This document shows positions 1 through 64,000 of a DNA stretch of 64,000 nt, piece by piece (the stretch's first letter is position 1; each line of letters begins with the position of its first letter). The translations under genes were made by a program, and so were the position numbers. The notes below the pieces were generated by a model. That model was not told where the DNA came from and did no database searches. It was given only the letters and a program-made list of their open reading frames with translations. This DNA is from Agromyces sp. NDB4Y10 (GTDB lineage: Bacteria; Actinomycetota; Actinomycetes; Actinomycetales; Microbacteriaceae), in NCBI RefSeq assembly GCF_001620055.1, contig NZ_LQGY01000002.1:1-64000 (forward strand), written 5' to 3'.

Positions 1-2
1 CG

Positions 3-521
3 GGATCCTCGTGCTGCCGGGTCTCGCCGCCGGCGCCGCCGGCCCCGCCCGCCTACGGCGGAGGGTCGCCGTTCGACACCGGCGCCGCCGAGTCGCCCGC
101 CGCCGCCGCAGCGTACGACGGGACCCCGCAGTCCGCCTACGGCGCCGCGCCGAGCGCGGCCTACGGCTCCGCGCCGGGCGCCCCGGACGCGGGATACGGC
201 GCCGGGTACGGCTCCGCGCCCTACCAGCCGGCCCCGGCCAAGCCCACCGCGGTGTTCAGCATCATCTCGCTGATCGCGGGCATCATCGGCATCATCGGCT
301 CCGGCATCGTGATCATCCCCTTCGTCGGCGGCATCCTGCAGCTGATCGTGCCCGCCGCGGCCGTCGTGCTGGGCTTCATCGGCCGCCGCAAGGAGCCGTG
401 GGCCAAGGGCATGTGGCTGACCGGCATCGTGCTCGGCTTCGTCGGGATCGCGATCGCGCTCATCTCGATCGTCGCCTGGGCGGCGCTCTTCGCGGTCAGC
501 GACACCTCGTACACGTACTGA
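3..521 (+). CDS. DUF4190-like membrane protein, 5' end outside the window
   Basis: The reading frame is open from the window edge, so only the last 172 codons are present. The first ~80 residues are a low-complexity Pro/Ala/Gly/Tyr tract with repeated AYG and GYG units, probably a disordered cytoplasmic tail. Two hydrophobic segments follow (about residues 83-120 and 135-165), separated by a short basic loop with GRRKEPWAKG. This plan is typical of small actinobacterial DUF4190 proteins, whose function is unknown. A GTG at 252 could serve as an internal start but would leave out the in-frame Pro-rich part, so I read it as an internal codon. The next gene is another protein of the same type. 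Confidence 0.7.
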   Translation, partial: GSSCCRVSPPAPPAPPAYGGGSPFDTGAAESPAAAAAYDGTPQSAYGAAPSAAYGSAPGAPDAGYGAGYGSAPYQPAPAKPTAVFSIISLIAGIIGIIGSGIVIIPFVGGILQLIVPAAAVVLGFIGRRKEPWAKGMWLTGIVLGFVGIAIALISIVAWAALFAVSDTSYTY

Positions 522-532
522 GGACGGCGCGG

Positions 533-1003
533 GTGAGCGACGAGCGGATGCCCCGCGGCGACGAGCGCGCCGCGCCGGGCGGATCGCCGTCGCCACCCGA
601 GCCCGACGCGCTCCGCGGGATCGACACGTCCCCGCCGGCGCCCCAGCGGGAATTCGACGTGCCGTACGACACGGGCGAGCTGCACGGGCTCCCCACGGGG
701 CAGCTCCTCGCGCTCGGGCGCCCGGCCCCCGAGCCCGAGTACGTCGAAGAGGAGGAGCAGCGTCGGTTCTGGAGCCGGCTCTCGGCGGGGCTCGGCATCC
801 CGGGCGCCGTCGCATCGCTGTTCGTCGGCTGGATGCTCCCGCTGTCGATCGCGGCGATCGTGTTCGGGGTGATGGGCCTCCGTCGCGAGGAGGGCGCGCG
901 CGTCCCGGCCTTCATCGGCATCGGCACCGGCATCGCGGGGCTCGTCTTCTCGGGCGTGTGGATCGGCTACTACGCCATCGTCTTCGGCGCGCTGCCGCGC
1001 TGA
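533..1003 (+). CDS. DUF4190-like small membrane protein
   Basis: A 156-residue protein. I start it at GTG 533, 11 bases after the previous stop, with GAGG just upstream, so the two genes are probably co-transcribed. Residues 1-75 are hydrophilic and Pro-rich, an acidic EEEEQ stretch and FWSRL follow, and the last ~80 residues hold two membrane segments joined by GLRREEGARVP. The tail-plus-two-helices plan matches the previous gene, so the pair may be a tandem duplication that has diverged. Function unknown. The start is inferred; the ATG at 548 would remove only five residues. Confidence 0.65.
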   Translation: MSDERMPRGDERAAPGGSPSPPEPDALRGIDTSPPAPQREFDVPYDTGELHGLPTGQLLALGRPAPEPEYVEEEEQRRFWSRLSAGLGIPGAVASLFVGWMLPLSIAAIVFGVMGLRREEGARVPAFIGIGTGIAGLVFSGVWIGYYAIVFGALPR

Positions 1004-1039
1004 GTCGTCCCGGCGGATGCCGCGGGCGATCCGCGCCGG

Positions 1040-2227
1040 TCAGAGCCGCTCGACGAGCAGGGCGACGTGGCGACCCTCCTCGCGCGTCAGCACGACGGTC
1101 GCCGCGGTGTCGCCCTTCAGCTTCAGGCGCGTGCGGAGTGCCGCCGGGTCGACGTCGACGCCGCGCTTCTTGATCTCGAGCGTGCCGACGCCGCGGGAGT
1201 GCAGCGCCTGGCGGAGGTGCCGTTCATCGGCGGGCAGTCGCTCGATCACGCGGAATCCGCGGGCGAACGGGCTGTCGAACTCGCGATCGGCCGTGAGGTA
1301 GGCGATGCCCTCGCTGAGCATCCACCCGCCGTTGGCCCGGGCGAGGTCGCCGATCAGCCGCGCTCGGATGACCGCGCCGTCGGGCTCGTACAGGTAGTCG
1401 CCGAGCGGGCCCACGGGCGCGTCCTCGCTGTCGGCCGGGGCGACGAGCTCGTGCGCCGCGTCCCCGCGGATGACGAGGGCGGCGCGTCCGACGCCCGGCC
1501 GGGCCAGCGGCCCGGTCCAGACCGCGAGCTCGACCACGTCGCCGTCGACCGACACCCACTGCGCCTCGGTGCCGGCGGGGACGAGGTCGCGGTCGGTGCC
1601 GGGCCCGAGCTTCACGCCGACCGGCATCCGCTCGGCCAGGCCGAACGCGAAGTCGAGCGACGGCGAGTAGTCGGCGGCATCCGCGATCCGCTTGGTCGTG
1701 CCGCCCGCGGTGGTGCGTCGCGCCGGGTCGAGCCACGCGGCGTCGATGCCGCCGAGGGGCACGTCCTCTGCCGCGGAGTGCAGCACCTGCGCACGCGGGA
1801 ACGGCGTCAGGTTGAACGCGGCGATCGCCGCGGTCACCTCGTCCGCGTCGGCGGCGGTCACCTCCAGGTCCATCGCGGCGAACGCCAGCGCGTCGCCGCC
1901 GATGCCGCAGCCGAGGTCGGCGACGTGGCGGAGGCCGGCCCGCGCGTACCGGCCGGCGTGGAGGGCGGCGACGCGGAGCCGGGTGGCCTGCTCGAGCCCG
2001 GGCTCGGTGAAGAGCATGCGATCGGCGAACTCGCCGAACTTCGCGCGCGCCCTGGCCCGCAGACGCGACTGCGTCAGGACGGCGGCGACGAGGCCGGGGG
2101 AGTGCCCCCTGCGTCGCAGGTCGGCGACCGTCTTCACGACGTCCTCGCGGCCGGTCCAGGCGGGCAGGGAGTCGAGCAGGTCGAGCCCTTCGGGTGAGAG
2201 CAGTTCGACGAGCTCGGCGCGTTCCAC
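1040..2227 (-). CDS. Class I SAM-dependent methyltransferase with THUMP-like C-terminal domain
   Basis: A 395-residue protein starting at a GTG. The methyltransferase motif I is [14 protein letters not shown] (about residues 101-114); [10 protein letters not shown] follows as the acidic loop that binds the SAM ribose, and [10 protein letters not shown] resembles the (N/D)PP(Y/F) catalytic motif with an extra Arg pair. The C-terminal part (about 320-395, with [16 protein letters not shown]) matches the THUMP-like domain seen in actinobacterial proteins of this type, so the substrate is probably an RNA, but this has not been shown. The gene is divergent from groES and is probably leaderless, with TAGCGT six bases before the start. 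Confidence 0.8.
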
Positions 2228-2233
2228 GCGGAC

Positions 2234-2239
2234 ACGCTA
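2234..2239 (-). promoter_or_regulatory. -10 box of the methyltransferase gene (leaderless)
   Basis: TAGCGT on the minus strand ends six bases before the GTG at 2227, so transcription should begin at or next to the start codon. I see no clear -35 box and no Shine-Dalgarno sequence. Confidence 0.45.
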
Positions 2240-2254
2240 GCACCGCGGCATCCG

Positions 2255-2281
2255 CTGGCACTCACGTTGCACGAGTGCCAG
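2255..2281 (+). promoter_or_regulatory. Upstream CIRCE-type HrcA operator of groES
   Basis: CTGGCACTC and GAGTGCCAG form a perfect 9-bp inverted repeat around a 9-base spacer. This is the CIRCE geometry (TTAGCACTC-N9-GAGTGCTAA) with changes only at the outer bases. The -35 box TTGCAC lies inside the spacer and right next to the second arm, so a bound HrcA repressor would block RNA polymerase directly. Confidence 0.75.
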
Positions 2282-2295
2282 AACCGCCCTAGACT
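2267..2295 (+). promoter_or_regulatory. groES promoter
   Basis: TTGCAC (2267-2272) and TAGACT (2290-2295) are separated by exactly 17 bases. The expected start of transcription, near 2302, falls inside the downstream CIRCE element. The promoter is therefore framed by two operators. Confidence 0.7.
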
Positions 2296-2299
2296 CCTG

Positions 2300-2326
2300 T
2301 TAGCACTCTCATTCAGAGGCTGCTAA
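2300..2326 (+). promoter_or_regulatory. Downstream CIRCE operator of groES
   Basis: TTAGCACTC, a 9-base spacer, then GGCTGCTAA. The left arm is exact CIRCE; the right arm differs from GAGTGCTAA at two bases. The element covers the predicted transcription start and lies 30 bases before the groES start codon. HrcA is the known CIRCE repressor; hrcA itself is not in this window. Confidence 0.85.
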
Positions 2327-2356
2327 CCCCAGTCTTCGTCAAGAAAGAGGTCAACC

Positions 2357-2653
2357 GTGTCGGTTTCCATCAAGCCGCTCGAGGATCGCATCGTCATCAA
2401 GCAGGTCGAGGCCGAGCAGACCACCGCGTCGGGTCTGGTCATCCCCGACACCGCCAAGGAGAAGCCCCAGGAGGGCGAGGTCGTGGCCGTGGGCCCGGGC
2501 CGCATCGACGACAACGGCAACCGGATCCCGCTCGACGTGGCCGTCGGCGACAAGGTCATCTACTCCAAGTACGGCGGCACCGAGGTGAAGTTCGGCGGCG
2601 ACGAGTTCCTCGTCCTCTCGGCCCGCGACGTGCTCGCGGTCGTCGTCCGCTAG
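2357..2653 (+). CDS. groES: Co-chaperonin GroES (Hsp10)
   Basis: 98 residues, the usual length. GroES forms the heptameric lid of the GroEL folding chamber in the cytoplasm. Recognisable features are the N-terminal SIKPLEDRI, the mobile loop around residues 18-35 with GLVIPDTA, which contacts GroEL, and the C-terminal region with [10 protein letters not shown] and [13 protein letters not shown]. The start is GTG 2357 with AAAGAGG upstream. Regulation is by two CIRCE elements. No groEL follows: a terminator hairpin and then a permease gene come next, so the matching GroEL must be encoded elsewhere. Confidence 0.97.
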
Positions 2654-2670
2654 TCGGTCCGACAACCTCC

Positions 2671-2702
2671 GCGGCCCGGATGCCACACGGCATCCGGGCC
2701 GC
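2671..2702 (+). terminator. groES terminator hairpin
   Basis: A perfect 14-bp stem (GCGGCCCGGATGCC with its complement) and a 4-base ACAC loop start 18 bases after the groES stop. There is no U tract, as is common in high-GC actinobacteria. Confidence 0.7.
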
Positions 2703-2815
2703 GTCGTCGTCTCCGGCGGGGGATCGTCCCCGGGGCGACCGGGCGGGAGCGCCTGCGGCGGGATGTCGACGAATTCCGGCAGTCCCGCAGCGTCGGTCGT
2801 GTCGGCCGCCGAGCG

Positions 2816-2821
2816 TAGGCT
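2816..2821 (+). promoter_or_regulatory. -10 box of rarD-like gene (leaderless)
   Basis: TAGGCT ends six bases before the GTG at 2828, and no Shine-Dalgarno sequence is present, so the mRNA is probably leaderless. Confidence 0.45.
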
Positions 2822-2827
2822 TTCCCG

Positions 2828-3778
2828 GTGAGCACCGCACCCACCGTCGCCGACGCCCGCCCCTCGCCCGCGGGCGTGAGCCGGAGCGGGCTCGTCTATG
2901 CCGTCGCGGCCTACGGGCTCTGGGGATTCCTGCCGATCTACTTCATCGCCCTGGCGCCTACGGGGCCGGTCGAGATCGTCGCCTGGCGCATCCTGCTCTC
3001 GCTCGTGTTCTGCGCCCTTCTCATCGCCGCCACGAGGTCCTGGCGGGCCTTCCGCGCGCTGCTGCGCGACCGCCGCGTCGTGCTGACGATGGGGGCCGCC
3101 GGCGCGCTCATCTTCGTCAACTGGCTCACCTACGTCTTCGCCACGCTCAACGGGCAGGTCGTCGAGGCCGCGCTCGGCTACTTCATCAACCCGATCGTCA
3201 CCGTCTTCCTCGGGGTGATCGTCCTGCGCGAGCGCCTCAACGCGACGCAGTGGACCGCCGTCGGAATCTCGATCGTCGCGGTCGTCGTCCTCGCCGTCGG
3301 CTACGGGCAGCTGCCGTGGATCGCGCTGGTGCTCGCCTTCAGCTTCGGCTTCTACGGGCTCATCAAGAAGCGCGTGGGCCACCGCGTCGACGCCGTGTCG
3401 GGACTGACGCTCGAGACCGCGTGGCTCGCCCCGTTCGCCGCCGTGCTGCTCGTGGTCGTGGGCGCGACCGGCGCCATGACGATGGGAACTGCGGGGGTGT
3501 GGCACACGGTGCTGCTGCTCGCCGCGGGGGCCGTGACCGCGATCCCGCTCCTGCTGTTCGCCGCCGCATCGCGCCGGCTGCCGCTGACCTACATGGGTTT
3601 CATCCAGTACTTCGCGCCATTCATCCAGTTCCTGGTCGGCGTGGTCGTGCTGCGCGAGCCGATGCCGCTCGAACGGTGGATCGGGTTCGGACTGGTCTGG
3701 GTCGCCCTCGCGGTGCTCACGTTCGATCTCCTGCGGGGGGCTCGCGCCCGTCGTGCGGCGGCCGTCGAGCCCGTCTGA
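2828..3778 (+). CDS. rarD: EamA/RarD-family permease
   Basis: A 316-residue inner-membrane protein with about ten hydrophobic helices arranged as two EamA repeats (about residues 20-150 and 165-305). The stretch YGLWGFLPIYF near the N-terminus is characteristic of RarD, and the second repeat holds RRLPLTYMGFIQYFAPF, another RarD hallmark. RarD belongs to the drug/metabolite transporter superfamily; its natural substrate is not established. The start is a GTG with no ribosome site, consistent with the leaderless promoter. It stands alone between groES and the binding-protein gene. Confidence 0.88.
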   Translation: MSTAPTVADARPSPAGVSRSGLVYAVAAYGLWGFLPIYFIALAPTGPVEIVAWRILLSLVFCALLIAATRSWRAFRALLRDRRVVLTMGAAGALIFVNWLTYVFATLNGQVVEAALGYFINPIVTVFLGVIVLRERLNATQWTAVGISIVAVVVLAVGYGQLPWIALVLAFSFGFYGLIKKRVGHRVDAVSGLTLETAWLAPFAAVLLVVVGATGAMTMGTAGVWHTVLLLAAGAVTAIPLLLFAAASRRLPLTYMGFIQYFAPFIQFLVGVVVLREPMPLERWIGFGLVWVALAVLTFDLLRGARARRAAAVEPV

Positions 3779-3782
3779 CCCG

Positions 3783-3796
3783 CCCCCGATCGGGGG
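3783..3796 (+). terminator. Possible terminator after rarD
   Basis: CCCCCGATCGGGGG, a five-bp GC stem around GATC, begins five bases after the rarD stop. It is short and has no U tract, so I am unsure of it. Confidence 0.3.
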
Positions 3797-3942
3797 GTCC
3801 GAGCGCGGCTGCGGGCCGGATTCCGCTTTGCCGGAAGCGTGCGCGAACCGGCTGGTCGACGCGGGTTTCGTGCGCAGAACGACGCATGCGCGGCGATGTC
3901 GTCGCGAAGCGGTGGGTGTTACCGGGTTGTGATCCGATGTCC

Positions 3943-3969
3943 TTGTTTCCGCATTGGCCGGGCAATACT
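3943..3969 (+). promoter_or_regulatory. Possible promoter of the amino-acid binding-protein gene
   Basis: TTGTTT and AATACT with a 15-base spacer, about 65 bases before the start codon. The AT content is higher than in the surroundings, but the spacer is short for a sigma-A-type promoter. Confidence 0.3.
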
Positions 3970-4033
3970 GTCAAAACCATCGGTGTCGCAAGGCACCGGG
4001 AAGTGTCCCAATCCTTCAGTCCCAAGGAGCAAC

Positions 4034-5338
4034 ATGAGCGTATTCGCGAAGGCACGGGCCTCGCGCTCGGGTCGCGCAGCTTGGACGGGCATCGCCATCG
4101 CCGGCGTCAGTGCCCTCCTCCTGACCGCGTGCAGCACGGGCGGCACCAGCGAGCCCGAGGAGTCCGAGGCGCCCGCCGAGACCGGCGACGCCCAGCCCAT
4201 CGAGGCGGGCGAGCGCGACCTCACCCTCAAGGTCGGCACGATCCTCCCGCAGTCGGGTGCGCTCGCGTTCCTCGGCCCGCCCGAGGAGGCCGGCGTGGCG
4301 CTCGCCGCGCAGGACATCAACGACGCCGACCTGGGCCTCCAGGTCGAGGTCGTCTACCGCGACTCCGGCGACACCACGACCGACACCGCGACCGTCTCGG
4401 TCACCGACCTCCTCTCGCAGGACGTGTCGGCGATCATCGGCGCCGCCTCGTCGGGTGTGTCGAAGACCGTCATCGACCAGATCGTCGCCGCGGGCGTGGT
4501 GCAGTTCTCGCCCGCCAACACGTCGGCCGACTTCACCAACTACGACGACAACAACCTGTACTGGCGCACGGCTCCGTCCGACGTCCTGCAGGGCGAGGTG
4601 CTCGGCAACCTCATCGCCGAGGACGGCAACGCCACGCTCGGCATGATCGTCCTGAACGACGCCTACGGCACGGGCCTCGCGCAGTTCACGCGCGACGCGT
4701 TCGAGGCCGCGGGCGGCGAGGTCGTCGCCGAGGCGCTCTTCAACGAGGGCGACTCGAGCTTCGACGCGCAGATCTCCGAGGTCACGGCGGCCAACCCCGA
4801 CGCGATCGCGCTGATCACGTTCGACCAGGCGAAGATCATCACGCCGGCCCTCGTCGGCAGCGGCTACCCCGGCGACAAGCTGTACTTCGTCGACGGCAAC
4901 CTGTCCGACTACAGCGCGGACTTCGCGCCCGGCCTCGTCGCCGGCTCGAAGGGCACGCTGCCCGGTCTCGACGTGGGCACCCTCGGTGACTTCACCGACC
5001 GCCTGCTCGAGGTCGACCCGGCCCTGCAGGACTACAGCTACGCGGCTGAGTCCTACGACGCGCTGGTCCTCATCGCGCTCGCGGCCTACGCGGCCAACAG
5101 CGTCGAGGGCACCGACATCGCGTCGTACCTGCGCCAGGTCTCGGGCGGTTCGGGCGAGGGCGAGAAGGTCGACACCTTCGCCGCCGGCGCCGAGGCGCTC
5201 GCCGAGGGCAACCAGATCGACTACGACGGCCCGTCCGGCCCGGTCACGTTCGACGAGAACGGCGACCCGACCGAGGCGACCATCGGTATCTTCCAGTACC
5301 TGGACGACAACACGTACGAGCGCATCGGCGACGGCTGA
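4034..5338 (+). CDS. Branched-chain amino-acid ABC transporter substrate-binding lipoprotein
   Basis: A 434-residue secreted lipoprotein. A basic N-terminus, a hydrophobic stretch and the lipobox LTAC (Cys near residue 31) give lipid anchoring to the outer face of the membrane. An acidic linker rich in Glu and Pro (about 35-60) leads into a Peripla_BP_6/LivJ-type fold: VGTILPQSGALAFLG at its start, IIGAASSGVSKTV in the hinge-proximal part. I chose ATG 4034 because AAGGAG lies seven bases upstream and the signal peptide begins there. It should deliver amino acids to LivHMGF, encoded just downstream on the opposite strand. The exact ligand cannot be read from the sequence. Confidence 0.88.
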   Translation: MSVFAKARASRSGRAAWTGIAIAGVSALLLTACSTGGTSEPEESEAPAETGDAQPIEAGERDLTLKVGTILPQSGALAFLGPPEEAGVALAAQDINDADLGLQVEVVYRDSGDTTTDTATVSVTDLLSQDVSAIIGAASSGVSKTVIDQIVAAGVVQFSPANTSADFTNYDDNNLYWRTAPSDVLQGEVLGNLIAEDGNATLGMIVLNDAYGTGLAQFTRDAFEAAGGEVVAEALFNEGDSSFDAQISEVTAANPDAIALITFDQAKIITPALVGSGYPGDKLYFVDGNLSDYSADFAPGLVAGSKGTLPGLDVGTLGDFTDRLLEVDPALQDYSYAAESYDALVLIALAAYAANSVEGTDIASYLRQVSGGSGEGEKVDTFAAGAEALAEGNQIDYDGPSGPVTFDENGDPTEATIGIFQYLDDNTYERIGDG

Positions 5339-5350
5339 TCCACTCGCACA

Positions 5351-5382
5351 CGAAGGGCCCCGGCTTCGGCCGGGGCCCTTCG
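5351..5382 (+). terminator. Terminator of the binding-protein gene
   Basis: A perfect 14-bp stem (CGAAGGGCCCCGGC) closed by a TTCG tetraloop begins 13 bases after the stop codon. It is one of the strongest hairpins in the window. Confidence 0.85.
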
Positions 5383-5778
5383 GCGTGTCCGGGGGTCGGT
5401 GGCCGGAGACCGCATCGGGAACCCTGACGCGGGGCGGGCAGCACCCGACGCATGGGTGACCGGGCGCAGCTCGGCAGCCGTCAGCGGGGCGTCGGCGCGG
5501 TGCGCGATGGCGCCCCGCAGATGGGCGCACGCAGCCGCATGCGCCCGTACGCAGCCGTAACGCGTACATGCGGCCGTACGCGCCCGTACGCGCCCGTACG
5601 CGGCCGCCCACGGACGCCCAGGACGAAGACCGCTCGTCCCCGTCGACGCGCTCAGCGCCCGCTGGCGGGCGCGTGAGTCCCCGGCGGGTCCTCGCAGCCT
5701 GCCACGCCGCCTCGGCCCCGACGTCGGTCCGTGCGGCCGCCACGGCGGCCCCGCGGCCTCGGGGTGCAGACAGACGAA
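5383..5778 (+). other. Gene-free stretch between convergent transport genes
   Basis: About 400 bases between two terminators. The short open frames in it lack ribosome sites and recognisable sequence, so I see no gene. Its one distinct structure is the cluster of CCGTACGC repeats listed separately. Confidence 0.6.
5543..5601 (+). repeat. Cluster of 10-bp CCGTACGC repeats
   Basis: GCCCGTACGC occurs at 5543-5552, 5582-5591 and 5592-5601, and GGCCGTACGC at 5572-5581; the last three are direct tandem copies. Related pieces (GCAGCCGTAACGCGTACATGCG) fill the gap. Each unit contains the palindrome CGTACG. The region lies between two terminators and codes for nothing obvious. Confidence 0.7.
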
Positions 5779-5812
5779 CGGGGCGGAGGATGCCGCAGCA
5801 TCCCCCGCCCCG
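5779..5812 (-). terminator. Terminator of the liv operon
   Basis: A 15-bp stem with one A/C mismatch (CGGGGCGG, then GGATGC, and their complements) and a CGCA loop, starting 18 bases beyond the livF stop on the minus strand. It contains the GGATGC/GCATCC sequence that recurs across the window. Confidence 0.7.
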
Positions 5813-5830
5813 TCGTGTGCGAGTACGGTC

Positions 5831-6601
5831 CTACTCGTCCGTCCCGAGCGTGCCCAGGTAGAGCCCGATCACCTTGGGATCGTTGAGGAGGTCGCGACCG
5901 GTGCCCGTGTAGGCGTCGCGGCCCTGGTCGAGCACGTAGCCGCGGTCGCAGATCTGCAGGCAGCGGCGCGCGTTCTGCTCGACCATGATGGTCGTCACTC
6001 CCGCGCGGTTGATCTCCTTGACCCGGAGGAACGCCTCGTCCTGACGCACCGGCGAGAGGCCGGCGCTCGGCTCGTCGAGCAGCAGCACGTGCGGGCCCAT
6101 CATGAGCGCCCGCGACATCGCGACCATCTGGCGCTCGCCGCCCGAGAGCGAACCGGCGCGCTGGCCGAGTCGCTTCTTGAGGTCCGGGAAGATCTCGGTC
6201 ACGAACTCGAGCCGGTGCTTGAGGTCCTTGGGCTTCTGGAAGACGCCCATCTCGAGGTTCTCCTGGATGGAGAGCGAGGGGAACACGTTGTTCGTCTGCG
6301 GGACGAACCCGACCCCCTTGGCGACCAGCTTGTTCGCCTTGAGGTTGGTGATCTCCTCGCCCTGCAGGAAGATGCCGCCCTCGCGGACCTTCACGAGACC
6401 GAAGATCGACTTCAGCAGCGTCGACTTGCCGGCGCCGTTCGGGCCGATGATGCCGATGAGCTCGCCCTCGCGGGCGGTCAGCGAGCAGCTGTTGAGGATG
6501 TTGACGCCCGGCAGGTAGCCGGCCGTGACGTCCCGCACCTCGACGACCATGTCGCCCGTGGGCTCGAGCACCGGGCTCGCGGTGGGTTCACTGTTCGTCA
6601 T
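5831..6601 (-). CDS. livF: Branched-chain amino-acid ABC transporter ATP-binding protein LivF
   Basis: 256 residues; one of the two ATPase subunits that drive amino-acid uptake through LivH/LivM. The Walker A is GPNGAGKST (about residues 54-62), the signature LSGGERQ, the Walker B LLLDEPS, and the switch histidine is replaced by Gln in MVEQNARR, which is normal in LivF. LivF proteins are shorter than LivG, as here. It is the last gene of livHMGF and overlaps the end of livG by 14 bases, suggesting translational coupling. The start is an ATG at 6601. Confidence 0.92.
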   Translation of the reverse strand: MTNSEPTASPVLEPTGDMVVEVRDVTAGYLPGVNILNSCSLTAREGELIGIIGPNGAGKSTLLKSIFGLVKVREGGIFLQGEEITNLKANKLVAKGVGFVPQTNNVFPSLSIQENLEMGVFQKPKDLKHRLEFVTEIFPDLKKRLGQRAGSLSGGERQMVAMSRALMMGPHVLLLDEPSAGLSPVRQDEAFLRVKEINRAGVTTIMVEQNARRCLQICDRGYVLDQGRDAYTGTGRDLLNDPKVIGLYLGTLGTDE

Positions 6602-7502
6602 CGATGAGCTCCTTGATCGCCTCGACGTGGCCGGTGTCGGTCGAGCCGAGGTCCGTGTCGTGGTGGGCGCCGAGGTAGGCGTCGATCACGGCCTGGTCCT
6701 GCATGACCTCGTGCGGGTCGCCCTCGGCGACCACGCGGCCCTCGGCCATCACGATCACCCAGTCGGCGATGTGACGGACCATGTGCATGTCGTGCTCGAC
6801 GAACAGCACGGTCATGCCCTGGGCCTTGAGGTCGAGGATGTGGTCGAGCAGCGACTGGGTCAGCGCCGGGTTGACGCCGGCCATCGGCTCGTCGAGCATC
6901 ACGAGGGTCGGGTCGCTCATGAGCGCCCGCGCCATCTCGAGGAGCTTGCGCTGTCCGCCGGAGAGGCTCGCCGCGTAGTCGTCCTTCTTGGCGTCGAGCT
7001 TGAACCGCTTGAGCAGGTCCAGCGCCTTGTCCTCGATCTCGCGATCCTGCTTGCGCCAGAGCGACGGGATCAGTCCGCGGAAGATGTTCTCCCCGGTCTG
7101 GTCCTTGGCGCCGAGCTTCATGTTCTCCATGACGGAGAGCAGGCCCAGCGACTTCGTCAGCTGGAACGTGCGGATCAGGCCCATGCGCGCGACCCGGTAG
7201 GCCGGGATGTGCGCGAGCGAGCGGCCCTCGAAGGACCAGTCGCCCGTGTCGGGCTTGTCGAAGCCGGTCAGCAGGTTGAAGAAGGTCGTCTTGCCGGCAC
7301 CGTTCGGCCCGATGAGCGCCGTGATGGCGTTGCGCGGGATCTCGACGTGCTCGACGTCGACGGCCGTGAGGCCGCCGAACGTGCGCTTGACGCCGTCGGC
7401 GATGAGGATCGGGTCGACCTTCTTGACGCCCGGGGCGGGGTCGCCGACGTGGAGCCCGGTCGACTTGACGGGCTTGGCCTTGGGTGTGATTTCACTTGAC
7501 AA
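6588..7502 (-). CDS. livG: Branched-chain amino-acid ABC transporter ATP-binding protein LivG
   Basis: 304 residues from the start I prefer. Walker A GPNGAGKTT, signature LSGGQRK, Walker B VMLDEPM and the LivG-type ending VEHDMHMV are all present. The N-terminus is about 35 residues longer than in E. coli LivG. No ATG is available: two in-frame TTG codons lie at 7508 and 7502. AAGGAG (7515-7510) is one base from the first but seven from the second, so I take TTG 7502. The start overlaps the end of livM by 11 bases, so the two are probably translationally coupled. Confidence 0.88.
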   Translation of the reverse strand: MSSEITPKAKPVKSTGLHVGDPAPGVKKVDPILIADGVKRTFGGLTAVDVEHVEIPRNAITALIGPNGAGKTTFFNLLTGFDKPDTGDWSFEGRSLAHIPAYRVARMGLIRTFQLTKSLGLLSVMENMKLGAKDQTGENIFRGLIPSLWRKQDREIEDKALDLLKRFKLDAKKDDYAASLSGGQRKLLEMARALMSDPTLVMLDEPMAGVNPALTQSLLDHILDLKAQGMTVLFVEHDMHMVRHIADWVIVMAEGRVVAEGDPHEVMQDQAVIDAYLGAHHDTDLGSTDTGHVEAIKELIDDEQ

Positions 7503-8472
7503 AAGCAAGCTCCTTCTTGTTGCCCAGGATGCCCTGTGGCATGAACACCACTATCAGCATGATCGCCACGCCGACCAGGATGAACCGGAGCTGACCGGCC
7601 TGCACCTGCGTCATGAACGGCAGCCACCCCGCCTCGACGGCTCGGGCGATGAAGCCCGAGAAGAACGAGAGCAGCACCCAGAAGACGATGGAGCCGAGGA
7701 TGGGCCCCAGGATGGTCGCGGCCCCGCCCAGGAGGAGGATCGCGTAGATGAAGAACGTCAGCGTCGGCTGGAAGTAGCTCGGCACGACCGCGCGTGGCAT
7801 CACGAAGATGATGCCGGCGACGGTGCCGAACAGGCCGCCGAGGATGAGGCTCTGCATCTTGTAGGAGTAGACGTTCTTGCCGAGCGCGCGCACGGCGTCC
7901 TCGTCCTCGCGGATGCCCTTGATGACGCGGCCCCAGGGGCTGCGCATCAGCAGCCACGTGAGCAGCGCCGCGAGGATCACGACGATCCATCCGAGGATGA
8001 GGAAGAACCACGCCCGGTCGCTGAACACCCACGGGCCGAAGCCGTAGCGTCCGTCGGGCAGCGGGTTCAGCGTGAGCAGGTCGCGCTGGTACTCCGAGAG
8101 GCCGTTCGCCGAGCCCGTGACGGGGGCGAACTCGTTGGTCGTGAACGTCAACCGCAGCACCTCGGCCGCGGCGATCGTCACGATCGCGAGGTAGTCGGCG
8201 CGCAGCCGCAGCGTCGGGATACCCAGGATGAGTGCGAAGATCACCGACGCCAGCAGCGACGTCAGGAGGCAGGCCCACCACGGCCAGCCGAGCTTCAGTG
8301 CCGGGATGGCGTACCCGTAGGCGCCGAGCAGCATGAAGCCCGCCTGTCCGAAGTTCAGCAGGCCCGTGAAACCGAAGTGGATCGCGAGACCCAGTGCGGC
8401 CAGTGCGTAGGCGGCGGTGGTCGGGCTGATCAGCTCGACGGCCGCGTTTCCGAAGATTGCTCCCCAGTCCAT
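7492..8472 (-). CDS. livM: Branched-chain amino-acid ABC transporter permease LivM
   Basis: 326 residues, about nine or ten membrane helices, in the BPD_transp_2 family. FGFTGLLNFGQAGFMLLGAYGYA (near residue 35; first part FGFTGLLNFGQAGF) is the family hallmark, and the cytoplasmic loop TWLLMRSPWGRVIKGIREDE contains the region that contacts the ATPases. It ends FMPQGILGNKKE, like LivH. The gene lies 12 bases after livH and overlaps livG. Confidence 0.9.
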   Translation of the reverse strand: MDWGAIFGNAAVELISPTTAAYALAALGLAIHFGFTGLLNFGQAGFMLLGAYGYAIPALKLGWPWWACLLTSLLASVIFALILGIPTLRLRADYLAIVTIAAAEVLRLTFTTNEFAPVTGSANGLSEYQRDLLTLNPLPDGRYGFGPWVFSDRAWFFLILGWIVVILAALLTWLLMRSPWGRVIKGIREDEDAVRALGKNVYSYKMQSLILGGLFGTVAGIIFVMPRAVVPSYFQPTLTFFIYAILLLGGAATILGPILGSIVFWVLLSFFSGFIARAVEAGWLPFMTQVQAGQLRFILVGVAIMLIVVFMPQGILGNKKELAFVK

Positions 8473-8484
8473 GTCGTCGCCCTC

Positions 8485-9813
8485 CTATCCGATTCGCTCT
8501 CGACGACCGAGGATGCCCTGCGGTCGGAACAGCAGCACCACGATCAGGATGACCAGGGCGCCCACGTACTTCATGTCGCTCGGCAGCCACAGCGTGGAGA
8601 CCTCGACGAACAGGCCCACGATGAGCGAGCCGACGAGGGCGCCGAACGCCGTGCCCAGCCCGCCGAGCGTGACCGCGGCGAACACGAGCAGGAGGATCTG
8701 GAAGCCCATGTCCCAGCTGACGCCGGGGCGGAAATAGGCCCACAGGATGCCGGCGAGGCCGGCCAGCAGCGCGCCGAGCACCCAGACGATGCGGATGACG
8801 CGGTCGACGTCGATGCCGCTCGCCGAGGCGAGGGGCGCGTTGTCGGAGACCGCGCGCGTGGCCTTGCCGATCCGGGTGCGCAGGAGGAAGAACGCCACGG
8901 CGAGGAGCACCACGATGCTCACGCCCATGCTGACGAGGTCGACCCACGACAGCGCGACCGCGCCGAAGCGGATGTCGGACGGCAGCGTCGCGCCCGGGAG
9001 CTGGCTCGTCGAGCCGCCGTAGAAGAACTGGTACGTGTACCGGAGGGCGAGCGAGAGGCCGATGCTGACGATCATCAACTGGATCAGGCCGACCCCGCGC
9101 CGTCGCAACGGCTTCCACAGGGCGGCGTCGAGCGTCCAGCCGAGCGCCGCGCTGAGCACCAGCGCCACGATGATCGCGAGCCACAGCGGCCACGCCAGGT
9201 TGACGCCGAAGGTCAGCACCATCAACGCGCCGAAGGTGATGAGCTCCGCGTGCGCGAAGTTCGACAGCCCGGTCGTGCCGAAGATGAGCGAGAGGCCGAT
9301 GGCCGCGAGCGCGAGCAGCAGGCCGAAGTTGAGGCCGCTCACCACGCGCTGGACCACCTGGTCGAAGTAGTTGACGGTGACCCGCTGGCCTTCGCCGAGG
9401 AAGAAGTTCACCGCCTTGCGCTTGGTCAGGCCGAACTCGGCGGTGACGGTGTCCTGCCCTTCGAGCACGACGACGCCCTCGGGGAGCGTGTCCTGGTCGA
9501 GGGTGACCTCGTACTCCGCCTTCTCCGGCACGCCGATCGTCCAGCGCCCATCGGCGTCGGTCTCGGTCTCGGCATCGAATCCGTTGCCCTCGACGGTGAT
9601 GAGCACGCCCTCGAGCGCCTCACCCTCGAACTGCACGTTCCCGGTGAAGAAGTACTCGTACTCCTCCTCGGCGGCCGGATCGTCCGTACCCCCTTCGTCC
9701 GCCACCGCAGGGGACGCTGCGATGCCGGACAGAGTGAGTGCGGAGATCAGTATTCCGAGGAGGATGAGCCACCTCCCGCGAGAACGTGTGGGGACTGTTC
9801 GCGTGGGTTCCAC
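8485..9813 (-). CDS. livH: LivH permease with an extra N-terminal secreted domain
   Basis: 442 residues, far longer than ordinary LivH (about 290-310). Residues 1-39 look like a signal peptide ending AVADE. Residues ~50-140 are hydrophilic, with the FTGNVQFEGEALEGVLITVEG type of beta strands and TDADGRWTIGVP turn of a carboxypeptidase-regulatory or Cna-B-like domain. The permease follows: LNFGLLLALAAIGLSLIFG, GLSNFAHAELITFGAL and the terminal FRPQGILGRRERIG. I chose GTG 9813 because GGAGG precedes it and the signal peptide follows. First gene of the liv operon. The added domain would face outside, where the binding protein docks; its role is inference. Confidence 0.85.
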   Translation of the reverse strand: MEPTRTVPTRSRGRWLILLGILISALTLSGIAASPAVADEGGTDDPAAEEEYEYFFTGNVQFEGEALEGVLITVEGNGFDAETETDADGRWTIGVPEKAEYEVTLDQDTLPEGVVVLEGQDTVTAEFGLTKRKAVNFFLGEGQRVTVNYFDQVVQRVVSGLNFGLLLALAAIGLSLIFGTTGLSNFAHAELITFGALMVLTFGVNLAWPLWLAIIVALVLSAALGWTLDAALWKPLRRRGVGLIQLMIVSIGLSLALRYTYQFFYGGSTSQLPGATLPSDIRFGAVALSWVDLVSMGVSIVVLLAVAFFLLRTRIGKATRAVSDNAPLASASGIDVDRVIRIVWVLGALLAGLAGILWAYFRPGVSWDMGFQILLLVFAAVTLGGLGTAFGALVGSLIVGLFVEVSTLWLPSDMKYVGALVILIVVLLFRPQGILGRRERIG

Positions 9814-9827
9814 TGCACCTCCAAAGG

Positions 9828-9851
9828 TCCCGACCGCGGGTGGGGTCGGGA
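9828..9851 (-). promoter_or_regulatory. Hairpin in the livH leader
   Basis: TCCCGACC and GGTCGGGA form a perfect 8-bp stem around an 8-base loop, ending a few bases upstream of the GGAGG ribosome site of livH. It could affect translation of the operon, but nothing else supports a regulatory role. Confidence 0.3.
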
Positions 9852-9864
9852 TCTGGCTTCCTGA

Positions 9865-11565
<1,701 letters not shown>

Positions 11566-11655
11566 GTCTCGGTACGCGCCGGCCTGCGGCCGGTGCTCCT
11601 CGACCGCCGGGTCTCGGTACGCGCCGGCCTGCGGCCGGTGCTACTCGACCGCCGA
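11566..11655 (+). repeat. Tandem copy of a 45-bp palindromic repeat
   Basis: Two adjacent copies (11566-11610 and 11611-11655) differ at only two bases. Each has CTCGGTACGCGCC, an internal hairpin CCGGCC-TGC-GGCCGG and GGTGCTCCTCGACCGCC. The first begins right after the guaB stop; the second runs into the end of the convergent aminotransferase gene and supplies its last four codons and stop. A related copy is at 20870-20902. The build resembles REP-type elements. Confidence 0.8.
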
Positions 11656-12807
11656 TCCCCGGGCCTCGGCGAGGCGCGTGATCGCCTCCGAGAGCACCTC
11701 GGGCGAGCACGCGAGGTTGAGCCGGGCGTGCCCGCGCCCCGCTTCGGCGCCGAACATCGGTCCGTTGGCGAGCGCGACGCGGGCCCGCTCGAGTGCGACG
11801 GCGGCGGGGTCGTCGCCCCAGCCGAGCGCCGAGAGGTCGAGCCACGCGAGGTAGGTGGCCTGCGGCATCCGGTACCGCACCCCGGGGAGCTCGTCGGCGA
11901 GGAGGTCGGCGAGCAGGCGCCGGTTGTCGTCGATCGAGCCGAGGACCCCGTCGAGCCAGCGGCCCCCGTGCCGGAACGCCGCGATCGACGCGATCGCACC
12001 GAACTGGCTCATCCGCCATTCCACCTCGTACGGGAACGCCGTGCGCACCGCGTCGCCGCGCTCGCTCGCGCTCAGCACCAGCGCCGCCTTGAGGCCGGCG
12101 ATGTTGAACGCCTTCGTGGCCCCGGCGACCGTGACGCCGTGCTCGCGGGCGGCATCCGACACCGTCAGGAACGGCACGTACGGCGTCTCCGGCTGCGAGA
12201 GCGGCCCGTGCACCTCGTCGGACACGATCACGGCGTCGAAGCGCGCCGCGAGGTCCGCCAGCGCGGCCAGCTGCTCGCGCGGGTGCACGAGCCCCACCGG
12301 ATTGTGCGGGTTGCACAGCACCATCGCGCGCGCACCCGCGGCGAACGCCGCCTCGATGCCGTCGAGGTCGAGCGCCCAGCCCTCGTCGATGCCGCCCGCG
12401 AGGGGCACCTCGATCACCGCGCCGCCCGCCTCGGTGACGAGGTCGAAGAACGGGGGGTAGATGGGCGGGTTCACGATCACGCCCTCGCCAGGGGAGATCA
12501 CCTGCCGGAGCACCTCGACGATGCCCATGCTGACGTCGGCCGTGCAGGTCACGCGGGCCGGGTCCGGCTCCCACCCGAGACGCGCCGCCGCGAACTCGGC
12601 GAACGCGTCGGCGACGGGCCGACTGCCCGAGTTGTAGCCCGTGTCGGAGCGGCGCACGGCCGCGTGGAGCGCCTCGGCGATCGGCTCGGCGAGCGGGTAG
12701 TCCATCTCGGCGACCGGCAGCGGCAGCACGTCCGGGTCGTAGGAGCGCCACTTCGCGCTGGTGCGCGTGCGGAGCTGGTCGAGCGGGTCGGCGGCGACGC
12801 GATGCAT
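11641..12807 (-). CDS. MalY/PatB-family PLP-dependent aminotransferase (C-S lyase)
   Basis: 388 residues, class I/II aminotransferase fold. The family cleaves cystathionine or cysteine-like compounds (beta C-S lyase) or acts as an aminotransferase. The MalY/PatB hallmarks are present: KWRSYDPDVLPLPVAEMDY at the N-terminus, YNSGSRPV, NPHNPVG, VIVSDEVHGPL and the PLP lysine in GATKAFNIAGLK. The ATG is at 12807. The last codons lie in the 45-bp repeat, so the C-terminus may have been changed by repeat insertion. The exact substrate is not determined by sequence. Confidence 0.87.
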   Translation of the reverse strand: MHRVAADPLDQLRTRTSAKWRSYDPDVLPLPVAEMDYPLAEPIAEALHAAVRRSDTGYNSGSRPVADAFAEFAAARLGWEPDPARVTCTADVSMGIVEVLRQVISPGEGVIVNPPIYPPFFDLVTEAGGAVIEVPLAGGIDEGWALDLDGIEAAFAAGARAMVLCNPHNPVGLVHPREQLAALADLAARFDAVIVSDEVHGPLSQPETPYVPFLTVSDAAREHGVTVAGATKAFNIAGLKAALVLSASERGDAVRTAFPYEVEWRMSQFGAIASIAAFRHGGRWLDGVLGSIDDNRRLLADLLADELPGVRYRMPQATYLAWLDLSALGWGDDPAAVALERARVALANGPMFGAEAGRGHARLNLACSPEVLSEAITRLAEARGSAVE

Positions 12808-12946
12808 GGCCCCCAGCCTGCCGCACCGGGTCGTGCGGCGACAGGGTGGTGGGAAGGCGTGCCGCGGCATCCGTCGCTGTGTATTCTGGTCGGCTGCCCG
12901 ATCGGGCGCCGCGGCGGATGCCGCGTACCGAACGGATCGCACACCC

Positions 12947-14647
12947 ATGGGCTTCATCGACGTCAACGGCGTCTCCTTCTCGCTGCCCGACGGCCGCCCC
13001 CTGCTGTCGGATCTCGCCTTCCGCGTCACGGAAGGGCGCACGACGGCCCTCATCGGCCAGAACGGGGCGGGCAAGACCACGCTCCTGCGCATCATCCGCG
13101 GTGACGTGCGGCCCGACGAGGGCAGCGTGCAGGTCGACGGGGGACTCGGGGTCATGGACCAGTTCGTCGGCCGCGGGGAGGTCGTCGACGGCGTGGACCG
13201 CACCGTGCACGGGTTGCTCGTGTCGGTCGCCCCGACGCGAGTGCGGGCGGCGGCCATCGAGCTCGAGCGTGCCGAGAACGCGCTCATCGAGACGGATGAC
13301 ACGGCCGCGCAGATGCGGTACGCATCGGCGCTCGCCGAGTACGCCGAAGCCGGCGGCTACGACCAGGAGGTGATCTGGGACCACTGCACCACGGCCGCGC
13401 TCGGCGTGCCCTTCGAGCGGGCAAGGTGGCGCGAGCTGTCGACCCTCTCTGGCGGCGAGCAGAAGCGGCTCGCGCTCGAGGCGCTGCTGCGCGGACCCGA
13501 GCAGGTGCTCATCCTCGACGAACCCGACAACTCGCTCGACGTGCCGGGCAAGCGGTGGCTCGAGCAGCAGCTGCGGGCCACCCCGAAGACGGTGCTGCTC
13601 GTGTCGCACGACCGGGAGCTGCTCGCGCGGGCGGCCGACCGGATCGTGACCCTCGAGGCGGGCGGTGCGGGCAGCACCGCGTGGGTCCACGGGGGTGGCT
13701 TCCGGGGCTACCACGAGGCTCGCGAGGAGCGGTTCGCGCGGCTCGACGAACTGCGCCGGCGATGGGACGAGCAGCACGCGCAGCTGAAGCAGCTGGTGCA
13801 GAACCTCAAGGTGAAGGCGACGTACAACGACGGCATGGCCTCCCGCTACCAGGCGGCGCTCACGCGGCTGCGGAAGTTCGAGGAGGCCGGTCCGCCCGAG
13901 GAGCGGCCGCCCGCGCAGGCCCTGTCGATGCGCCTGCGCGGATCCCGCACGGGCAAGCGCTCGGTCGTGTGCGAGCGGCTCGAGCTGACCGGCCTCATGA
14001 AGCCCTTCGACCTCGAGGTCTGGTACGGCGACCGCGTCGCGGTGCTCGGGTCGAACGGCTCGGGCAAGTCGCACTTCCTGCGCCTGCTCGCGGGCGGCGG
14101 CAGCGACCCCGACGCGGCCAAGGGCCATGTGACGGATGTCGGCGCCACGCTCGCCCGCGTGCCGCATACGGGTTCGGCGGTGCTCGGCGCCCGCGTCGTG
14201 CCGGGCTGGTTCGCGCAGGGCCACGAGCTGCCCGGGCTGCGCGGACGCACGCTCCTCGACATCCTGCACCGCGGCGACGCGAACCGCGCCGGCATGGCCC
14301 GCGAGGCGGCGAGTTCCGCACTCGATCGGTACGGGCTCGCGGCATCCGCCCAGCAGCGCTTCGACGACCTGTCGGGCGGCCAGCAGGCGCGGCTGCAGAT
14401 CCTCCTGCTGGAGCTGTCGGGCGCGACCCTGCTGCTGCTCGACGAACCGACCGACAACCTCGACCTGGTCTCCGCTGAGGCGCTCGAGGACGCGCTGTCG
14501 CGGTTCGACGGCACCGTGCTCGCCGTCACCCACGACCGCTGGTTCACGCGCTCGTTCGACCGGTTCCTCGTGTTCCGCTCCGACGGCGAGGTCGTCGAGA
14601 CGGATCAGCCGGTGTTCGACGAGGCGCGCGTCGCGCGCGCTCGCTGA
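12947..14647 (+). CDS. ABC-F family ATPase
   Basis: 566 residues with two ATP-binding domains and no membrane part. Domain 1 has GQNGAGKTT, LSGGEQKRL and LILDEPDNSLD; domain 2 has GSNGSGKSH, LSGGQQARL and LLLDEPTDNLD. Between them (about residues 250-320) lies a charged helical linker. ABC-F proteins bind ribosomes and either relieve antibiotic arrest or help elongation; the linker is of medium length and I cannot tell which holds here. A possible -10 box TATTCT is at 12882, giving a 50-60-base leader. The gene is convergent with the repeat-protein gene, with only 12 bases between. Confidence 0.85.
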   Translation: MGFIDVNGVSFSLPDGRPLLSDLAFRVTEGRTTALIGQNGAGKTTLLRIIRGDVRPDEGSVQVDGGLGVMDQFVGRGEVVDGVDRTVHGLLVSVAPTRVRAAAIELERAENALIETDDTAAQMRYASALAEYAEAGGYDQEVIWDHCTTAALGVPFERARWRELSTLSGGEQKRLALEALLRGPEQVLILDEPDNSLDVPGKRWLEQQLRATPKTVLLVSHDRELLARAADRIVTLEAGGAGSTAWVHGGGFRGYHEAREERFARLDELRRRWDEQHAQLKQLVQNLKVKATYNDGMASRYQAALTRLRKFEEAGPPEERPPAQALSMRLRGSRTGKRSVVCERLELTGLMKPFDLEVWYGDRVAVLGSNGSGKSHFLRLLAGGGSDPDAAKGHVTDVGATLARVPHTGSAVLGARVVPGWFAQGHELPGLRGRTLLDILHRGDANRAGMAREAASSALDRYGLAASAQQRFDDLSGGQQARLQILLLELSGATLLLLDEPTDNLDLVSAEALEDALSRFDGTVLAVTHDRWFTRSFDRFLVFRSDGEVVETDQPVFDEARVARAR

Positions 14648-14659
14648 CGTCGGAGTCGA

Positions 14660-17600
14660 TCACGGCGCCACGAGCCGGCGGATCGGCCGTGGGTCGGCGC
14701 CCGGCGCGGCGTCGATGGCAGAGGTCGAACCGGGCAGCACCTCGGCGGTCGACCCGGAGGTTCTCGAGACGCTCGGGTATCCCACCTTGGTACCGGTCAC
14801 CTGCACGCTGATCTTCTTGCCCGCGTGGGCCCCGGTGGGGACCAGGGTCGCGCCGGTGGCGTTCGGGATGGTGACTCCGTCCGCGAACCATCGGTACGAC
14901 AGGGTCGTTCCGGATGACCAGGAGCCGGGCCGGACGGTCAGGGTCGAGCCGATCGTCGGCGTGCCGTCGATCGTCGGGGTCGAGACGCGGAGCACAGGGG
15001 CCGTCGACACCGAGGTCCTCGAAACGGTCGCATAGCCCCACTTGGCCCCGGTCACCTGCACCGTGATCGGCTCGTCCTCCTCGGCGGCGCCGAGTGCGAG
15101 CGAGGTTCCGGTTGCGCCGACGATCGGCGTCCCACCGGCGAACCACTGATAGGTCAGCGTCGTCCCTCCGGTCCACGTCCCGGCGGACGCGGTGAGCGTC
15201 GCGCCGCTCACCGGAGCCCCGGTGATCGTCGGGACCGCAGCGTCCAGCGTGCCGGCGAACACCTGACTCGTTCTCGCCGACTCGCTCGACTGGGACGCGT
15301 ACCCCGGCGCGGACGCCGTCACGCGAACCGAGATCCGGCGGCCGAGTGCCTCGGCGTCCAGCGTGAGTGTGGGCGCGGTCTGATCGATCATCGTGTTCCC
15401 GTCGGCCAGCCACTGGTAGGCGAGCGTCGCGCCCGGCGTCGTGGAGGCGGCCGTCGCACTCAGGGTCGAACCGACGGCCGCCGTGCCCGACACCTTCGGG
15501 ATCGACAGGTTCGTCTGCGGCATCGCCGTGACGGCATCCGTCTGCGGCGATTCCTGGACCTGGGTGACGTAGCCGGGCATGGACGCGGTGACCGTGACGC
15601 TGATGCGGGCACCCAGGTGGTCATCGGTGAGACGGAGGGTCTGGCCGACCTGGCCGACGAGTTCGACGCCGTCGGCGAACCAGGCGTACGCGAGCTCGGC
15701 CTCGGGATCGGTGGTCGTCGTCGACGCGGTCAACGTCGATCCGACCGTGGCGGTGCCCAGGAGGGTCGGGGTCGACAGCGAGACCAGTCGCGTGAGGGTC
15801 GCATCGATGCCGGGGATCGCCTGGCCGGCGACCACGTCGACCGGGGTCGAATGCGACGAGTCGGTCTGGTCGTCCCACCACTCGCGGACGTACGGGGAGA
15901 GGGGCGGGGGTCGGAACTCGATCACGTAGGACCCGGTCATGAGGCTGAGCAGCGAATAGCGACCGTCGGCATCGGTGTACGCAGATCCGGAGGGTCGGTA
16001 GAGACCGCTCCCATCCTGCCGGTAGGACTGCACGAGGACGTTGAGCAGGGACTTGCCGTCGATGCCGACGACCTCGCCGACGATGGAACCCGCGCGCGCG
16101 AGAATGACGTCGCGACCGCCCGCGACGTCGCCGAGCGCCACCGAGATGGGGTCGGCGGAGGCCTTGTCCGGCTTGTCGTTCCAGCATTCGAAGAGCAGGT
16201 TCGCCGCGTTCGGTGGGGTGAAGCAGAGCACGTAGGCGCCGGCTCCGAGGCCGATGAACTCGTATCGTCCCTGCGCGTCGGTGCGGCCCTCGGTGAGGTA
16301 TCTCCTCGCGTCATCCGCGTCGTACACGTAGACCCGCACGCTCCCGACCGGCTCGGCCCCCTCGTTGCGCACCTGACCCGAGATGGAGGCTCCGGCGAGG
16401 AGCTCGACGTCGATCCGCCTCTGCTCGAGCGCGTCGAGCACCATCGTGTCGGCTGCGTCGGCATCGACCTGGCCGTTCCACCACTGATCCGCGTACGGCG
16501 AGCCGAAGGGCGCCTCCACGCGGACGGTGTAGGGGCCCGGCTCCATCGCCATGAACGCGAAGGCGCCGGTCGCGTCCGATTCGGTGAAGCGCTCGAACAC
16601 CGGCTCCCCGTCGACCATGGAGTGCAGTTCGACGCGGGCCCCGGACACGGGCTCACCGCCCGATCCCCGCACGTGGCCCGACAGGGAGGTCCGCAGCGGG
16701 AGCGCGAGATCGATGCCGGTGATGACCTCGTCCTTCCCCACGCGGATCACCTCCGCCGTCGCGCGTTCGACGGAATCGTTCCACCACTCGTCGGCGTACC
16801 ACGACCGATCCGACACCGCCGTCCGCACGACGTAGTCCCCGCGGGGCAGGCGGGGGAACTGGAAGCCGCCGGTCGAGGAGTTCGAGATCGCACTCCCGAC
16901 GCGGTGGTCGCCGTCAGCTCGGACCTCGTACAGCCAGACGTCCTCATGTGGAACCGGGGCGCCGGCCTCGTTGCGGACGGTGCCGGAGATCGACGCGCCG
17001 GGGTCGAGTTGCACGTCCAGGCCGCTGACGACGCCTCCGGTCTCGATCTCGATACGGTCGGCGAGGTCTCTTCGCGGCTGGTCGTTCCACCACTCCTCGG
17101 CGTAGGGCGTCGACGACCGCGGGACGACGTGGAACGTGTACGACCCGGCGAGCAGATGATCGAACCGGTACGTGCCGTCGGATCCGGCGTGCCACCGACC
17201 GCGGTAGGCGAGCTTGCCGTCGTCGCCGACGACATAGAGGTAGAGCTCCGTGAACAGCACGCTCGTCGTGCCGTCGCCGCGCACCACGCCGCTGATCGAG
17301 GCCTCCGGGCTCAGACGCACGTTCATCCCGGTCACCGTGGCCCCGGCGCCGACGTCGAACCGGGCGGCTGAGAAGGCGTCCGCCGTTCCGCCCCACCACT
17401 CCCAGGCGAAGGGACCCGTCGGGCGGAACTCCATCGTGTAGGTCCCTGCTTCGACTCCGGTGAACCGGTACGATCCGGCGCTGTCCGAAGAGGCCCACTT
17501 CGTGACATGCGTGGTGTCGTCCAGCCACGCGAGCCGCACCTCCACACCGGAGACCGGGCGGCCGTCCGGGTCGGTGACGGTACCGGTGATCTCCGCACCA

Positions 17601-17722
17601 GTGGCGGCATCGCCGACCGCGGCCTGGATGCCCGAGGCGCCGAGCACGACGGCGAGGAGAGCCGCGAGCACGGTGCGGACGAGGGTTCGGGCAGGGGAGC
17701 GGCGGGGGGCGCTGCCGGGCAA
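14660..17722 (-). CDS. Large secreted protein of SpaA/CarboxypepD_reg-like repeats plus Ig-like repeats
   Basis: 1020 residues with an N-terminal signal peptide (basic start, LAALLAVVLGASGIQAAV). Residues ~40-640 hold about seven beta-sandwich repeats of ~90 residues of the form ISGTV(R)..G.PV....V.LY, each ending in an aromatic cluster: EWWGG, EEWWND, DEWWND, DQWWNG, ECWND, REWWDD. Residues ~650-1000 are four Ig-like repeats with GSTLTA, LAYQWLADG and GKKISVQVTG. There is no LPXTG or lipobox, so it is probably released or loosely bound. Start TTG 17722 has GGAG six bases upstream. Function unknown; sugar or surface binding is a guess from the aromatic motifs. Confidence 0.8.
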   Translation of the reverse strand: MPGSAPRRSPARTLVRTVLAALLAVVLGASGIQAAVGDAATGAEITGTVTDPDGRPVSGVEVRLAWLDDTTHVTKWASSDSAGSYRFTGVEAGTYTMEFRPTGPFAWEWWGGTADAFSAARFDVGAGATVTGMNVRLSPEASISGVVRGDGTTSVLFTELYLYVVGDDGKLAYRGRWHAGSDGTYRFDHLLAGSYTFHVVPRSSTPYAEEWWNDQPRRDLADRIEIETGGVVSGLDVQLDPGASISGTVRNEAGAPVPHEDVWLYEVRADGDHRVGSAISNSSTGGFQFPRLPRGDYVVRTAVSDRSWYADEWWNDSVERATAEVIRVGKDEVITGIDLALPLRTSLSGHVRGSGGEPVSGARVELHSMVDGEPVFERFTESDATGAFAFMAMEPGPYTVRVEAPFGSPYADQWWNGQVDADAADTMVLDALEQRRIDVELLAGASISGQVRNEGAEPVGSVRVYVYDADDARRYLTEGRTDAQGRYEFIGLGAGAYVLCFTPPNAANLLFECWNDKPDKASADPISVALGDVAGGRDVILARAGSIVGEVVGIDGKSLLNVLVQSYRQDGSGLYRPSGSAYTDADGRYSLLSLMTGSYVIEFRPPPLSPYVREWWDDQTDSSHSTPVDVVAGQAIPGIDATLTRLVSLSTPTLLGTATVGSTLTASTTTTDPEAELAYAWFADGVELVGQVGQTLRLTDDHLGARISVTVTASMPGYVTQVQESPQTDAVTAMPQTNLSIPKVSGTAAVGSTLSATAASTTPGATLAYQWLADGNTMIDQTAPTLTLDAEALGRRISVRVTASAPGYASQSSESARTSQVFAGTLDAAVPTITGAPVSGATLTASAGTWTGGTTLTYQWFAGGTPIVGATGTSLALGAAEEDEPITVQVTGAKWGYATVSRTSVSTAPVLRVSTPTIDGTPTIGSTLTVRPGSWSSGTTLSYRWFADGVTIPNATGATLVPTGAHAGKKISVQVTGTKVGYPSVSRTSGSTAEVLPGSTSAIDAAPGADPRPIRRLVAP

Positions 17723-17889
17723 TCGGGTCTCCAGGGCGTTCGGGTCGAAGAGGGCCCGCGTCGTGGAGTGGCGTCGAACGAGGGTGCCACGATCGAACCA
17801 CAGATCCCCGGTGCGGTGGAAGTGACATCCGCTCGGCCCGCGGATGTCGGTTCGCCGACTTCGACGAGGCGCGCGTCGCGCGCGCTCGG

Positions 17890-17895
17890 TAGGGT
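17890..17895 (+). promoter_or_regulatory. -10 box of guaB3 (leaderless)
   Basis: TAGGGT ends six bases before the GTG start at 17902, giving a probable leaderless transcript. Confidence 0.45.
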
Positions 17896-17901
17896 TGAAC
17901 G

Positions 17902-19029
17902 GTGACTCAGGAGATCGAGATCGGCCGCTCCAAGCGGGGCCGTCGCGTGTACGCGTTCGACGACATCGCCATCGTGCCGAGCCGGCGCACGCGCGACCCG
18001 GAGGACGTGTCGGTGTCGTGGAGCATCGACGCCTACCAGTTCGACATCCCCTTCCTCGCGGCGCCCATGGACTCCGTCGTCTCCCCGCAGACGGCGATCA
18101 TGATGGGCCAGCTCGGCGGCATCGGCGTGCTCGACCTCGAGGGCCTCTGGACCCGCTACGAGGACCCGGAGCCCGTGCTCGCCGAGATCCGGAACCTGCC
18201 CGACGACCGGGCGACCGCGCGCATGCAGGAGCTGTACTCCGAGCCGATCAAGCCCGAGCTCGTGACCCAGCGCCTCGCCGAGGTGCGGGCGGCGGGCGTG
18301 ACGGTCGCCGGGGCGCTCTCGCCGCAGCGCACGCAGGAGCTCTACGAGACGGTCGTCGCGGCGGGCGTCGACCTGTTCGTGATCCGCGGCACCACGGTGT
18401 CGGCCGAGCACGTCTCCAAGAACCAGGAGCCCCTGAACCTCAAGAAGTTCATCTACGAGCTCGACGTGCCCGTCATCGTGGGCGGCGCGGCCACCTACAC
18501 GGCGGCGCTCCACCTCATGCGCACGGGCGCGGCCGGCGTCCTCGTCGGGTTCGGCGGCGGTGCGGCGTCCACGACGCGCACCGCGCTCGGCATCCACGCG
18601 CCGATGGCCACGGCGGTGGCGGATGTCGCGGGTGCGCGCCGCGACTACCTCGACGAGTCCGGCGGCCGGTACGTGCACGTCATCGCCGACGGCGGCGTCG
18701 GCGCGGCCGGCGACATCGTGAAGGCGATCGCGTGCGGTGCCGACGCGGTCATGCTCGGTGCGGCGCTCGCCCGGGCGACCGATGCACCCGGCGGCGGATG
18801 GCACTGGGGGCCCGAGGCGCACCACGCCAAGCTGCCGCGCGGCGAGCGCGTCCAGGTGGGCCAGGTCGCCCCGCTCGAGGAGATCCTGTACGGCCCGGCG
18901 CCCGGTGCCGACGGCACGGCGAACCTCGTCGGCGCGCTGCGCAAGTCGATGGCGACGACCGGCTACTCCGACCTGAAGGAGTTCCAGCGCGTCGAGGTCG
19001 TCGTCGCGCCCTACCACCACACGGTCTGA
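17902..19029 (+). CDS. guaB3: GuaB3-family IMP-dehydrogenase-related protein
   Basis: 375 residues. Related to IMP dehydrogenase and GMP reductase but without CBS domains, as is usual for the actinobacterial GuaB3 group. The substrate-binding pieces AAPMDSVVSP, VIADGGVGAAGDIVKAI and AVMLGAAL are conserved. The catalytic loop of GuaB (GSICTT) is replaced by a segment around VIRGTTVSAEHVSKN with no Cys, so it should not work as a normal IMP dehydrogenase. Its real activity in this lineage is uncertain; some cyanobacterial GuaB3 proteins have been described as GMP reductases. Lies 6 kb from guaB. Confidence 0.88.
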   Translation: MTQEIEIGRSKRGRRVYAFDDIAIVPSRRTRDPEDVSVSWSIDAYQFDIPFLAAPMDSVVSPQTAIMMGQLGGIGVLDLEGLWTRYEDPEPVLAEIRNLPDDRATARMQELYSEPIKPELVTQRLAEVRAAGVTVAGALSPQRTQELYETVVAAGVDLFVIRGTTVSAEHVSKNQEPLNLKKFIYELDVPVIVGGAATYTAALHLMRTGAAGVLVGFGGGAASTTRTALGIHAPMATAVADVAGARRDYLDESGGRYVHVIADGGVGAAGDIVKAIACGADAVMLGAALARATDAPGGGWHWGPEAHHAKLPRGERVQVGQVAPLEEILYGPAPGADGTANLVGALRKSMATTGYSDLKEFQRVEVVVAPYHHTV

Positions 19030-19132
19030 CGGCGCACCCCCAGCGGATTCCATGGTGCCCGCGCGACCGGCTCGGGTAGCGTGGGGGACGACGGGCGGCA
19101 CCGCCGCGGTCCGCCCGGGATGGGGAGCGACG

Positions 19133-20863
19133 ATGGCGAGACTGAAGTCGGTGACGCGTTCGAACAAGCTCGGACCCGAGGAGCGCGAGGCGGCGATCGC
19201 CCGGCTGAAGGACAAGGAACTCGACATCCTCGTCGTCGGCGGCGGCATCGTGGGCACGGGCGCCGCGCTCGACGCGGTGACCCGCGGCCTGTCCACGGGG
19301 CTCCTCGAGGCGCGCGACTGGGCCTCGGGCACGTCGAGCCGGTCGTCCAAGCTCGTGCACGGCGGCATCCGCTACCTCGAGCAGCTCGACTTCCGGCTCG
19401 TCCGCGAGGCGCTCATCGAGCGAGGGCTGCTGTTGCAGCGCATCGCCCCGCACCTGGTCAAGCCGGTGCGGTTCCTCTACCCGCTGAAGCAGCGGCTCTT
19501 CGAGCGCCTGTACATCGGCGCCGGCATGCTGCTCTACGACATCTTCAGCTACTCCGGCGGCGGGCACCCGGGTGTGCCGCACCACCGCCACCTCACCAAG
19601 CGGCAGGTCCTGCGCGCCGCGCCGTCGATCGCCCCGAGCGCCCTCATCGGCGGTCTCACGTACTACGACGCACAGGTCGACGACGCCCGCTACGTGGCAT
19701 CCCTCGCCCGCACCGCGTCGTTCTACGGCGCGCACGTCGCGAGCCGCGTCAAGGTCGAGGGCTTCGTCAAGGTCGGCGAGCGGGTCGTCGGCGTGAAGGC
19801 GCACGACCTCCAGACCGACGAGCACTTCGAGATCCGCGCCAAGCAGGTCGTGAACGCGACCGGCGTGTGGACCGACGACACCCAGCGCATGGTGGGGGAG
19901 CGCGGCACGTTCAAGGTGCGCGCCTCGAAGGGCATCCACCTGGTCGTCCCGCGCGACCGGTTCCAGTCGAACATGGGCCTGCTGCTGCGCACCGAGAAGA
20001 GCGTGCTGTTCGTCATCCCGTGGGGTCGTCACTGGCTCATCGGCACGACCGACACCGACTGGAACCTCGACAAGGCCCACCCGGCCGCGACGGCCGCCGA
20101 CATCGACTACCTCCTCGAGCGGGTCAACGAGGTCCTCAACGTGCCGCTCACCCGGGAGGACGTGGAGGGCGTGTTCGCGGGCCTCCGCCCGCTCCTGGCG
20201 GGCGAGAGCGACGAGACGTCGAAGCTGTCGCGGGAGCACATCGTGGCGCACACGGTCCCGGGACTCGTCGTCGTGGCGGGCGGCAAGTGGACCACGTACC
20301 GGGTGATGGCGAAGGACGCCATCGACGCCGCGGCCGACGCCCTCGACGGCAAGGTGCCGCCCTCGACCACGCAGCGCATCCCGCTGCTCGGTGCCGAGGG
20401 CTACCAGGCGGCCTGGAACAAGCGCGGCAAGATCGCCCGGGCGTTCGGGGTGCACAAGGTGCGCATCGAGCACCTCCTCAACCGCTACGGCACGATGACC
20501 GACGACCTGCTCGACCTGATCCGCGAGCGGCCGGAACTCGGCGAGCCCCTGCCGGGCGCCGACGACTACCTCCGCGCCGAGGTCGTGTACGCGGCATCCC
20601 ACGAGGGAGCGCTGCACCTCGACGACGTGCTCGCGCGACGCACGCGCATCTCCATCGAGGCCTGGGACCGCGGGGTCTCGGCCGCGCCGGTCGCCGCGAG
20701 GCTCATGGCGGAGGTGCTCGGCTGGGATGCGGCTCGCGAGGCGCTCGAGGTCGAGCGGTACGAGCAGCGGGTGCAGGCCGAGATCGCGTCGCAGCAGCAG
20801 CCCGACGACGAGTCGGCCGACCGGGTGCGGCTCGAGGCGCCCGACATCGTCCAGGTCGACTGA
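19133..20863 (+). CDS. glpD: Aerobic glycerol-3-phosphate dehydrogenase
   Basis: 576 residues, FAD-dependent. Oxidises glycerol-3-phosphate to dihydroxyacetone phosphate at the membrane and passes electrons to quinone. The FAD-binding motif DILVVGGGIVGTGAALDA is at residues ~29-46; TSSRSSKLVHGGIRYLE and GVWTDDTQ follow, then GKWTTYRVMAKDAID near residue 385 and a C-terminal DAO_C domain. ATG 19133 has GGGGAGCG just upstream. The upstream TAGCGT at 19076-19081 is a possible -10 box. A dispersed repeat lies right after the gene. Confidence 0.93.
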   Translation: MARLKSVTRSNKLGPEEREAAIARLKDKELDILVVGGGIVGTGAALDAVTRGLSTGLLEARDWASGTSSRSSKLVHGGIRYLEQLDFRLVREALIERGLLLQRIAPHLVKPVRFLYPLKQRLFERLYIGAGMLLYDIFSYSGGGHPGVPHHRHLTKRQVLRAAPSIAPSALIGGLTYYDAQVDDARYVASLARTASFYGAHVASRVKVEGFVKVGERVVGVKAHDLQTDEHFEIRAKQVVNATGVWTDDTQRMVGERGTFKVRASKGIHLVVPRDRFQSNMGLLLRTEKSVLFVIPWGRHWLIGTTDTDWNLDKAHPAATAADIDYLLERVNEVLNVPLTREDVEGVFAGLRPLLAGESDETSKLSREHIVAHTVPGLVVVAGGKWTTYRVMAKDAIDAAADALDGKVPPSTTQRIPLLGAEGYQAAWNKRGKIARAFGVHKVRIEHLLNRYGTMTDDLLDLIRERPELGEPLPGADDYLRAEVVYAASHEGALHLDDVLARRTRISIEAWDRGVSAAPVAARLMAEVLGWDAAREALEVERYEQRVQAEIASQQQPDDESADRVRLEAPDIVQVD

Positions 20864-20869
20864 CCCGCG

Positions 20870-20902
20870 GGCGGTCGAGGAGCACCGAGGGCGCGTACCG
20901 AG
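20870..20902 (-). repeat. Single copy of the dispersed palindromic repeat
   Basis: Read on the minus strand it gives CTCGGTACGCGCC, a short variable piece and GGTGCTCCTCGACCGCC, the two conserved ends of the 45-bp repeat after guaB. It sits seven bases after the glpD stop. The internal hairpin of the guaB copies is shortened here. Confidence 0.75.
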
Positions 20903-20936
20903 GCCCCGCTCGCAGGGAGCGCGCATCCGGCGCCGA

Positions 20937-20942
20937 TAGAAT
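20937..20942 (+). promoter_or_regulatory. -10 box of the SURF1 gene
   Basis: TAGAAT ends ten bases before the ATG at 20953, so transcription would start at or within a few bases of the codon. Confidence 0.4.
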
Positions 20943-20952
20943 CGCGCACGAC

Positions 20953-21747
20953 ATGCTCCGGATGATGCTGCGCCCGCGGTGGGTGCTCGCCCTGCTCGCC
21001 GCCCTCGGCATCGCGGCGGCGTTCGCGATCCTCGCGCAGTGGCAGGTGAGCCGCGCGGTCGAGGAGGCCAAGGTCGTCGAGCGCCCCACCGAGCAGGTCC
21101 GGCCGCTCGCGGAGGTCGTGGTGCCGGACGCCCCGACCGAACAGGCGGCCACCGGCCAGCGCGTCTCGGTCCGGGGCACGCTCGTCGCCGGCGACACCGT
21201 CCTCGTGCAGGGCCGCGTCAACGACGGCGCCACCGGCTGGTGGGTGGTCGCCCACCTCGAGGTGACGGATGCCGCGCCCGGTGGCCTCCCGGTCGCGCTC
21301 GGGTGGACGCCCGACGAGGCGACGGCTCGCGAGGCGCTCGCCGAGGTCGACGCGGCCGCGCGCTCGGGCGGGGACGTCGAGGTCGTCGGCCGGTTCCTGC
21401 CGAGCGAGGCGCCCATCCAGCCCGAGGACGACGAGGACCCGCAGGTCATGCGGACCGTGGCGGTCGCGCATCTGATCAACCTGTGGGCGGACTACGACGA
21501 GCGGCCCGTGTACTTCGGCTACGTCACGGCCGCCGAGCCGGTCGCCGGTCTCGAGGCGATCTCGTCGCCGCCGCCCGAGCAGCAGGCCGAGCTGAACTGG
21601 CTCAACGTCTTCTACGCCATCGAGTGGATCGTCTTCGGCGGGTTCGCCGTCTACCTCTGGTATCGGCTCGTGCGCGACGCGGTCGAGCGCGAGCGCGAGG
21701 AGGCCGCCGAGGCGGCGGCGGCGAGCGAGGCGGCGGCGCGGGACTGA
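20953..21747 (+). CDS. SURF1-family cytochrome oxidase biogenesis protein
   Basis: 264 residues with the SURF1 plan: one membrane helix near each end (about residues 9-27 and 218-235) flanking a large external loop. Conserved pieces include FAILAQWQVSRA in the first helix region, the segment VSVRGTLVAGDTVLVQGRV, and NWLNVFYAIEWIVFGGFAVYLWYRLVRD at the end (first part NWLNVFYAIEWIVFGG). SURF1 helps insert heme a into cytochrome c oxidase. The Ala/Glu-rich tail is variable. There are ATGs at 20953, 20962 and 20965; I chose the first because of the -10 spacing. No oxidase genes are nearby. Confidence 0.85.
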   Translation: MLRMMLRPRWVLALLAALGIAAAFAILAQWQVSRAVEEAKVVERPTEQVRPLAEVVVPDAPTEQAATGQRVSVRGTLVAGDTVLVQGRVNDGATGWWVVAHLEVTDAAPGGLPVALGWTPDEATAREALAEVDAAARSGGDVEVVGRFLPSEAPIQPEDDEDPQVMRTVAVAHLINLWADYDERPVYFGYVTAAEPVAGLEAISSPPPEQQAELNWLNVFYAIEWIVFGGFAVYLWYRLVRDAVEREREEAAEAAAASEAAARD

Positions 21748-21809
21748 GCGGCGTTCCGCCTGCGGCGAACTCCGGCAGCGGCATCCGCTCACGGGGTGAG
21801 GATGCCGGT

Positions 21810-22790
21810 GTGAGCGATGACGACCGCACCCGGCTCGACGGGACCCCGGATGGCGAGTCCGCGCACGAGCACGACGAGGACCCCCTCGACGCGTACTCGC
21901 GGGTCGTGACGCGCGTGGCACGCGAGCTGCTTCCGAGCATCGCGAGCCTCGCCGTCCGATCGGGGCGCGGCCAGGGCACCGGCAGCGCGAGCGTGGTGTC
22001 GGCCGACGGGGTGCTGCTCACGAGCGCGCACGTCGTCGCCGGCGCCGACCGGGCCGAGGCCGCCTTCGGCGACGGCACCGCCGTGACCGCCGACGTGATC
22101 GGCCGGGACCCGCTCTCCGATCTCGCGGTGCTGCGGGCGCGCGGTCCCGTGCCGCCTCCGGTGCCGTTCGGCGACGCCCGAGAGCTGCGGGTCGGCCAGC
22201 TCGTCGTCGCCGTGGGCACGCCGTTGGGGCTCGCCGGCAGCGTCACCGCAGGCATCGTGTCGAACCTCGGGCGTTCGCTGCCGACGGCCGCCGGCCGGGT
22301 GGTCGACGAGGTGATCCAGACGGATGCCGCGCTGAATCCCGGCAACAGCGGGGGAGCGCTCGCCGACGGCCGTGGTCGCATGGTCGGCGTGAGCACGGCC
22401 GTCGCGGGCGTCGGGCTCGGCCTCGCGGTCCCCGTCAATCCGGCGACCCGGGCGATCATCGACGCCCTCGTCAGCCGCGGGCGCGTGCGCCGCGCGTGGC
22501 TGGGCATCGCCGGAGCCCAGGTCCGGTTGGCGCCGGAGCTCGCCGAGCGGGTGGGCTCGCCCACGGGCCTGCAGGTGACCGCGGTGGTGGCCGGGAGCCC
22601 GGCCGAGGCCGCCGGCATCCGGCCCGGCGACATCGCGGTCACCCTCGACGGCACCGGCATCGTGACGGCGACCTCGATCCAGCGGCTCATGGTCGAGGAC
22701 GCGATCGACCGCGAGGTCGAGATGACGCTGTGGCGCGGCGGCGCGCTCGTCGACGTCTTCGTGGTGCCGCGCGAACTCGTGGGCGCCTGA
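21810..22790 (+). CDS. Trypsin-like serine protease with PDZ domain (HtrA/DegP family)
   Basis: 326 residues. The catalytic triad is visible: His in LLTSAHVVAG, Asp in DPLSDLAVL and Ser in NPGNSGGAL. A PDZ domain follows (about residues 230-320), with GLQVTAVVAGSPAEAAGIRPGD. HtrA proteases usually remove damaged proteins outside the membrane. This one has no signal peptide or membrane helix: the N-terminal ~35 residues are acidic (DDDRTRLDGTPDGESAHEHDED). It may therefore act in the cytoplasm, or the true start may be elsewhere; no upstream in-frame start gives a hydrophobic segment. GTG 21810 is the chosen start. Confidence 0.87.
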   Translation: MSDDDRTRLDGTPDGESAHEHDEDPLDAYSRVVTRVARELLPSIASLAVRSGRGQGTGSASVVSADGVLLTSAHVVAGADRAEAAFGDGTAVTADVIGRDPLSDLAVLRARGPVPPPVPFGDARELRVGQLVVAVGTPLGLAGSVTAGIVSNLGRSLPTAAGRVVDEVIQTDAALNPGNSGGALADGRGRMVGVSTAVAGVGLGLAVPVNPATRAIIDALVSRGRVRRAWLGIAGAQVRLAPELAERVGSPTGLQVTAVVAGSPAEAAGIRPGDIAVTLDGTGIVTATSIQRLMVEDAIDREVEMTLWRGGALVDVFVVPRELVGA

Positions 22791-22810
22791 CCGCGTCGGC
22801 GGCCGACCCC

Positions 22811-23221
22811 TCAGGCGTCGCGGCCGAACGCGGCGAGGAACTCGGGGGCGGGTTCGATCTCGGTGATCACGTCGACGAGCACGCCGCCGGGGTCGCGCAC
22901 GATCACGTGGCGCTGCCCGAACGGCTCGCTGCGGAGCGGCTGGACCACGGGGACGCCGGCTGCCTCGAGTCGCGCCGCGACGGCATCGACGTCATCGAGC
23001 TCCAGGTTCACCAGGACCCCGCGGGCGGGCGTGCCGTACCCCGACGGGACCGACTCGTGCGCCGGATCGAGCAGTGCGAGCTCGGTGGCGGAGTCGGGGT
23101 GCCGGAGGCTCACGTACCAGTCCGACTCGAACGTCGACTCGAACCCGAAGTGCTCGCGGTAGAACCGCGAACTCGCTTCGACGTGCTCGGAGCACAGGAC
23201 GGGGTAGGTCGATCGGAGCAT
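22811..23221 (-). CDS. VOC-family (glyoxalase/bleomycin-resistance fold) protein
   Basis: 136 residues, one full VOC module of two beta-alpha-beta-beta-beta repeats. The stretches YPVLCSEHVEASSRFYREHFGF and RHVIVRDPGGVLVDVITE are typical (first part SRFYREHFGF). VOC proteins include glyoxalases, dioxygenases and drug-binding proteins, and sequence alone does not decide. The gene is divergent from a TetR regulator across a 86-base gap with two identical operators, so the regulator very probably controls it. GAGGAAGCG lies just before the ATG. Confidence 0.85.
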   Translation of the reverse strand: MLRSTYPVLCSEHVEASSRFYREHFGFESTFESDWYVSLRHPDSATELALLDPAHESVPSGYGTPARGVLVNLELDDVDAVAARLEAAGVPVVQPLRSEPFGQRHVIVRDPGGVLVDVITEIEPAPEFLAAFGRDA

Positions 23222-23237
23222 CGCTTCCTCCTTTGAT

Positions 23238-23254
23238 ACATACAGTGTGTATGT
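23238..23254. promoter_or_regulatory. TetR operator, VOC-proximal copy
   Basis: ACATACAGTGTGTATGT, an inverted repeat with 6-bp arms (ACATAC/GTATGT) and a 5-base centre. The identical 17-mer occurs again at 23270, 32 bp further, or about three helical turns. It lies 17 bases before the VOC start codon. Confidence 0.8.
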
Positions 23255-23267
23255 GTCTCAGCGTGAC

Positions 23268-23288
23268 TGACATACAGTGTGTATGTCA
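23268..23288. promoter_or_regulatory. TetR operator, regulator-proximal copy
   Basis: TGACATAC-AGTGT-GTATGTCA, a perfect inverted repeat with 8-bp arms around the same 5-base centre as the other copy. It ends 19 bases before the regulator start, fitting autoregulation together with control of the VOC gene. Confidence 0.82.
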
Positions 23289-23307
23289 AGACGCGGGAGG
23301 ACGGGGC

Positions 23308-23928
23308 ATGGCGACCAAGGCCGAGCAGCGCGAGCGCACGCGCGAGGAGATCCTGCGCATCGCCACGCGCCGGTTCGCCGAGTCGGGCTACGCCGGGGTC
23401 GCGCTCGAGGACCTCGTCGCCGAGGCGGGCCTGACCCGTGGCGCCCTGTACCACCACTTCGGCAGCAAGCAGGGCCTGTTCGCCGCCGTCGTCGAGCGGG
23501 CGCAGTTCGCCGTCGCCGAGGCCGTAGAACGCGCGGCGGCCGCCGACGTCGCCCCCCTCGAGGCGTTCCTCGCGGGATGCCGCGCGTTCCTCGAGGCGAG
23601 CCTCGCGCCCGAGGTGCGGCGAATCCTCCTCGTCGACGGGCCCGCGGTGCTCGGCTGGGGCGACTGGCGGGAGGGCGACCTGGAGTCGAGCGCCCGACTG
23701 CTCGACGCCGGCGTGGCGGAACTCGCCGAAGCCGGGGTCATCGGATCCGCCTCGCTCGGCACCGTCACGACCATGATCTCCGGGGCGCTCAACGAGGTCG
23801 CCATCGCCAACGCGACCGCCGCCGAACCCGAGCGCGGCATCGACGACGCCGTGACGACCCTCGCCCGCATGATCGCGGGCCTCGCGCCCGCGGCCGACCC
23901 GGGATTCGCCCAGCCGCCCGGCCCGTAG
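23308..23928 (+). CDS. TetR-family transcriptional regulator
   Basis: 206 residues. The N-terminal helix-turn-helix is clear: EEILRIATRRFAESGYAGVALEDLVAEAGLTRGALYHHFGSKQGLF (recognition part LTRGALYHHFGSKQGLF, residues ~40-56). The C-terminal ligand domain resembles the TetR_C group with FLEASLAPEVRRILLVDGPAVLGW, found in several regulators of drug or stress genes. ATG 23308 follows GGGAGGACGGGGC. It is divergent from the VOC gene and probably binds the two operators between them. The ligand is unknown. Confidence 0.92.
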   Translation: MATKAEQRERTREEILRIATRRFAESGYAGVALEDLVAEAGLTRGALYHHFGSKQGLFAAVVERAQFAVAEAVERAAAADVAPLEAFLAGCRAFLEASLAPEVRRILLVDGPAVLGWGDWREGDLESSARLLDAGVAELAEAGVIGSASLGTVTTMISGALNEVAIANATAAEPERGIDDAVTTLARMIAGLAPAADPGFAQPPGP

Positions 23929-23931
23929 ACT
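23926..23931 (+). promoter_or_regulatory. -10 box of the DUF3817-guaA operon
   Basis: TAGACT overlaps the stop codon of the TetR gene and ends seven bases before the ATG at 23939, which suggests a leaderless transcript. A GGAGGG also sits before the ATG, so translation from a longer readthrough mRNA is also possible. Confidence 0.4.
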
Positions 23932-23938
23932 GGAGGGC

Positions 23939-24429
23939 ATGCCCCTCGAGCCCAAACCGGCTGATTTCCCGCGCATCCGCGGGGCGTTGAAGTTCTACAT
24001 GATCGCCTCGGTCATCACCGGCACCATGCTGCTGCTGCTCTGCGCCGAGATGCTGCTCAAGTACGTGTGGTTCCTCGAGCTCTACGCGTTCGGCCCCAAC
24101 GGCCTGCTCTCGCTCGAGCCGGTCGTCGAGACCCCCGAGGGCCTCGAGTCCACCGGCGTCGGCGTGAACCTCTCGACCGGCATCCTGATCGCCCACGGCT
24201 GGTTCTACGTCGTGTACCTGTTCAGCAACTTCCGGCTCTGGAGCCTCATGCGCTGGCCGTTCTGGAAGCTGCTCCTGCTCGCCTCGGGCGGCATCGTGCC
24301 GTTCCTGTCGTTCATCCTCGAGGCCCGGATCGGGCGCGAGGTCCGCGAGTACATCGCGAAGCGCGAAGCGGATGCCGCGGCCGCGCGTGCATCGTCCGAC
24401 CCCGACTCCGAGCCCGTGGAGGCCGCCCA

Positions 24430-24433
<4 letters not shown>
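23939..24433 (+). CDS. DUF3817 membrane protein
   Basis: 164 residues with three or four membrane helices (about residues 18-45, 85-105, 110-140). [19 protein letters not shown] and [17 protein letters not shown] are typical of DUF3817 (first parts [14 protein letters not shown] and [10 protein letters not shown]). The C-terminal tail is Ala/Glu-rich. Function is unknown. Its stop overlaps the guaA start (GTGA), so the two are translationally coupled; the arrangement is a frequent one in actinobacteria. Confidence 0.85.
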
Positions 24434-26007
<1,574 letters not shown>

Positions 26008-26012
26008 CGCGC

Positions 26013-26018
26013 TAGCCT
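26013..26018 (+). promoter_or_regulatory. -10 box of ldh (leaderless)
   Basis: TAGCCT ends seven bases before the ATG at 26026, just six bases after the guaA stop. No ribosome site is present. Confidence 0.45.
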
Positions 26019-26025
26019 GACCCGC

Positions 26026-26973
26026 ATGGGTGTGGTCGAGAACTCGAAGCTGACCGTCGTCGGAGCCGGGAGTGTGGGCGCGAGCCTCGCGTACGCGGCG
26101 CTCATCCGCGGGTCGGCGCGGCACGTGGCCCTGTACGACGTGAACACGGCGAAGGTCGACGCCGAGGTGCTCGACCTCGCGCACGGCACGCCGTTCGTCG
26201 GATCGAGCACCATCGCGGGCGGCGACGACCTCGCCGTCGTCGAGGGCTCGCACGTGGTCGTGATCACGGCCGGTGCCAAGCAGGAACCGGGCCAGTCCCG
26301 ACTCGATCTCGCGGGCACCAACGTGCGGATCCTCGAGGACCTCCTGCCGAAGCTGCTCGAGCGCGCGCCCGACGCGATCTACATGCTCGTCACGAATCCC
26401 TGCGACGTGCTCACGGTCGCGGCGCAGAAGATCTCGGGCCTGCCGTCGAACCGGGTGTTCTCGTCGGGCACCGTGCTCGACACGGCTCGACTGCGGTGGT
26501 TGCTCGCGAAGCGCGCGGGCGTGGCGACGTCGAGCGTGCACGCCCACATCGTGGGCGAGCACGGCGACACCGAGTTCCCGCTCTGGTCGAGCGCGAACGT
26601 CGGCACCGTGCCGATCCTCGAGTGGGCGCACGGGCAGGGCTTCCGGCGCGAGGAGCTCGACCAGATCGCCGCCGAGGTGCGCGACGCCGCCTACCGGATC
26701 ATCCAGGGCAAGGGCGCCACGAACCACGCGATCGGCCTGTCCGGCGCCCGCATCGTCGAGGCCCTGCTCGGCGACGAGTCGGCCGTGCTGCCCGTGAGCG
26801 CCGTGCTGGGCGGAGTGCACGGCGTCGACGGCGTCGCCCTCTCGGTGCCGAGCATCGTGAACTCCTCGGGCGTCACGCCCCTCGGCGAGACACCGTTCTC
26901 CGACGAGGAGCGCCGCAAGCTGCACGAGTCGGCCGACGCGCTTCGCGCCTCGATCGCGTCGCTCGGCATCTGA
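26026..26973 (+). CDS. ldh: L-lactate dehydrogenase
   Basis: 315 residues. Reduces pyruvate to L-lactate with NADH. The Rossmann motif is VVGAGSVGASLAYA; VITAGAKQEPGQSRLDL is the LDH-type active-site loop, with Gln at the position that favours pyruvate over oxaloacetate; VTNPCDVLT, GTVLDTARLR and the catalytic His in VGEHGDTEFPLWS are all present. The last separates LDH from malate dehydrogenase in this family. The gene is leaderless by promoter position and may be transcribed apart from guaA. Confidence 0.93.
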   Translation: MGVVENSKLTVVGAGSVGASLAYAALIRGSARHVALYDVNTAKVDAEVLDLAHGTPFVGSSTIAGGDDLAVVEGSHVVVITAGAKQEPGQSRLDLAGTNVRILEDLLPKLLERAPDAIYMLVTNPCDVLTVAAQKISGLPSNRVFSSGTVLDTARLRWLLAKRAGVATSSVHAHIVGEHGDTEFPLWSSANVGTVPILEWAHGQGFRREELDQIAAEVRDAAYRIIQGKGATNHAIGLSGARIVEALLGDESAVLPVSAVLGGVHGVDGVALSVPSIVNSSGVTPLGETPFSDEERRKLHESADALRASIASLGI

Positions 26974-26988
26974 GATCTGAGGGCCCGG

Positions 26989-27801
26989 ATGTCCCGGCTG
27001 ATCCGCGTCGTCGCCATACTGGTCGCCGCAGCGTGGGCCGTCCTCGGGTTCGCACTCGCCGACCTGGCGGTCCTGCTGCTGTGGAACCCGGCATTCGTCT
27101 CGGTGTTCGCGCTCGAGGCGAGCTGGGGCGCGCTGCTGATGTTCTTCGTGGTGGTGCCGTGCATCCACGTCGCCATCCGCCCCGGCCGCTGGGCCGATGC
27201 GCTCGTGACGGGAGGCATCGCGCTCGCGTCGATCGTCGCCGGCTCGCTGCTGGCCGGCGACCCCGCGACCCTGATCCTCGCCGGGCTGCTCGCCGCCTCC
27301 CTCGCGGCCATCGCCGTGCCGGGCGTCATCCGGGCGCGCTCCGGCGCGGCGGACGCGGGCGTGCCGTGGCATCCGCGACTCGACGTCGCCCTGCTGGTCA
27401 TCGCGCTGGCGGGCATGGTCCTGTGGGCGCCGTACCTCGTGAACGCGACCGTCGGAGCGGACGGGCTCCCGCGCGACATCACCATGGGGCTCGACCACTG
27501 GCCCGTCCACATCGCCGCCGGCATCGCGATCCCGCTCGGCGCACTCGTCGCGGCCGTGCTCGGGCGGGTGCGCACCCTGGCAGCCTGTGCGTCGGCGCTC
27601 TCGGCGGTCTCCATCGGCACCGCCATGGCGGTCTCGCAGGGCGCGCCGTCGGCGACGGAGTCCGCGCACTGGAGCGTGCTGGCCGTGACGTGGGGCACCC
27701 TCCTGCTTCTCGCGCTCGTGTGGTCGGGTCGTCGGAACGAGAAGATCGAGGACGACATCGTCGACCGTGTCGATCGGGCGGCTTCCCGTTCGACGTCATG
27801 A
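26989..27801 (+). CDS. Integral membrane protein of unknown function
   Basis: 270 residues with about eight predicted hydrophobic helices spread evenly over the length. No motif that I recognise. Short polar loops contain RPGRWADAL and GADGLPRDITMGLDHWPVH. It ends in an acidic then basic tail with EDDIVDRVDRAASR. The ATG lies 15 bases after ldh, so it may be co-transcribed with ldh. The next gene (YciI) has its own strong ribosome site 46 bases further on. Confidence 0.65.
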   Translation: MSRLIRVVAILVAAAWAVLGFALADLAVLLLWNPAFVSVFALEASWGALLMFFVVVPCIHVAIRPGRWADALVTGGIALASIVAGSLLAGDPATLILAGLLAASLAAIAVPGVIRARSGAADAGVPWHPRLDVALLVIALAGMVLWAPYLVNATVGADGLPRDITMGLDHWPVHIAAGIAIPLGALVAAVLGRVRTLAACASALSAVSIGTAMAVSQGAPSATESAHWSVLAVTWGTLLLLALVWSGRRNEKIEDDIVDRVDRAASRSTS

Positions 27802-27847
27802 ATGAGAGGGTCGAACAGCGACCCGGACACGCGAGGAGCGAACCACC

Positions 27848-28279
27848 ATGGCGAAGTACATGCTGATCATGCGGGCCACCGACGAGGCCGTGCAGGCGTA
27901 CCAGGACATCCCCTTCGAGCAGGTCATCGAGGCGATGGGCCGGTACAACGAGGAGCTCATGAAGGCGGGCGTGCTGCTGGCCGGCGAGGGCCTGTCCGAC
28001 GCGAGCGAGGGCTTCGTCGTCGACTTCTCCGCCGAGCCGCCGCTCGTCACCGACGGCCCCTATGGCGAGACGAAGGAGCTGTTCAACGGCTTCTGGATCC
28101 TCGAGGTCGCCTCGAAGGAGGAGGCGGCGGAGTGGGCCAAGCGCTGCCCGCTCGGCCCCGGCTCGAAGCTCGAGGTGCGCCGCGTCACCGAGATCGAGGA
28201 CTTCCCGCAGGACAACGAGTGGATCCAGAAGGAGGCCGGCTGGCGCGAGGAGCAGGCCCAGCGCGCAGCGCAGGCGTGA
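27848..28279 (+). CDS. YciI-like (DGPF-domain) protein
   Basis: 143 residues of the YCII/DGPF family. KYMLIMRATDEAV at the start and LVTDGPYGETKELFNGFWILEV (core DGPYGETKE) are the family marks. These proteins are regularly encoded next to an ECF42-type sigma factor, as here, with the sigma gene beginning 16 bases downstream; their biochemical role is not established. GAGGAGCG lies nine bases before the ATG. Confidence 0.88.
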   Translation: MAKYMLIMRATDEAVQAYQDIPFEQVIEAMGRYNEELMKAGVLLAGEGLSDASEGFVVDFSAEPPLVTDGPYGETKELFNGFWILEVASKEEAAEWAKRCPLGPGSKLEVRRVTEIEDFPQDNEWIQKEAGWREEQAQRAAQA

Positions 28280-28295
28280 CCGGCCGCACGACCGC

Positions 28296-29612
28296 GTGCC
28301 CGACGTGACCGACGAGACGGATGCCGCGACGGCCCGCCCGGCGGACCCCGTGTCCGCCCGGCGGGCCGTCGCCGCCGTCTGGCGCATCGAGTCCGCGCGC
28401 ATCGTCGCGACGCTCACGCGCCTGGTCGGCGACTTCGCGCTCGCCGAGGACCTCGCCCAGGACGCGCTCGCCGAGGCGCTCGCGCAGTGGCCCGCCGGCG
28501 GCATCCCCTCGAACCCGGGGGCGTGGCTCACCGCGGTCGCCAAGCGTCGCGCGATCGACGGGTGGCGGCGCCGCGAGCGGTACGACGAGCGGCTCGCCGC
28601 GATCGCCCACGACCTCGAGCGCGAACGGGCTGAGGCGACGGATGCCGCGGGCGGCCTGCCGTACGACCCCGACGCGATCGACGACGACGTGTTGCGCCTC
28701 GTGTTCGTGTCGTGCCATCCGGTGCTCTCGCGGGAGGCACGCGTCGCGCTCACGTTGCGCGTCGTCGCGGGCCTCACGACCGAGGAGATCGCGCGGGCGT
28801 TCCTCGTGCCCGTCTCGACGGTGCAGCAGCGCATCGTCCGCGCGAAGAAGACCCTCGGCGACGCGGGCGTGCCGTTCGAGGTGCCGCCGCGGTCCGAGTT
28901 CCCCGAGCGACTCGGCACCGTGCTGGGCGTGCTGTACCTGATCTTCAACGAGGGGCACTCGGCGTCGGCCGGCGCCGACCTCATGCGCCCGGAGCTCAGC
29001 CGCGAGGCGCTGCGGCTCGCGCGCGTGCTCGCCGGACTCGTGCCGCGCGAGCCCGAGGCGCACGGGCTCGTCGCGCTCATGGAGCTGACCGCGGCGCGGT
29101 TCCCCGCCCGCCTCGACGCGAACGGCGACCCGGTGCTGCTCGCCGACCAGGACCGACGGCGGTGGGACCGCTCGGCGATCGCGCGGGGGCGCGCCGCGCT
29201 CGGCCGCGCCGATGCGCTCGGGCGCGGGCGCGGCCCCTACGCGCTGCAGGCCGCGATCGCGGAGCAGCACGACGTCGCGGCATCCGTCGACGACACCGAC
29301 TGGGGTGCGATCGTCGCGCTCTACGAGGCGCTCGGGGCGGTCGCGCCCTCGCCCGTGGTGGAGCTCAACCGCGCCGTCGCGGTCGCCATGGCCGACGGTC
29401 CCGCCGCCGGACTCGCCATCGTCGACGAGCTCACGGCCGACCGCCGGCTCGCGACGTACCACCCGCTGCAGGCGGTGCGGGGCGAGCTGCTCGCACGGCT
29501 CGGGCGAACGGATGCCGCACGCGAGGCCTTCGCCGAGGCGGCCCGCCTCACCGCGAACGAGCGCGAGCGCGCGGTCCTGCTCGCGCGCGCGTCGCGTCCG
29601 ACGTCGCGGTGA
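28296..29612 (+). CDS. ECF42-type RNA polymerase sigma factor with C-terminal extension
   Basis: 438 residues. Region 2 includes LTRLVGDFALAEDLAQDALAEAL, where EDLAQDA is the core-binding helix; region 4 contains LRVVAGLTTEEIARAFLVPVSTVQQRIVRAK (recognition part VSTVQQRIVRAK). A DUF6596 domain (about 190-290) and helical, TPR-like repeats fill the rest, as in the ECF42 group. In this group the extension, not an anti-sigma factor, is thought to control activity. It pairs with the YciI gene. Start is uncertain between GTG 28296 and GTG 28305; neither has a good ribosome site. Confidence 0.88.
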   Translation: MPDVTDETDAATARPADPVSARRAVAAVWRIESARIVATLTRLVGDFALAEDLAQDALAEALAQWPAGGIPSNPGAWLTAVAKRRAIDGWRRRERYDERLAAIAHDLERERAEATDAAGGLPYDPDAIDDDVLRLVFVSCHPVLSREARVALTLRVVAGLTTEEIARAFLVPVSTVQQRIVRAKKTLGDAGVPFEVPPRSEFPERLGTVLGVLYLIFNEGHSASAGADLMRPELSREALRLARVLAGLVPREPEAHGLVALMELTAARFPARLDANGDPVLLADQDRRRWDRSAIARGRAALGRADALGRGRGPYALQAAIAEQHDVAASVDDTDWGAIVALYEALGAVAPSPVVELNRAVAVAMADGPAAGLAIVDELTADRRLATYHPLQAVRGELLARLGRTDAAREAFAEAARLTANERERAVLLARASRPTSR

Positions 29613-29642
29613 GGAGATGGGCGCGGGCGCCGTGGAACGCGG

Positions 29643-29670
29643 AACGGGCCGCCCCGAAGGGCGACCCGTT
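29643..29670 (-). terminator. Terminator between sigma factor and Bax-inhibitor genes
   Basis: On the minus strand AACGGGTCGCCC, a TTCG loop and GGGCGGCCCGTT give a 12-bp stem with one wobble pair, 20 bases past the stop of the Bax-inhibitor gene. It could also stop the plus-strand sigma transcript. Confidence 0.65.
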
Positions 29671-29690
29671 CACGTGCGAGGCATCCGCTG

Positions 29691-30500
29691 CTAGTCGCTG
29701 GACTGCATGATCGCGAGCATGCGCAGGATCTCGAGGTACAGCCAGATGACGGTGACCATGATGCCGAAGACACCGGTCCACGCGTACTTCTTCGGGGCGC
29801 GGTTGCGCACGCCCTGCTGGATGAAGTCGAAGTCGAGCACGAGCGAGTACGCCGCCATGATCACGACGAAGATGCCGAGGATCACGCCGAGCGGGATGCC
29901 CATGATCTCGGCGCTGCGAAGACCCCACGGGTCGTCGTTCACGCCGAAGATCATCAGGCCGAAGTTGACCAGCGAGAACACGAGGTAGCCCACCATGGCG
30001 ATCAGGAAGATCTTGGTGGCCTTCTTCGATGCGCGGATCTTGCCCGACGCGAAGAGCGCGAGCGTGACGCCGACCACGACGAGCGTCGCGACGACGGCCG
30101 GGGCGACGACGCCCGGCCACATCACCTCGTAGAACGCGGAGATACCGCCGACGAACACACCCTGCACCGCCGAGTAGGCGAGCACCAGGCCGGGCGACGG
30201 CTCCTTCTTGAAGATGTTGACGAGCGCGAGGACGAAGCCCACGATGCCCGCGCCGATCCACAGGAACGGCAGCGACGGCATGGTGATCCAGCCGATGGCC
30301 GCACCGACGAGCAGCAGGCCGAACGCGGCGACCGACTTCTGGACGGTGTCCTCGATCGTCATGACCTCGCGGTCGGGAAGGGTGGCGGGCTGGTTGTAGA
30401 TGTCCTGCAACTGCTGGGCGGACATGTCCTGCGCGACAGCCACCGCCCCCTGGTTGGAGAACGCCTCGTTACGTGAGAAGGCGGGGTTGTTGAGAGCCAT
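29691..30500 (-). CDS. Bax inhibitor-1/YccA-family membrane protein
   Basis: 269 residues. A ~65-residue cytoplasmic head with SRNEAF and MTIEDTVQKS leads into seven membrane helices. Family features include GFVLALVNIFKKEPSPGLVLAYSAVQG, with the strongly conserved P-x-x-x-x-YA-x-x-x-G element, and LDFDFIQQGVRNRAPKKYAW near the end (core DFDFIQQGV), with the Asp residues of the family's proton/calcium site. Some members behave as pH-dependent calcium leak channels; the bacterial role is unsettled. ATG 30500 is preceded by GAGGAACC. It is monocistronic. Confidence 0.88.
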   Translation of the reverse strand: MALNNPAFSRNEAFSNQGAVAVAQDMSAQQLQDIYNQPATLPDREVMTIEDTVQKSVAAFGLLLVGAAIGWITMPSLPFLWIGAGIVGFVLALVNIFKKEPSPGLVLAYSAVQGVFVGGISAFYEVMWPGVVAPAVVATLVVVGVTLALFASGKIRASKKATKIFLIAMVGYLVFSLVNFGLMIFGVNDDPWGLRSAEIMGIPLGVILGIFVVIMAAYSLVLDFDFIQQGVRNRAPKKYAWTGVFGIMVTVIWLYLEILRMLAIMQSSD

Positions 30501-30646
30501 TGCTGTGGTTCCTCTGCTTTCGGCTTTCCGTCGGGTGGAGGGGAATCGAGTGCACCCGGTGGTGCGGTCCTTCCAACCTACCGGGTCCACCAGTGTCAAC
30601 GCCGAGAATCCGCGGTCCATTCCGCGGACCGCCGCGCGGGCGTGGC

Positions 30647-30652
30647 TACGCT
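30647..30652 (+). promoter_or_regulatory. -10 box of the phosphodiesterase gene (leaderless)
   Basis: TACGCT ends six bases before the ATG at 30659. GAGGGG touches the ATG and is too close to act as a ribosome site, which favours leaderless translation. Confidence 0.4.
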
Positions 30653-30658
30653 GAGGGG

Positions 30659-31729
30659 ATGCTGCCAGGGCCCGCCGAGCATCCGCTCGTCATCGGCCAC
30701 CGCGGTGCGCCCGGCTACCGACCCGAGCACACCGAAGCCGCGTACCGCCTCGCGTTCGCGCTCGGCGCCGACGCGGTCGAGCCCGACCTGGTCGCCACGC
30801 GCGACGGCGTGCTCGTGCTCCGGCACGAGAACGAGATCTCCGGCACCACGGATGTCGCATCGCGCGCCGAGTTCGCGTCGCGCCGCACCACGCGCGAGAT
30901 CGACGGCCGGGCGCTGACCGGCTGGTTCACGGAGGACTTCACGTGGGCGGAGCTGTCCACCCTCCGTGCGACCGAGCGGCTCGGCGGCATCCGCCCGCAG
31001 AGCGCCACGTTCGACGGCCGCTACCCGGTCATCCGGTTCCGCGACCTTCTGGTGCTGCTCGATGCCGCGACCGAGGAGTCGCGGCGCGACATCCGCCTCG
31101 TCGCCGAGTTCAAGCACGCCGCGTACTTCGCCTCGCTGGGGTTGCCGCTCGACGAGCTCTTCGCGGCCGAGCTCGCCGCCGCAGGGTGGGGTCGCGGCGA
31201 CGACCGCCTCATCTCCGAGGCGTTCGAGCCGACGCTGCTCGACCGGCTCCGCGATGCCGGGATCGGCGGCACGCGCGTCCTGCTGCTCGAGGATCGCGGG
31301 GCGCCCTGGGACCTCGTGGCGGCCGACGGGGCGGCGGCGCGCACGTACGACGCGTTCGCGACCGCGTCGGGGCTCGCCGGGCTCGCGGGCGTCGTCGACG
31401 GGGTGAGCGTCGGCAAGGCGCGGCTCGTGGGCGGGCCGACCTCGTCGACGGATGTCGCGGGCGCGGCCCGCCGAGTCCGGCCCGATGCGCCGCTGCGCGG
31501 GTCGGCGCTCGTCGACGCGGCGCACGCGGCCGGGCTCGTGGTCTACACGTGGACCCTGCGTCCGGAGAACCGGTTCCTCGCCCCGCCGTTCCGCCGCGGT
31601 GCGGCACGCTCCGCCTGGGGCGACTGGCTCGGCGAGTTCACGCGCATCCTGCGGACGGGCGTCGACGGCGTCTTCCTCGACCACCCGGACCTCGGCATCG
31701 AGGCGCGGCGCGCGCTCGCCGAGGCGTGA
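30659..31729 (+). CDS. Glycerophosphodiester phosphodiesterase
   Basis: 356 residues, GDPD TIM barrel. Hydrolyses glycerophosphodiesters from lipid breakdown to glycerol-3-phosphate plus an alcohol. VIGHRGAPGYRPEHT holds the first catalytic His and Arg, AVEPDLVATRDGVLVLRHEN the metal-binding Glu/Asp and the second His (core EPDLVATRDG), and LVAEFKH a further metal ligand. The end has VYTWTLRPENRFL and GVDGVFLDHPDLG. No signal peptide is visible, so it is probably cytosolic, unlike secreted GlpQ. It is longer than the ~240-residue UgpQ type. Confidence 0.9.
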   Translation: MLPGPAEHPLVIGHRGAPGYRPEHTEAAYRLAFALGADAVEPDLVATRDGVLVLRHENEISGTTDVASRAEFASRRTTREIDGRALTGWFTEDFTWAELSTLRATERLGGIRPQSATFDGRYPVIRFRDLLVLLDAATEESRRDIRLVAEFKHAAYFASLGLPLDELFAAELAAAGWGRGDDRLISEAFEPTLLDRLRDAGIGGTRVLLLEDRGAPWDLVAADGAAARTYDAFATASGLAGLAGVVDGVSVGKARLVGGPTSSTDVAGAARRVRPDAPLRGSALVDAAHAAGLVVYTWTLRPENRFLAPPFRRGAARSAWGDWLGEFTRILRTGVDGVFLDHPDLGIEARRALAEA

Positions 31730-31861
31730 CGCGCCCCGCGTGCCGGCGCCGGACGCGAATCGTCGCTCCGCGCCCGCCCGAGCGACGATCTGCGTCCGCC
31801 GTGCGGCGGGCGCCGGCGGGCAGGCGGGCAGTGCGCCGGGAGCGCTGTCGGATGGCGCGCC

Positions 31862-31867
31862 TAGACT
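31862..31867 (+). promoter_or_regulatory. -10 box of the pcrA-like helicase gene
   Basis: TAGACT ends nine bases before the ATG at 31877, with no ribosome site between, so the mRNA is likely leaderless or nearly so. Confidence 0.4.
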
Positions 31868-31876
31868 TGACGGGAC

Positions 31877-34384
31877 ATGACGCTGATCCTCGACCCCGAC
31901 GACCCGACCGGCTGGCGCGAGGCGCCCGTCTCGGCCACCGACGAACGCAGCGGGGCCGCGCACGGCGCCGGCCACGCGGCATCCGATCGACTGACGGCCG
32001 GGCTGAACCCGCAGCAGCGCGAGGCGGTCGAGTACCGCGGCCCCGCGCTGCTCATCGTCGCGGGCGCGGGGTCGGGCAAGACGCGCGTGCTCACCCACCG
32101 CATCGCGAGCCTCATCGACGGTCGCGAGGCGTGGCCCAGCCAGATCCTCGCGATCACGTTCACGAACAAGGCGGCGGCCGAGATGCGCGAGCGCGTCGAG
32201 GCGCTGCTCGGCGAGGCGGCCGGCGGCATGTGGATCTCGACGTTCCACTCGGCGTGCGTGCGCATCCTGCGACGCGAGGCCGAGGCGATCGGGCTGTCGA
32301 GCACGTTCACGATCTACGACTCCGCCGACCAGCGCACCATCCTCAAGCGGATCATCAAGGAACTCGACGCCGACACGCTCGGCTTCACGCCCGCGAGCGC
32401 GCAGGCGAAGATCTCGAAGCTCAAGAACGAGCTCTCCGACGTCGAGACGTTCGCGCGCAACGTGAACACGAACGACCCGAACGAGGTGATGTTCCTCGAG
32501 ATCTTCCGGCAGTACACGCGCCGGCTGCGCGACGCGAGCGCGCTCGACTTCGACGACCTCATCAGCGAGACCGTCTACCTGTTCCGCGCCTTCCCCAAGG
32601 TCGCCGCGCTGTACCAGCGGCGGTTCCGGCACATCCTCGTCGACGAGTACCAGGACACCAACCACGCGCAGTACGCGCTCATCCGCGAGCTGACCCGGCC
32701 CGTCGAACCCGACGTCGTCGCCGAGCTCGACGCGCACGGCGTGCTTGTGCGGGGCATGACGGATGCCTCGGGGCGCATCCCCGGCGCGAGCCTCACCGTC
32801 GTCGGCGACTCCGACCAGTCGATCTACGCCTTCCGCGGCGCCGACATCCGCAACATCGTCGAGTTCGAGCGCGACTTCCCGGGCGCCAAGGTCGTGCTGC
32901 TCGAGCAGAACTACCGGTCGACCCAGAACATCCTGTCGGCGGCGAACGCGGTGATCTCGAACAACTTCGACCGGAAGGACAAGAAGCTCTGGACCGCCGA
33001 CGGCGACGGCGACAAGATCACCGGGTACACCGGGTACACCGCGCACGACGAGGCGCAGTTCGTCGTCGACGAGATCGAGGCGCTGCACCGAGCGGGCGTC
33101 GCGTACCGCGACATGGCCGTGTTCTACCGCACCAACGCGCAGACGCGTGCGCTGGAGGAGATCTTCGTCCGCTCGGCCGTGCCGTACCGCGTCGTCGGCG
33201 GCACGAAGTTCTACGAGCGCGCCGAGATCAAGGACGCGATGGCGTACCTCATCGCCGTCGCCAACCCGCTCGACGAGCTCGCCCTGCGCCGCATCCTGAA
33301 CACGCCCAAGCGCGGCATCGGCCCCGCGACCGAGACCAGCCTCGCGAGCTTCGCCGAGCAGAACGACCTGTCGTTCCGCCAGGCGATGCGCGCGGCCGAC
33401 GGGCTGGGGCTCGGCCCCAAGGTGACGAAGGCGATCACCGACCTCGCGAACGTGCTCGACGAGGCGGCGGCGATGCTCGTGCCGTCGCAGAAGGGCATCG
33501 ACGAGGGCACGAACGAGGGCGCCGCGAAGGTCTCCGACGTGCTCGCGTTCCTCCTCGACCGCTCCGGACTCGTCGCCGCCCTCCGCGGCAGCCGCGACCC
33601 GCAGGACGAGACCCGGGCGGAGAACGTCGAGGAGCTCCTCGCGCAGACGAAGGACTTCGACCGCGAGAACCCGGGCGCCACGCTGGTCGACTTCCTCACC
33701 CAGGTGTCGCTGGTCGCCGCCGCCGACGAGCTCGACGACGCATCCGGCACCGTCTCGCTCATGACCCTGCACACGGCCAAGGGCCTCGAGTACCACGCCG
33801 TGTTCCTCACCGGGCTCGAGGAGGGACTGCTGCCGCACCAGATGTCGGCCTCCGAACCGGGCGGCCCTGCCGAGGAGCGACGCCTGTTCTACGTGGGCAT
33901 CACGCGCGCCCGCAAGCGGCTCTTCCTCTCGCTCGCGATGAGCCGGGCCCAGTTCGGCGAGGTGTCGGTGGCGATGCCGAGCCGGTACCTGCAGGAGATC
34001 CCCGACGAGCTCGTCGACTGGAAGCAGTCGCCCGGCATGGCCAACAGTCGAGGGGGCAGCCAGCCCCGCGCGCTCAACGCGCGCCGCGGCGGCTACGGCG
34101 GCGGCGGCGGTGCCTGGGGCACGCGCGACCGCGACCTCGAGCGGTTCAGCGTCACCAAGTCGGCCGCGACAAAGACCGAGTGGGCGAACCGGGTCACGGG
34201 CACCGTCCGCGACAACGGCGACCTCACGCTCGAGGCGGGCGACCGCATCCGGCACACCGACTTCGGCGAAGGCACCGTGCGGCAGGTCACCGGCGAGGGC
34301 AGCAAGCGCATCGCGCACGTCGCCTTCGACGCCGCCGGGCAGAAGAAGCTCCTCATCAAGATCGCCCCGATCGAGAAGCTCTGA
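31877..34384 (+). CDS. pcrA: UvrD/PcrA-type superfamily 1 DNA helicase
   Basis: 835 residues. Unwinds DNA 3'-5' in excision repair and replication restart. Motifs in order: Q motif LNPQQREAV, Walker A VAGAGSGKTR (about residue 60), Ia ITFTNKAAAEM, II VDEYQDTNHAQ, III VGDSDQSIYAFRGA, IV EQNYRSTQNI, V TLHTAKGLEYHAVFLTG, VI RRLFYVGITRARKRL. The C-terminal Tudor-like piece with GDRIRHTDFGEGTV, which docks RNA polymerase in other PcrA proteins, is present. An insert of ~25 residues between motifs II and III (HGVLVRGMTDASGR) is a lineage feature. ~45 extra N-terminal residues are of low complexity. Confidence 0.95.
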   Translation: MTLILDPDDPTGWREAPVSATDERSGAAHGAGHAASDRLTAGLNPQQREAVEYRGPALLIVAGAGSGKTRVLTHRIASLIDGREAWPSQILAITFTNKAAAEMRERVEALLGEAAGGMWISTFHSACVRILRREAEAIGLSSTFTIYDSADQRTILKRIIKELDADTLGFTPASAQAKISKLKNELSDVETFARNVNTNDPNEVMFLEIFRQYTRRLRDASALDFDDLISETVYLFRAFPKVAALYQRRFRHILVDEYQDTNHAQYALIRELTRPVEPDVVAELDAHGVLVRGMTDASGRIPGASLTVVGDSDQSIYAFRGADIRNIVEFERDFPGAKVVLLEQNYRSTQNILSAANAVISNNFDRKDKKLWTADGDGDKITGYTGYTAHDEAQFVVDEIEALHRAGVAYRDMAVFYRTNAQTRALEEIFVRSAVPYRVVGGTKFYERAEIKDAMAYLIAVANPLDELALRRILNTPKRGIGPATETSLASFAEQNDLSFRQAMRAADGLGLGPKVTKAITDLANVLDEAAAMLVPSQKGIDEGTNEGAAKVSDVLAFLLDRSGLVAALRGSRDPQDETRAENVEELLAQTKDFDRENPGATLVDFLTQVSLVAAADELDDASGTVSLMTLHTAKGLEYHAVFLTGLEEGLLPHQMSASEPGGPAEERRLFYVGITRARKRLFLSLAMSRAQFGEVSVAMPSRYLQEIPDELVDWKQSPGMANSRGGSQPRALNARRGGYGGGGGAWGTRDRDLERFSVTKSAATKTEWANRVTGTVRDNGDLTLEAGDRIRHTDFGEGTVRQVTGEGSKRIAHVAFDAAGQKKLLIKIAPIEKL

Positions 34385-34430
34385 CGGCGGCCGAGCGGCG
34401 CCTGCCGGAGTGACTCCGGCGGTCGTCCGA

Positions 34431-36896
34431 TCAGCGCCCCGACGCGGCCCGGAGCCGCTGGCGCAGCTCGTCGAGCGCGCGATGGTACGCCGGAGTGCGC
34501 GAGTACCAGCGGTGCGTGTCGACGACGCCGACGTAGCCGCTGAGGTCGATCTCCTCCGTGTACCGGTCGCGGTCGTTCCCGACCGACCCAACCGAGCGCG
34601 CGGGGAAGCCGAGGTAGTCCGTCAATCGCCACAGGCTCAGCCAGGCCGACGCCGGGAACCCGCCCGGAACCGTCGAGGCCGTCGAACCGAGGTCGGCGCG
34701 TGCCCAGGGGTCCCTGGCCCACGGGCTCGGGCGCCCGCAGGGCACCGCGCCGATCACCCCCGGACCGAGCACCTCGGGGAAGAACCGACCGAAGAAGGGC
34801 CGCAGCTGCACGCCGAAGGTGAGCAGGGCGATGCGGTCGCGGTACGACGCCCACGCCGGATCGTTTCGCAGCGCGTAGAGCGCGGCGACGGCCACGACCG
34901 CGCCCATGCTGTGGGCGGCGAGGATCACCGAGCGCGGCTCGGGCGTCCCGTCGTGGTCGACGGGCGGCAGGTCGAGCCACCAGCGCACGCGACGCGCGAC
35001 CTCGGGGACGGCTCGCTCGGCGTAGCAGGGCGCGCCGAAGGGGTGTCCGGCGCGGGGGAGGAAGCACGCGAGGTCCCACACGAGCGCGAGCGGGCGCGAC
35101 GATCGGCGCCCGCCGAGGACCAGTCCGGCCGTCACGGCGAGGCCGATCACGACCCAGACGATGAGCGAGGCGTCGATCCACCGCGCGAACGCCGCCGCGA
35201 CGGCCGCGGCGGTCCCCGACGGGAGCACGGCACCGAGGAGGCCCGGATACGCGGCCAGCGCGACCGCGAGCACGGTCGCCGCGAAGAAGGCGATCGCGAG
35301 GGCGCCGACCATCGGCTCGGCCAGGTGCAGGCGTGCGGCGAGCGCGCGCTTCTGCGCGATCTCGCGGCCCAGCAGCTCCGTGAGCGCCGTGCGGGCCGAC
35401 GCGTCATCCGTCGCCGACGCCGCGTGCGGTGCCCGGGCGCCCACGTCGCGCGGGCGGATCATCATGGCGCCCACGACCACCGCGGCCACCACGATCGCCA
35501 GGAGCGTCAGGCCGAGGAACGGCGCGAAGAACGGGCCGATCGTCATCTCCCCGGGCAGGCAGTCCTCGCCCGAGCAGTCCGGGTAGGGCTGGTCGAGCCG
35601 GTTCGCGGCGGCGGGGCCGTTCAACCAGTCGCCCGCGAGGACGTTGAGCAGCGAGCCGAGCAGGAGCTCGATGGCGAGTCCGAGCGTGAGGAACACCGCG
35701 GCCCCGCGGCCACGCCAGGCCCGCCGCTCGCGCTCGCGGGCCGGCAGCGCCCACACGACGACGATGAGCAGCAGCGCCGCGGCGACGACGACGAGCAGGA
35801 TCCGGTCCGACGCCTGTCCCATGATGCGAGGCTCGAGACGGATGTCGCCGTGGAACCCGAGCACGACCGCCGGGGCCGCGTAGAGCACGGAGGCCGCGGC
35901 GAGCAGCGCACCGGAAATCCGGCGATCGGCGCGCGTGAGCTCGTACGGCGTGGAGTCCGTCGTGGCGACGAGCGCCGCGCACACGACCACCACGAGGATG
36001 GACGCGCCGGCGAGGAACGGGGTGACGCCGGTGGTGTCGCTCGCGAACGCGAAGCTCGTCACGAGCGCGACGGTGGCGATGCCCGCCGCGAGGTGCAGCG
36101 TCGCGAGTCGGTCGGTCTCGGTGCGGGTGAGCCAGAAGCGGGGTTCGGCCAGCAGCGGGCGCTCGCCGTCGTCGGTCCCCGCGCCGCCGAGGATCCGGCC
36201 CGCGACGTTGTACCGGAGGATCGACAGCCTCGCGACGAGGAAGACGGCGACGAGGGCGAGGACTGGCAGGAGCGAGAACAGGGCGACGCGTCGCTCGTCC
36301 TTCCACGCGGCGAACGTCGCGCCGGCGTCGCCGAGGGGCGCGCACACGGTCTGTCCGCCCCGGAAGCACTGCAGCGCGAACAGGTCGATCGCCACCGAGG
36401 CGAGGGAGAGCGCGAGCACGAGCGTCAGCGTCAGGCACGCGGTGCGCACGACGGCCGCGCCGAGTCGGATGCGACGGCCGGCGGCCGGCGACGGCAGCTG
36501 CCATGCCCAGATCGCGGCGTTCGCGATGCTGAAGGGCAGCAGCAGCGTCCAGGCGGCGCGGGCGAGCACGGCGAGCACGATCCCGCCGAGACCCGACTCC
36601 GGCGGCGCGGTCCGCACCATGCCGCCCCACGAGTACGTCTCCCGGTGGATCCCGTGCGGCACGCGCCCGCGCGGCGGTTCGTCGGGATCGACGACACCGC
36701 GGGACGTCTCGCCGTGCACCCGGTCGATCCGGCCGCGGTCGACGGCGTCGGGCGTCGGATGCCAGAAGCTGCCGAGGTCGTCGCCGAACGCGAGTTCGAC
36801 GTCGCCGGGCGGCAGGTCGAGCATCTCGTGCGGCGGCGTGTTGTTGACCCCGTGGATGCGGAGCTCGAGCACGGGTTCCGATTGCGATGTCGACAT
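34431..36896 (-). CDS. Polytopic membrane protein with split alpha/beta-hydrolase features
   Basis: 821 residues, function not established. The N-terminus VLELRIHGVNNTPPHEML looks like the first strand and oxyanion (HG) loop of an alpha/beta-hydrolase. Eleven or so membrane helices follow (about residues 105-590). The soluble C-terminus has ILAAHSMGAVVAVAALYAL, a nucleophile elbow of the form x-H-S-x-G, and a later Asp/His region (GVVDTHRWYSR). The membrane part would thus be inserted between two pieces of one hydrolase fold. I would call it a probable membrane lipase or esterase with moderate trust. The ATG 36896 has AGAGG upstream. The neighbouring genes give no hint. Confidence 0.6.
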   Translation of the reverse strand: MSTSQSEPVLELRIHGVNNTPPHEMLDLPPGDVELAFGDDLGSFWHPTPDAVDRGRIDRVHGETSRGVVDPDEPPRGRVPHGIHRETYSWGGMVRTAPPESGLGGIVLAVLARAAWTLLLPFSIANAAIWAWQLPSPAAGRRIRLGAAVVRTACLTLTLVLALSLASVAIDLFALQCFRGGQTVCAPLGDAGATFAAWKDERRVALFSLLPVLALVAVFLVARLSILRYNVAGRILGGAGTDDGERPLLAEPRFWLTRTETDRLATLHLAAGIATVALVTSFAFASDTTGVTPFLAGASILVVVVCAALVATTDSTPYELTRADRRISGALLAAASVLYAAPAVVLGFHGDIRLEPRIMGQASDRILLVVVAAALLLIVVVWALPARERERRAWRGRGAAVFLTLGLAIELLLGSLLNVLAGDWLNGPAAANRLDQPYPDCSGEDCLPGEMTIGPFFAPFLGLTLLAIVVAAVVVGAMMIRPRDVGARAPHAASATDDASARTALTELLGREIAQKRALAARLHLAEPMVGALAIAFFAATVLAVALAAYPGLLGAVLPSGTAAAVAAAFARWIDASLIVWVVIGLAVTAGLVLGGRRSSRPLALVWDLACFLPRAGHPFGAPCYAERAVPEVARRVRWWLDLPPVDHDGTPEPRSVILAAHSMGAVVAVAALYALRNDPAWASYRDRIALLTFGVQLRPFFGRFFPEVLGPGVIGAVPCGRPSPWARDPWARADLGSTASTVPGGFPASAWLSLWRLTDYLGFPARSVGSVGNDRDRYTEEIDLSGYVGVVDTHRWYSRTPAYHRALDELRQRLRAASGR

Positions 36897-36975
36897 CGTG
36901 CGTACCGCCTCTCTGCGGCGTGCGGGCGTCAGCCCCCGACGCGCGACATGCTAGTCCCGCGATGGCCGCCGGGCG

Positions 36976-37866
36976 TCAGGGATCGCCCGGAGCCGGCGCC
37001 GCAGCCGCCGCAGACGATGACGCCGGCCGCGGCAGGCGCGCGATGAGGCCCATCGCGTCGTACGGCGCACGCACCTTGATGTCGTTGTCGAAGTACAGGT
37101 AGGCGTCGCGCCCGGCCTCGAGGTGCGCGCGGGTCCACTCCGCCCAGCGGTCGAGCGACGGATCGTCGTAGCCGGAGGCGTACAGCTCCTCCTCGCCGTG
37201 GAGGCGCGCGTACGCGAAGTCCGCGGTGGTGCGGTCGAGCCGCGGGTACTTGCCGGCCGTGTCGGCGGTCACCGACGCCACGCCGTGACGTGTGAGCAGG
37301 GCCGACCACTCGTCGGCGGCCTCCTCGAACGACGGATGCCGCACCTCGACGGCGTACCGGATGGGGGTCTCGCCCGTGGCTCCGGCCGCGGCCGCCGGAA
37401 ACGAGGCCCGACCCGACATGCGGTCGTCGTGGCGGGCGGCGAGCGCCGCGGCATCCGCTCGGGTTCGCGGCAGTCGGGCGAGGAACGCGTCGAGCAGGCC
37501 CTCGTCGTAGCGGAGCGTCGGCGGCAGCTGCCAGAGCACGGGACCGAGCTTGGCCCCGAGATCGAGCACGCCCGACGCGAAGAAGTTCGCCAGCGGCGCG
37601 TCGACGTCGCCGAGGCGCTTGACGTGCGTGATGAAGCGCGGACCCTTCACGGCGAAGACGAAGCCGTCGGGCGTGCCGTCGCGCCAGCGCAACCAGCTCG
37701 CCGGTCGCTGCAGGGAGTAGAAGGAGCCGTTGAGCTCGATCGAGGTCATGCGCTCGGCCGCGTAGGCGAGTTCGTCGGCCTGCCGGAGGCCCTTGGGGTA
37801 GAACACGCCACGCCACGGCCGGTACCGCCAGCCGGAGATGCCGATGCGCGCCTCGACCATGTCCAC
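36976..37866 (-). CDS. DUF72-family protein
   Basis: 296 residues, TIM-barrel-like DUF72. GISGWRYRPWRGVFYPKGL at the N-terminus, EVRHPSF in the middle and the YLYFDNDIKVRAP ending are the family marks. Function is unknown; relatives include YecE. Two starts are possible, GTG 37866 and ATG 37860, differing by two residues; neither has a clear ribosome site. It follows the VIT1-type gene after four bases on the same strand, so the two are probably one transcript. The C-terminus is an Ala-rich tail. Confidence 0.85.
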   Translation of the reverse strand: MDMVEARIGISGWRYRPWRGVFYPKGLRQADELAYAAERMTSIELNGSFYSLQRPASWLRWRDGTPDGFVFAVKGPRFITHVKRLGDVDAPLANFFASGVLDLGAKLGPVLWQLPPTLRYDEGLLDAFLARLPRTRADAAALAARHDDRMSGRASFPAAAAGATGETPIRYAVEVRHPSFEEAADEWSALLTRHGVASVTADTAGKYPRLDRTTADFAYARLHGEEELYASGYDDPSLDRWAEWTRAHLEAGRDAYLYFDNDIKVRAPYDAMGLIARLPRPASSSAAAAAPAPGDP

Positions 37867-37870
37867 GCGC

Positions 37871-38596
37871 CTAGGCGACCGCGCCGCCGAGCAGCGCGCC
37901 GATCGCCCACGTCACCGCGAGCGCCAGGGCGCCCCCGACGACCACGCGCGCGACGGCGCGGCCGCGCGGCGCGCCGCCGATCCACGCGGACAGCCAGCCC
38001 GTGATGGCGAGCGCCGTGAGCACGGCCGCGAACGTGGTGACGACCCGCCACTCGGGCGGCGGGAGGAGGATGGCGACCATCGGCAGGATCGCGCCGGCGA
38101 GGAACGAGGCGGCCGACGCCCACGCGGCGTGCCACGGGTTCACCACGTCGGCCTCGGCGATGTGCAGCTCCGCCTCGAGGTGGGCGCCGAGCGCGTCGTG
38201 CGCGGTGAGCTCCTCGGCGACGCGCGCCGCCGTCGCCTCCGACAGGCCCTTGCCACGGTAGATCTCGGCCAGCTCGGCCAGCTCCTGGTCGGGCATCGTG
38301 GCGAGTTCCGCGCGCTCCTTGGCGATGAGCGCGCGCTCGGTGTCGCGCTGGCTCGACACCGACACGTACTCGCCGAGGCCCATCGAGATCGCGCCCGCGG
38401 CGACGGATGCCACGCCCGCGACGAGGATCGCGCCGAGGTCGGTGGTGGCCGCGGCGACGCCGACCACGAGTGCGGCGACCGAGACGATGCCGTCGTTCGC
38501 CCCGAGCACGGCGGCGCGGAGCCAGTTCAGCTTCTCGTGCACCTTGCCGTCGTGCGGATCGGTGCGGTGCAGGGGTTCGGCAGCGGCATCCGTCAT
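37871..38596 (-). CDS. VIT1/CCC1-family iron/manganese transporter-like protein
   Basis: 241 residues. [24 protein letters not shown] at the start and [17 protein letters not shown] (first-helix and metal-site motifs) are diagnostic. About five helices; helix 1 and the cytosolic domain between helices 2 and 3 (about residues 85-145) carry acidic residues such as [20 protein letters not shown] that line the metal site in the family (core [13 protein letters not shown]). The family moves ferrous iron or manganese, usually out of the cytoplasm. I chose ATG 38596; a GTG at 38632 would add 12 residues without sense. Divergent from sucC. Confidence 0.87.
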
Positions 38597-38728
38597 GGGG
38601 GCAGTCTCGCAGCGCCGAGGGGCGGATGCCACCGGCCGGAGGTCCCGTGACGCGGGGCGCCCGACGTGCGAGGATCGGCCGGTTCGGGCGCGCCGCGGGG
38701 GAGGGGTACCATGGTCGCGGCCCGTTTA

Positions 38729-38758
38729 TCTCGACATCGAGGTATCTCGATGTCGAGA
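38729..38758. promoter_or_regulatory. Double palindromic operator upstream of sucCD
   Basis: Two 14-base sites, TCTCGACATCGAGG (38729-38742) and TCTCGATGTCGAGA (38745-38758), sit side by side with centres 16 bp apart. Together they form a perfect 13-bp inverted repeat around GTAT. The same TCTCGATGTCGAGA precedes icd at 62623. It begins 94 bases before the sucC start. The regulator is not known to me. Confidence 0.7.
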
Positions 38759-38822
38759 GGTCACCCGGGCCCCCTCACCCACCATCCCTACGCGCGAACC
38801 GCGGAACGATTGGAAGCAGAGC

Positions 38823-39989
38823 GTGGATCTTTACGAGTACCAGGCCAGAGACCTCTTCGAGAAGTACGGAGTGCCGGTGCTCCCGGGCATCGTCGCCGAC
38901 ACGCCCGAAGAGGTGCGCGCGGCGGCCGAGAAGCTGGGCGGCGTCGTGGTCGTCAAGGCGCAGGTGAAGACCGGCGGCCGCGGCAAGGCCGGCGGCGTGA
39001 AGGTCGCGAAGAACGCCGACGAGGCGGAGGAGGCCGCGAAGGCGATCCTCGGGCTCGACATCAAGGGCCACGTCGTCAAGCGCGTCATGGTCGCCGCGGG
39101 CGCGAAGATCGCCCAGGAGTTCTACTTCTCGGTGCTGCTCGACCGCGCCAACCGCTCGTACCTCTCGCTGACCAGCGTCGAGGGCGGCATGGAGATCGAG
39201 CAGCTCGCCGTCGAGAAGCCCGAGGCGCTCGCGCGCGTCGACGTCGACCCGATCGCGGGCATCACCCCCGAGAAGGCGCGCGAGATCGCGACCGCCGCGA
39301 ACTTCCCCGCCGAGCTCGTCGACCAGGTCGCCGACGTCTTCGTCAAGCTCTACGAGGTGTACGAGAAGGAGGACGCGACCCTCGTCGAGGTGAACCCGCT
39401 CATCCTCGACGAGGACGGCAAGGTCATCGCGCTCGACGGCAAGGTCACGCTCGACGAGAACGCCGAGTTCCGTCACGCCGGCCACGCGCTCCTGGAGGAC
39501 AAGGCCGCGACCGACCCGCTCGAGGCGAAGGCCAAGGAGCTCGACCTCAACTACGTCAAGCTCGACGGCGAGGTCGGCATCATCGGCAACGGCGCGGGCC
39601 TCGTCATGTCGACGCTCGACGTCGTCGCCTACGCCGGCGAGAACCACGGCGGCGTGAAGCCCGCCAACTTCCTCGACATCGGCGGCGGCGCGTCTGCCGA
39701 GGTCATGGCCAACGGCCTGTCGATCATCCTCGGCGACCCGCAGGTGAAGGCCGTGTTCGTCAACGTCTTCGGCGGCATCACCGCCTGCGACCAGGTCGCC
39801 AAGGGCATCGTCGGCGCGCTCGCCGAGCTCGGCTCGACCGCGAACAAGCCGCTCGTCGTGCGACTCGACGGCAACAACGTCGCCGAGGGCCGCCGCATCC
39901 TCGAGGAGGCGGCGCACCCGCTCGTCACCCTCGCCGAGAACATGGACCAGGGCGCCGACAAGGCCGCCGAGCTGGCGAACGCCGCGTAG
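38823..39989 (+). CDS. sucC: Succinyl-CoA synthetase beta subunit
   Basis: 388 residues. With SucD it makes succinate and ATP (or GTP) from succinyl-CoA in the TCA cycle. The N-terminal [12 protein letters not shown] (first codon GTG), the ATP-grasp lid [18 protein letters not shown], and the CoA-ligase part with [19 protein letters not shown]-type sequence, [16 protein letters not shown] and [12 protein letters not shown] are all present. GTG 38823 follows GGAAG. sucD begins 16 bases downstream. The promoter region carries the double palindrome. Confidence 0.97.
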
Positions 39990-40005
39990 TAAGGATTCGA
40001 GAGCA

Positions 40006-40914
40006 ATGACCATCTTTCTGAACAAGGACTCCAAGGTCATCGTCCAGGGCATCACCGGCGGCGAGGGCTCGAAGCACACCGCGCGCATGCTCGCCGCGGG
40101 CACCCAGGTCGTCGGCGGCGTCAACGCCCGCAAGGCCGGCACGACGGTGCTGCACAAGGACGCCGACGGCAACCCCGTCGAGCTGCCCGTCTTCGCGACC
40201 GTGCAGGAGGCGATCGAGCAGACCGGCGCCGACGTGTCGATCGCGTTCGTGCCGCCCGCCTACACGAAGGACGCCGTCGTCGAGGCCATCGACGCCGAGA
40301 TCCCGCTCCTCGTCATCATCACCGAGGGCGTCCCGGTGCAGGACTCGGCCGAGTTCTGGGCCTACGCCAAGCAGAAGGGCGAGAAGACCCGCATCATCGG
40401 GCCGAACTGCCCGGGCATCATCAGCCCCGGTGAGTCGCTCGTCGGCATCACCCCGGCGAACATCACGGGCAAGGGCCCGATCGGCCTCGTCTCGAAGTCG
40501 GGCACGCTGACCTACCAGATGATGTACGAGCTGCGCGACCTCGGCTTCTCGACCGCGATCGGCATCGGCGGCGACCCCATCATCGGCACCACGCACATCG
40601 ACGCGCTCGCCGCGTTCGAGGCCGACCCCGAGACCAAGGCGATCGTCATGATCGGCGAGATCGGCGGCGATGCCGAGGAGCGGGCTGCCGACTTCATCAA
40701 GGCCAACGTCACGAAGCCGGTCGTCGGCTACGTCGCGGGCTTCACCGCGCCCGAGGGCAAGACCATGGGCCACGCGGGCGCGATCGTGTCCGGCTCGGCC
40801 GGCACGGCGCAGGCGAAGAAGGAGGCCCTCGAGGCTGCCGGCGTGAAGGTCGGCAAGACGCCGTCCGAGACCGCGCGCCTGCTGCGCGAGGTGTACGAGG
40901 CGCTGAACGCGTAG
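40006..40914 (+). CDS. sucD: Succinyl-CoA synthetase alpha subunit
   Basis: 302 residues. Carries the phosphohistidine that links substrate-level phosphorylation to CoA ester cleavage, seen in [13 protein letters not shown] (His near residue 252). The N-terminal Rossmann-like CoA-binding domain has [15 protein letters not shown] and [30 protein letters not shown] lies at the domain junction. ATG 40006 has AAGGA upstream (AGTAAGGATTCGAGAGCA). Partner of sucC; followed by a strong terminator. Confidence 0.97.
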
Positions 40915-40964
40915 CGAGCGGATGCCGCGGCCGGGCGGGATCGCCCGGCTCGCGCACCCCACCT

Positions 40965-40997
40965 GACGGCCCCGTCGGCGATGCCGGCGGGGCCGTC
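40965..40997 (+). terminator. sucCD terminator
   Basis: A 15-bp stem (GACGGCCCCG plus TCGGC with complements, one wobble) closed by a GAT loop. A weaker hairpin (8-bp stem, GGAT loop) lies just before it at 40930-40949. Confidence 0.75.
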
Positions 40998-41016
40998 GGC
41001 GTGGCAGCATGGTGCC

Positions 41017-41523
41017 ATGACCGAGCCCCGCGGCGCCGTGCACCTCCTGCGGGCGAGCTTCGTCACCGAGGAGTCGGTGTACGGCGTCCTCCTCGTGTCG
41101 GGCATGATCGTCGTCGCGGGGGGCCATCGCGACAGCTCGTGGACGACGTTCGTCACCGTCGTCGTCACCGTGCTGGTCTTCTGGGCGGCGCACGTGTACG
41201 CCGGGACGGTCGCGCACCACGGCATGGACGACCACCGCATGGTCGGGCTGCGCGAGGCGTTCCGCATCTCGTTCCGACGCTCGCTGGGGCTGCTCGTCTC
41301 GGCGCTGATCCCGTCGGTGATCCTGCTGCTGGGGGCGACGCGGGCCGTTCCTGATGCGGTCGCGCTGTGGGCGGCGCTGTGGGCGGGCGTGGTCGTGCTC
41401 GCGGTGCTCGGCTTCGTCGCGTTCCGCCGCCGCGGCGCCAGTCCGCTCATGCAGGTGGCCGGGTCGCTCGCCACGGCCGGGTTCGGGCTGGCGATGATGC
41501 TGCTGAAGGCGTTCGTGCACTGA
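41017..41523 (+). CDS. Small four-helix membrane protein
   Basis: 168 residues with four hydrophobic helices (about 22-37, 42-62, 87-107, 110-130) plus a weak one at the C-terminus. A conserved-looking polar stretch, HVYAGTVAHHGMDDHRMVGLREAFRISFRRS (core AHHGMDDHR), lies between helices 2 and 3. I do not recognise the family. A possible -10 (CAGCAT at 41005) would make it leaderless. It sits in the sucCD-to-purNH interval, which is filled with membrane genes in other actinobacteria as well. Confidence 0.7.
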   Translation: MTEPRGAVHLLRASFVTEESVYGVLLVSGMIVVAGGHRDSSWTTFVTVVVTVLVFWAAHVYAGTVAHHGMDDHRMVGLREAFRISFRRSLGLLVSALIPSVILLLGATRAVPDAVALWAALWAGVVVLAVLGFVAFRRRGASPLMQVAGSLATAGFGLAMMLLKAFVH

Positions 41524-41582
41524 GCGCCGGCGCGGCATCCGAATCACGGGACCATCGTCCCCTCGCGCACGGGACCGGCCGG

Positions 41583-41588
41583 TAGCGT
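41583..41588 (+). promoter_or_regulatory. -10 box before the coiled-coil membrane protein
   Basis: TAGCGT lies 32 bases before the ATG at 41621, which has GGGAG upstream, so here a short leader and ribosome site are used. Confidence 0.4.
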
Positions 41589-41620
41589 CGGCGCCAGGGG
41601 ACGCATGACGGGAGCACGCG

Positions 41621-43078
41621 ATGAGCGACGCGACGGCCGCTGACGACGACCTGAGGGCGCAGATCGCCCGCCTCGAGGCTGAGAACGCACGGCTGAGGGC
41701 GGCGGCGCCGACGGATGCCGCGCCGCCGGGCGGCGCACCGCCGGTCCGTCCCAGGCGTCGACGGGGGCGCACCGTCGCCGCGGTCGCACTCGTCCTCCTC
41801 GGGCTGCTGCTGGCGCCCGTCGCGGTGGTCAGCGCGTGGGCGAGGCTGCAACTGGTCGACACCGACCGCTTCGTCGCCACGTTCGCGCCGCTCGGCGAGG
41901 ACCCCGCCGTGCAGGCCTTCATCGGCGATCAGGTGGTCGACGCGATCGAGGAGCAGGTCGACATCCCGCAGCTCACCGCCGACGTGTTCGACGGCATCCG
42001 GTCGCTCGACCTGCCGCCGCGCGCCGAGGAGGCGCTCGGCCTGCTCGAGGGTCCGGCCGCCCAGGGCCTCAGCTCGCTGCTCCGGCAGACCGTCGACCGG
42101 GTGGTGACCTCCGAGGCGTTCGAGGACGTCTGGACGGCCGCCCTGCGCGGCAGCCACCGGCAGTTCATCGCGGCGCTGCAGGGCGATCCGGATGCCGCGC
42201 TCGCGATCGGCGACGACGGCAGCCTGTCGGTGCAGCTCGGTCCCATCATCGAGGAGGTGAAGTCGCGGCTGGCGGACCGCGGCGTCGACTTCGCCTCGGC
42301 GATCCCCGTCATCGAGCGGAGCGTCGTGGTGGCGAAGGTGGACTCGCTCGTGCTCGTCCAGACCGTGTACGCGCTGGCCGTCGCGGTCGGCACGTGGCTG
42401 CCGGTGCTGGCGCTGGTGCTCCTCGCCGCGGGCGTCCTCGTCGCCAAGCGGCGCAGCGCCGCCCTCGTCTGGACCGCGGCGGGCCTGGCCGTCGCGATGC
42501 TGCTCACCCTCGCGGGCTTCGGCACGGGACGGCTGTTCTTCGTCGCGACCGTGAGTCCGTCGATCATGCCCGCCGGTGCCGCCGAGGCGATCTACGGCGG
42601 GCTCACGGAGCTCATGGTCTCGACGCTCGTCGCGCTCGCCGTGCTGGCCATCGCGATCGCGCTCATCGCGTGGTTGTCGGGCCCGTGGCGCCCGGCCCGG
42701 ACGGCGCGCGGCATGGCCGACGACGCGTTCGGCGCCGTGCGGCGGGCCGGCGAACGGCGCGGGGTCACGACGGGACGGTTCGGGGTCGCGCTGCACCGGT
42801 ATCGCGTGGGGGCCTACGTCGTGATCGCGGTGGTGGCCTCGCTCGTCCTGCTGTTCAACCGCCCGATCCAGGTGTCGACCGTGGTGTGGACGGTCGTGCT
42901 CGCCCTGCTGGCCGTCGCGCTCGTCGAGCTGCTGCGCCGACCGCCGGCGGGGGAGGCGGACGACGCCGTCGCCGAGGCCGCGAGCACCGGCGATCCGGAC
43001 GGCGAGGCGATCGCCGAGACCGACGCCGACGCCCGGGTGGCCCTGGGTCGCATCGATTCCGCACGTCCTGCGGGCTGA
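41621..43078 (+). CDS. Membrane protein with N-terminal coiled coil
   Basis: 485 residues, function unknown. Residues 8-30 (LRAQIARLEAENARLRAAA) form a short coiled coil in the cytoplasm. One helix (about 50-70) leads to a ~170-residue outer region with VDTDRFVATFAPLGEDPAVQ and further helical sequence; then five or so helices (about 250-270, 280-300, 330-350, 395-412, 418-435) and an acidic tail. It resembles actinobacterial integral membrane proteins in which the large loop lies outside. Ribosome site GGGAG, start ATG. Upstream of perM-like gene by 30 bases, on the same strand. Confidence 0.7.
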   Translation: MSDATAADDDLRAQIARLEAENARLRAAAPTDAAPPGGAPPVRPRRRRGRTVAAVALVLLGLLLAPVAVVSAWARLQLVDTDRFVATFAPLGEDPAVQAFIGDQVVDAIEEQVDIPQLTADVFDGIRSLDLPPRAEEALGLLEGPAAQGLSSLLRQTVDRVVTSEAFEDVWTAALRGSHRQFIAALQGDPDAALAIGDDGSLSVQLGPIIEEVKSRLADRGVDFASAIPVIERSVVVAKVDSLVLVQTVYALAVAVGTWLPVLALVLLAAGVLVAKRRSAALVWTAAGLAVAMLLTLAGFGTGRLFFVATVSPSIMPAGAAEAIYGGLTELMVSTLVALAVLAIAIALIAWLSGPWRPARTARGMADDAFGAVRRAGERRGVTTGRFGVALHRYRVGAYVVIAVVASLVLLFNRPIQVSTVVWTVVLALLAVALVELLRRPPAGEADDAVAEAASTGDPDGEAIAETDADARVALGRIDSARPAG

Positions 43079-43094
43079 TCCCGTCGCAGCGCAT

Positions 43095-43100
43095 TAAGGT
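43095..43100 (+). promoter_or_regulatory. -10 box of the perM-like gene (leaderless)
   Basis: TAAGGT ends eight bases before the ATG at 43109, without a ribosome site. Confidence 0.4.
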
Positions 43101-43108
43101 CGAGTGCG

Positions 43109-44377
43109 ATGAGACGCACGACGATCGCCCTGCTGGCCGCCCTCGAGGCGTCGGTGTCGACGCTCATCGGGTACGGCGTTGCCCTCGTGCCGCTCATGCT
43201 CCTCTGGGCGATCGCGTTCGAGCTCGCCGCGCCCATCGACGTGTTCTTCCGCGTCGCCGGCGACCTGTGGCTGCTCGGGCACGGCGTCGACGTCACGGTC
43301 CGGCTCGATGCGGTGACCGCCGCGACCGTCGGGCTGCCCGGCGCCGACGAGGCGTTCACCGTGACGCTGCCGCTACTCGGGTTCGCGGTGCTCACGTTCG
43401 CCTTCGCGCTCCGCATCGGTCGGCGGGCGACGCAGGGCGGCAACCCCGTCGTGGGTGCCGCCGCGGCCGTCGTGACCGTCGGGATCCTCGGCGGGGTGAT
43501 GGGTGCGCTCGCCGCCACCGAGGCCGCGGTGCCGTCCCCCTGGCAGTCGGCGGTGCTGCCGGCCCTCGTCATGGCGGCCGGGACGCTCGTCGGCATCGCC
43601 CGCGCGTTCGCCCGCCTCGGGTGGGCGACGGATGCCACGACCAGCGTCGTCCGCGGCTGGGTGGACCGGTTGCCGCGGGTCGCGGTCGACGGCGTGCGCA
43701 CCGCCGTCCGGGTCGGGGTCGGCGCGGCGTTCGGCGTCATCGCGGTCGCCGCGCTCCTGGTGGTCGTCCGGATCGTGCTCGACCACGCCACCATCGTCGG
43801 GCTCTACCAGACGCTCGGCGCGGGCGTCGACGGCGATGCGACGATCACCATGGTCCAGCTCGCCCTCGTGCCGAACCTCGTGATGTGGGCCGCGGCCTGG
43901 ATCCTCGGCCCCGGCTTCGCGCTCGGCGCCGGCACCACCGTGTCGCCCGCCGTCACGCTCATCGGTCCGGTCCCCGGCCTGCCCCTGCTCGGGGCGCTGC
44001 CGCCCGAGGGCGCCCCGCTCGGGGTGCTGTGGCTCGCGCTGCCCGTGCTGCTCGGGTTCGCGGGCGCGATCGCCGTCGCAGCATCCGTCCCGGTGCACGA
44101 GGAGGCGCCCTGGTGGACGACCCTCGTCGTCGGGCTCGGTTCGGGCGTGGTCGCGGGGGCGCTGCTCGGGGTGTTCGCGGCGTGGTCCGGTGGGGCCGCC
44201 GGTCCGGGCCGGCTCGCCGAGGTCGGACCGGACGCGCTGCTCGTGGCCGCGTCGGCGGCGGCGAGCGTGGGCGTCGGGGCGCTCGCAGGGGTGTTCGCTG
44301 CGCGGGCACGCGCCCGGAACGCGATGGTCGACGCCCCGCGCGAGCCGTGGGTCGAGGACCCGTCGCCCGTCGGGTAG
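43109..44377 (+). CDS. perM: DUF6350/PerM-like polytopic membrane protein
   Basis: 422 residues with about ten membrane helices and [13 protein letters not shown] and [27 protein letters not shown] (core [14 protein letters not shown]) as conserved-looking parts. Position just before purN-purH and after sucCD matches Rv0955 (PerM) of M. tuberculosis, a protein linked to cell division and persistence. The equation with PerM rests on DUF6350-type sequence plus gene order, so the symbol is tentative. The short, Gly/Ala-rich loops give few clues to function. Confidence 0.72.
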
Positions 44378-44432
44378 GTGCACGGGCGCCGGCGCGGCGG
44401 TCACGTGGCCGAGGGCGGCGTCCGCCGACCGG

Positions 44433-44438
44433 TACCCT
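44433..44438 (+). promoter_or_regulatory. -10 box of purNH (leaderless)
   Basis: TACCCT ends six bases before the GTG at 44445. The sequence between, CGTAGG, gives no useful ribosome site. Confidence 0.4.
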
Positions 44439-44444
44439 CGTAGG

Positions 44445-45035
44445 GTGCTGAAGCTCGTCGTGCTGATCTCGGGCACGGGATCGAACCTCCGCGCGCTGCT
44501 CGAGGCGTCGGAGGACGCCGAGTTCCCCGCTCGCGTCGTCGCCATCGGCGCCGACCGCGACTGCGAGGGGCTGGGGCTGGGCGAGGAGTTCGGGATCCCG
44601 GCCTTCACCGTGCCGTTCACCGCCTACGACTCCCGTGACGAGTGGGGCGAGGCCCTCATCGAGCAGGTGCGGCGCTGGCAGCCCGATCTGGTCATCCTCT
44701 CCGGGCTCATGCGGCTCGTGCCGCCCGCCGTGGTCGACGCGTTCAGCCCGCACCTCATCAACACGCATCCCGCCTACCTGCCCGAGTTCCCCGGGGCGCA
44801 CGGCGTGCGCGACGCGCTCGCCGCGGGCGTGACCGAGACCGGTGCGAGCCTCATCGTGGTCGACAACTCCGTCGACGGCGGGCCGATCATCGCGCAGGAG
44901 CGCGTGCCCGTGCTGCCGGGCGACACCGAGACCACCCTCCACGACCGCATCAAGCCCGTCGAGCGCCGCCTGCTGATCCAGACCGTGCTCGACATCGCCA
45001 ACTCGCACCTCGACCTGAAGGAGCTCGCCCGATGA
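44445..45035 (+). CDS. purN: Phosphoribosylglycinamide formyltransferase
   Basis: 196 residues. Transfers a formyl group from 10-formyl-THF to GAR in purine synthesis. N-terminal [18 protein letters not shown] binds the phosphate; the catalytic Asn-His-Asp triad is seen in [16 protein letters not shown] and in the [10 protein letters not shown] segment. GTG 44445 is the start. Its stop overlaps the purH start (ATGA), so translation is coupled. Confidence 0.96.
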
Positions 45036-46642
45036 GCGGAGCCAGCATCGACCCGAGCCTGTACCGCGAACGCGACCTCGTCCCGGTGCGGCGTGCGCTC
45101 ATCGCCGTGAGCGACAAGGCGGGCCTCGTCGACCTCGCCGCGGCGCTCGTCGAGGCGGGCGTCGAGATCGTCTCCACCGGCGGCACGTCGAAGGCCATCG
45201 CCGACGCGGGCCTGCCGGTCACGCAGGTGGCCGAGGTCACCGGCTACCCGGAGCACCTCGACGGGCGCGTCCGCACGCTGCACCCGGGCGTCCACTCGGG
45301 CCTGCTCGCCGACCTCCGACTCGAGAGCCACGAGCGCGAACTCGCCGAACTGGCCATCAAGCCGTTCGAGCTCGTCGTCGTGAACCTCTACCCGTTCGTC
45401 GAGACGGTCGCGTCGGGAGCCGAGCCCGACGCCGTGGTCGAGCAGATCGACATCGGCGGCCCGGCCATGGTGCGCGCGTCGGCGAAGAACCACGCCAACG
45501 TCGCCGTCGTGGTCTCGCCCGATCGCTACGACGAGGTCCTCTCGGCCGTCCGCGCCGGCGGCACCACCCTCGCCCAGCGGCGCGACCTGGCGCGCGAGGC
45601 GTTCCGCCATACCGCGAGTTACGACATCGCCGTCGCGTCGTGGATGGGCAGCGTCGTCGCACCCGACCAGGCGGTCGACGAGTCGCCGTTCCCGGCCTGG
45701 GTGGGCGCGGCCTGGACCAAGGACGCCGACCTCCGGTACGGCGAGAACTCCCACCAGAAGGCGGCGCGCTACTCCGCGGTCGGCGGCCGGCCGGGCATCG
45801 CCCAGGCCGTGCAGCACCACGGCAAGGAGATGTCGTACAACAACTACGTCGACGCGGATGCCGCGGTGCGGGCCGCGTACGACTTCGAGGCGCCCGCCGT
45901 GGCGATCATCAAGCACGCCAACCCGTGCGGCATCGCCGTCGCGTCATCCGAGGCAGCCGACGCCATCGCCGATGCGCATCGCCGCGCGCACGAGTGCGAC
46001 CCGGTCTCGGCGTTCGGCGGCGTCATCGCCGCGAACCGCCCGGTGACGCGCGAGATGGCCGAGACGGTGGCGGGGATCTTCACCGAGGTGCTCGTCGCGC
46101 CCGGCTTCGAGCCCGCGGCGCTCGACGTGCTCACGCAGAAGAAGAACCTCCGGCTGCTCGAGCTGCCCGCCGGCTTCGAACCGCCCGCGGTCGAGATCCG
46201 TCAGGTGTCGGGCGGCCTGCTGCTGCAGCAGGCCGACCGGGCCTTCGCGGATGCCGGCGACTGGACCCTCGTCGCCGGCGAGCCCGCCGACGAGGCCACG
46301 CTCGCCGACCTCGCCTTCGCGTGGCGCGCGTGCCGCGCCGTGAAGTCCAACGCGATCCTGCTCGCCTCCGGCGGCGCCTCGGTGGGCGTCGGCATGGGGC
46401 AGGTCAACCGCGTCGACTCGTGCAAGCTCGCGGTCGAGCGGGCGGGGGAGCGCGCGGCCGGCTCCGTCGCGGCATCCGACGCCTTCTTCCCGTTCGCCGA
46501 CGGGCTGCAGATCCTCCTCGACGCCGGCGTGAAGGCCGTCGTCCAGCCCGGCGGATCGGTGCGCGACGAGGAGGTCGTCGCCGCCGCGACGGCCGCCGGC
46601 GTGACCATGTACTTCACCGGCGAACGGCACTTCTTCCACTGA
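45032..46642 (+). CDS. purH: Bifunctional AICAR formyltransferase/IMP cyclohydrolase
   Basis: 536 residues; performs the last two steps to IMP. The N-terminal MGS-like cyclohydrolase domain has [21 protein letters not shown] and [17 protein letters not shown] (core DGRVRTLHP). The C-terminal AICAR transformylase has the catalytic KHANPCG (Lys and His near residue 293) and [13 protein letters not shown]; it ends [11 protein letters not shown], the usual PurH terminus. It starts four bases inside purN. Product IMP is the substrate of GuaB encoded 35 kb away. Confidence 0.97.
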
Positions 46643-46763
46643 CGTCCCGCCGCGTCAAGGGTGCCCGGAGCGGCATCCGCTCGGGAGTACCCTTGGGGTG
46701 AAGGGCGCCCACGAAGCGCCCGCACCGCCGCGCCCACAAGGCGATGAACAAGGAGAACGATCG

Positions 46764-47855
46764 ATGACGATCACGCACGACCCGGCACCCTCCGCAGAGG
46801 TCCACGCCGCACTTCCCCTCGACGCACCCGACCACGAGCGCGTGCTCATCACGCGCGGTCCGCGCTCGGGCCTCACCATCATCGTCGCGGTGCACTCGAC
46901 CGCCCTCGGCCAGGCCCTCGGCGGCGCCCGCGTCTGGCACTACGAGCACTGGACCGACGCGCTCGCCGACGCCCTCCGCCTCTCGCAGGCGATGACCCTC
47001 AAGAACGCCGCCGCAGGCCTCGCCCGTGGCGGCGGCAAGTCCGTCGTGTGCATCCCCGCCGGAGTCACGCTCGACGAGGCCCGTCGCCACGACGCCATGC
47101 TCGACCTCGGCGACGCCGTCGAGTCGCTCGGCGGCGCCTACATGACCGCCGAGGACGTCGGCACGAGCGCCGAGCTCATGGCCGTCGTCCACGAGCGCAC
47201 GGAGCACGTGTGCGGCCTGCCGGCCGAGCAGGGCGGCGTCGGCGAGCCCGCCGACGCCACGGCCGCGGGCGTCCACGCCGGCATCCTCGCGACCCTCGAC
47301 CACGTGTTCGGATCCCGCGAGGTCGCGGGGCGCCACTTCGTCGTCGCCGGCCTCGGCCAGGTCGGCGGCCGGCTGGCTCGCGCGCTGGCCGCGGGCGGCG
47401 CACGGCTCACGGTGACGGATGTCGCGGAGTCCAAGCGCGCGCTCGCGGAGGAGCTCGGGGCCGACTGGGTGGCGCCGGGCGAGGCGCATCGCGTCGAGGC
47501 CGACGTGTTCGTGCCGTGCGGACTCGGCGGCGTGCTCACCGGCCGGGTCGTCGAGGAGCTGCGGGTGCGCGCCGTCGTCGGCGCCGCGAACAACCAGCTC
47601 GCCGAGCGCGACGTCGCCCGCAGCCTTCGGGCCCGGGGGATCGCATGGGCGCCCGACTTCGTCGTGAACGCCGGCGGCGTCGTCTACCTCGACCTCGCGT
47701 CCACGCCGGGCATCGGCCAGGACGAGCTCGACCAGCGCATCGCCGGCATCGGCGACGTCGTCGCCGCCGTCCTCCGCGACGCGGACGCGGCGGGCATCAC
47801 GACGCTCGAGGCCGCGGAGCGCATCGCCGCGGCACGCCTGGCCGCCGCGCGCTGA
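46764..47855 (+). CDS. Leucine/valine/phenylalanine-type amino-acid dehydrogenase
   Basis: 363 residues, Glu/Leu/Phe/Val dehydrogenase family. Deaminates a hydrophobic amino acid to the 2-oxo acid with NAD. MTLKNAAAGLARGGGKSVV holds both the substrate Lys (MTLKNA) and the catalytic Lys (GGGKS); YMTAEDVGTS and the Rossmann motif VVAGLGQVGGRLA follow, then NAGGVVYLD. Whether Leu, Val or Phe is preferred cannot be read. ATG 46764 with AAGGAG eight bases upstream. TACCCT at 46688 is a possible -10 box. A catabolic link with the Liv transporter is possible but unproven. Confidence 0.88.
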   Translation: MTITHDPAPSAEVHAALPLDAPDHERVLITRGPRSGLTIIVAVHSTALGQALGGARVWHYEHWTDALADALRLSQAMTLKNAAAGLARGGGKSVVCIPAGVTLDEARRHDAMLDLGDAVESLGGAYMTAEDVGTSAELMAVVHERTEHVCGLPAEQGGVGEPADATAAGVHAGILATLDHVFGSREVAGRHFVVAGLGQVGGRLARALAAGGARLTVTDVAESKRALAEELGADWVAPGEAHRVEADVFVPCGLGGVLTGRVVEELRVRAVVGAANNQLAERDVARSLRARGIAWAPDFVVNAGGVVYLDLASTPGIGQDELDQRIAGIGDVVAAVLRDADAAGITTLEAAERIAAARLAAAR

Positions 47856-47923
47856 GCCGGACCCCGCCTGCCGGGGCGTCGTCGTGCGACGGCGCCCCGG
47901 CATCCGGGTCCCCCCGCCACCGA

Positions 47924-47929
47924 TAGGCT
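47924..47929 (+). promoter_or_regulatory. -10 box of the DDAH-fusion gene (leaderless)
   Basis: TAGGCT ends six bases before the ATG at 47936, with no ribosome site. Confidence 0.45.
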
Positions 47930-47935
47930 GGCGCC

Positions 47936-49195
47936 ATGACGACGCCCCCCGCGATCCGCCTCCCCGCCGTCCCGGACCGTTCCCCGTCGCAGACGTCGGT
48001 GGCGCGCCGGAGCATCGCGGCGATCGCGTCCGCGGCGGCCGTGGCGGTCGTGGCGTTCGTCTCCGGCGTGCTCGCGACCTCGCTCGCGCAGGGGCAGAAC
48101 CCCGCCGTGTTCGGGCAGGCCTTCGGATACTTCTCGCTCGCCGCGGTCGTGCTCTGGGCGCTCCTGTGCGTCGCGAACGCCGCGGGTGCGCTGCGCGCGT
48201 GGTTCCTCGCCGCGCTCGCGGGGCTCACGTCGGCGGTGCTGGCCGCGCTCCTGGCCGCGAGCACGAACGTCCTCTCGCGCGGCATCGAGGTGACCGGGCA
48301 GGTCTTCTCGGTCCTCCTCGGCTCGCTCGCGGGCATCAACCTCGTCTTCATCGTCGCGGCGGTGCTCGCCGAGATCTTCCTCGCGCCTCGCGTCGAGCGG
48401 GCGGTCCTGCACCACCGGCCCCGGCGCCAGCAGCGCCGCGTGGCCCTCGTGCGCATCCCCGCCTCGAACCTCGGCGAGGGCGAGTTGACGCACCTCGAGC
48501 GGCGAGCGGTCGACACCGCGAAGGCCGACGAGCAGTGGGACGACTACTGCGCGGCGCTCGTCGCGGAGGGCTGGGACACCGTCGAGGTCGACGCGGCCCC
48601 CGACCTGCCCGACTCGGTCTTCATCGAGGACACCGTCGTGTTCTTCGGCGACCTCGCGGTCCTGGCGAACCCGGGCGCCGACTCGCGCAAGCCCGAGGTC
48701 GAGGCGGTCGAGCGCGCCGTCCGCGCGATCCCGGGCATCTCGATCGCCCGCATCACCGCGCCCGGCACGCTCGACGGCGGCGACGTCCTCAAGGTCGGCG
48801 GCACGGTCTACGTCGGCGCGTCGAGCCGCACCAACGCGGAGGGCATCCGGCAGCTGCGCGGCATCCTCGCGGCACGTGGGTACACCGTCGTCGCGGTGCC
48901 GATGACGAAGGCGCTGCACCTGAAGAGCGGTGCGACCGCGTTGCCCGACGGCACGGTGATCGGGCACCCCGACCTCCTCGAGACGACCTCGCTGTTCCCG
49001 CGGTTCCTCGCGGTGCCCGAGCCGGAGGGCGTCGCGGTCGTGCTGCTCTCCGACGAGACGCTGCTCATGTCGGCGTCCGCGCCGCGCACGGCCGAGCTGC
49101 TGTCGAACCTCGGCTACCGCGTCGTGACGGTCGACATCAGCGAGTTCGAGAAGCTCGAGGGCTGCGTCACGTGCCTGTCGGTCCGGGTGCGCTGA
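47936..49195 (+). CDS. Membrane domain fused to a DDAH-family amidinohydrolase
   Basis: 419 residues. Residues 25-150 contain four hydrophobic helices; residues ~165-419 match dimethylarginine dimethylaminohydrolase/arginine-deiminase-like enzymes: IPASNLGEGELTHLERR, DSVFIEDTVVFFGDLAVLANPGADSRKPE (core FIEDTVVFFGD, with the substrate-binding Glu/Asp), LDGGDVLKVGGTVYVG, the catalytic His in LHLKSGATAL and the nucleophile Cys in EGCVTCLSVRVR at the C-terminus. DDAH frees citrulline and dimethylamine from methylated arginine. Ordinary DDAH is ~255-285 residues and soluble, so the N-terminal membrane part is the unusual feature. Substrate not certain. Confidence 0.85.
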   Translation: MTTPPAIRLPAVPDRSPSQTSVARRSIAAIASAAAVAVVAFVSGVLATSLAQGQNPAVFGQAFGYFSLAAVVLWALLCVANAAGALRAWFLAALAGLTSAVLAALLAASTNVLSRGIEVTGQVFSVLLGSLAGINLVFIVAAVLAEIFLAPRVERAVLHHRPRRQQRRVALVRIPASNLGEGELTHLERRAVDTAKADEQWDDYCAALVAEGWDTVEVDAAPDLPDSVFIEDTVVFFGDLAVLANPGADSRKPEVEAVERAVRAIPGISIARITAPGTLDGGDVLKVGGTVYVGASSRTNAEGIRQLRGILAARGYTVVAVPMTKALHLKSGATALPDGTVIGHPDLLETTSLFPRFLAVPEPEGVAVVLLSDETLLMSASAPRTAELLSNLGYRVVTVDISEFEKLEGCVTCLSVRVR

Positions 49196-49233
49196 CCACG
49201 CCGCCGGTCCGTTCGGAGGTCGCGAACTCGCTC

Positions 49234-49263
49234 TTGCGCGCCGACGGCGGATGCCCATAGCCT
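49234..49263 (+). promoter_or_regulatory. Promoter of the exporter leader transcript
   Basis: TTGCGC (49234-49239) and TAGCCT (49258-49263) with an 18-base spacer. Transcription would start near 49270, giving a leader of about 300 bases before the first exporter gene. Confidence 0.5.
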
Positions 49264-49332
49264 GAAGGGCTGGCCGTGCGGGGAACCATCCGCCGGCCAT
49301 GGGGTTCGTTGACCACGACGCAGGAGGACGAC

Positions 49333-49416
49333 ATGCAGATCACCGACACTCTCGCCCGCACGGTCGCGGCGTTCGGTCCTGCCGTCCCGGTGTCCGCCCC
49401 GACCCAGGCCGGCTAG
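49333..49416 (+). CDS. 27-residue leader peptide ahead of the ABC exporter
   Basis: A short ORF with AGGAGG five bases before its ATG, the best ribosome site in this part of the window. The peptide begins MQITDTLARTV and ends APTQAG; its second half is Pro/Val/Ala-rich (FGPAVPVSAP), and the stop is TAG. It is too short to be an ordinary gene and its end overlaps the first of three GCCGGC copies that could pair in alternative ways. In B. subtilis a leader peptide (BmrB) controls the heterodimeric exporter BmrCD by ribosome-mediated attenuation; I infer a similar role here from position and form, not from sequence similarity. Confidence 0.6.
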   Translation: MQITDTLARTVAAFGPAVPVSAPTQAG

Positions 49417-49434
49417 CTCCGACCGGGTCCACGT

Positions 49435-49451
49435 GCCGGCGAGTCGCCGGC
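49435..49451 (+). promoter_or_regulatory. Hairpin 1 after the leader ORF
   Basis: GCCGGCGA-G-TCGCCGGC, an almost perfect stem 18 bases after the leader stop. Each arm contains GCCGGC, and another GCCGGC forms the last two sense codons of the leader (49408-49413), so two mutually exclusive pairings exist. Confidence 0.5.
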
Positions 49452-49462
49452 TGCCCACGACC

Positions 49463-49479
49463 GCGGGAACGATTCCCGC
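49463..49479 (+). promoter_or_regulatory. Hairpin 2 in the exporter leader
   Basis: GCGGGAA and TTCCCGC form a 7-bp stem around CGA, 11 bases beyond hairpin 1. Confidence 0.4.
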
Positions 49480-49568
49480 CGTTCGCGCGCCCACGCGCGC
49501 GCCTCCACGTCTCCATTCGACGAGGTCCTCGCTGAGCGACCCGTCGCGCTTTCCCGGAAGGATCCGGC

Positions 49569-51473
49569 GTGACCGCCACCCATCCCCAGCTCCACCCTCC
49601 GCATGACCGGCGCCCCGGCACCGTGCGCGCGCTCCTGCGCCTCCGTGCCTACGCCCGCCCCGCCATCCCGTGGATCCTCGCGGGCATGGGCGCGTCGCTG
49701 ACCGCCCAGCTCGTCGCCCTGTCGATCCCGCAGGTACTGCAGGCGATCGTCGACGGGCCGCTCAGCGACGGCGACGCGGCATCCGTCGTGCCCCTGGCGC
49801 TGCTCGTGCTCGGGCTCGGCGTGCTCGAGGCGCTGCTCGTCGCGCTTCGGCGGTGGTTCGTCCTGAAGCCCGGCACGCGCGTCGAGGCGTCGATGCGCAA
49901 CACGCTGTACGCGAAGCTGCAGGACCTTCCCGTGAGCTTCCACGACCGCTGGCCGAGCGGGCAGCTGCTCTCGCGCGCGGTGAGCGACCTGAACCTCATC
50001 CGCCGTTGGATGTCGTTCGGCCTCGTGCTGCTCACGGTGAACCTCATCGTGATCCTCGTCGGCATCGGCATCCTCGTGTCGATGAACTGGATGCTCGGGC
50101 TCGCGTTCCTCGTCGCGTCGCTGCCGCTCTGGGTCGTCGGCTACCGCTTCGAGGGCCGCTACTCGGAGGTCTCGCGGCGCAGCCAGGACCAGCAGGGCGA
50201 CCTCGCGACCGCCGTCGAGGAGTCGGTGCACGGCATCCGGGTGCTGAAGGCGTTCGGCCGCGGCAAGCACGCACTCACGACGTTCCGCGCGCAGGCCGAG
50301 ACGCTGCGCTCGACCGAGCTCGAGAAGGGGCGCCTCGAAGCGGCCATCTGGTTCTGGCTCATCGTGATCCCCGCGATCGCCCTCGCGGGCTGCCTCGTGC
50401 TCGGCGTGTGGCTCGCCGCGCAGGGCACGCTCACGGTGGGCGAGCTCGTCGCGTTCTTCGCCACCGCGGGCGTGCTCGCGTGGCCGATCGAGTCGATCGG
50501 GTTCCTGCTCGCGTTCACGCTCGACGCGCGCGCGGCGACCGACCGCTACTTCGACATCATCGACAGCCGGAACGACATCGTCGACCCCGAGCGTCCCGTG
50601 TCGATCGAGCGGCCGCGCGGCGAGCTCGCGTTCCGCGACGTGCACTTCCGCTACCAGGACTCGCCCGAGCGGTTCGGCGACCTGCTCGACGGCGTCGACC
50701 TCGTGGTGCGACCCGGGGAGACCATGGCGCTCGTCGGCCTGACCGGCTCGGGCAAGACCACGATGACCGCGCTCGCGACCCGCCTGTACGACGTCACCGC
50801 CGGCGCGGTCGAGCTCGACGGCGTCGACGTGCGCGCGCTCAGCCGCGAGGAACTGCGCCGCCACATCGCGATGGCCTTCGAGGACGCCACGCTGTTCTCG
50901 GCGTCGGTGCGCGACAACGTGCTGCTCGGCCGGCCCGAGCTCACGGGCGACGCGGCAGCCGACCCCGCCGTCGCCGCCGAGGCCGAGCGCGTGCTCGAGG
51001 AGGCGCTGCGCATCGCGCAGGCCGGCTTCGCCCACGGCCTGCCGGACGGGCTCGACACGAAGGTCGGCGAGGAGGGCATGAGCCTCTCGGGCGGTCAGCG
51101 ACAGCGCCTCGCGCTCGCTCGCGCCATCGCGGCGAACCCCGCCGTGCTCGTGCTCGACGACCCGCTGTCGGCGCTCGACGTCGCGACCGAGGCCAAGGTG
51201 GAGGCCGAGCTGCGCCGCGTGCTGGCCGACACCACCGCGCTCATCGTGGCGCACCGGCCGTCGACCGTGATGCTCGCCGACCGCGTCGCCCTCCTCGAGG
51301 ACGGGCGCATCACGGCGGTCGGCACGCACTCCGAGCTGCTCGCCACGAGCGAGCACTACCGCTTCGTCATCTCGAGCCTCGAGGACGAGGAGCGGGGCCG
51401 CCAGGCCGAGTCGACCGACCGCATCGAGGACGCGGCCGACGAACTGGACGAACGAGAGGAGGTGGCGCGATGA
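49569..51473 (+). CDS. ABC exporter half-transporter with degenerate catalytic site
   Basis: 634 residues: six membrane helices (about residues 33-300) and one ATPase domain (about 350-590). Walker A is GLTGSGKTT and the signature LSGGQRQRL is intact, but Walker B ends VLDDPLS, with Asp where the catalytic Glu should be, and the Q loop reads AFEDATLF, with Glu for Gln. This is the pattern of the inactive-site half of heterodimeric multidrug exporters such as BmrCD or TM287/288. The C-terminus is acidic. Start GTG 49569 with GGAAGGA. Its stop overlaps the next gene (ATGA), so the pair is translated together. Confidence 0.9.
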
Positions 51474-53275
51474 CCGTCACCGGTGTCGCCGGCGAGGAAC
51501 GCCACGACTTCACCAAGGCCGAGTCGAAGCAGATCCGGCAGCGGTCGCTGCGCCTGCTGCGCTCGCTGCTGCACCCCGTGCGGGGAACGCTGTGGCTCAC
51601 CATGGCGGTCGTGCTCGTCTCGACCCTCGCCCAGGTCGCCGGACCCGCCCTCATCGCGTACGGCATCGACCGCGGCCTGCCCGCCCTCGTCGAGGGCGAG
51701 TGGATGCCGGTGGCCTTCGCCGGGTTCGCGTACCTGTTCACGGGCGTCGTCGGCGCGTTCCTCATCGCCTGGTACATCCGCCTCGCGGCGCGCATCAGCC
51801 AAGCGGTGCTCATCGACCTGCGCACGCGCATCTTCCTGCACACGCAGAAGCTGTCGCTCGAGTTCCACGAGTCGTACACGTCCGGGCGCATCATCTCCCG
51901 GCAGACGAGCGACCTCGACGCGATTCGCGAGCTCCTCGACGAGGGCGTGAACGCGCTCGTGCGCGGCACGCTGTACATGGGGTTCACGGGTATCGCGCTG
52001 GTGCTGCTCGATCCCGTGTCGGGCCTCGTGCTCGCCGGGTCGATCCTGCCGCTCGCGCTGCTCACGCGGTGGTTCCAGCAGCGGTCGCAGCGGCTGTTCC
52101 GCCGGTCGCGGACGGCGTCGGCGAACCTCATCGTGCAGTTCGTCGAGACCATGACGGGCATCCGCGCGGTGCAGGCGTTCCGCACCGAGCGCCGCAACCG
52201 GAAGGAGTTCGGCCGGCTGGTCGAGGACTACCGCGACGTCAACGCGCGCGTCATCCAGCTGTTCGGCATCTACGACCCCGGGCTGATCCTGATCGGCAAC
52301 GTCACGGTCGCCGTCGTGCTGCTCGTGGGCGGCCTCCGGGTCATCGACGGACAGCTCGAGATCGGCGTCCTGCTCGCGGCGCTGCTGTACACGCGCCGGT
52401 TCTTCGACCCGCTCGAGGACATGGCGATGTTCTACAACGGCTACCAGTCCGCGGCATCCGCGCTCGAGAAGATCTCGGGCGTGCTCGAGGAGGACCCGAG
52501 CGTGCCCGACCCGCGCGACCCGGTCGACCTGTGGAAGGCCGACGGTCGCGTGCGGTTCGAGGGCGTCGAGTTCGCGTACACCCCCGAGCGGATGGTGCTG
52601 CCGAGGTTCGACCTCGACGTCCCCGCCGGGCAGACCATCGCGCTGGTGGGTTCCACGGGTGCCGGCAAGTCGACGCTCGCGAAGCTCATCGCCCGGTTCT
52701 ACGACCCGAGCGACGGCGTGGTGGAGCTCGACGGCGTCGACCTCCGGCGACTGCACCCGAAGGACCTGCGCCGCGCGATCGTGATGGTCACGCAGGAGGC
52801 GTACCTGTTCTCCGGTTCGGTGGCCGACAACATCCGGCTGGGCAAGCCGGATGCCACGCCGGAGGAGATCATCGCCGCGGCGAAGGCGGTCGGCGCGCAC
52901 GAGTTCATCGAGGGCCTGCCGAACGGGTACGACACCGACGTGAACAAGCGCGGCGGGCGCGTCTCGGCGGGCCAGCGCCAGCTCATCTCGTTCGCGCGCG
53001 CGTTCCTCGCCGACCCGGCGGTGCTGATCCTCGACGAGGCGACCTCGTCGCTCGACATCCCGTCGGAGCGCGCCGTGCAGGAGGGCCTGCAGACCCTGCT
53101 CGCCGACCGCACCGCGGTGATCATCGCGCACCGCCTGTCGACCGTCGCGATCGCCGATCGCGTGCTCGTCATGGAGCACGGCCGGATCGTCGAGGACGGC
53201 GCGCCGGCCGAGCTCATCGGCGGGTCGGGTCGCTTCGCGAAGCTGCACGCCGCCTGGCGCGACTCGCTCGTGTGA
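51470..53275 (+). CDS. ABC exporter half-transporter, catalytic partner
   Basis: 601 residues with six helices (about 45-300) and an ATPase domain (about 355-590). Walker [11 protein letters not shown] loop MVTQEAYLF, Walker [11 protein letters not shown] and switch His (IIAHRLST) are canonical; the signature, RVSAGQRQL, has Ala for Gly. Paired with the previous protein, this gives one working site (this Walker B plus LSGGQ of the partner) and one degenerate site. Such exporters move drugs, lipids or peptides; the substrate is unknown. Starts with ATGA overlap and ends at a strong terminator. Confidence 0.92.
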
Positions 53276-53281
53276 CGGTGA

Positions 53282-53313
53282 CGGATGCCGCGGGCCCCGG
53301 CTCGCGGCATCCG
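53282..53313. terminator. Bidirectional terminator between exporter and decarboxylase genes
   Basis: CGGATGCCGCG and CGCGGCATCCG make a perfect 11-bp stem around a 10-base loop, seven bases after the exporter stop and five before the end of the convergent decarboxylase gene. It is built from the recurrent GGATGCC motif. Confidence 0.7.
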
Positions 53314-53317
53314 CTCG

Positions 53318-54643
53318 TCACCCCTCGGGGAGGACCACGACCGGGGTCGGGGCGATGCCGTTGAAGCCGGTCGCGGTGGCCCACGTGTAGGCGCCCATCA
53401 TGGGGGAGACCAGGAGGTCGCCGTCGGCGAGGGGCGGCAGCGGCAGCCGGCGTGCGATCACGTCGACGCTGTCGCAGGTGGGACCGGCGAGCGTGACGGG
53501 CACCCGCCGGCGCGCGGGGCGGCGGGCGGCGAGGGCATCGGCGGCGCCGACCGGCCGGTCCGGCTCCACGCCGAGCTCCGCGGCGGCGAACACGAGCGCG
53601 TGCACGTCCTCGGCGGGGATGTTCGAGTACGCGCCGTACAGTCCCTCGTCGAGGTAGTGCCAGCGTCCGTCGGCGCGGTCGCTCGTGCCGATGACCCGTG
53701 TGACGAGCGTCATGGCGGGCGCGGCGATGAAGCGGCCCGGCTCGACGACGACCCGCACGTGCGGCGGCACGGCCGCGAGCGCCGAGCGGATGCCGCGGGC
53801 CAGCTCGCCGAGCGACGGGACGGGCTCGTCGTACGCGACGGGGAAGCCGCCGCCGAGGTCGAGCAGCTCGAACCGGATGCCGTGCCGTGCCTCCAGCGTG
53901 CGCATGAGCCGCAGGGTGGCGTCGATCGCCCGGCGCCACGGCTCCGCCGACGTGGTCTGGCTGCCGACGTGGAACGTGAACCCGCGGACGCGCAGTCGTG
54001 CGGCGAGGCATCGCTCCACGAGCGCGGCGGCGTGCTCGGGCGCCACGCCGAACTTCGACGACAGGTCGGACTTGGCGCCGGGGTTCGGGAACGACAGTCG
54101 CACGAGGACGCCGACGTCGCAGCACGGGAGCCCGGCGAACTTGCCGATCTCCGACGGGCTGTCGACGACGAACGTGCGGATGCCGCGGAGGTACGCGCCC
54201 GTGATGTCGGCCACCGTCTTCACGGGGTGCGTGTGGAGGCAGGCCCCGATGGGGACGCCGTGACGTTCGAGCAGGTCGACCTCGCCGCGCGAGGCGACCT
54301 CGAACGAGGCGCCGGACGCGTGCACCGCGTCGATGACGGCCGGATGCGGCAGCGACTTCGTCGCGAAGTGGATGCCGGTGCGGGGCAGCTCGCGGCGGAG
54401 CTCGTCGACCTGCGCGGCGACGCGGGCCGGGTCGAGCACGAAGAGCGGCGAGCCGTGGGTGCGGACGAGGTCGTCGAGCCCGACGCGGCGAGCGTAGGCG
54501 GCCAGGTCGCGGCGGACGAGCTCCCGGTGCGAGGGGCGCCCGCGCGGCGGGCGGGCATCGGTGCGTCCGTGGCGGCGGTGGGAGCGCTCGGCGGGATCGC
54601 CCGTCACGCGAGGAGTCGGGCCCGTGCGGGTGAGCAGGCTCAT
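53318..54643 (-). CDS. Fold III PLP-dependent decarboxylase, ornithine decarboxylase-like
   Basis: 441 residues. A ~50-residue basic N-terminal extension precedes the alanine-racemase-type barrel. FATKSLPHPAVID holds the PLP Lys, HVGSQTTS the ring-stacking His, LLDLGGGFPV and EPGRFIAAPA the phosphate loops, and GPTCDSVDVI near the end the catalytic Cys-Asp pair of the ornithine/lysine decarboxylase group; diaminopimelate decarboxylases have a different (CESGD) motif. Likely product is putrescine or cadaverine, but substrate is not certain. Its ATG overlaps the stop of the upstream membrane gene (ATGA), so they are co-translated. The extension is unusual for the family. Confidence 0.87.
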   Translation of the reverse strand: MSLLTRTGPTPRVTGDPAERSHRRHGRTDARPPRGRPSHRELVRRDLAAYARRVGLDDLVRTHGSPLFVLDPARVAAQVDELRRELPRTGIHFATKSLPHPAVIDAVHASGASFEVASRGEVDLLERHGVPIGACLHTHPVKTVADITGAYLRGIRTFVVDSPSEIGKFAGLPCCDVGVLVRLSFPNPGAKSDLSSKFGVAPEHAAALVERCLAARLRVRGFTFHVGSQTTSAEPWRRAIDATLRLMRTLEARHGIRFELLDLGGGFPVAYDEPVPSLGELARGIRSALAAVPPHVRVVVEPGRFIAAPAMTLVTRVIGTSDRADGRWHYLDEGLYGAYSNIPAEDVHALVFAAAELGVEPDRPVGAADALAARRPARRRVPVTLAGPTCDSVDVIARRLPLPPLADGDLLVSPMMGAYTWATATGFNGIAPTPVVVLPEG

Positions 54644-55212
54644 CGGGTCACCGCCTCGAGTTCGGCCGCGGCGGACCCGGCGGTGCGCGTGCGGCGGGTG
54701 GCCGCGGCATCCGCTCGACCGTCGGGGAGGATGACCCGGCGGCCGAGTTCGAACGACGCGATGGCGATGACGTAGAAGACGGCGTCGGCGGCGAGCTTGC
54801 CCACGAGCCACGACGTCGGGCTCGGGCCGAGCCAGGACGCGGCGGCGATGAGCAGCGCCGGACGGGTGATGAACGTGTCGAGCACCTCGGCGGGGCCGAA
54901 CTCGGCCAGCATGCCGCGGAGCGTCAGTGCGATGGCGAACCCGGCGCGGCGGCCGCGGCCGTCCAGGCGCGTGACGCGCGCCGAGGCGAGGTGGCCGCGG
55001 ATGCCGCGGACGACGACGAGCGCGTAGTAGCCGACGGTCTCTGCGACGGTGCCGGCCACCGCAGCGACGACGATCGAGCCGCTCGCCTCGTACGCCGCCC
55101 ACGAGCCCGCCACCGCGGCGATCGTGCCGAGCACCTCGAGCGGCAGGTAGCGCGCGACCCACTGCGCGACGCGACCGCGGTGCGTTCGAGGGAGGCGAGC
55201 GGGATCCGACAT
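54640..55212 (-). CDS. Small membrane protein coupled to the decarboxylase
   Basis: 190 residues with about five hydrophobic helices. WVARYLPLEVLGTIAAVAGSWAAY begins the first (core YLPLEVLGTIAAVAGSW), and LIAAASWLGPSPTSWLVGKLAADAVFYVIA contains a conserved-looking GPSPTSWLVGKLAADA. I do not know the family. The four-base overlap with the decarboxylase gene suggests a functional link, for instance export or localisation of the amine product, but this is inference. ATG 55212 with no strong ribosome site. Confidence 0.72.
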   Translation of the reverse strand: MSDPARLPRTHRGRVAQWVARYLPLEVLGTIAAVAGSWAAYEASGSIVVAAVAGTVAETVGYYALVVVRGIRGHLASARVTRLDGRGRRAGFAIALTLRGMLAEFGPAEVLDTFITRPALLIAAASWLGPSPTSWLVGKLAADAVFYVIAIASFELGRRVILPDGRADAAATRRTRTAGSAAAELEAVTR

Positions 55213-55308
55213 GCCCCGAGCCTCCCAACGGCGCCGGTGCGACGGATCCGGATCCGCCCCTCGGATGCGTCGGGGGGACCCCTGAGATCGCCGGCCGCGC
55301 CGGGGCGG

Positions 55309-58300
55309 CTAGGTGAGCGACGCCCGCTGGACCCGGTCCTCGACGGGCGGCGTCTCGCGGACGAGCTCCGGCATCCACCACACGACCCCCGCCCAGGCGA
55401 GGACGAACACGCCCGCGGCGATCGTGTCGGCGAGCAGTTCGACGCCGCCGCCGGTCGCGTACTCGCTGGCGAGCCAGGACGCCAGCGCCGCCACCGCGAC
55501 GGCGACCACGGTCACCGACGCCCAGTTGACGCCTCGGGTCGCCGCGATCTCCCTCCGGTTCCGGCCGATCCGGAGCCAGCCCACCGTCAGCGTGAGCGTC
55601 GCGGCGATCGCGGCGACGCTCAGGACGAGCAGGTTCCAGCGCTCGTCGGGCGCGAGCCATTCCGGGAGTGCGTCGGCGAGGTCGAGCACGTACTGGGTGA
55701 GGGGCAGCACCCCGCCGAGCAGCCCGAACACGACGACCATCGCGATCGTCCGGCGGTCACGTCCCGGGATCGCGCTGCGGCGCGCCGAACCCGCGAGACG
55801 CCGGGCGACGGCGCCGAGCACCGCCGTGACGCCGACGCAGAGGACGATGAGGAGGAGGTTGCCCTGCAGCAGCGCGATCACGAGCGGGACCACGCTCGCG
55901 GTGGCGACCCCCGCCATCACGAGCGCCCGGCGGCGCGCCATGACGCGCGCCGTCTCGGCCTCGTCGCCGAGCGGACCGCCGAGCGCCACGGCGATCGCAC
56001 GCCATCGGCGCTGCACTGCCGTCACCGCGGCCCAGATCGAGGCCACGGCGACCACGGCGACGGCCGCGACGACGATCACCCAGCCGACCGAGGGGGGCGT
56101 GATCTCCGACCACGTCAGCGGCCACGCGGCGGCCGCCACGAACCCGGCGAGCAGGGCCAGGCGCGGCGGATCGACGACCGCCGGCACGGCGACGAGGAGC
56201 GGCCGCAGCAGCGTCAGCACGGCCTGGGCCAGGACGCGCCCGGCCGTGCTCGCCGGCTGCACGAGCACGCGCACGAGCAGGCGCACGGTGCGCGACGCGA
56301 TGGCGAAGCGGTACGCCGGCGCGAGGTTCAGGACGGTGTCGGTGCCCGCGCGGAAACGGGTGCGCCGGGCCCGGGCGTCGTCGCCCGGCGAGCCGGCGTC
56401 GGGCGACACCGGCTCGAGCGGTGACAGCCTCGTGGGCTCGGCGACCGCCCCGGCAGCGGACGTGGCGACCGCCCCGGCGACGGGGGCGACGTCGGCGTCC
56501 GACGCGTCCGGCTCGCGCCGTTCCTCGCGGTCGGCCTCGTCGGCCTGGGCGAGCACGGCGTCCTGCAGCAGTCGCACCGCGGCATCCGTTCGCACCGTCT
56601 CGGGCTTCAGCGACGCGAAGAACCGCGCGATGCCGGCCGACGCGTCGAGGCGCCCCCACCACCAGTCGTTGACCCGCCACTCGCGCGCGAGGAACCCGAA
56701 GAAGTTGCCGAACCCGTACCCGGCGAGCTTGGTCTGCCGGTCGACGACGGGATGCTCGGCCGCCGCTCGGACCTCGGCCGCGACCTGCGCGACGGGACGG
56801 CCCGCGGCGCGCACGCCCCGGCCGAGGATGCCGACCCGCCGCTCGGCGACGAGCGTCGCGAAGCCGCCCGGATCGGCCGGCTCCTCGTCGACCCCGATCG
56901 CCCAGTAGCGCACGTGCGACAGCGCGGCCGGGATGCCGGCGGAGTGGTAGAGCGGCGGCAGGTCCACGGCCGACAGGGTCGTCGACGCGAGCGGACGCCA
57001 CGCCGACGCGACCCATGCCGGCGAGAGCGTGCGCTTGCCTGCCCGCGCCTCCGCCTCGACGCTGAGGCTCGCGATCCGCAGGAGCGCCACGGCGGTGTCG
57101 AGCTCCTCCCACTGCGCGGCGGTCTCGGCCACCCGGCCGGACGCGAGCCAGACGTCGATCCACCGGTCGATCTCGGCGGCGTCGGGCGTGGTCCCGCGCA
57201 CCGCCGTCCGCTCCGTCGCCTCGAGGACCCGCGCGGTGCGCACGTCGCGCAGGCGGATGGCCTCGGTCAGGGCCGTGTACGCCTTCGTGCGCACGGCTGC
57301 CAGCTGGAGCGCCTGGCGCCCGCCCTCCCGCTCCGGCATGGTCTCGAGCGCGCGCGCCCACCCGAGCACGCAGTTGGCGGCGTCGGCCAGGGCGAGGGGC
57401 GACTTGGCGACCTTGGCCGTGTCGGCGACGCCGAGCGTCGAGAACCGGCGCCGCAGTGCGGGGCCGAGCGCGGCGAGCCGCCCGCGCGGGATGGGTCGGT
57501 ACCGGCGACGGGTGGGCAGCGACGACCCCAGCTGCCACAGGCTCGGCGTCGAGATCGTCGTCGACAGGTGGTCGGCCAGGTCGGCGCCGAGCGCCTGCAC
57601 GTACGCCGCCTGGCGCTCCCGCACGGCGGTCGGGGTCCACTCGGCCGATGCGATGAGCGGGGCGGCCCCGTCGAGCCGGGCGGCGGCGACGAGCCGTTCG
57701 GCGTTGAACCGCTCGAGTTCGGCGACCTCCCGCGCGACCGATTCGCTCCGCATCTGCTTGGTGAACATGGCGCGCAGCGCGCGGAAGAACCGCGAGGCGT
57801 CGGCGTCCCATTCGGTGGCGCCGCCGACAGGCGGGTCGGGCTCGGGATCGAGGAACACCATCACCCGGTCGGCGCGCCGCTCGGACGCGCGCGACCGCGC
57901 GGAGCGCAGGGCGCGCTCGATCGGCACGTTGTCGAACACGGCACCGTCGACGATGCGGTACGGCGTGCCCGGCTGGTCGCGGTGCGCCGCGAACGCGAAG
58001 CGCATGCCCCGCGCGGTGGCGTCGTCGGGGTCGCCGGCAGCGCCGCCCCACGAGTCGATCTCCGCGGGCTCGAAGCCGCCCGCCAGCGACGACGTCGACC
58101 GCGCCGCGAGCGCGAGGCGCGAGAGGCTCGCCTCGTCGTCGTCGAGTTGCGTCTCGTCCACGCCGTCGTGCTTGTCGGGGATGCGGTTGTCGAGGAGGTG
58201 CCCGGGGGTGCCCACGAACCGGAAGTGCCCGCGGCCCTCGTTGGCGTCCTCCTCGTACTCGTCGTCCGCGTCGATCAGGGTCGCCGAGAGGTCGACGCTC

Positions 58301-58923
58301 GTGTACGGGGCGACGAGGTCCGGATGCCGCTCCTCGGAGTGGTAGAAGTCCTTCAGCGTCTTCAGCACCTCCGGCCGGAAGTAGCCTTCGCCCTGCATGA
58401 GCGCGACGACGCCGCGCGCGCCCGGCGGATGCAGGAGCTGCCAGAACCCGCCCACCTCGCCCCAGGTGTTGAGGAGCCGGTCGAGTCCCGTGCCGGCCCG
58501 CTGCGCCACCGCGTAGACGACCGCGTTGAGCCCGCCGGCGCTCGCGCCGGCGAGCAGGTCGAACTCGACGCGGTCGTACCCCGCGGCGTCGAGCAGTTCG
58601 GCGTACGCCTGCAGGCGGGCCAGCACCGGCGGGGTGAGCGGGCGGCCCTTCGCCTCCGGCACGAACGCGATCGTCTCGCCGTCGCGGTCGTAGAGGCGGA
58701 TGCGACGGAGCAGGTCGAGTTCGGCGACGGCGCCGCCGATCCACACGGCGAGGCTGACGCCGCCGCGCATCGCGAGGGCGACGCGCATGGTCCGGTTGAA
58801 CGAGGGCACCGCGCCGAGGTGCTCGGTCGTCTTGAGGAGGTCCTCGATCCGCTTGTCGGCGTCCACGACGACGAGCTTCACCGGACGTTCGGACTCGGTG
58901 ACGGCGGAACGGTTCGGGACCAT
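55309..58923 (-). CDS. Giant patatin-like phospholipase with C-terminal membrane domain
   Basis: 1204 residues, three times a usual patatin. The patatin domain is N-terminal: ALAMRGGVSLAVWIGGAVAEL (oxyanion loop, core MRGGVSLAVWIGG), nucleophile elbow LLAGASAGGLNAVVYA (Ser near residue 130) and catalytic Asp in IVDGAVFDNVPIERA. A long middle part (about 400-880) has few motifs but matches the DUF3376-type extension of actinobacterial patatin proteins. From ~930 on there are eight or more membrane helices. It is probably a membrane-bound lipid acyl hydrolase; substrate unknown. ATG 58923 with GAGGAG five bases upstream. It is divergent from the response-regulator gene. Confidence 0.82.
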   Translation of the reverse strand: MVPNRSAVTESERPVKLVVVDADKRIEDLLKTTEHLGAVPSFNRTMRVALAMRGGVSLAVWIGGAVAELDLLRRIRLYDRDGETIAFVPEAKGRPLTPPVLARLQAYAELLDAAGYDRVEFDLLAGASAGGLNAVVYAVAQRAGTGLDRLLNTWGEVGGFWQLLHPPGARGVVALMQGEGYFRPEVLKTLKDFYHSEERHPDLVAPYTSVDLSATLIDADDEYEEDANEGRGHFRFVGTPGHLLDNRIPDKHDGVDETQLDDDEASLSRLALAARSTSSLAGGFEPAEIDSWGGAAGDPDDATARGMRFAFAAHRDQPGTPYRIVDGAVFDNVPIERALRSARSRASERRADRVMVFLDPEPDPPVGGATEWDADASRFFRALRAMFTKQMRSESVAREVAELERFNAERLVAAARLDGAAPLIASAEWTPTAVRERQAAYVQALGADLADHLSTTISTPSLWQLGSSLPTRRRYRPIPRGRLAALGPALRRRFSTLGVADTAKVAKSPLALADAANCVLGWARALETMPEREGGRQALQLAAVRTKAYTALTEAIRLRDVRTARVLEATERTAVRGTTPDAAEIDRWIDVWLASGRVAETAAQWEELDTAVALLRIASLSVEAEARAGKRTLSPAWVASAWRPLASTTLSAVDLPPLYHSAGIPAALSHVRYWAIGVDEEPADPGGFATLVAERRVGILGRGVRAAGRPVAQVAAEVRAAAEHPVVDRQTKLAGYGFGNFFGFLAREWRVNDWWWGRLDASAGIARFFASLKPETVRTDAAVRLLQDAVLAQADEADREERREPDASDADVAPVAGAVATSAAGAVAEPTRLSPLEPVSPDAGSPGDDARARRTRFRAGTDTVLNLAPAYRFAIASRTVRLLVRVLVQPASTAGRVLAQAVLTLLRPLLVAVPAVVDPPRLALLAGFVAAAAWPLTWSEITPPSVGWVIVVAAVAVVAVASIWAAVTAVQRRWRAIAVALGGPLGDEAETARVMARRRALVMAGVATASVVPLVIALLQGNLLLIVLCVGVTAVLGAVARRLAGSARRSAIPGRDRRTIAMVVVFGLLGGVLPLTQYVLDLADALPEWLAPDERWNLLVLSVAAIAATLTLTVGWLRIGRNRREIAATRGVNWASVTVVAVAVAALASWLASEYATGGGVELLADTIAAGVFVLAWAGVVWWMPELVRETPPVEDRVQRASLT

Positions 58924-59092
58924 CGTGCTCCTCGGGTTCGGGCGCGGGGTGGCGCCGGGTTCGCCGGGCGTCGGGGAGGGTACCCGGCGATCCCAGCGTG
59001 GCACGAGCGTCACGCGCGCCGCACGTCTCCGGCCGTCCTCCGTGCGACTTGCCCCCAGAACGGGGACCGCGCGGGGCGCCGTCCGCACGCGG

Positions 59093-59098
59093 TAGCCT
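59093..59098 (+). promoter_or_regulatory. -10 box of the two-component pair
   Basis: TAGCCT ends four bases before an in-frame ATG at 59103, but the better start, ATG 59157, has GGGAGG upstream. A leader of about 50 bases is likely. Confidence 0.4.
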
Positions 59099-59156
59099 CA
59101 CGATGGGCGGCGCATCGACGTCGACGGCTGTCGCACGCCTTCGAACGGGAGGTGGA

Positions 59157-59828
59157 ATGGAGCAGTCCGGAGCGGATCGAACCCTTCGCGTGGCGATCGC
59201 GGATGACGCGTTGCTCCTGCGCGAGGGCATCGCGAAGGTGCTCCAGGGCGGCGGCATCGAGGTGGTCGCCTCCGTCGGCACCGCCGACGAGCTCCTCGCC
59301 GTGCTCGACGGCGACGACCTCGACGCGGCGATCCTCGACATCCGCATGCCGCCCACGCACCGCGACGAGGGCATCGTCGCGCTCGAGCGCATCCGCGAAC
59401 GCGGTGACGACCTGGGCGTGCTGCTGCTGTCGATGTACGCGACGCCCGAGTACGCGCTGCGCGTCATGGGCGCCGGCAGCGGCACGGGGTACCTGCTGAA
59501 GGAGCGCGTGTCCGAGCCGCAGACGCTCGTGCGCGCCGTCGAGACCGTCGCGTCGGGCGGCTCCGTCGTCGACCCCGAGGTGGTCGAGCAGCTCGTGCGC
59601 CGCACGCGAGCCGACGACCCCCTCGCCCGGCTCACCGAGCGGGAGCGCTCGGTCCTCGAGCTCATGGCCCAGGGCTACTCCAACGGGGGGATCGCCCAGA
59701 CCCTGTTCCTCGGCCTCAAGACGGTCGAGACCCACGTCCGCAGCATCCTGCAGAAGCTCGATCTCGAGGAGTCGCCGGAGCACCACCGCCGCGTGCTCGC
59801 GGTGCTCACGCTCCTCGGCGAACGCTAG
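59157..59828 (+). CDS. NarL/LuxR-family response regulator
   Basis: 223 residues. The receiver domain has IADDALLLREGIA (acidic pair), the phospho-acceptor Asp in AAILDIRMPP, Ser for the switch Thr in LLLSMY and the Lys in YLLKERV. The LuxR-type helix-turn-helix is LTERERSVLELMAQGYSNGGIAQTL and the following KTVETHVRSILQKL. ATG 59157 chosen for its ribosome site; ATG 59103 would add 18 residues. The kinase gene follows 14 bases later. Confidence 0.92.
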   Translation: MEQSGADRTLRVAIADDALLLREGIAKVLQGGGIEVVASVGTADELLAVLDGDDLDAAILDIRMPPTHRDEGIVALERIRERGDDLGVLLLSMYATPEYALRVMGAGSGTGYLLKERVSEPQTLVRAVETVASGGSVVDPEVVEQLVRRTRADDPLARLTERERSVLELMAQGYSNGGIAQTLFLGLKTVETHVRSILQKLDLEESPEHHRRVLAVLTLLGER

Positions 59829-59842
59829 GGGGTGAGGCGCCC

Positions 59843-61750
59843 GTGATGGCGCACGGAGACCGCCGACGGGTCCTTCGCCGGACCGCGATCATCGTCGCCG
59901 CGGTCGCGTTCAGCCTGTGGATGGAGGTCGCCGGGTTCCTCGCGACCCCGGAAGCCGAGCAGCGCGAGATCGCGTACGTGACGCTGCACGCGACGGTGCC
60001 GCTCGTGTTCGCCGCGTGCGCGGCCGTGGCGTGGGCCATCGGCCCGAACGCGGTGCCGGCCCGGCTGATGGTCGCGTTCGTCGTCCTGTGGATCCCGCAG
60101 GCCATCTTCCACATCATCGGCGGCATCGGATGGCTCTGGCCGATCGTCCGCGGCATCGACCTCGTGTGGGCCGTCATCTCGGGACTGCTCGTGCTGGTGT
60201 ACCCGCGCGGCTGGCTCGCCGACCGGTTCGACCGGACGATCGCGACCATCGCGGTCGTGGCCTCCGTCGTGAACCTCGCCGCGGTGCTCGCGCTCGCCGG
60301 ACCCGACGCCGCCCCCTGCGACCCGTGTGCGCCGAACGCGTACCGCATCGCCGACGCGCCGGTGCTGTTCGCGATCCTCGACTACGGTTACCGCGTCGTC
60401 GGCGTCGGGCTCGCGCTCGTGATCGCCGGACGCCTGCTCGTGCGGTGGATCCGCGGCAGCGTGCCGGCGCGCGCGGTCGCGTTCCTCATGCCGGTCTCGC
60501 TGCTGGCCTGGGCGCTCGCGATCGCCGTGCAGGCGACCGGATACATCACCTCCACCTCGACCGGCATGGTCATCGACACGGTGGCGCTGCTCGCGATGGC
60601 GGCCGTGCCGGTCACCTTCGTCGCCGGCATCGCGCACACCCGCAACATGCGCGCCCGGGTCGCCGACCTCATGCGCATCACCCGCGAGGGCGCCGACCGC
60701 GGCCTCTGGGCGGAGTCGCTCGCGCGCACGCTGCGCGACGACAGCGTGCGCGTCTATTGGTGGGACGAGGAACGCGGACGGTACGTCGACGCGGCGGGCC
60801 GCCTCATCGACTCGCAGGAGGCGGGGCGCGGCCACAGCATCCTGCCGGTCGCCTCGCCGTCCGGCCTGCCGATCGCGCTGATCCGCCACGACCGGGTGCT
60901 CACCGACAACATGCGGCTGCTCGACGGCGTGTCGAGCGCGTTGCGGCTCTCGGTCGACAACGGCCGGTTGCGCTCGGACCTCGAACGCACCCTCGAGCAG
61001 GTCCGCCAGTCGCGCCAGCGCATCGTCGAGGCCGGCGACGAGGCGCGGCGGCGCATCGAGCGCGACCTGCACGACGGCGCGCAGCAGCAGCTCGTGTCGC
61101 TCGGGATGAACCTCCGCCTCGCGGCGAACACCGCGCGCTCGGCCGGGCAGCACGAACTGGCGTCCGAGCTCGAGGACGCCATCGCGACGCTGAACCAGGG
61201 CCTGAAGGAGCTTCGCGAGCTCGCCCACGGCATCCACCCGAGCCTCCTCTCGCAGGGCGGGCTCGCGCTCGCCGTGCCGGAGCTCGCCGGACGTTGCCCC
61301 GTGCCGGTCGAGGTCGACGTGCAGGCCGAGGGGCGACTGCCCGAGCTCGTGGAGTCGACCGCGTACTTCGCCATCGCCGAGTCGCTCGCCAACGTGGCGA
61401 AGCACTCGCAGGCGACCCGCGCCTGGGTGCGCGCCCACGTCGAGGGCGAGACGGTCGTGATCGAGATCCGCGACAACGGCGTCGGCGGCGCATCACTCGA
61501 CGCGGGCACGGGCGTGCTCGGCATCGCGGACCGCATCGAGGCCGTCGGCGGCGAACTCGAGCTCGTGAGCCCGCCCGGGTCGGGCACCACGGTGACGGTG
61601 CGGATGCCGCTGCACCCGCCCACCACGGACGCGCACGCCGCATCGGGGGCCGCGCTGCTCGTCGCCGCGGAGGCGTCCGATCCGGTGCCCGGCGCACCCG
61701 GTGCGGCGGGAGTGCCGGCCGGGGGAGTGGGCACGCCGCTCGACGTCTAG
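59843..61750 (+). CDS. Membrane histidine kinase, NarL-partner (HisKA_3) type
   Basis: 635 residues. Seven or eight helices occupy residues 10-270 and presumably sense a signal in or at the membrane. A GAF-like segment (about 290-390) has SVRVYWWDEERGRYVD. The dimerisation helix has RRRIERDLHDGAQQQLV, with the phospho-His near residue 411, and the ATP domain has ESLANVAKHSQAT and IEIRDNGVGG, GVLGIADRIEAVGGELEL (core GVLGIADRIEAVGG). The C-terminal 45 residues are Ala/Pro-rich. Two starts, GTG 59843 and ATG 59846, differ by one residue. Cognate of the preceding regulator. Confidence 0.9.
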   Translation: MMAHGDRRRVLRRTAIIVAAVAFSLWMEVAGFLATPEAEQREIAYVTLHATVPLVFAACAAVAWAIGPNAVPARLMVAFVVLWIPQAIFHIIGGIGWLWPIVRGIDLVWAVISGLLVLVYPRGWLADRFDRTIATIAVVASVVNLAAVLALAGPDAAPCDPCAPNAYRIADAPVLFAILDYGYRVVGVGLALVIAGRLLVRWIRGSVPARAVAFLMPVSLLAWALAIAVQATGYITSTSTGMVIDTVALLAMAAVPVTFVAGIAHTRNMRARVADLMRITREGADRGLWAESLARTLRDDSVRVYWWDEERGRYVDAAGRLIDSQEAGRGHSILPVASPSGLPIALIRHDRVLTDNMRLLDGVSSALRLSVDNGRLRSDLERTLEQVRQSRQRIVEAGDEARRRIERDLHDGAQQQLVSLGMNLRLAANTARSAGQHELASELEDAIATLNQGLKELRELAHGIHPSLLSQGGLALAVPELAGRCPVPVEVDVQAEGRLPELVESTAYFAIAESLANVAKHSQATRAWVRAHVEGETVVIEIRDNGVGGASLDAGTGVLGIADRIEAVGGELELVSPPGSGTTVTVRMPLHPPTTDAHAASGAALLVAAEASDPVPGAPGAAGVPAGGVGTPLDV

Positions 61751-61767
61751 CGTCGCGCCGGGGCGGC

Positions 61768-62082
61768 TCAGCCGTGCCAGCGGCAGGCGGCGAGGTCGAT
61801 GCGGTAGCCGTCCTCGTCGTCGACGGGTCGGAGCGGCACGCCCTCGGCCTCGTAGTGCGGTCGGGCGACGTCGCCCTTGCCCGCGGGCGGGCGGCCCCCG
61901 GCGCGGATCACCCGCCACCACGGCACGGAACCGCCGTACCTGGCCATCACCTGCCCGACGGCGCGCGCCCCGCGCGAGCCGAGCGTCGCGGCGACGTCGC
62001 CGTACGTCATGACCCGGCCGGGCGGGATGTCGCCGACCACGGCGAGCACGGCCTCGACGAAACCCTCGCCGGTGCGCGGCAT
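61768..62082 (-). CDS. Alkyltransferase-like (ATL) protein
   Basis: 104 residues, homologous to the C-terminal domain of O6-methylguanine-DNA methyltransferase. DIPPGRVMTYGDVAATLGSRGARAVGQVMA is the helix-turn-helix with the Arg finger (core RGARAVGQVMA). The active-site PCHRV is replaced by PWWRVI: the Cys nucleophile is missing and Trp stands in its place, as in bona fide ATLs. Such proteins bind alkylated guanine and hand it to nucleotide excision repair. Repair activity itself is therefore not expected. A GNAT gene lies 22 bases upstream on the same strand. Confidence 0.9.
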   Translation of the reverse strand: MPRTGEGFVEAVLAVVGDIPPGRVMTYGDVAATLGSRGARAVGQVMARYGGSVPWWRVIRAGGRPPAGKGDVARPHYEAEGVPLRPVDDEDGYRIDLAACRWHG

Positions 62083-62104
62083 CCGTCGACCCGACCCGCG
62101 CCCG

Positions 62105-62563
62105 TCAGCTCGCGAGCTGGAGTGATCCGATGATGTCGCCGTACTGGGTCTCGCCCACGTCGCGGAAGCCGATGCGGTGGAAGAACTCGCCCGGTCCTTC
62201 CTCGCCCGGCTCCCACAGCACGGTGATGTGGTCGAAGCCGCGGCGCTTGGCCTCCTCGGCCAGCGCGTGCGCGAGGAAGCGCCCGACGCCCTTGCCCTGC
62301 GCCTCGGCGTCGACGTTGATCCGCCAGATGCAGGCGCGGAACTCCTCGTGCTCGTTCTCGGGGTCGAAGTTGCCGTGGATGAAACCGACGACCTTGTCGC
62401 CGTTCAGCGCGACGCGCTGCCACGCGGTGGCGGGATTGACGACCGCGGTCTCGGCGGCATAGGTCACGGGGGCGATGAACTGCTCCTGCCCGGGCTTCAG
62501 CGACAGGTTGTTCGCGGCCACCACGTTCGTCGCGTTCAGTTCTTCGAGTCGCAGTTCAGCCAT
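62105..62563 (-). CDS. GNAT-family N-acetyltransferase
   Basis: 152 residues. The acetyl-CoA loop is [20 protein letters not shown] (Q-x-x-G-x-G form: QGKGVG, about residues 89-94). [29 protein letters not shown] (core [13 protein letters not shown]) at the N-terminus resembles spermidine/spermine or diamine acetyltransferases (PaiA/BltD type), and FFHRIGF is the usual end of the fold. The substrate is a guess, though a polyamine would be consistent with the decarboxylase 8 kb away. ATG 62563. Precedes the ATL gene; divergent from icd. Confidence 0.85.
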
Positions 62564-62622
62564 GCAACGCAGCCTAACGGAGCCGTCGTTCCCCCGGGTA
62601 GCCGCGATGAGGCCGTCGGATG

Positions 62623-62636
62623 TCTCGATGTCGAGA
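62623..62636. promoter_or_regulatory. Palindromic operator upstream of icd
   Basis: TCTCGATGTCGAGA, identical to the second sucCD site. A possible -10, TAAGCT (62653-62658), lies 16 bases beyond, so the site covers the -35 position. It is 100 bases before the icd start. Confidence 0.65.
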
Positions 62637-62735
62637 TATCCCGGCGAGGCGGTAAGCTTTCAGGCGGCGTGTCGGACACCCCCGAGACTTCCTCGCTTCC
62701 CAAGCAATCCCACGAGATCCCAAGGAGACCGCCCC

Positions 62736-63953
62736 TTGTCGAAGATCAAGGTCGAAGGCACCGTCGTCGAACTCGACGGCGACGAGATGACCCGCATCAT
62801 CTGGCAGGCCATCAAGGACCAGCTCATCCACCCGTACCTCGACGTGAACCTCGAGTACTACGACCTCTCCATCCAGAAGCGCGATGAGACCGACGACCAG
62901 ATCACGGTCGACGCGGCGAACGCGATCAAGAAGCACGGCGTCGGCGTGAAGTGCGCGACGATCACGCCCGACGAGGCGCGCGTCGAGGAGTTCGGCCTGA
63001 AGAAGATGTGGCGGTCGCCGAACGGCACGATCCGCAACATCCTCGGCGGCGTGATCTTCCGCGAGCCCATCATCATCTCCAACATCCCGCGGCTCGTGCC
63101 CGGCTGGAACAAGCCGATCATCGTCGGCCGCCATGCGTTCGGCGACCAGTACCGCGCCACCGACTTCAAGTTCGACGGCCCCGGCACGCTCACGATGACC
63201 TTCACCCCGCAGGACGGCTCGGAGCCGCAGCAGTTCGAGGTCTTCCAGGCGCCCGGCTCGGGCGTGGCGATGGGCATGTACAACCTCGACGAGTCGATCC
63301 GCGACTTCGCGCGCGCCTCGCTGAACTACGGCCTGGCCCGCAACTACCCGGTGTACCTGTCGACGAAGAACACCATCCTCAAGGCGTACGACGGCCGCTT
63401 CAAGGACATCTTCCAGGAGGTGTTCGACAGCGAGTTCAAGCAGAAGTTCGACGAGGCCGGCATCACCTACGAGCACCGCCTCATCGACGACATGGTCGCG
63501 GCGTCGCTCAAGTGGGAGGGCGGCTACGTCTGGGCCTGCAAGAACTACGACGGCGACGTGCAGTCCGACACCGTCGCGCAGGGCTTCGGCTCCCTCGGGC
63601 TCATGACCTCGGTGCTCACCACGCCCGACGGCCGGATCGTCGAGGCCGAGGCGGCGCACGGCACGGTCACGCGCCACTACCGCCAGCACCAGCAGGGCAA
63701 GCCGACCTCGACGAACCCGATCGCCTCGATCTTCGCCTGGACGCGCGGCCTCGCGCACCGCGGCAAGCTCGACGGCAACCAGGAGCTCATCGACTTCTCG
63801 CGCACCCTCGAGGAGGTCGTCATCGAGACCGTCGAGTCCGGCGCGATGACCAAGGACCTCGCCCTCCTCGTCGGTCCCGAGCAGGAGTACCAGACGACCG
63901 AGCAGTTCCTCGACACGATCGACGCGAACCTCAAGGCGCGAATCGCCGCCTGA
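62736..63953 (+). CDS. icd: NADP-dependent isocitrate dehydrogenase
   Basis: 405 residues, the eukaryote-like homodimeric type rather than the E. coli or monomeric type. It oxidises isocitrate to 2-oxoglutarate. [13 protein letters not shown] near the start, [15 protein letters not shown] (substrate Ser/Asn/Arg), [15 protein letters not shown] (catalytic Lys), [12 protein letters not shown] (metal Asp) and [12 protein letters not shown] (NADP site) are all intact. The start is TTG 62736: AAGGAG lies eight bases before it and [14 protein letters not shown] follows as in homologues. An upstream palindrome is shared with sucCD. Confidence 0.95.
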
Positions 63954-63968
63954 GCCTCGCGCTCATCG

Positions 63969-64000
63969 AAGGGGTCGGATGCCGCGGCATCCGGCCCCTT
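63969..64000 (+). terminator. icd terminator at the window edge
   Basis: AAGGGGTCGGATGCCG and CGGCATCCGGCCCCTT form a 16-bp palindrome with one wobble; the folded loop would use the central bases. It reaches the last base of the window and may continue. Confidence 0.65.

Follow-up and report, generated by a model that had tools for sequence, protein, structure and literature searches.

A conserved leader ORF upstream of a putative heterodimeric ABC exporter in Agromyces: a candidate translation-dependent attenuator

Known leader systems and the Agromyces locus

In Bacillus subtilis, bmrB (162 nt) combines an intrinsic terminator-like structure with an anti-terminator in its coding region, and the ribosome has been proposed as the sensor in the bmrB-bmrCD system (PMC4191407). 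In Streptomyces lincolnensis, a study of lmrC reports that disruption of an upstream open reading frame (ORF) leads to constitutive expression, that induction of the attenuator by drug was shown and that the mapped premature terminator partly overlaps the ORF (PMC8546547). For Mycobacterium, one source describes ribosome-mediated attenuation at the ilvB1 leader and mentions whiB7, which is induced by ribosome stalling on its leader ORF (PMC13236596), and another describes an upstream ORF together with Rho-dependent termination in the Mbox-pe20 leader of Mycobacterium tuberculosis (PMC12810186).

The locus studied here lies in a window of 64,000 nucleotides of Agromyces DNA and can be compared with each of these systems. 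It resembles bmrB-bmrCD in that a short leader ORF stands directly before heterodimeric ABC exporter genes (PMC4191407). Unlike bmrB, the Agromyces leader contains no U-tract terminator above chance level; its hairpin is located past the stop codon and is followed by a C-rich spacer. With lmrC it shares an Actinobacterial upstream ORF, although the target of lmrC regulation is an ABCF protein rather than an exporter (PMC8546547), and with whiB7, compared by description, it shares an Actinobacterial leader ORF, the target there being a transcription factor (PMC13236596). Like the cassette proposed here, Mbox-pe20 unites a small upstream ORF and Rho-dependent termination; its signal, however, is Mg2+ acting via a riboswitch (PMC12810186), whereas the Agromyces leader has no Rfam match, either in a scan of the whole window at the gathering threshold or in one of 49100-49700 with E-values up to 1. 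The initial annotation, made from the sequence alone, had stated that no such case was known in this group of bacteria. This appears to hold for Microbacteriaceae, for which our literature search, with most subscription journals outside its scope, found no description of such a leader among the papers listed, but not for Actinobacteria, in which lmrC, whiB7 and ilvB1 have been described.

The exporter is encoded on the forward strand, as are all other features with coordinates below. The genes for subunit A (49569-51473, GTG start) and subunit B (51470-53275, ATG start) overlap at 51470-51473, both products carry PF00664 and PF00005, and a Shine-Dalgarno sequence (GGAAGGA, 49556-49562) lies ahead of the GTG start. 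As read from the sequence, the catalytic E of Walker B is changed to D in subunit A, giving DD, and subunit B has the canonical DE together with the signature VSAGQ instead of LSGGQ. DD/DE plus a variant signature is the asymmetric pattern typical of heterodimeric exporters. The asymmetry claimed in the initial annotation is borne out by the degenerate Walker B of A and the canonical DE and VSAGQ of B, and the two genes probably encode a heterodimeric ABC exporter. The top-scoring solved chains for the subunits are eukaryotic ABCB proteins; bacterial solved relatives include SAV1866, TM_0288 and YheI/YheH, the last of which correspond to BmrC/BmrD. The exporter is present in Agromyces, Leifsonia, Cryobacterium, Plantibacter and other members of the bacterial family, and the nearest named carriers, among the best 80 of 332 relatives, are Agromyces. 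One genome of the genus carries an extra subunit A homologue (L058 in G035) that is 55% identical to the query and has no detected leader ORF, and in the leader L054 the exporter match is preceded by consecutive CTG triplets. The gene upstream of the locus (47936-49195) encodes a dimethylargininase (NF045660, residues 170-418) with a hydrophobic, probably membrane-spanning N-terminal extension of about 160 residues.

From 5' to 3', the locus consists of a promoter-like pair, a 5' leader, AGGAGG, a 27-codon ORF, two hairpins, a spacer, GGAAGGA and the exporter. The promoter-like element (49234-49272) comprises TTGCGC at 49234-49239, an 18-nt spacer and TAGCCT at 49258-49263, followed by GAAGGGCTG; its family-wide core is TANNNTGNARGGCT. 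The initial annotation had proposed a promoter here. A generic sigma-70 scan did not flag the TTGCGC/TAGCCT pair of the window, but the pair matches the version of the element found across the genus. When 60 genomes (37 of the genus and 23 of other families) were searched with TTGC-N20-26-TANNNTGNARGGCTG at zero mismatches, a single match per genome was found in 32 of the 37 genus genomes, always with a spacing of 20 N and always at the exporter locus; none of the 23 genomes of other families had a match, and a reversed-pattern control gave one match among the 60 genomes (in G059). A looser version of the core was present in 38 of 48 genera of the family, compared with 0/48 in a reverse-strand control. 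With such an element upstream of 49333, the leader ORF and the exporter may share a single transcript. The stretch from the -10 to the likely start (49264-49272, GNARGGCTG) is conserved equally with the promoter, even in lineages without the leader ORF, and its GG (49272-49273) is shared with a 5' hairpin, H0 (49272-49298), in which GGCCG (49272-49276) pairs with CGGCC (49294-49298). Both-side changes occur at two of the six H0 pairs in 29 sequences, and the 5' leader has no excess folding stability relative to shuffled sequences (mean z -0.05).

A leader ORF retained in frame with a variable peptide

The leader ORF (49333-49416) consists of 27 codons with a TAG stop, encodes the peptide MQITDTLARTVAAFGPAVPVSAPTQAG and is preceded by AGGAGG (49322-49327), 5 nt before the ATG at 49333. 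In a set of 60 genomes of the genus, including that of the window, an orthologue of exporter A, full or split, was found in 58; the two without one were G017 and G021, and the additional homologue L058 was excluded from the genus counts. Absence of the ORF and hairpins before close orthologues had been named beforehand as evidence against the proposed switch, and instead an ORF behind AGGAGG or GGAGG was present upstream of all 58 genus orthologues, 56 of them detected by the final script and two (L029 and L033) missed there through a false promoter match. Among the 56 script-detected leaders, 50 have AGGAGG and six have GGAGG; genus ORF lengths range from 26 to 36 codons, within selection limits of 20-40 codons (15-45 in the final script). 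A search of the 60 genus genomes with the Shine-Dalgarno/start word ACGCAGGAGGACANCATGCARAC, allowing up to two mismatches, returned one match per genome in 40 genomes, in every case ahead of the exporter match by a few hundred bases, and the reversed word returned none in the same 60.

The ORF is also common beyond the genus, although the named loci, the 48-genus set and the genus set overlap one another and all counts contain related sequences. Of the best 80 of 332 relatives, 78 had upstream DNA, and a leader ORF of 15-60 codons was present at 70 of these 78 named family loci. With one genome taken per genus, 33 of 48 genera have the ORF, compared with one of 48 in a reverse-strand search of these regions, and the promoter-like core and the ORF occur together in 25. 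Outside the family but within the order, neither the leader ORF nor the promoter-like element was found before any of 25 orthologues. The leader ORF and its AGGAGG are thus confirmed as described in the initial annotation: the ORF recurs at the same place in relatives more often than by chance, and it is part of the conserved leader that precedes an asymmetric exporter.

In 15 of the 48 genera the exporter is kept without a detected leader ORF, and in two of these 15 (L145 and L154) an ORF with a weaker Shine-Dalgarno sequence is visible by eye. Thirteen genera have the promoter-like core without a detected ORF; in 11 of them 50-164 nt separate the core from the exporter match, an arrangement resembling excision of the leader cassette, the remaining two being L145 and L154. 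The eight ORF-less named loci fall within the family tree (FastTree), and at least four changes of ORF presence or absence are required on the exporter tree, compared with a mean of 12.3 after shuffling. These four changes can be read as one gain and three losses, a direction that the count itself does not prove.

The reading frame of the ORF is maintained. In 51 genus leaders, the position of the stop codon varies with a standard deviation of 6 nt, compared with 127 and 102 nt for the ends of the other two frames, which are interrupted in nine and six of the 51 leaders, frame 0 being stop-free by construction in this comparison. These interruptions led us to reject a second reading frame within the ORF span. 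The GC content at the three codon positions is 0.73/0.65/0.85 in the genus ORFs, a pattern of the kind seen in coding DNA of high-GC bacteria, and 0.65/0.68/0.77, a weaker coding-like pattern, in other genera. Judging from the Shine-Dalgarno sequence, the retention of the frame and the codon composition within the genus, the leader ORF is probably translated.

The peptide, by comparison, looks free of amino-acid constraint. A check of synonymous sites, suggested when the locus was first annotated, revealed no purifying selection on it: single-base codon differences between close pairs comprise 113 nonsynonymous and 40 synonymous changes, 1.07 times the neutral expectation. Across 67 pairs, differences at codon positions 1/2/3 are 0.225/0.196/0.126 in the ORF and 0.087/0.059/0.266 in the exporter, so that the third-position share is 0.23 in the ORF versus a mean of 0.67 in the exporter, where the lowest value among 121 windows of 26 codons is 0.449. 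Arrest-peptide leaders of the erm and tnaC type conserve the peptide sequence around the arrest site; no such conservation was found in the genus comparisons. That the product of the ORF is a functional microprotein, such as an accessory peptide of the exporter, is very improbable in view of this lack of purifying selection on amino acids, even though the ORF is retained with a strong Shine-Dalgarno sequence and coding-like codon composition in the genus and some residues recur in its N-terminal half.

Conservation is higher in the N-terminal than in the C-terminal half of the ORF, at first, second and third codon positions alike, which points to a constraint at the nucleotide level. ACA is the third codon in 38 of 48 distinct genus ORFs, and a mid-ORF word, GGC-RCT-GYC, recurs even in distant genera with its third bases fixed and its first and second bases variable; a search for pairing partners of either element found none.

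Hairpins and a C-rich spacer past the stop codon

The ORF stop is followed by hairpin H1 (49435-49451, GCCGGCG-AGT-CGCCGGC), which starts 18 nt downstream, and by a second hairpin, H2 (49463-49479, GCGGGAA-CGA-TTCCCGC). Of the 58 genus leaders, 50 or 51 entered the counts of structures, skews and hairpins given here. A stem of six or more pairs within 55 nt of the stop is present in 46 of 51 genus leaders versus 37% of mononucleotide shuffles, and H1 starts 14-18 nt past the stop in 42 of the 51, a distance that would place it approximately at the edge of a terminating ribosome. The H1 variants GCAGGC/GCCTGC, GCCGGC/GCCGGC and GCCGGA/TCCGGC all pair, and one compensating pair (A-U to C-G) was found; at the H2 site, a GCGG/CCGC helix is paired in 92% of cases in 29 related leaders. 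In other genera the evidence is weaker, a post-stop hairpin being found in 16 of 33 ORF-bearing genera versus 8.3 expected. For this count, and for the skew count below, the 33 genera differ by one row from those counted above (L181, with a chance ORF above the promoter, is included and L146 is not).

A count of double changes, in line with the covariation test suggested with the first annotation, found some in the set of hairpins and none in the pairing between the end of the ORF and the 3' arm of H1. On 29 aligned leaders, H0, H1 and H2 together with a candidate helix within the ORF, P1, have 91.8% of cells paired and 15 double-change cells versus a shuffled mean of 3.8, and they exceed slid versions of the same helices; relatedness inflates the shuffle control, and the helices had been chosen on 22 genus leaders and counted on 29 including those 22, which favours them. 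P1 itself, between mid-ORF GCUGCCCG and ORF-end CGGGUAGC, has 86.6% of cells paired and both-side changes at one of eight pairs. We do not claim this helix, because the folding energy of the ORF is at the level of shuffled sequences (mean z -0.05). When folding energies were compared with those of shuffles, a clear departure was seen in the post-stop region alone (mean z -0.63).

The spacer from the ORF stop to the exporter Shine-Dalgarno sequence (49417-49555) is C-rich and G-poor, a composition expected of a Rho loading region. Its skew, (C-G)/(C+G), has a mean of 0.25 and a minimum of 0.159 in 50 genus leaders. The spacer of the window itself has a skew of 0.16; of all 130-nt stretches of the window, both strands counted, 3.6% reach this value. 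So does one of the 22 upstream gaps compared with it, for which the mean skew is -0.01 on the basis of crude gene calls (37 genes covering 78% of the window). The mean skew is 0.25 in the 33 ORF-bearing genera (26 at or above 0.16), 0.09 in the 15 genera of the family where no ORF was detected (6 of 15) and 0.10 in the 25 orthologues without the ORF from other families (8 of 25). A C-rich, G-poor untranslated segment, as is characteristic of Rho-dependent attenuators, is present by composition. The skew is nevertheless an indirect sign, as it also occurs in a number of ORF-less leaders, and p-values for these group comparisons take no account of common descent. In three leaders (L027, L028 and L035) the distance from the ORF stop to the exporter start is 273-282 nt; the other in-frame-assigned starts of the genus lie 137-179 nt past the stop.

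Translation-dependent attenuation and its alternatives

The combination of a kept ORF, a free peptide, a post-stop hairpin and a C-rich spacer is best fitted by attenuation of the Rho type. We therefore tentatively favour, as a reading that falls a little short of an even chance, that the leader cassette is a translation-dependent attenuator, probably of the Rho type, which senses the general state of translation. The cassette consists of the promoter, the 5' hairpin, the strongly initiated ORF, the post-stop hairpin and the C-rich spacer ahead of the heterodimeric exporter. Ribosomes would translate the short ORF and be released at its stop, leaving 140-150 nt of C-rich RNA naked, and Rho or hairpin-assisted pausing would end many transcripts in the spacer, resulting in low exporter output. 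Slowing or stalling of ribosomes on the leader ORF would reduce this early termination, allowing the exporter to be made. As the peptide can vary freely, the cassette would respond to the state of translation rather than depend on a dedicated arrest peptide. From the anatomy of the leader we infer the attenuation mechanism as a whole: that the ORF is translated, that transcripts terminate early, that Rho takes part, and what the inducing signal is and in which direction it acts. A more specific form, in which the cassette acts ahead of a core exporter operon of the family as a peptide-independent meter of translation and any slowing of ribosomes on a short ORF of nearly arbitrary sequence relieves Rho-type termination in the C-rich spacer, is possible, though on balance doubtful. 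In this form the leader ORF would be a general sensor of translation stress that needs neither an arrest peptide nor regulatory codons nor an intrinsic terminator. The attenuator model does not account for the conservation that the N-terminal half shows at every codon position.

The leader could also be passive, the ORF and hairpins merely stabilizing the mRNA or aiding early transcription and conveying no signal. The unconstrained peptide, the apparent losses of the ORF with the promoter retained near the gene and the insensitivity of modelled exporter Shine-Dalgarno exposure to ribosome position are all consistent with such a role. However, the tight ORF length, the hairpin distance of 14-18 nt and the wide retention in the family would seem to exceed what it needs, and we consider it rather unlikely.

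In attenuators of the erm type, the position of a ribosome on the leader ORF alters access to a downstream Shine-Dalgarno sequence. Translational attenuation of this kind, with the exporter ribosome-binding site opened or closed by the position of the ribosome, would suit the GTG or TTG start and modest Shine-Dalgarno sequence of the exporter behind a strong leader ORF in the genus, and a recurrent hairpin near that Shine-Dalgarno sequence is 83% paired with double changes at two pairs in 22 leaders. In equilibrium folding models of 46 leaders, however, the mean exposure of the exporter Shine-Dalgarno sequence was 0.47-0.49 for every ribosome footprint that was masked (codon 8, codon 17, stop), and the last 75 nt of the leader exceed shuffled sequences in stability by little (mean z -0.38). 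For the leader of the window, modelled H1 pairing fell from 0.75 to 0.57 with codon 8 masked and to 0.53 with the stop masked, and Shine-Dalgarno exposure remained at 0.58-0.59. The suggestion of the initial annotation that a stalled ribosome changes the RNA pairing and thereby frees the exporter is not supported by these models, exposure being unmoved on average, and an erm-like mechanism seems quite unlikely.

The original interpretation was transcriptional attenuation with an intrinsic terminator, similar to bmrB-bmrCD. The layout is the same, with a leader ORF ahead of a heterodimeric exporter, the hairpin past the ORF is conserved in the genus, and in Actinobacteria a GC-rich hairpin may terminate transcription even if it lacks a U-tract. 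Nevertheless, U-tract terminators after the ORF occur at chance level, with terminator-like sites in four of 154 records versus 3.2 expected (the records were drawn from overlapping sets and are not independent), and consensus scans found none in the window between 48800 and 50000. The three GCCGGC copies on which the pairing switch had been based are all in the window, at 49408-49413 (the last two sense codons of the ORF), 49435-49440 and 49446-49451, and the last two form H1, but the ORF-end copy is found in only two of 56 genus leaders, and we reject a three-copy switch. In the competing helix between the ORF end and the 3' arm of H1, 92.5% of cells are paired but double changes are absent, and the compensating change in H1 breaks it; we dropped it as unsupported. 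An intrinsic attenuator is therefore distinctly improbable. In these analyses neither an intrinsic-terminator switch nor a ribosome-binding-site switch is visible; of the original interpretation, the real leader ORF and the conserved leader stand, but the specific pairing switch does not.

As the ORF is kept while its peptide varies, the act of translation may control the exporter, as envisaged for the translation-dependent attenuator that we favour. If this is correct, the selected trait of the small ORF would be its translation and not its product, and the sign of such selection would be a kept frame with an unconstrained peptide. Many natural variants of the cassette are on offer, including lineages that have apparently lost it and retain the promoter. 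Under the same model, ribosome-sensing control of heterodimeric exporters would reach from Bacillus to Actinobacteria, and an exporter widely kept in a large family of soil- and plant-associated bacteria would be tied to the state of the ribosome.
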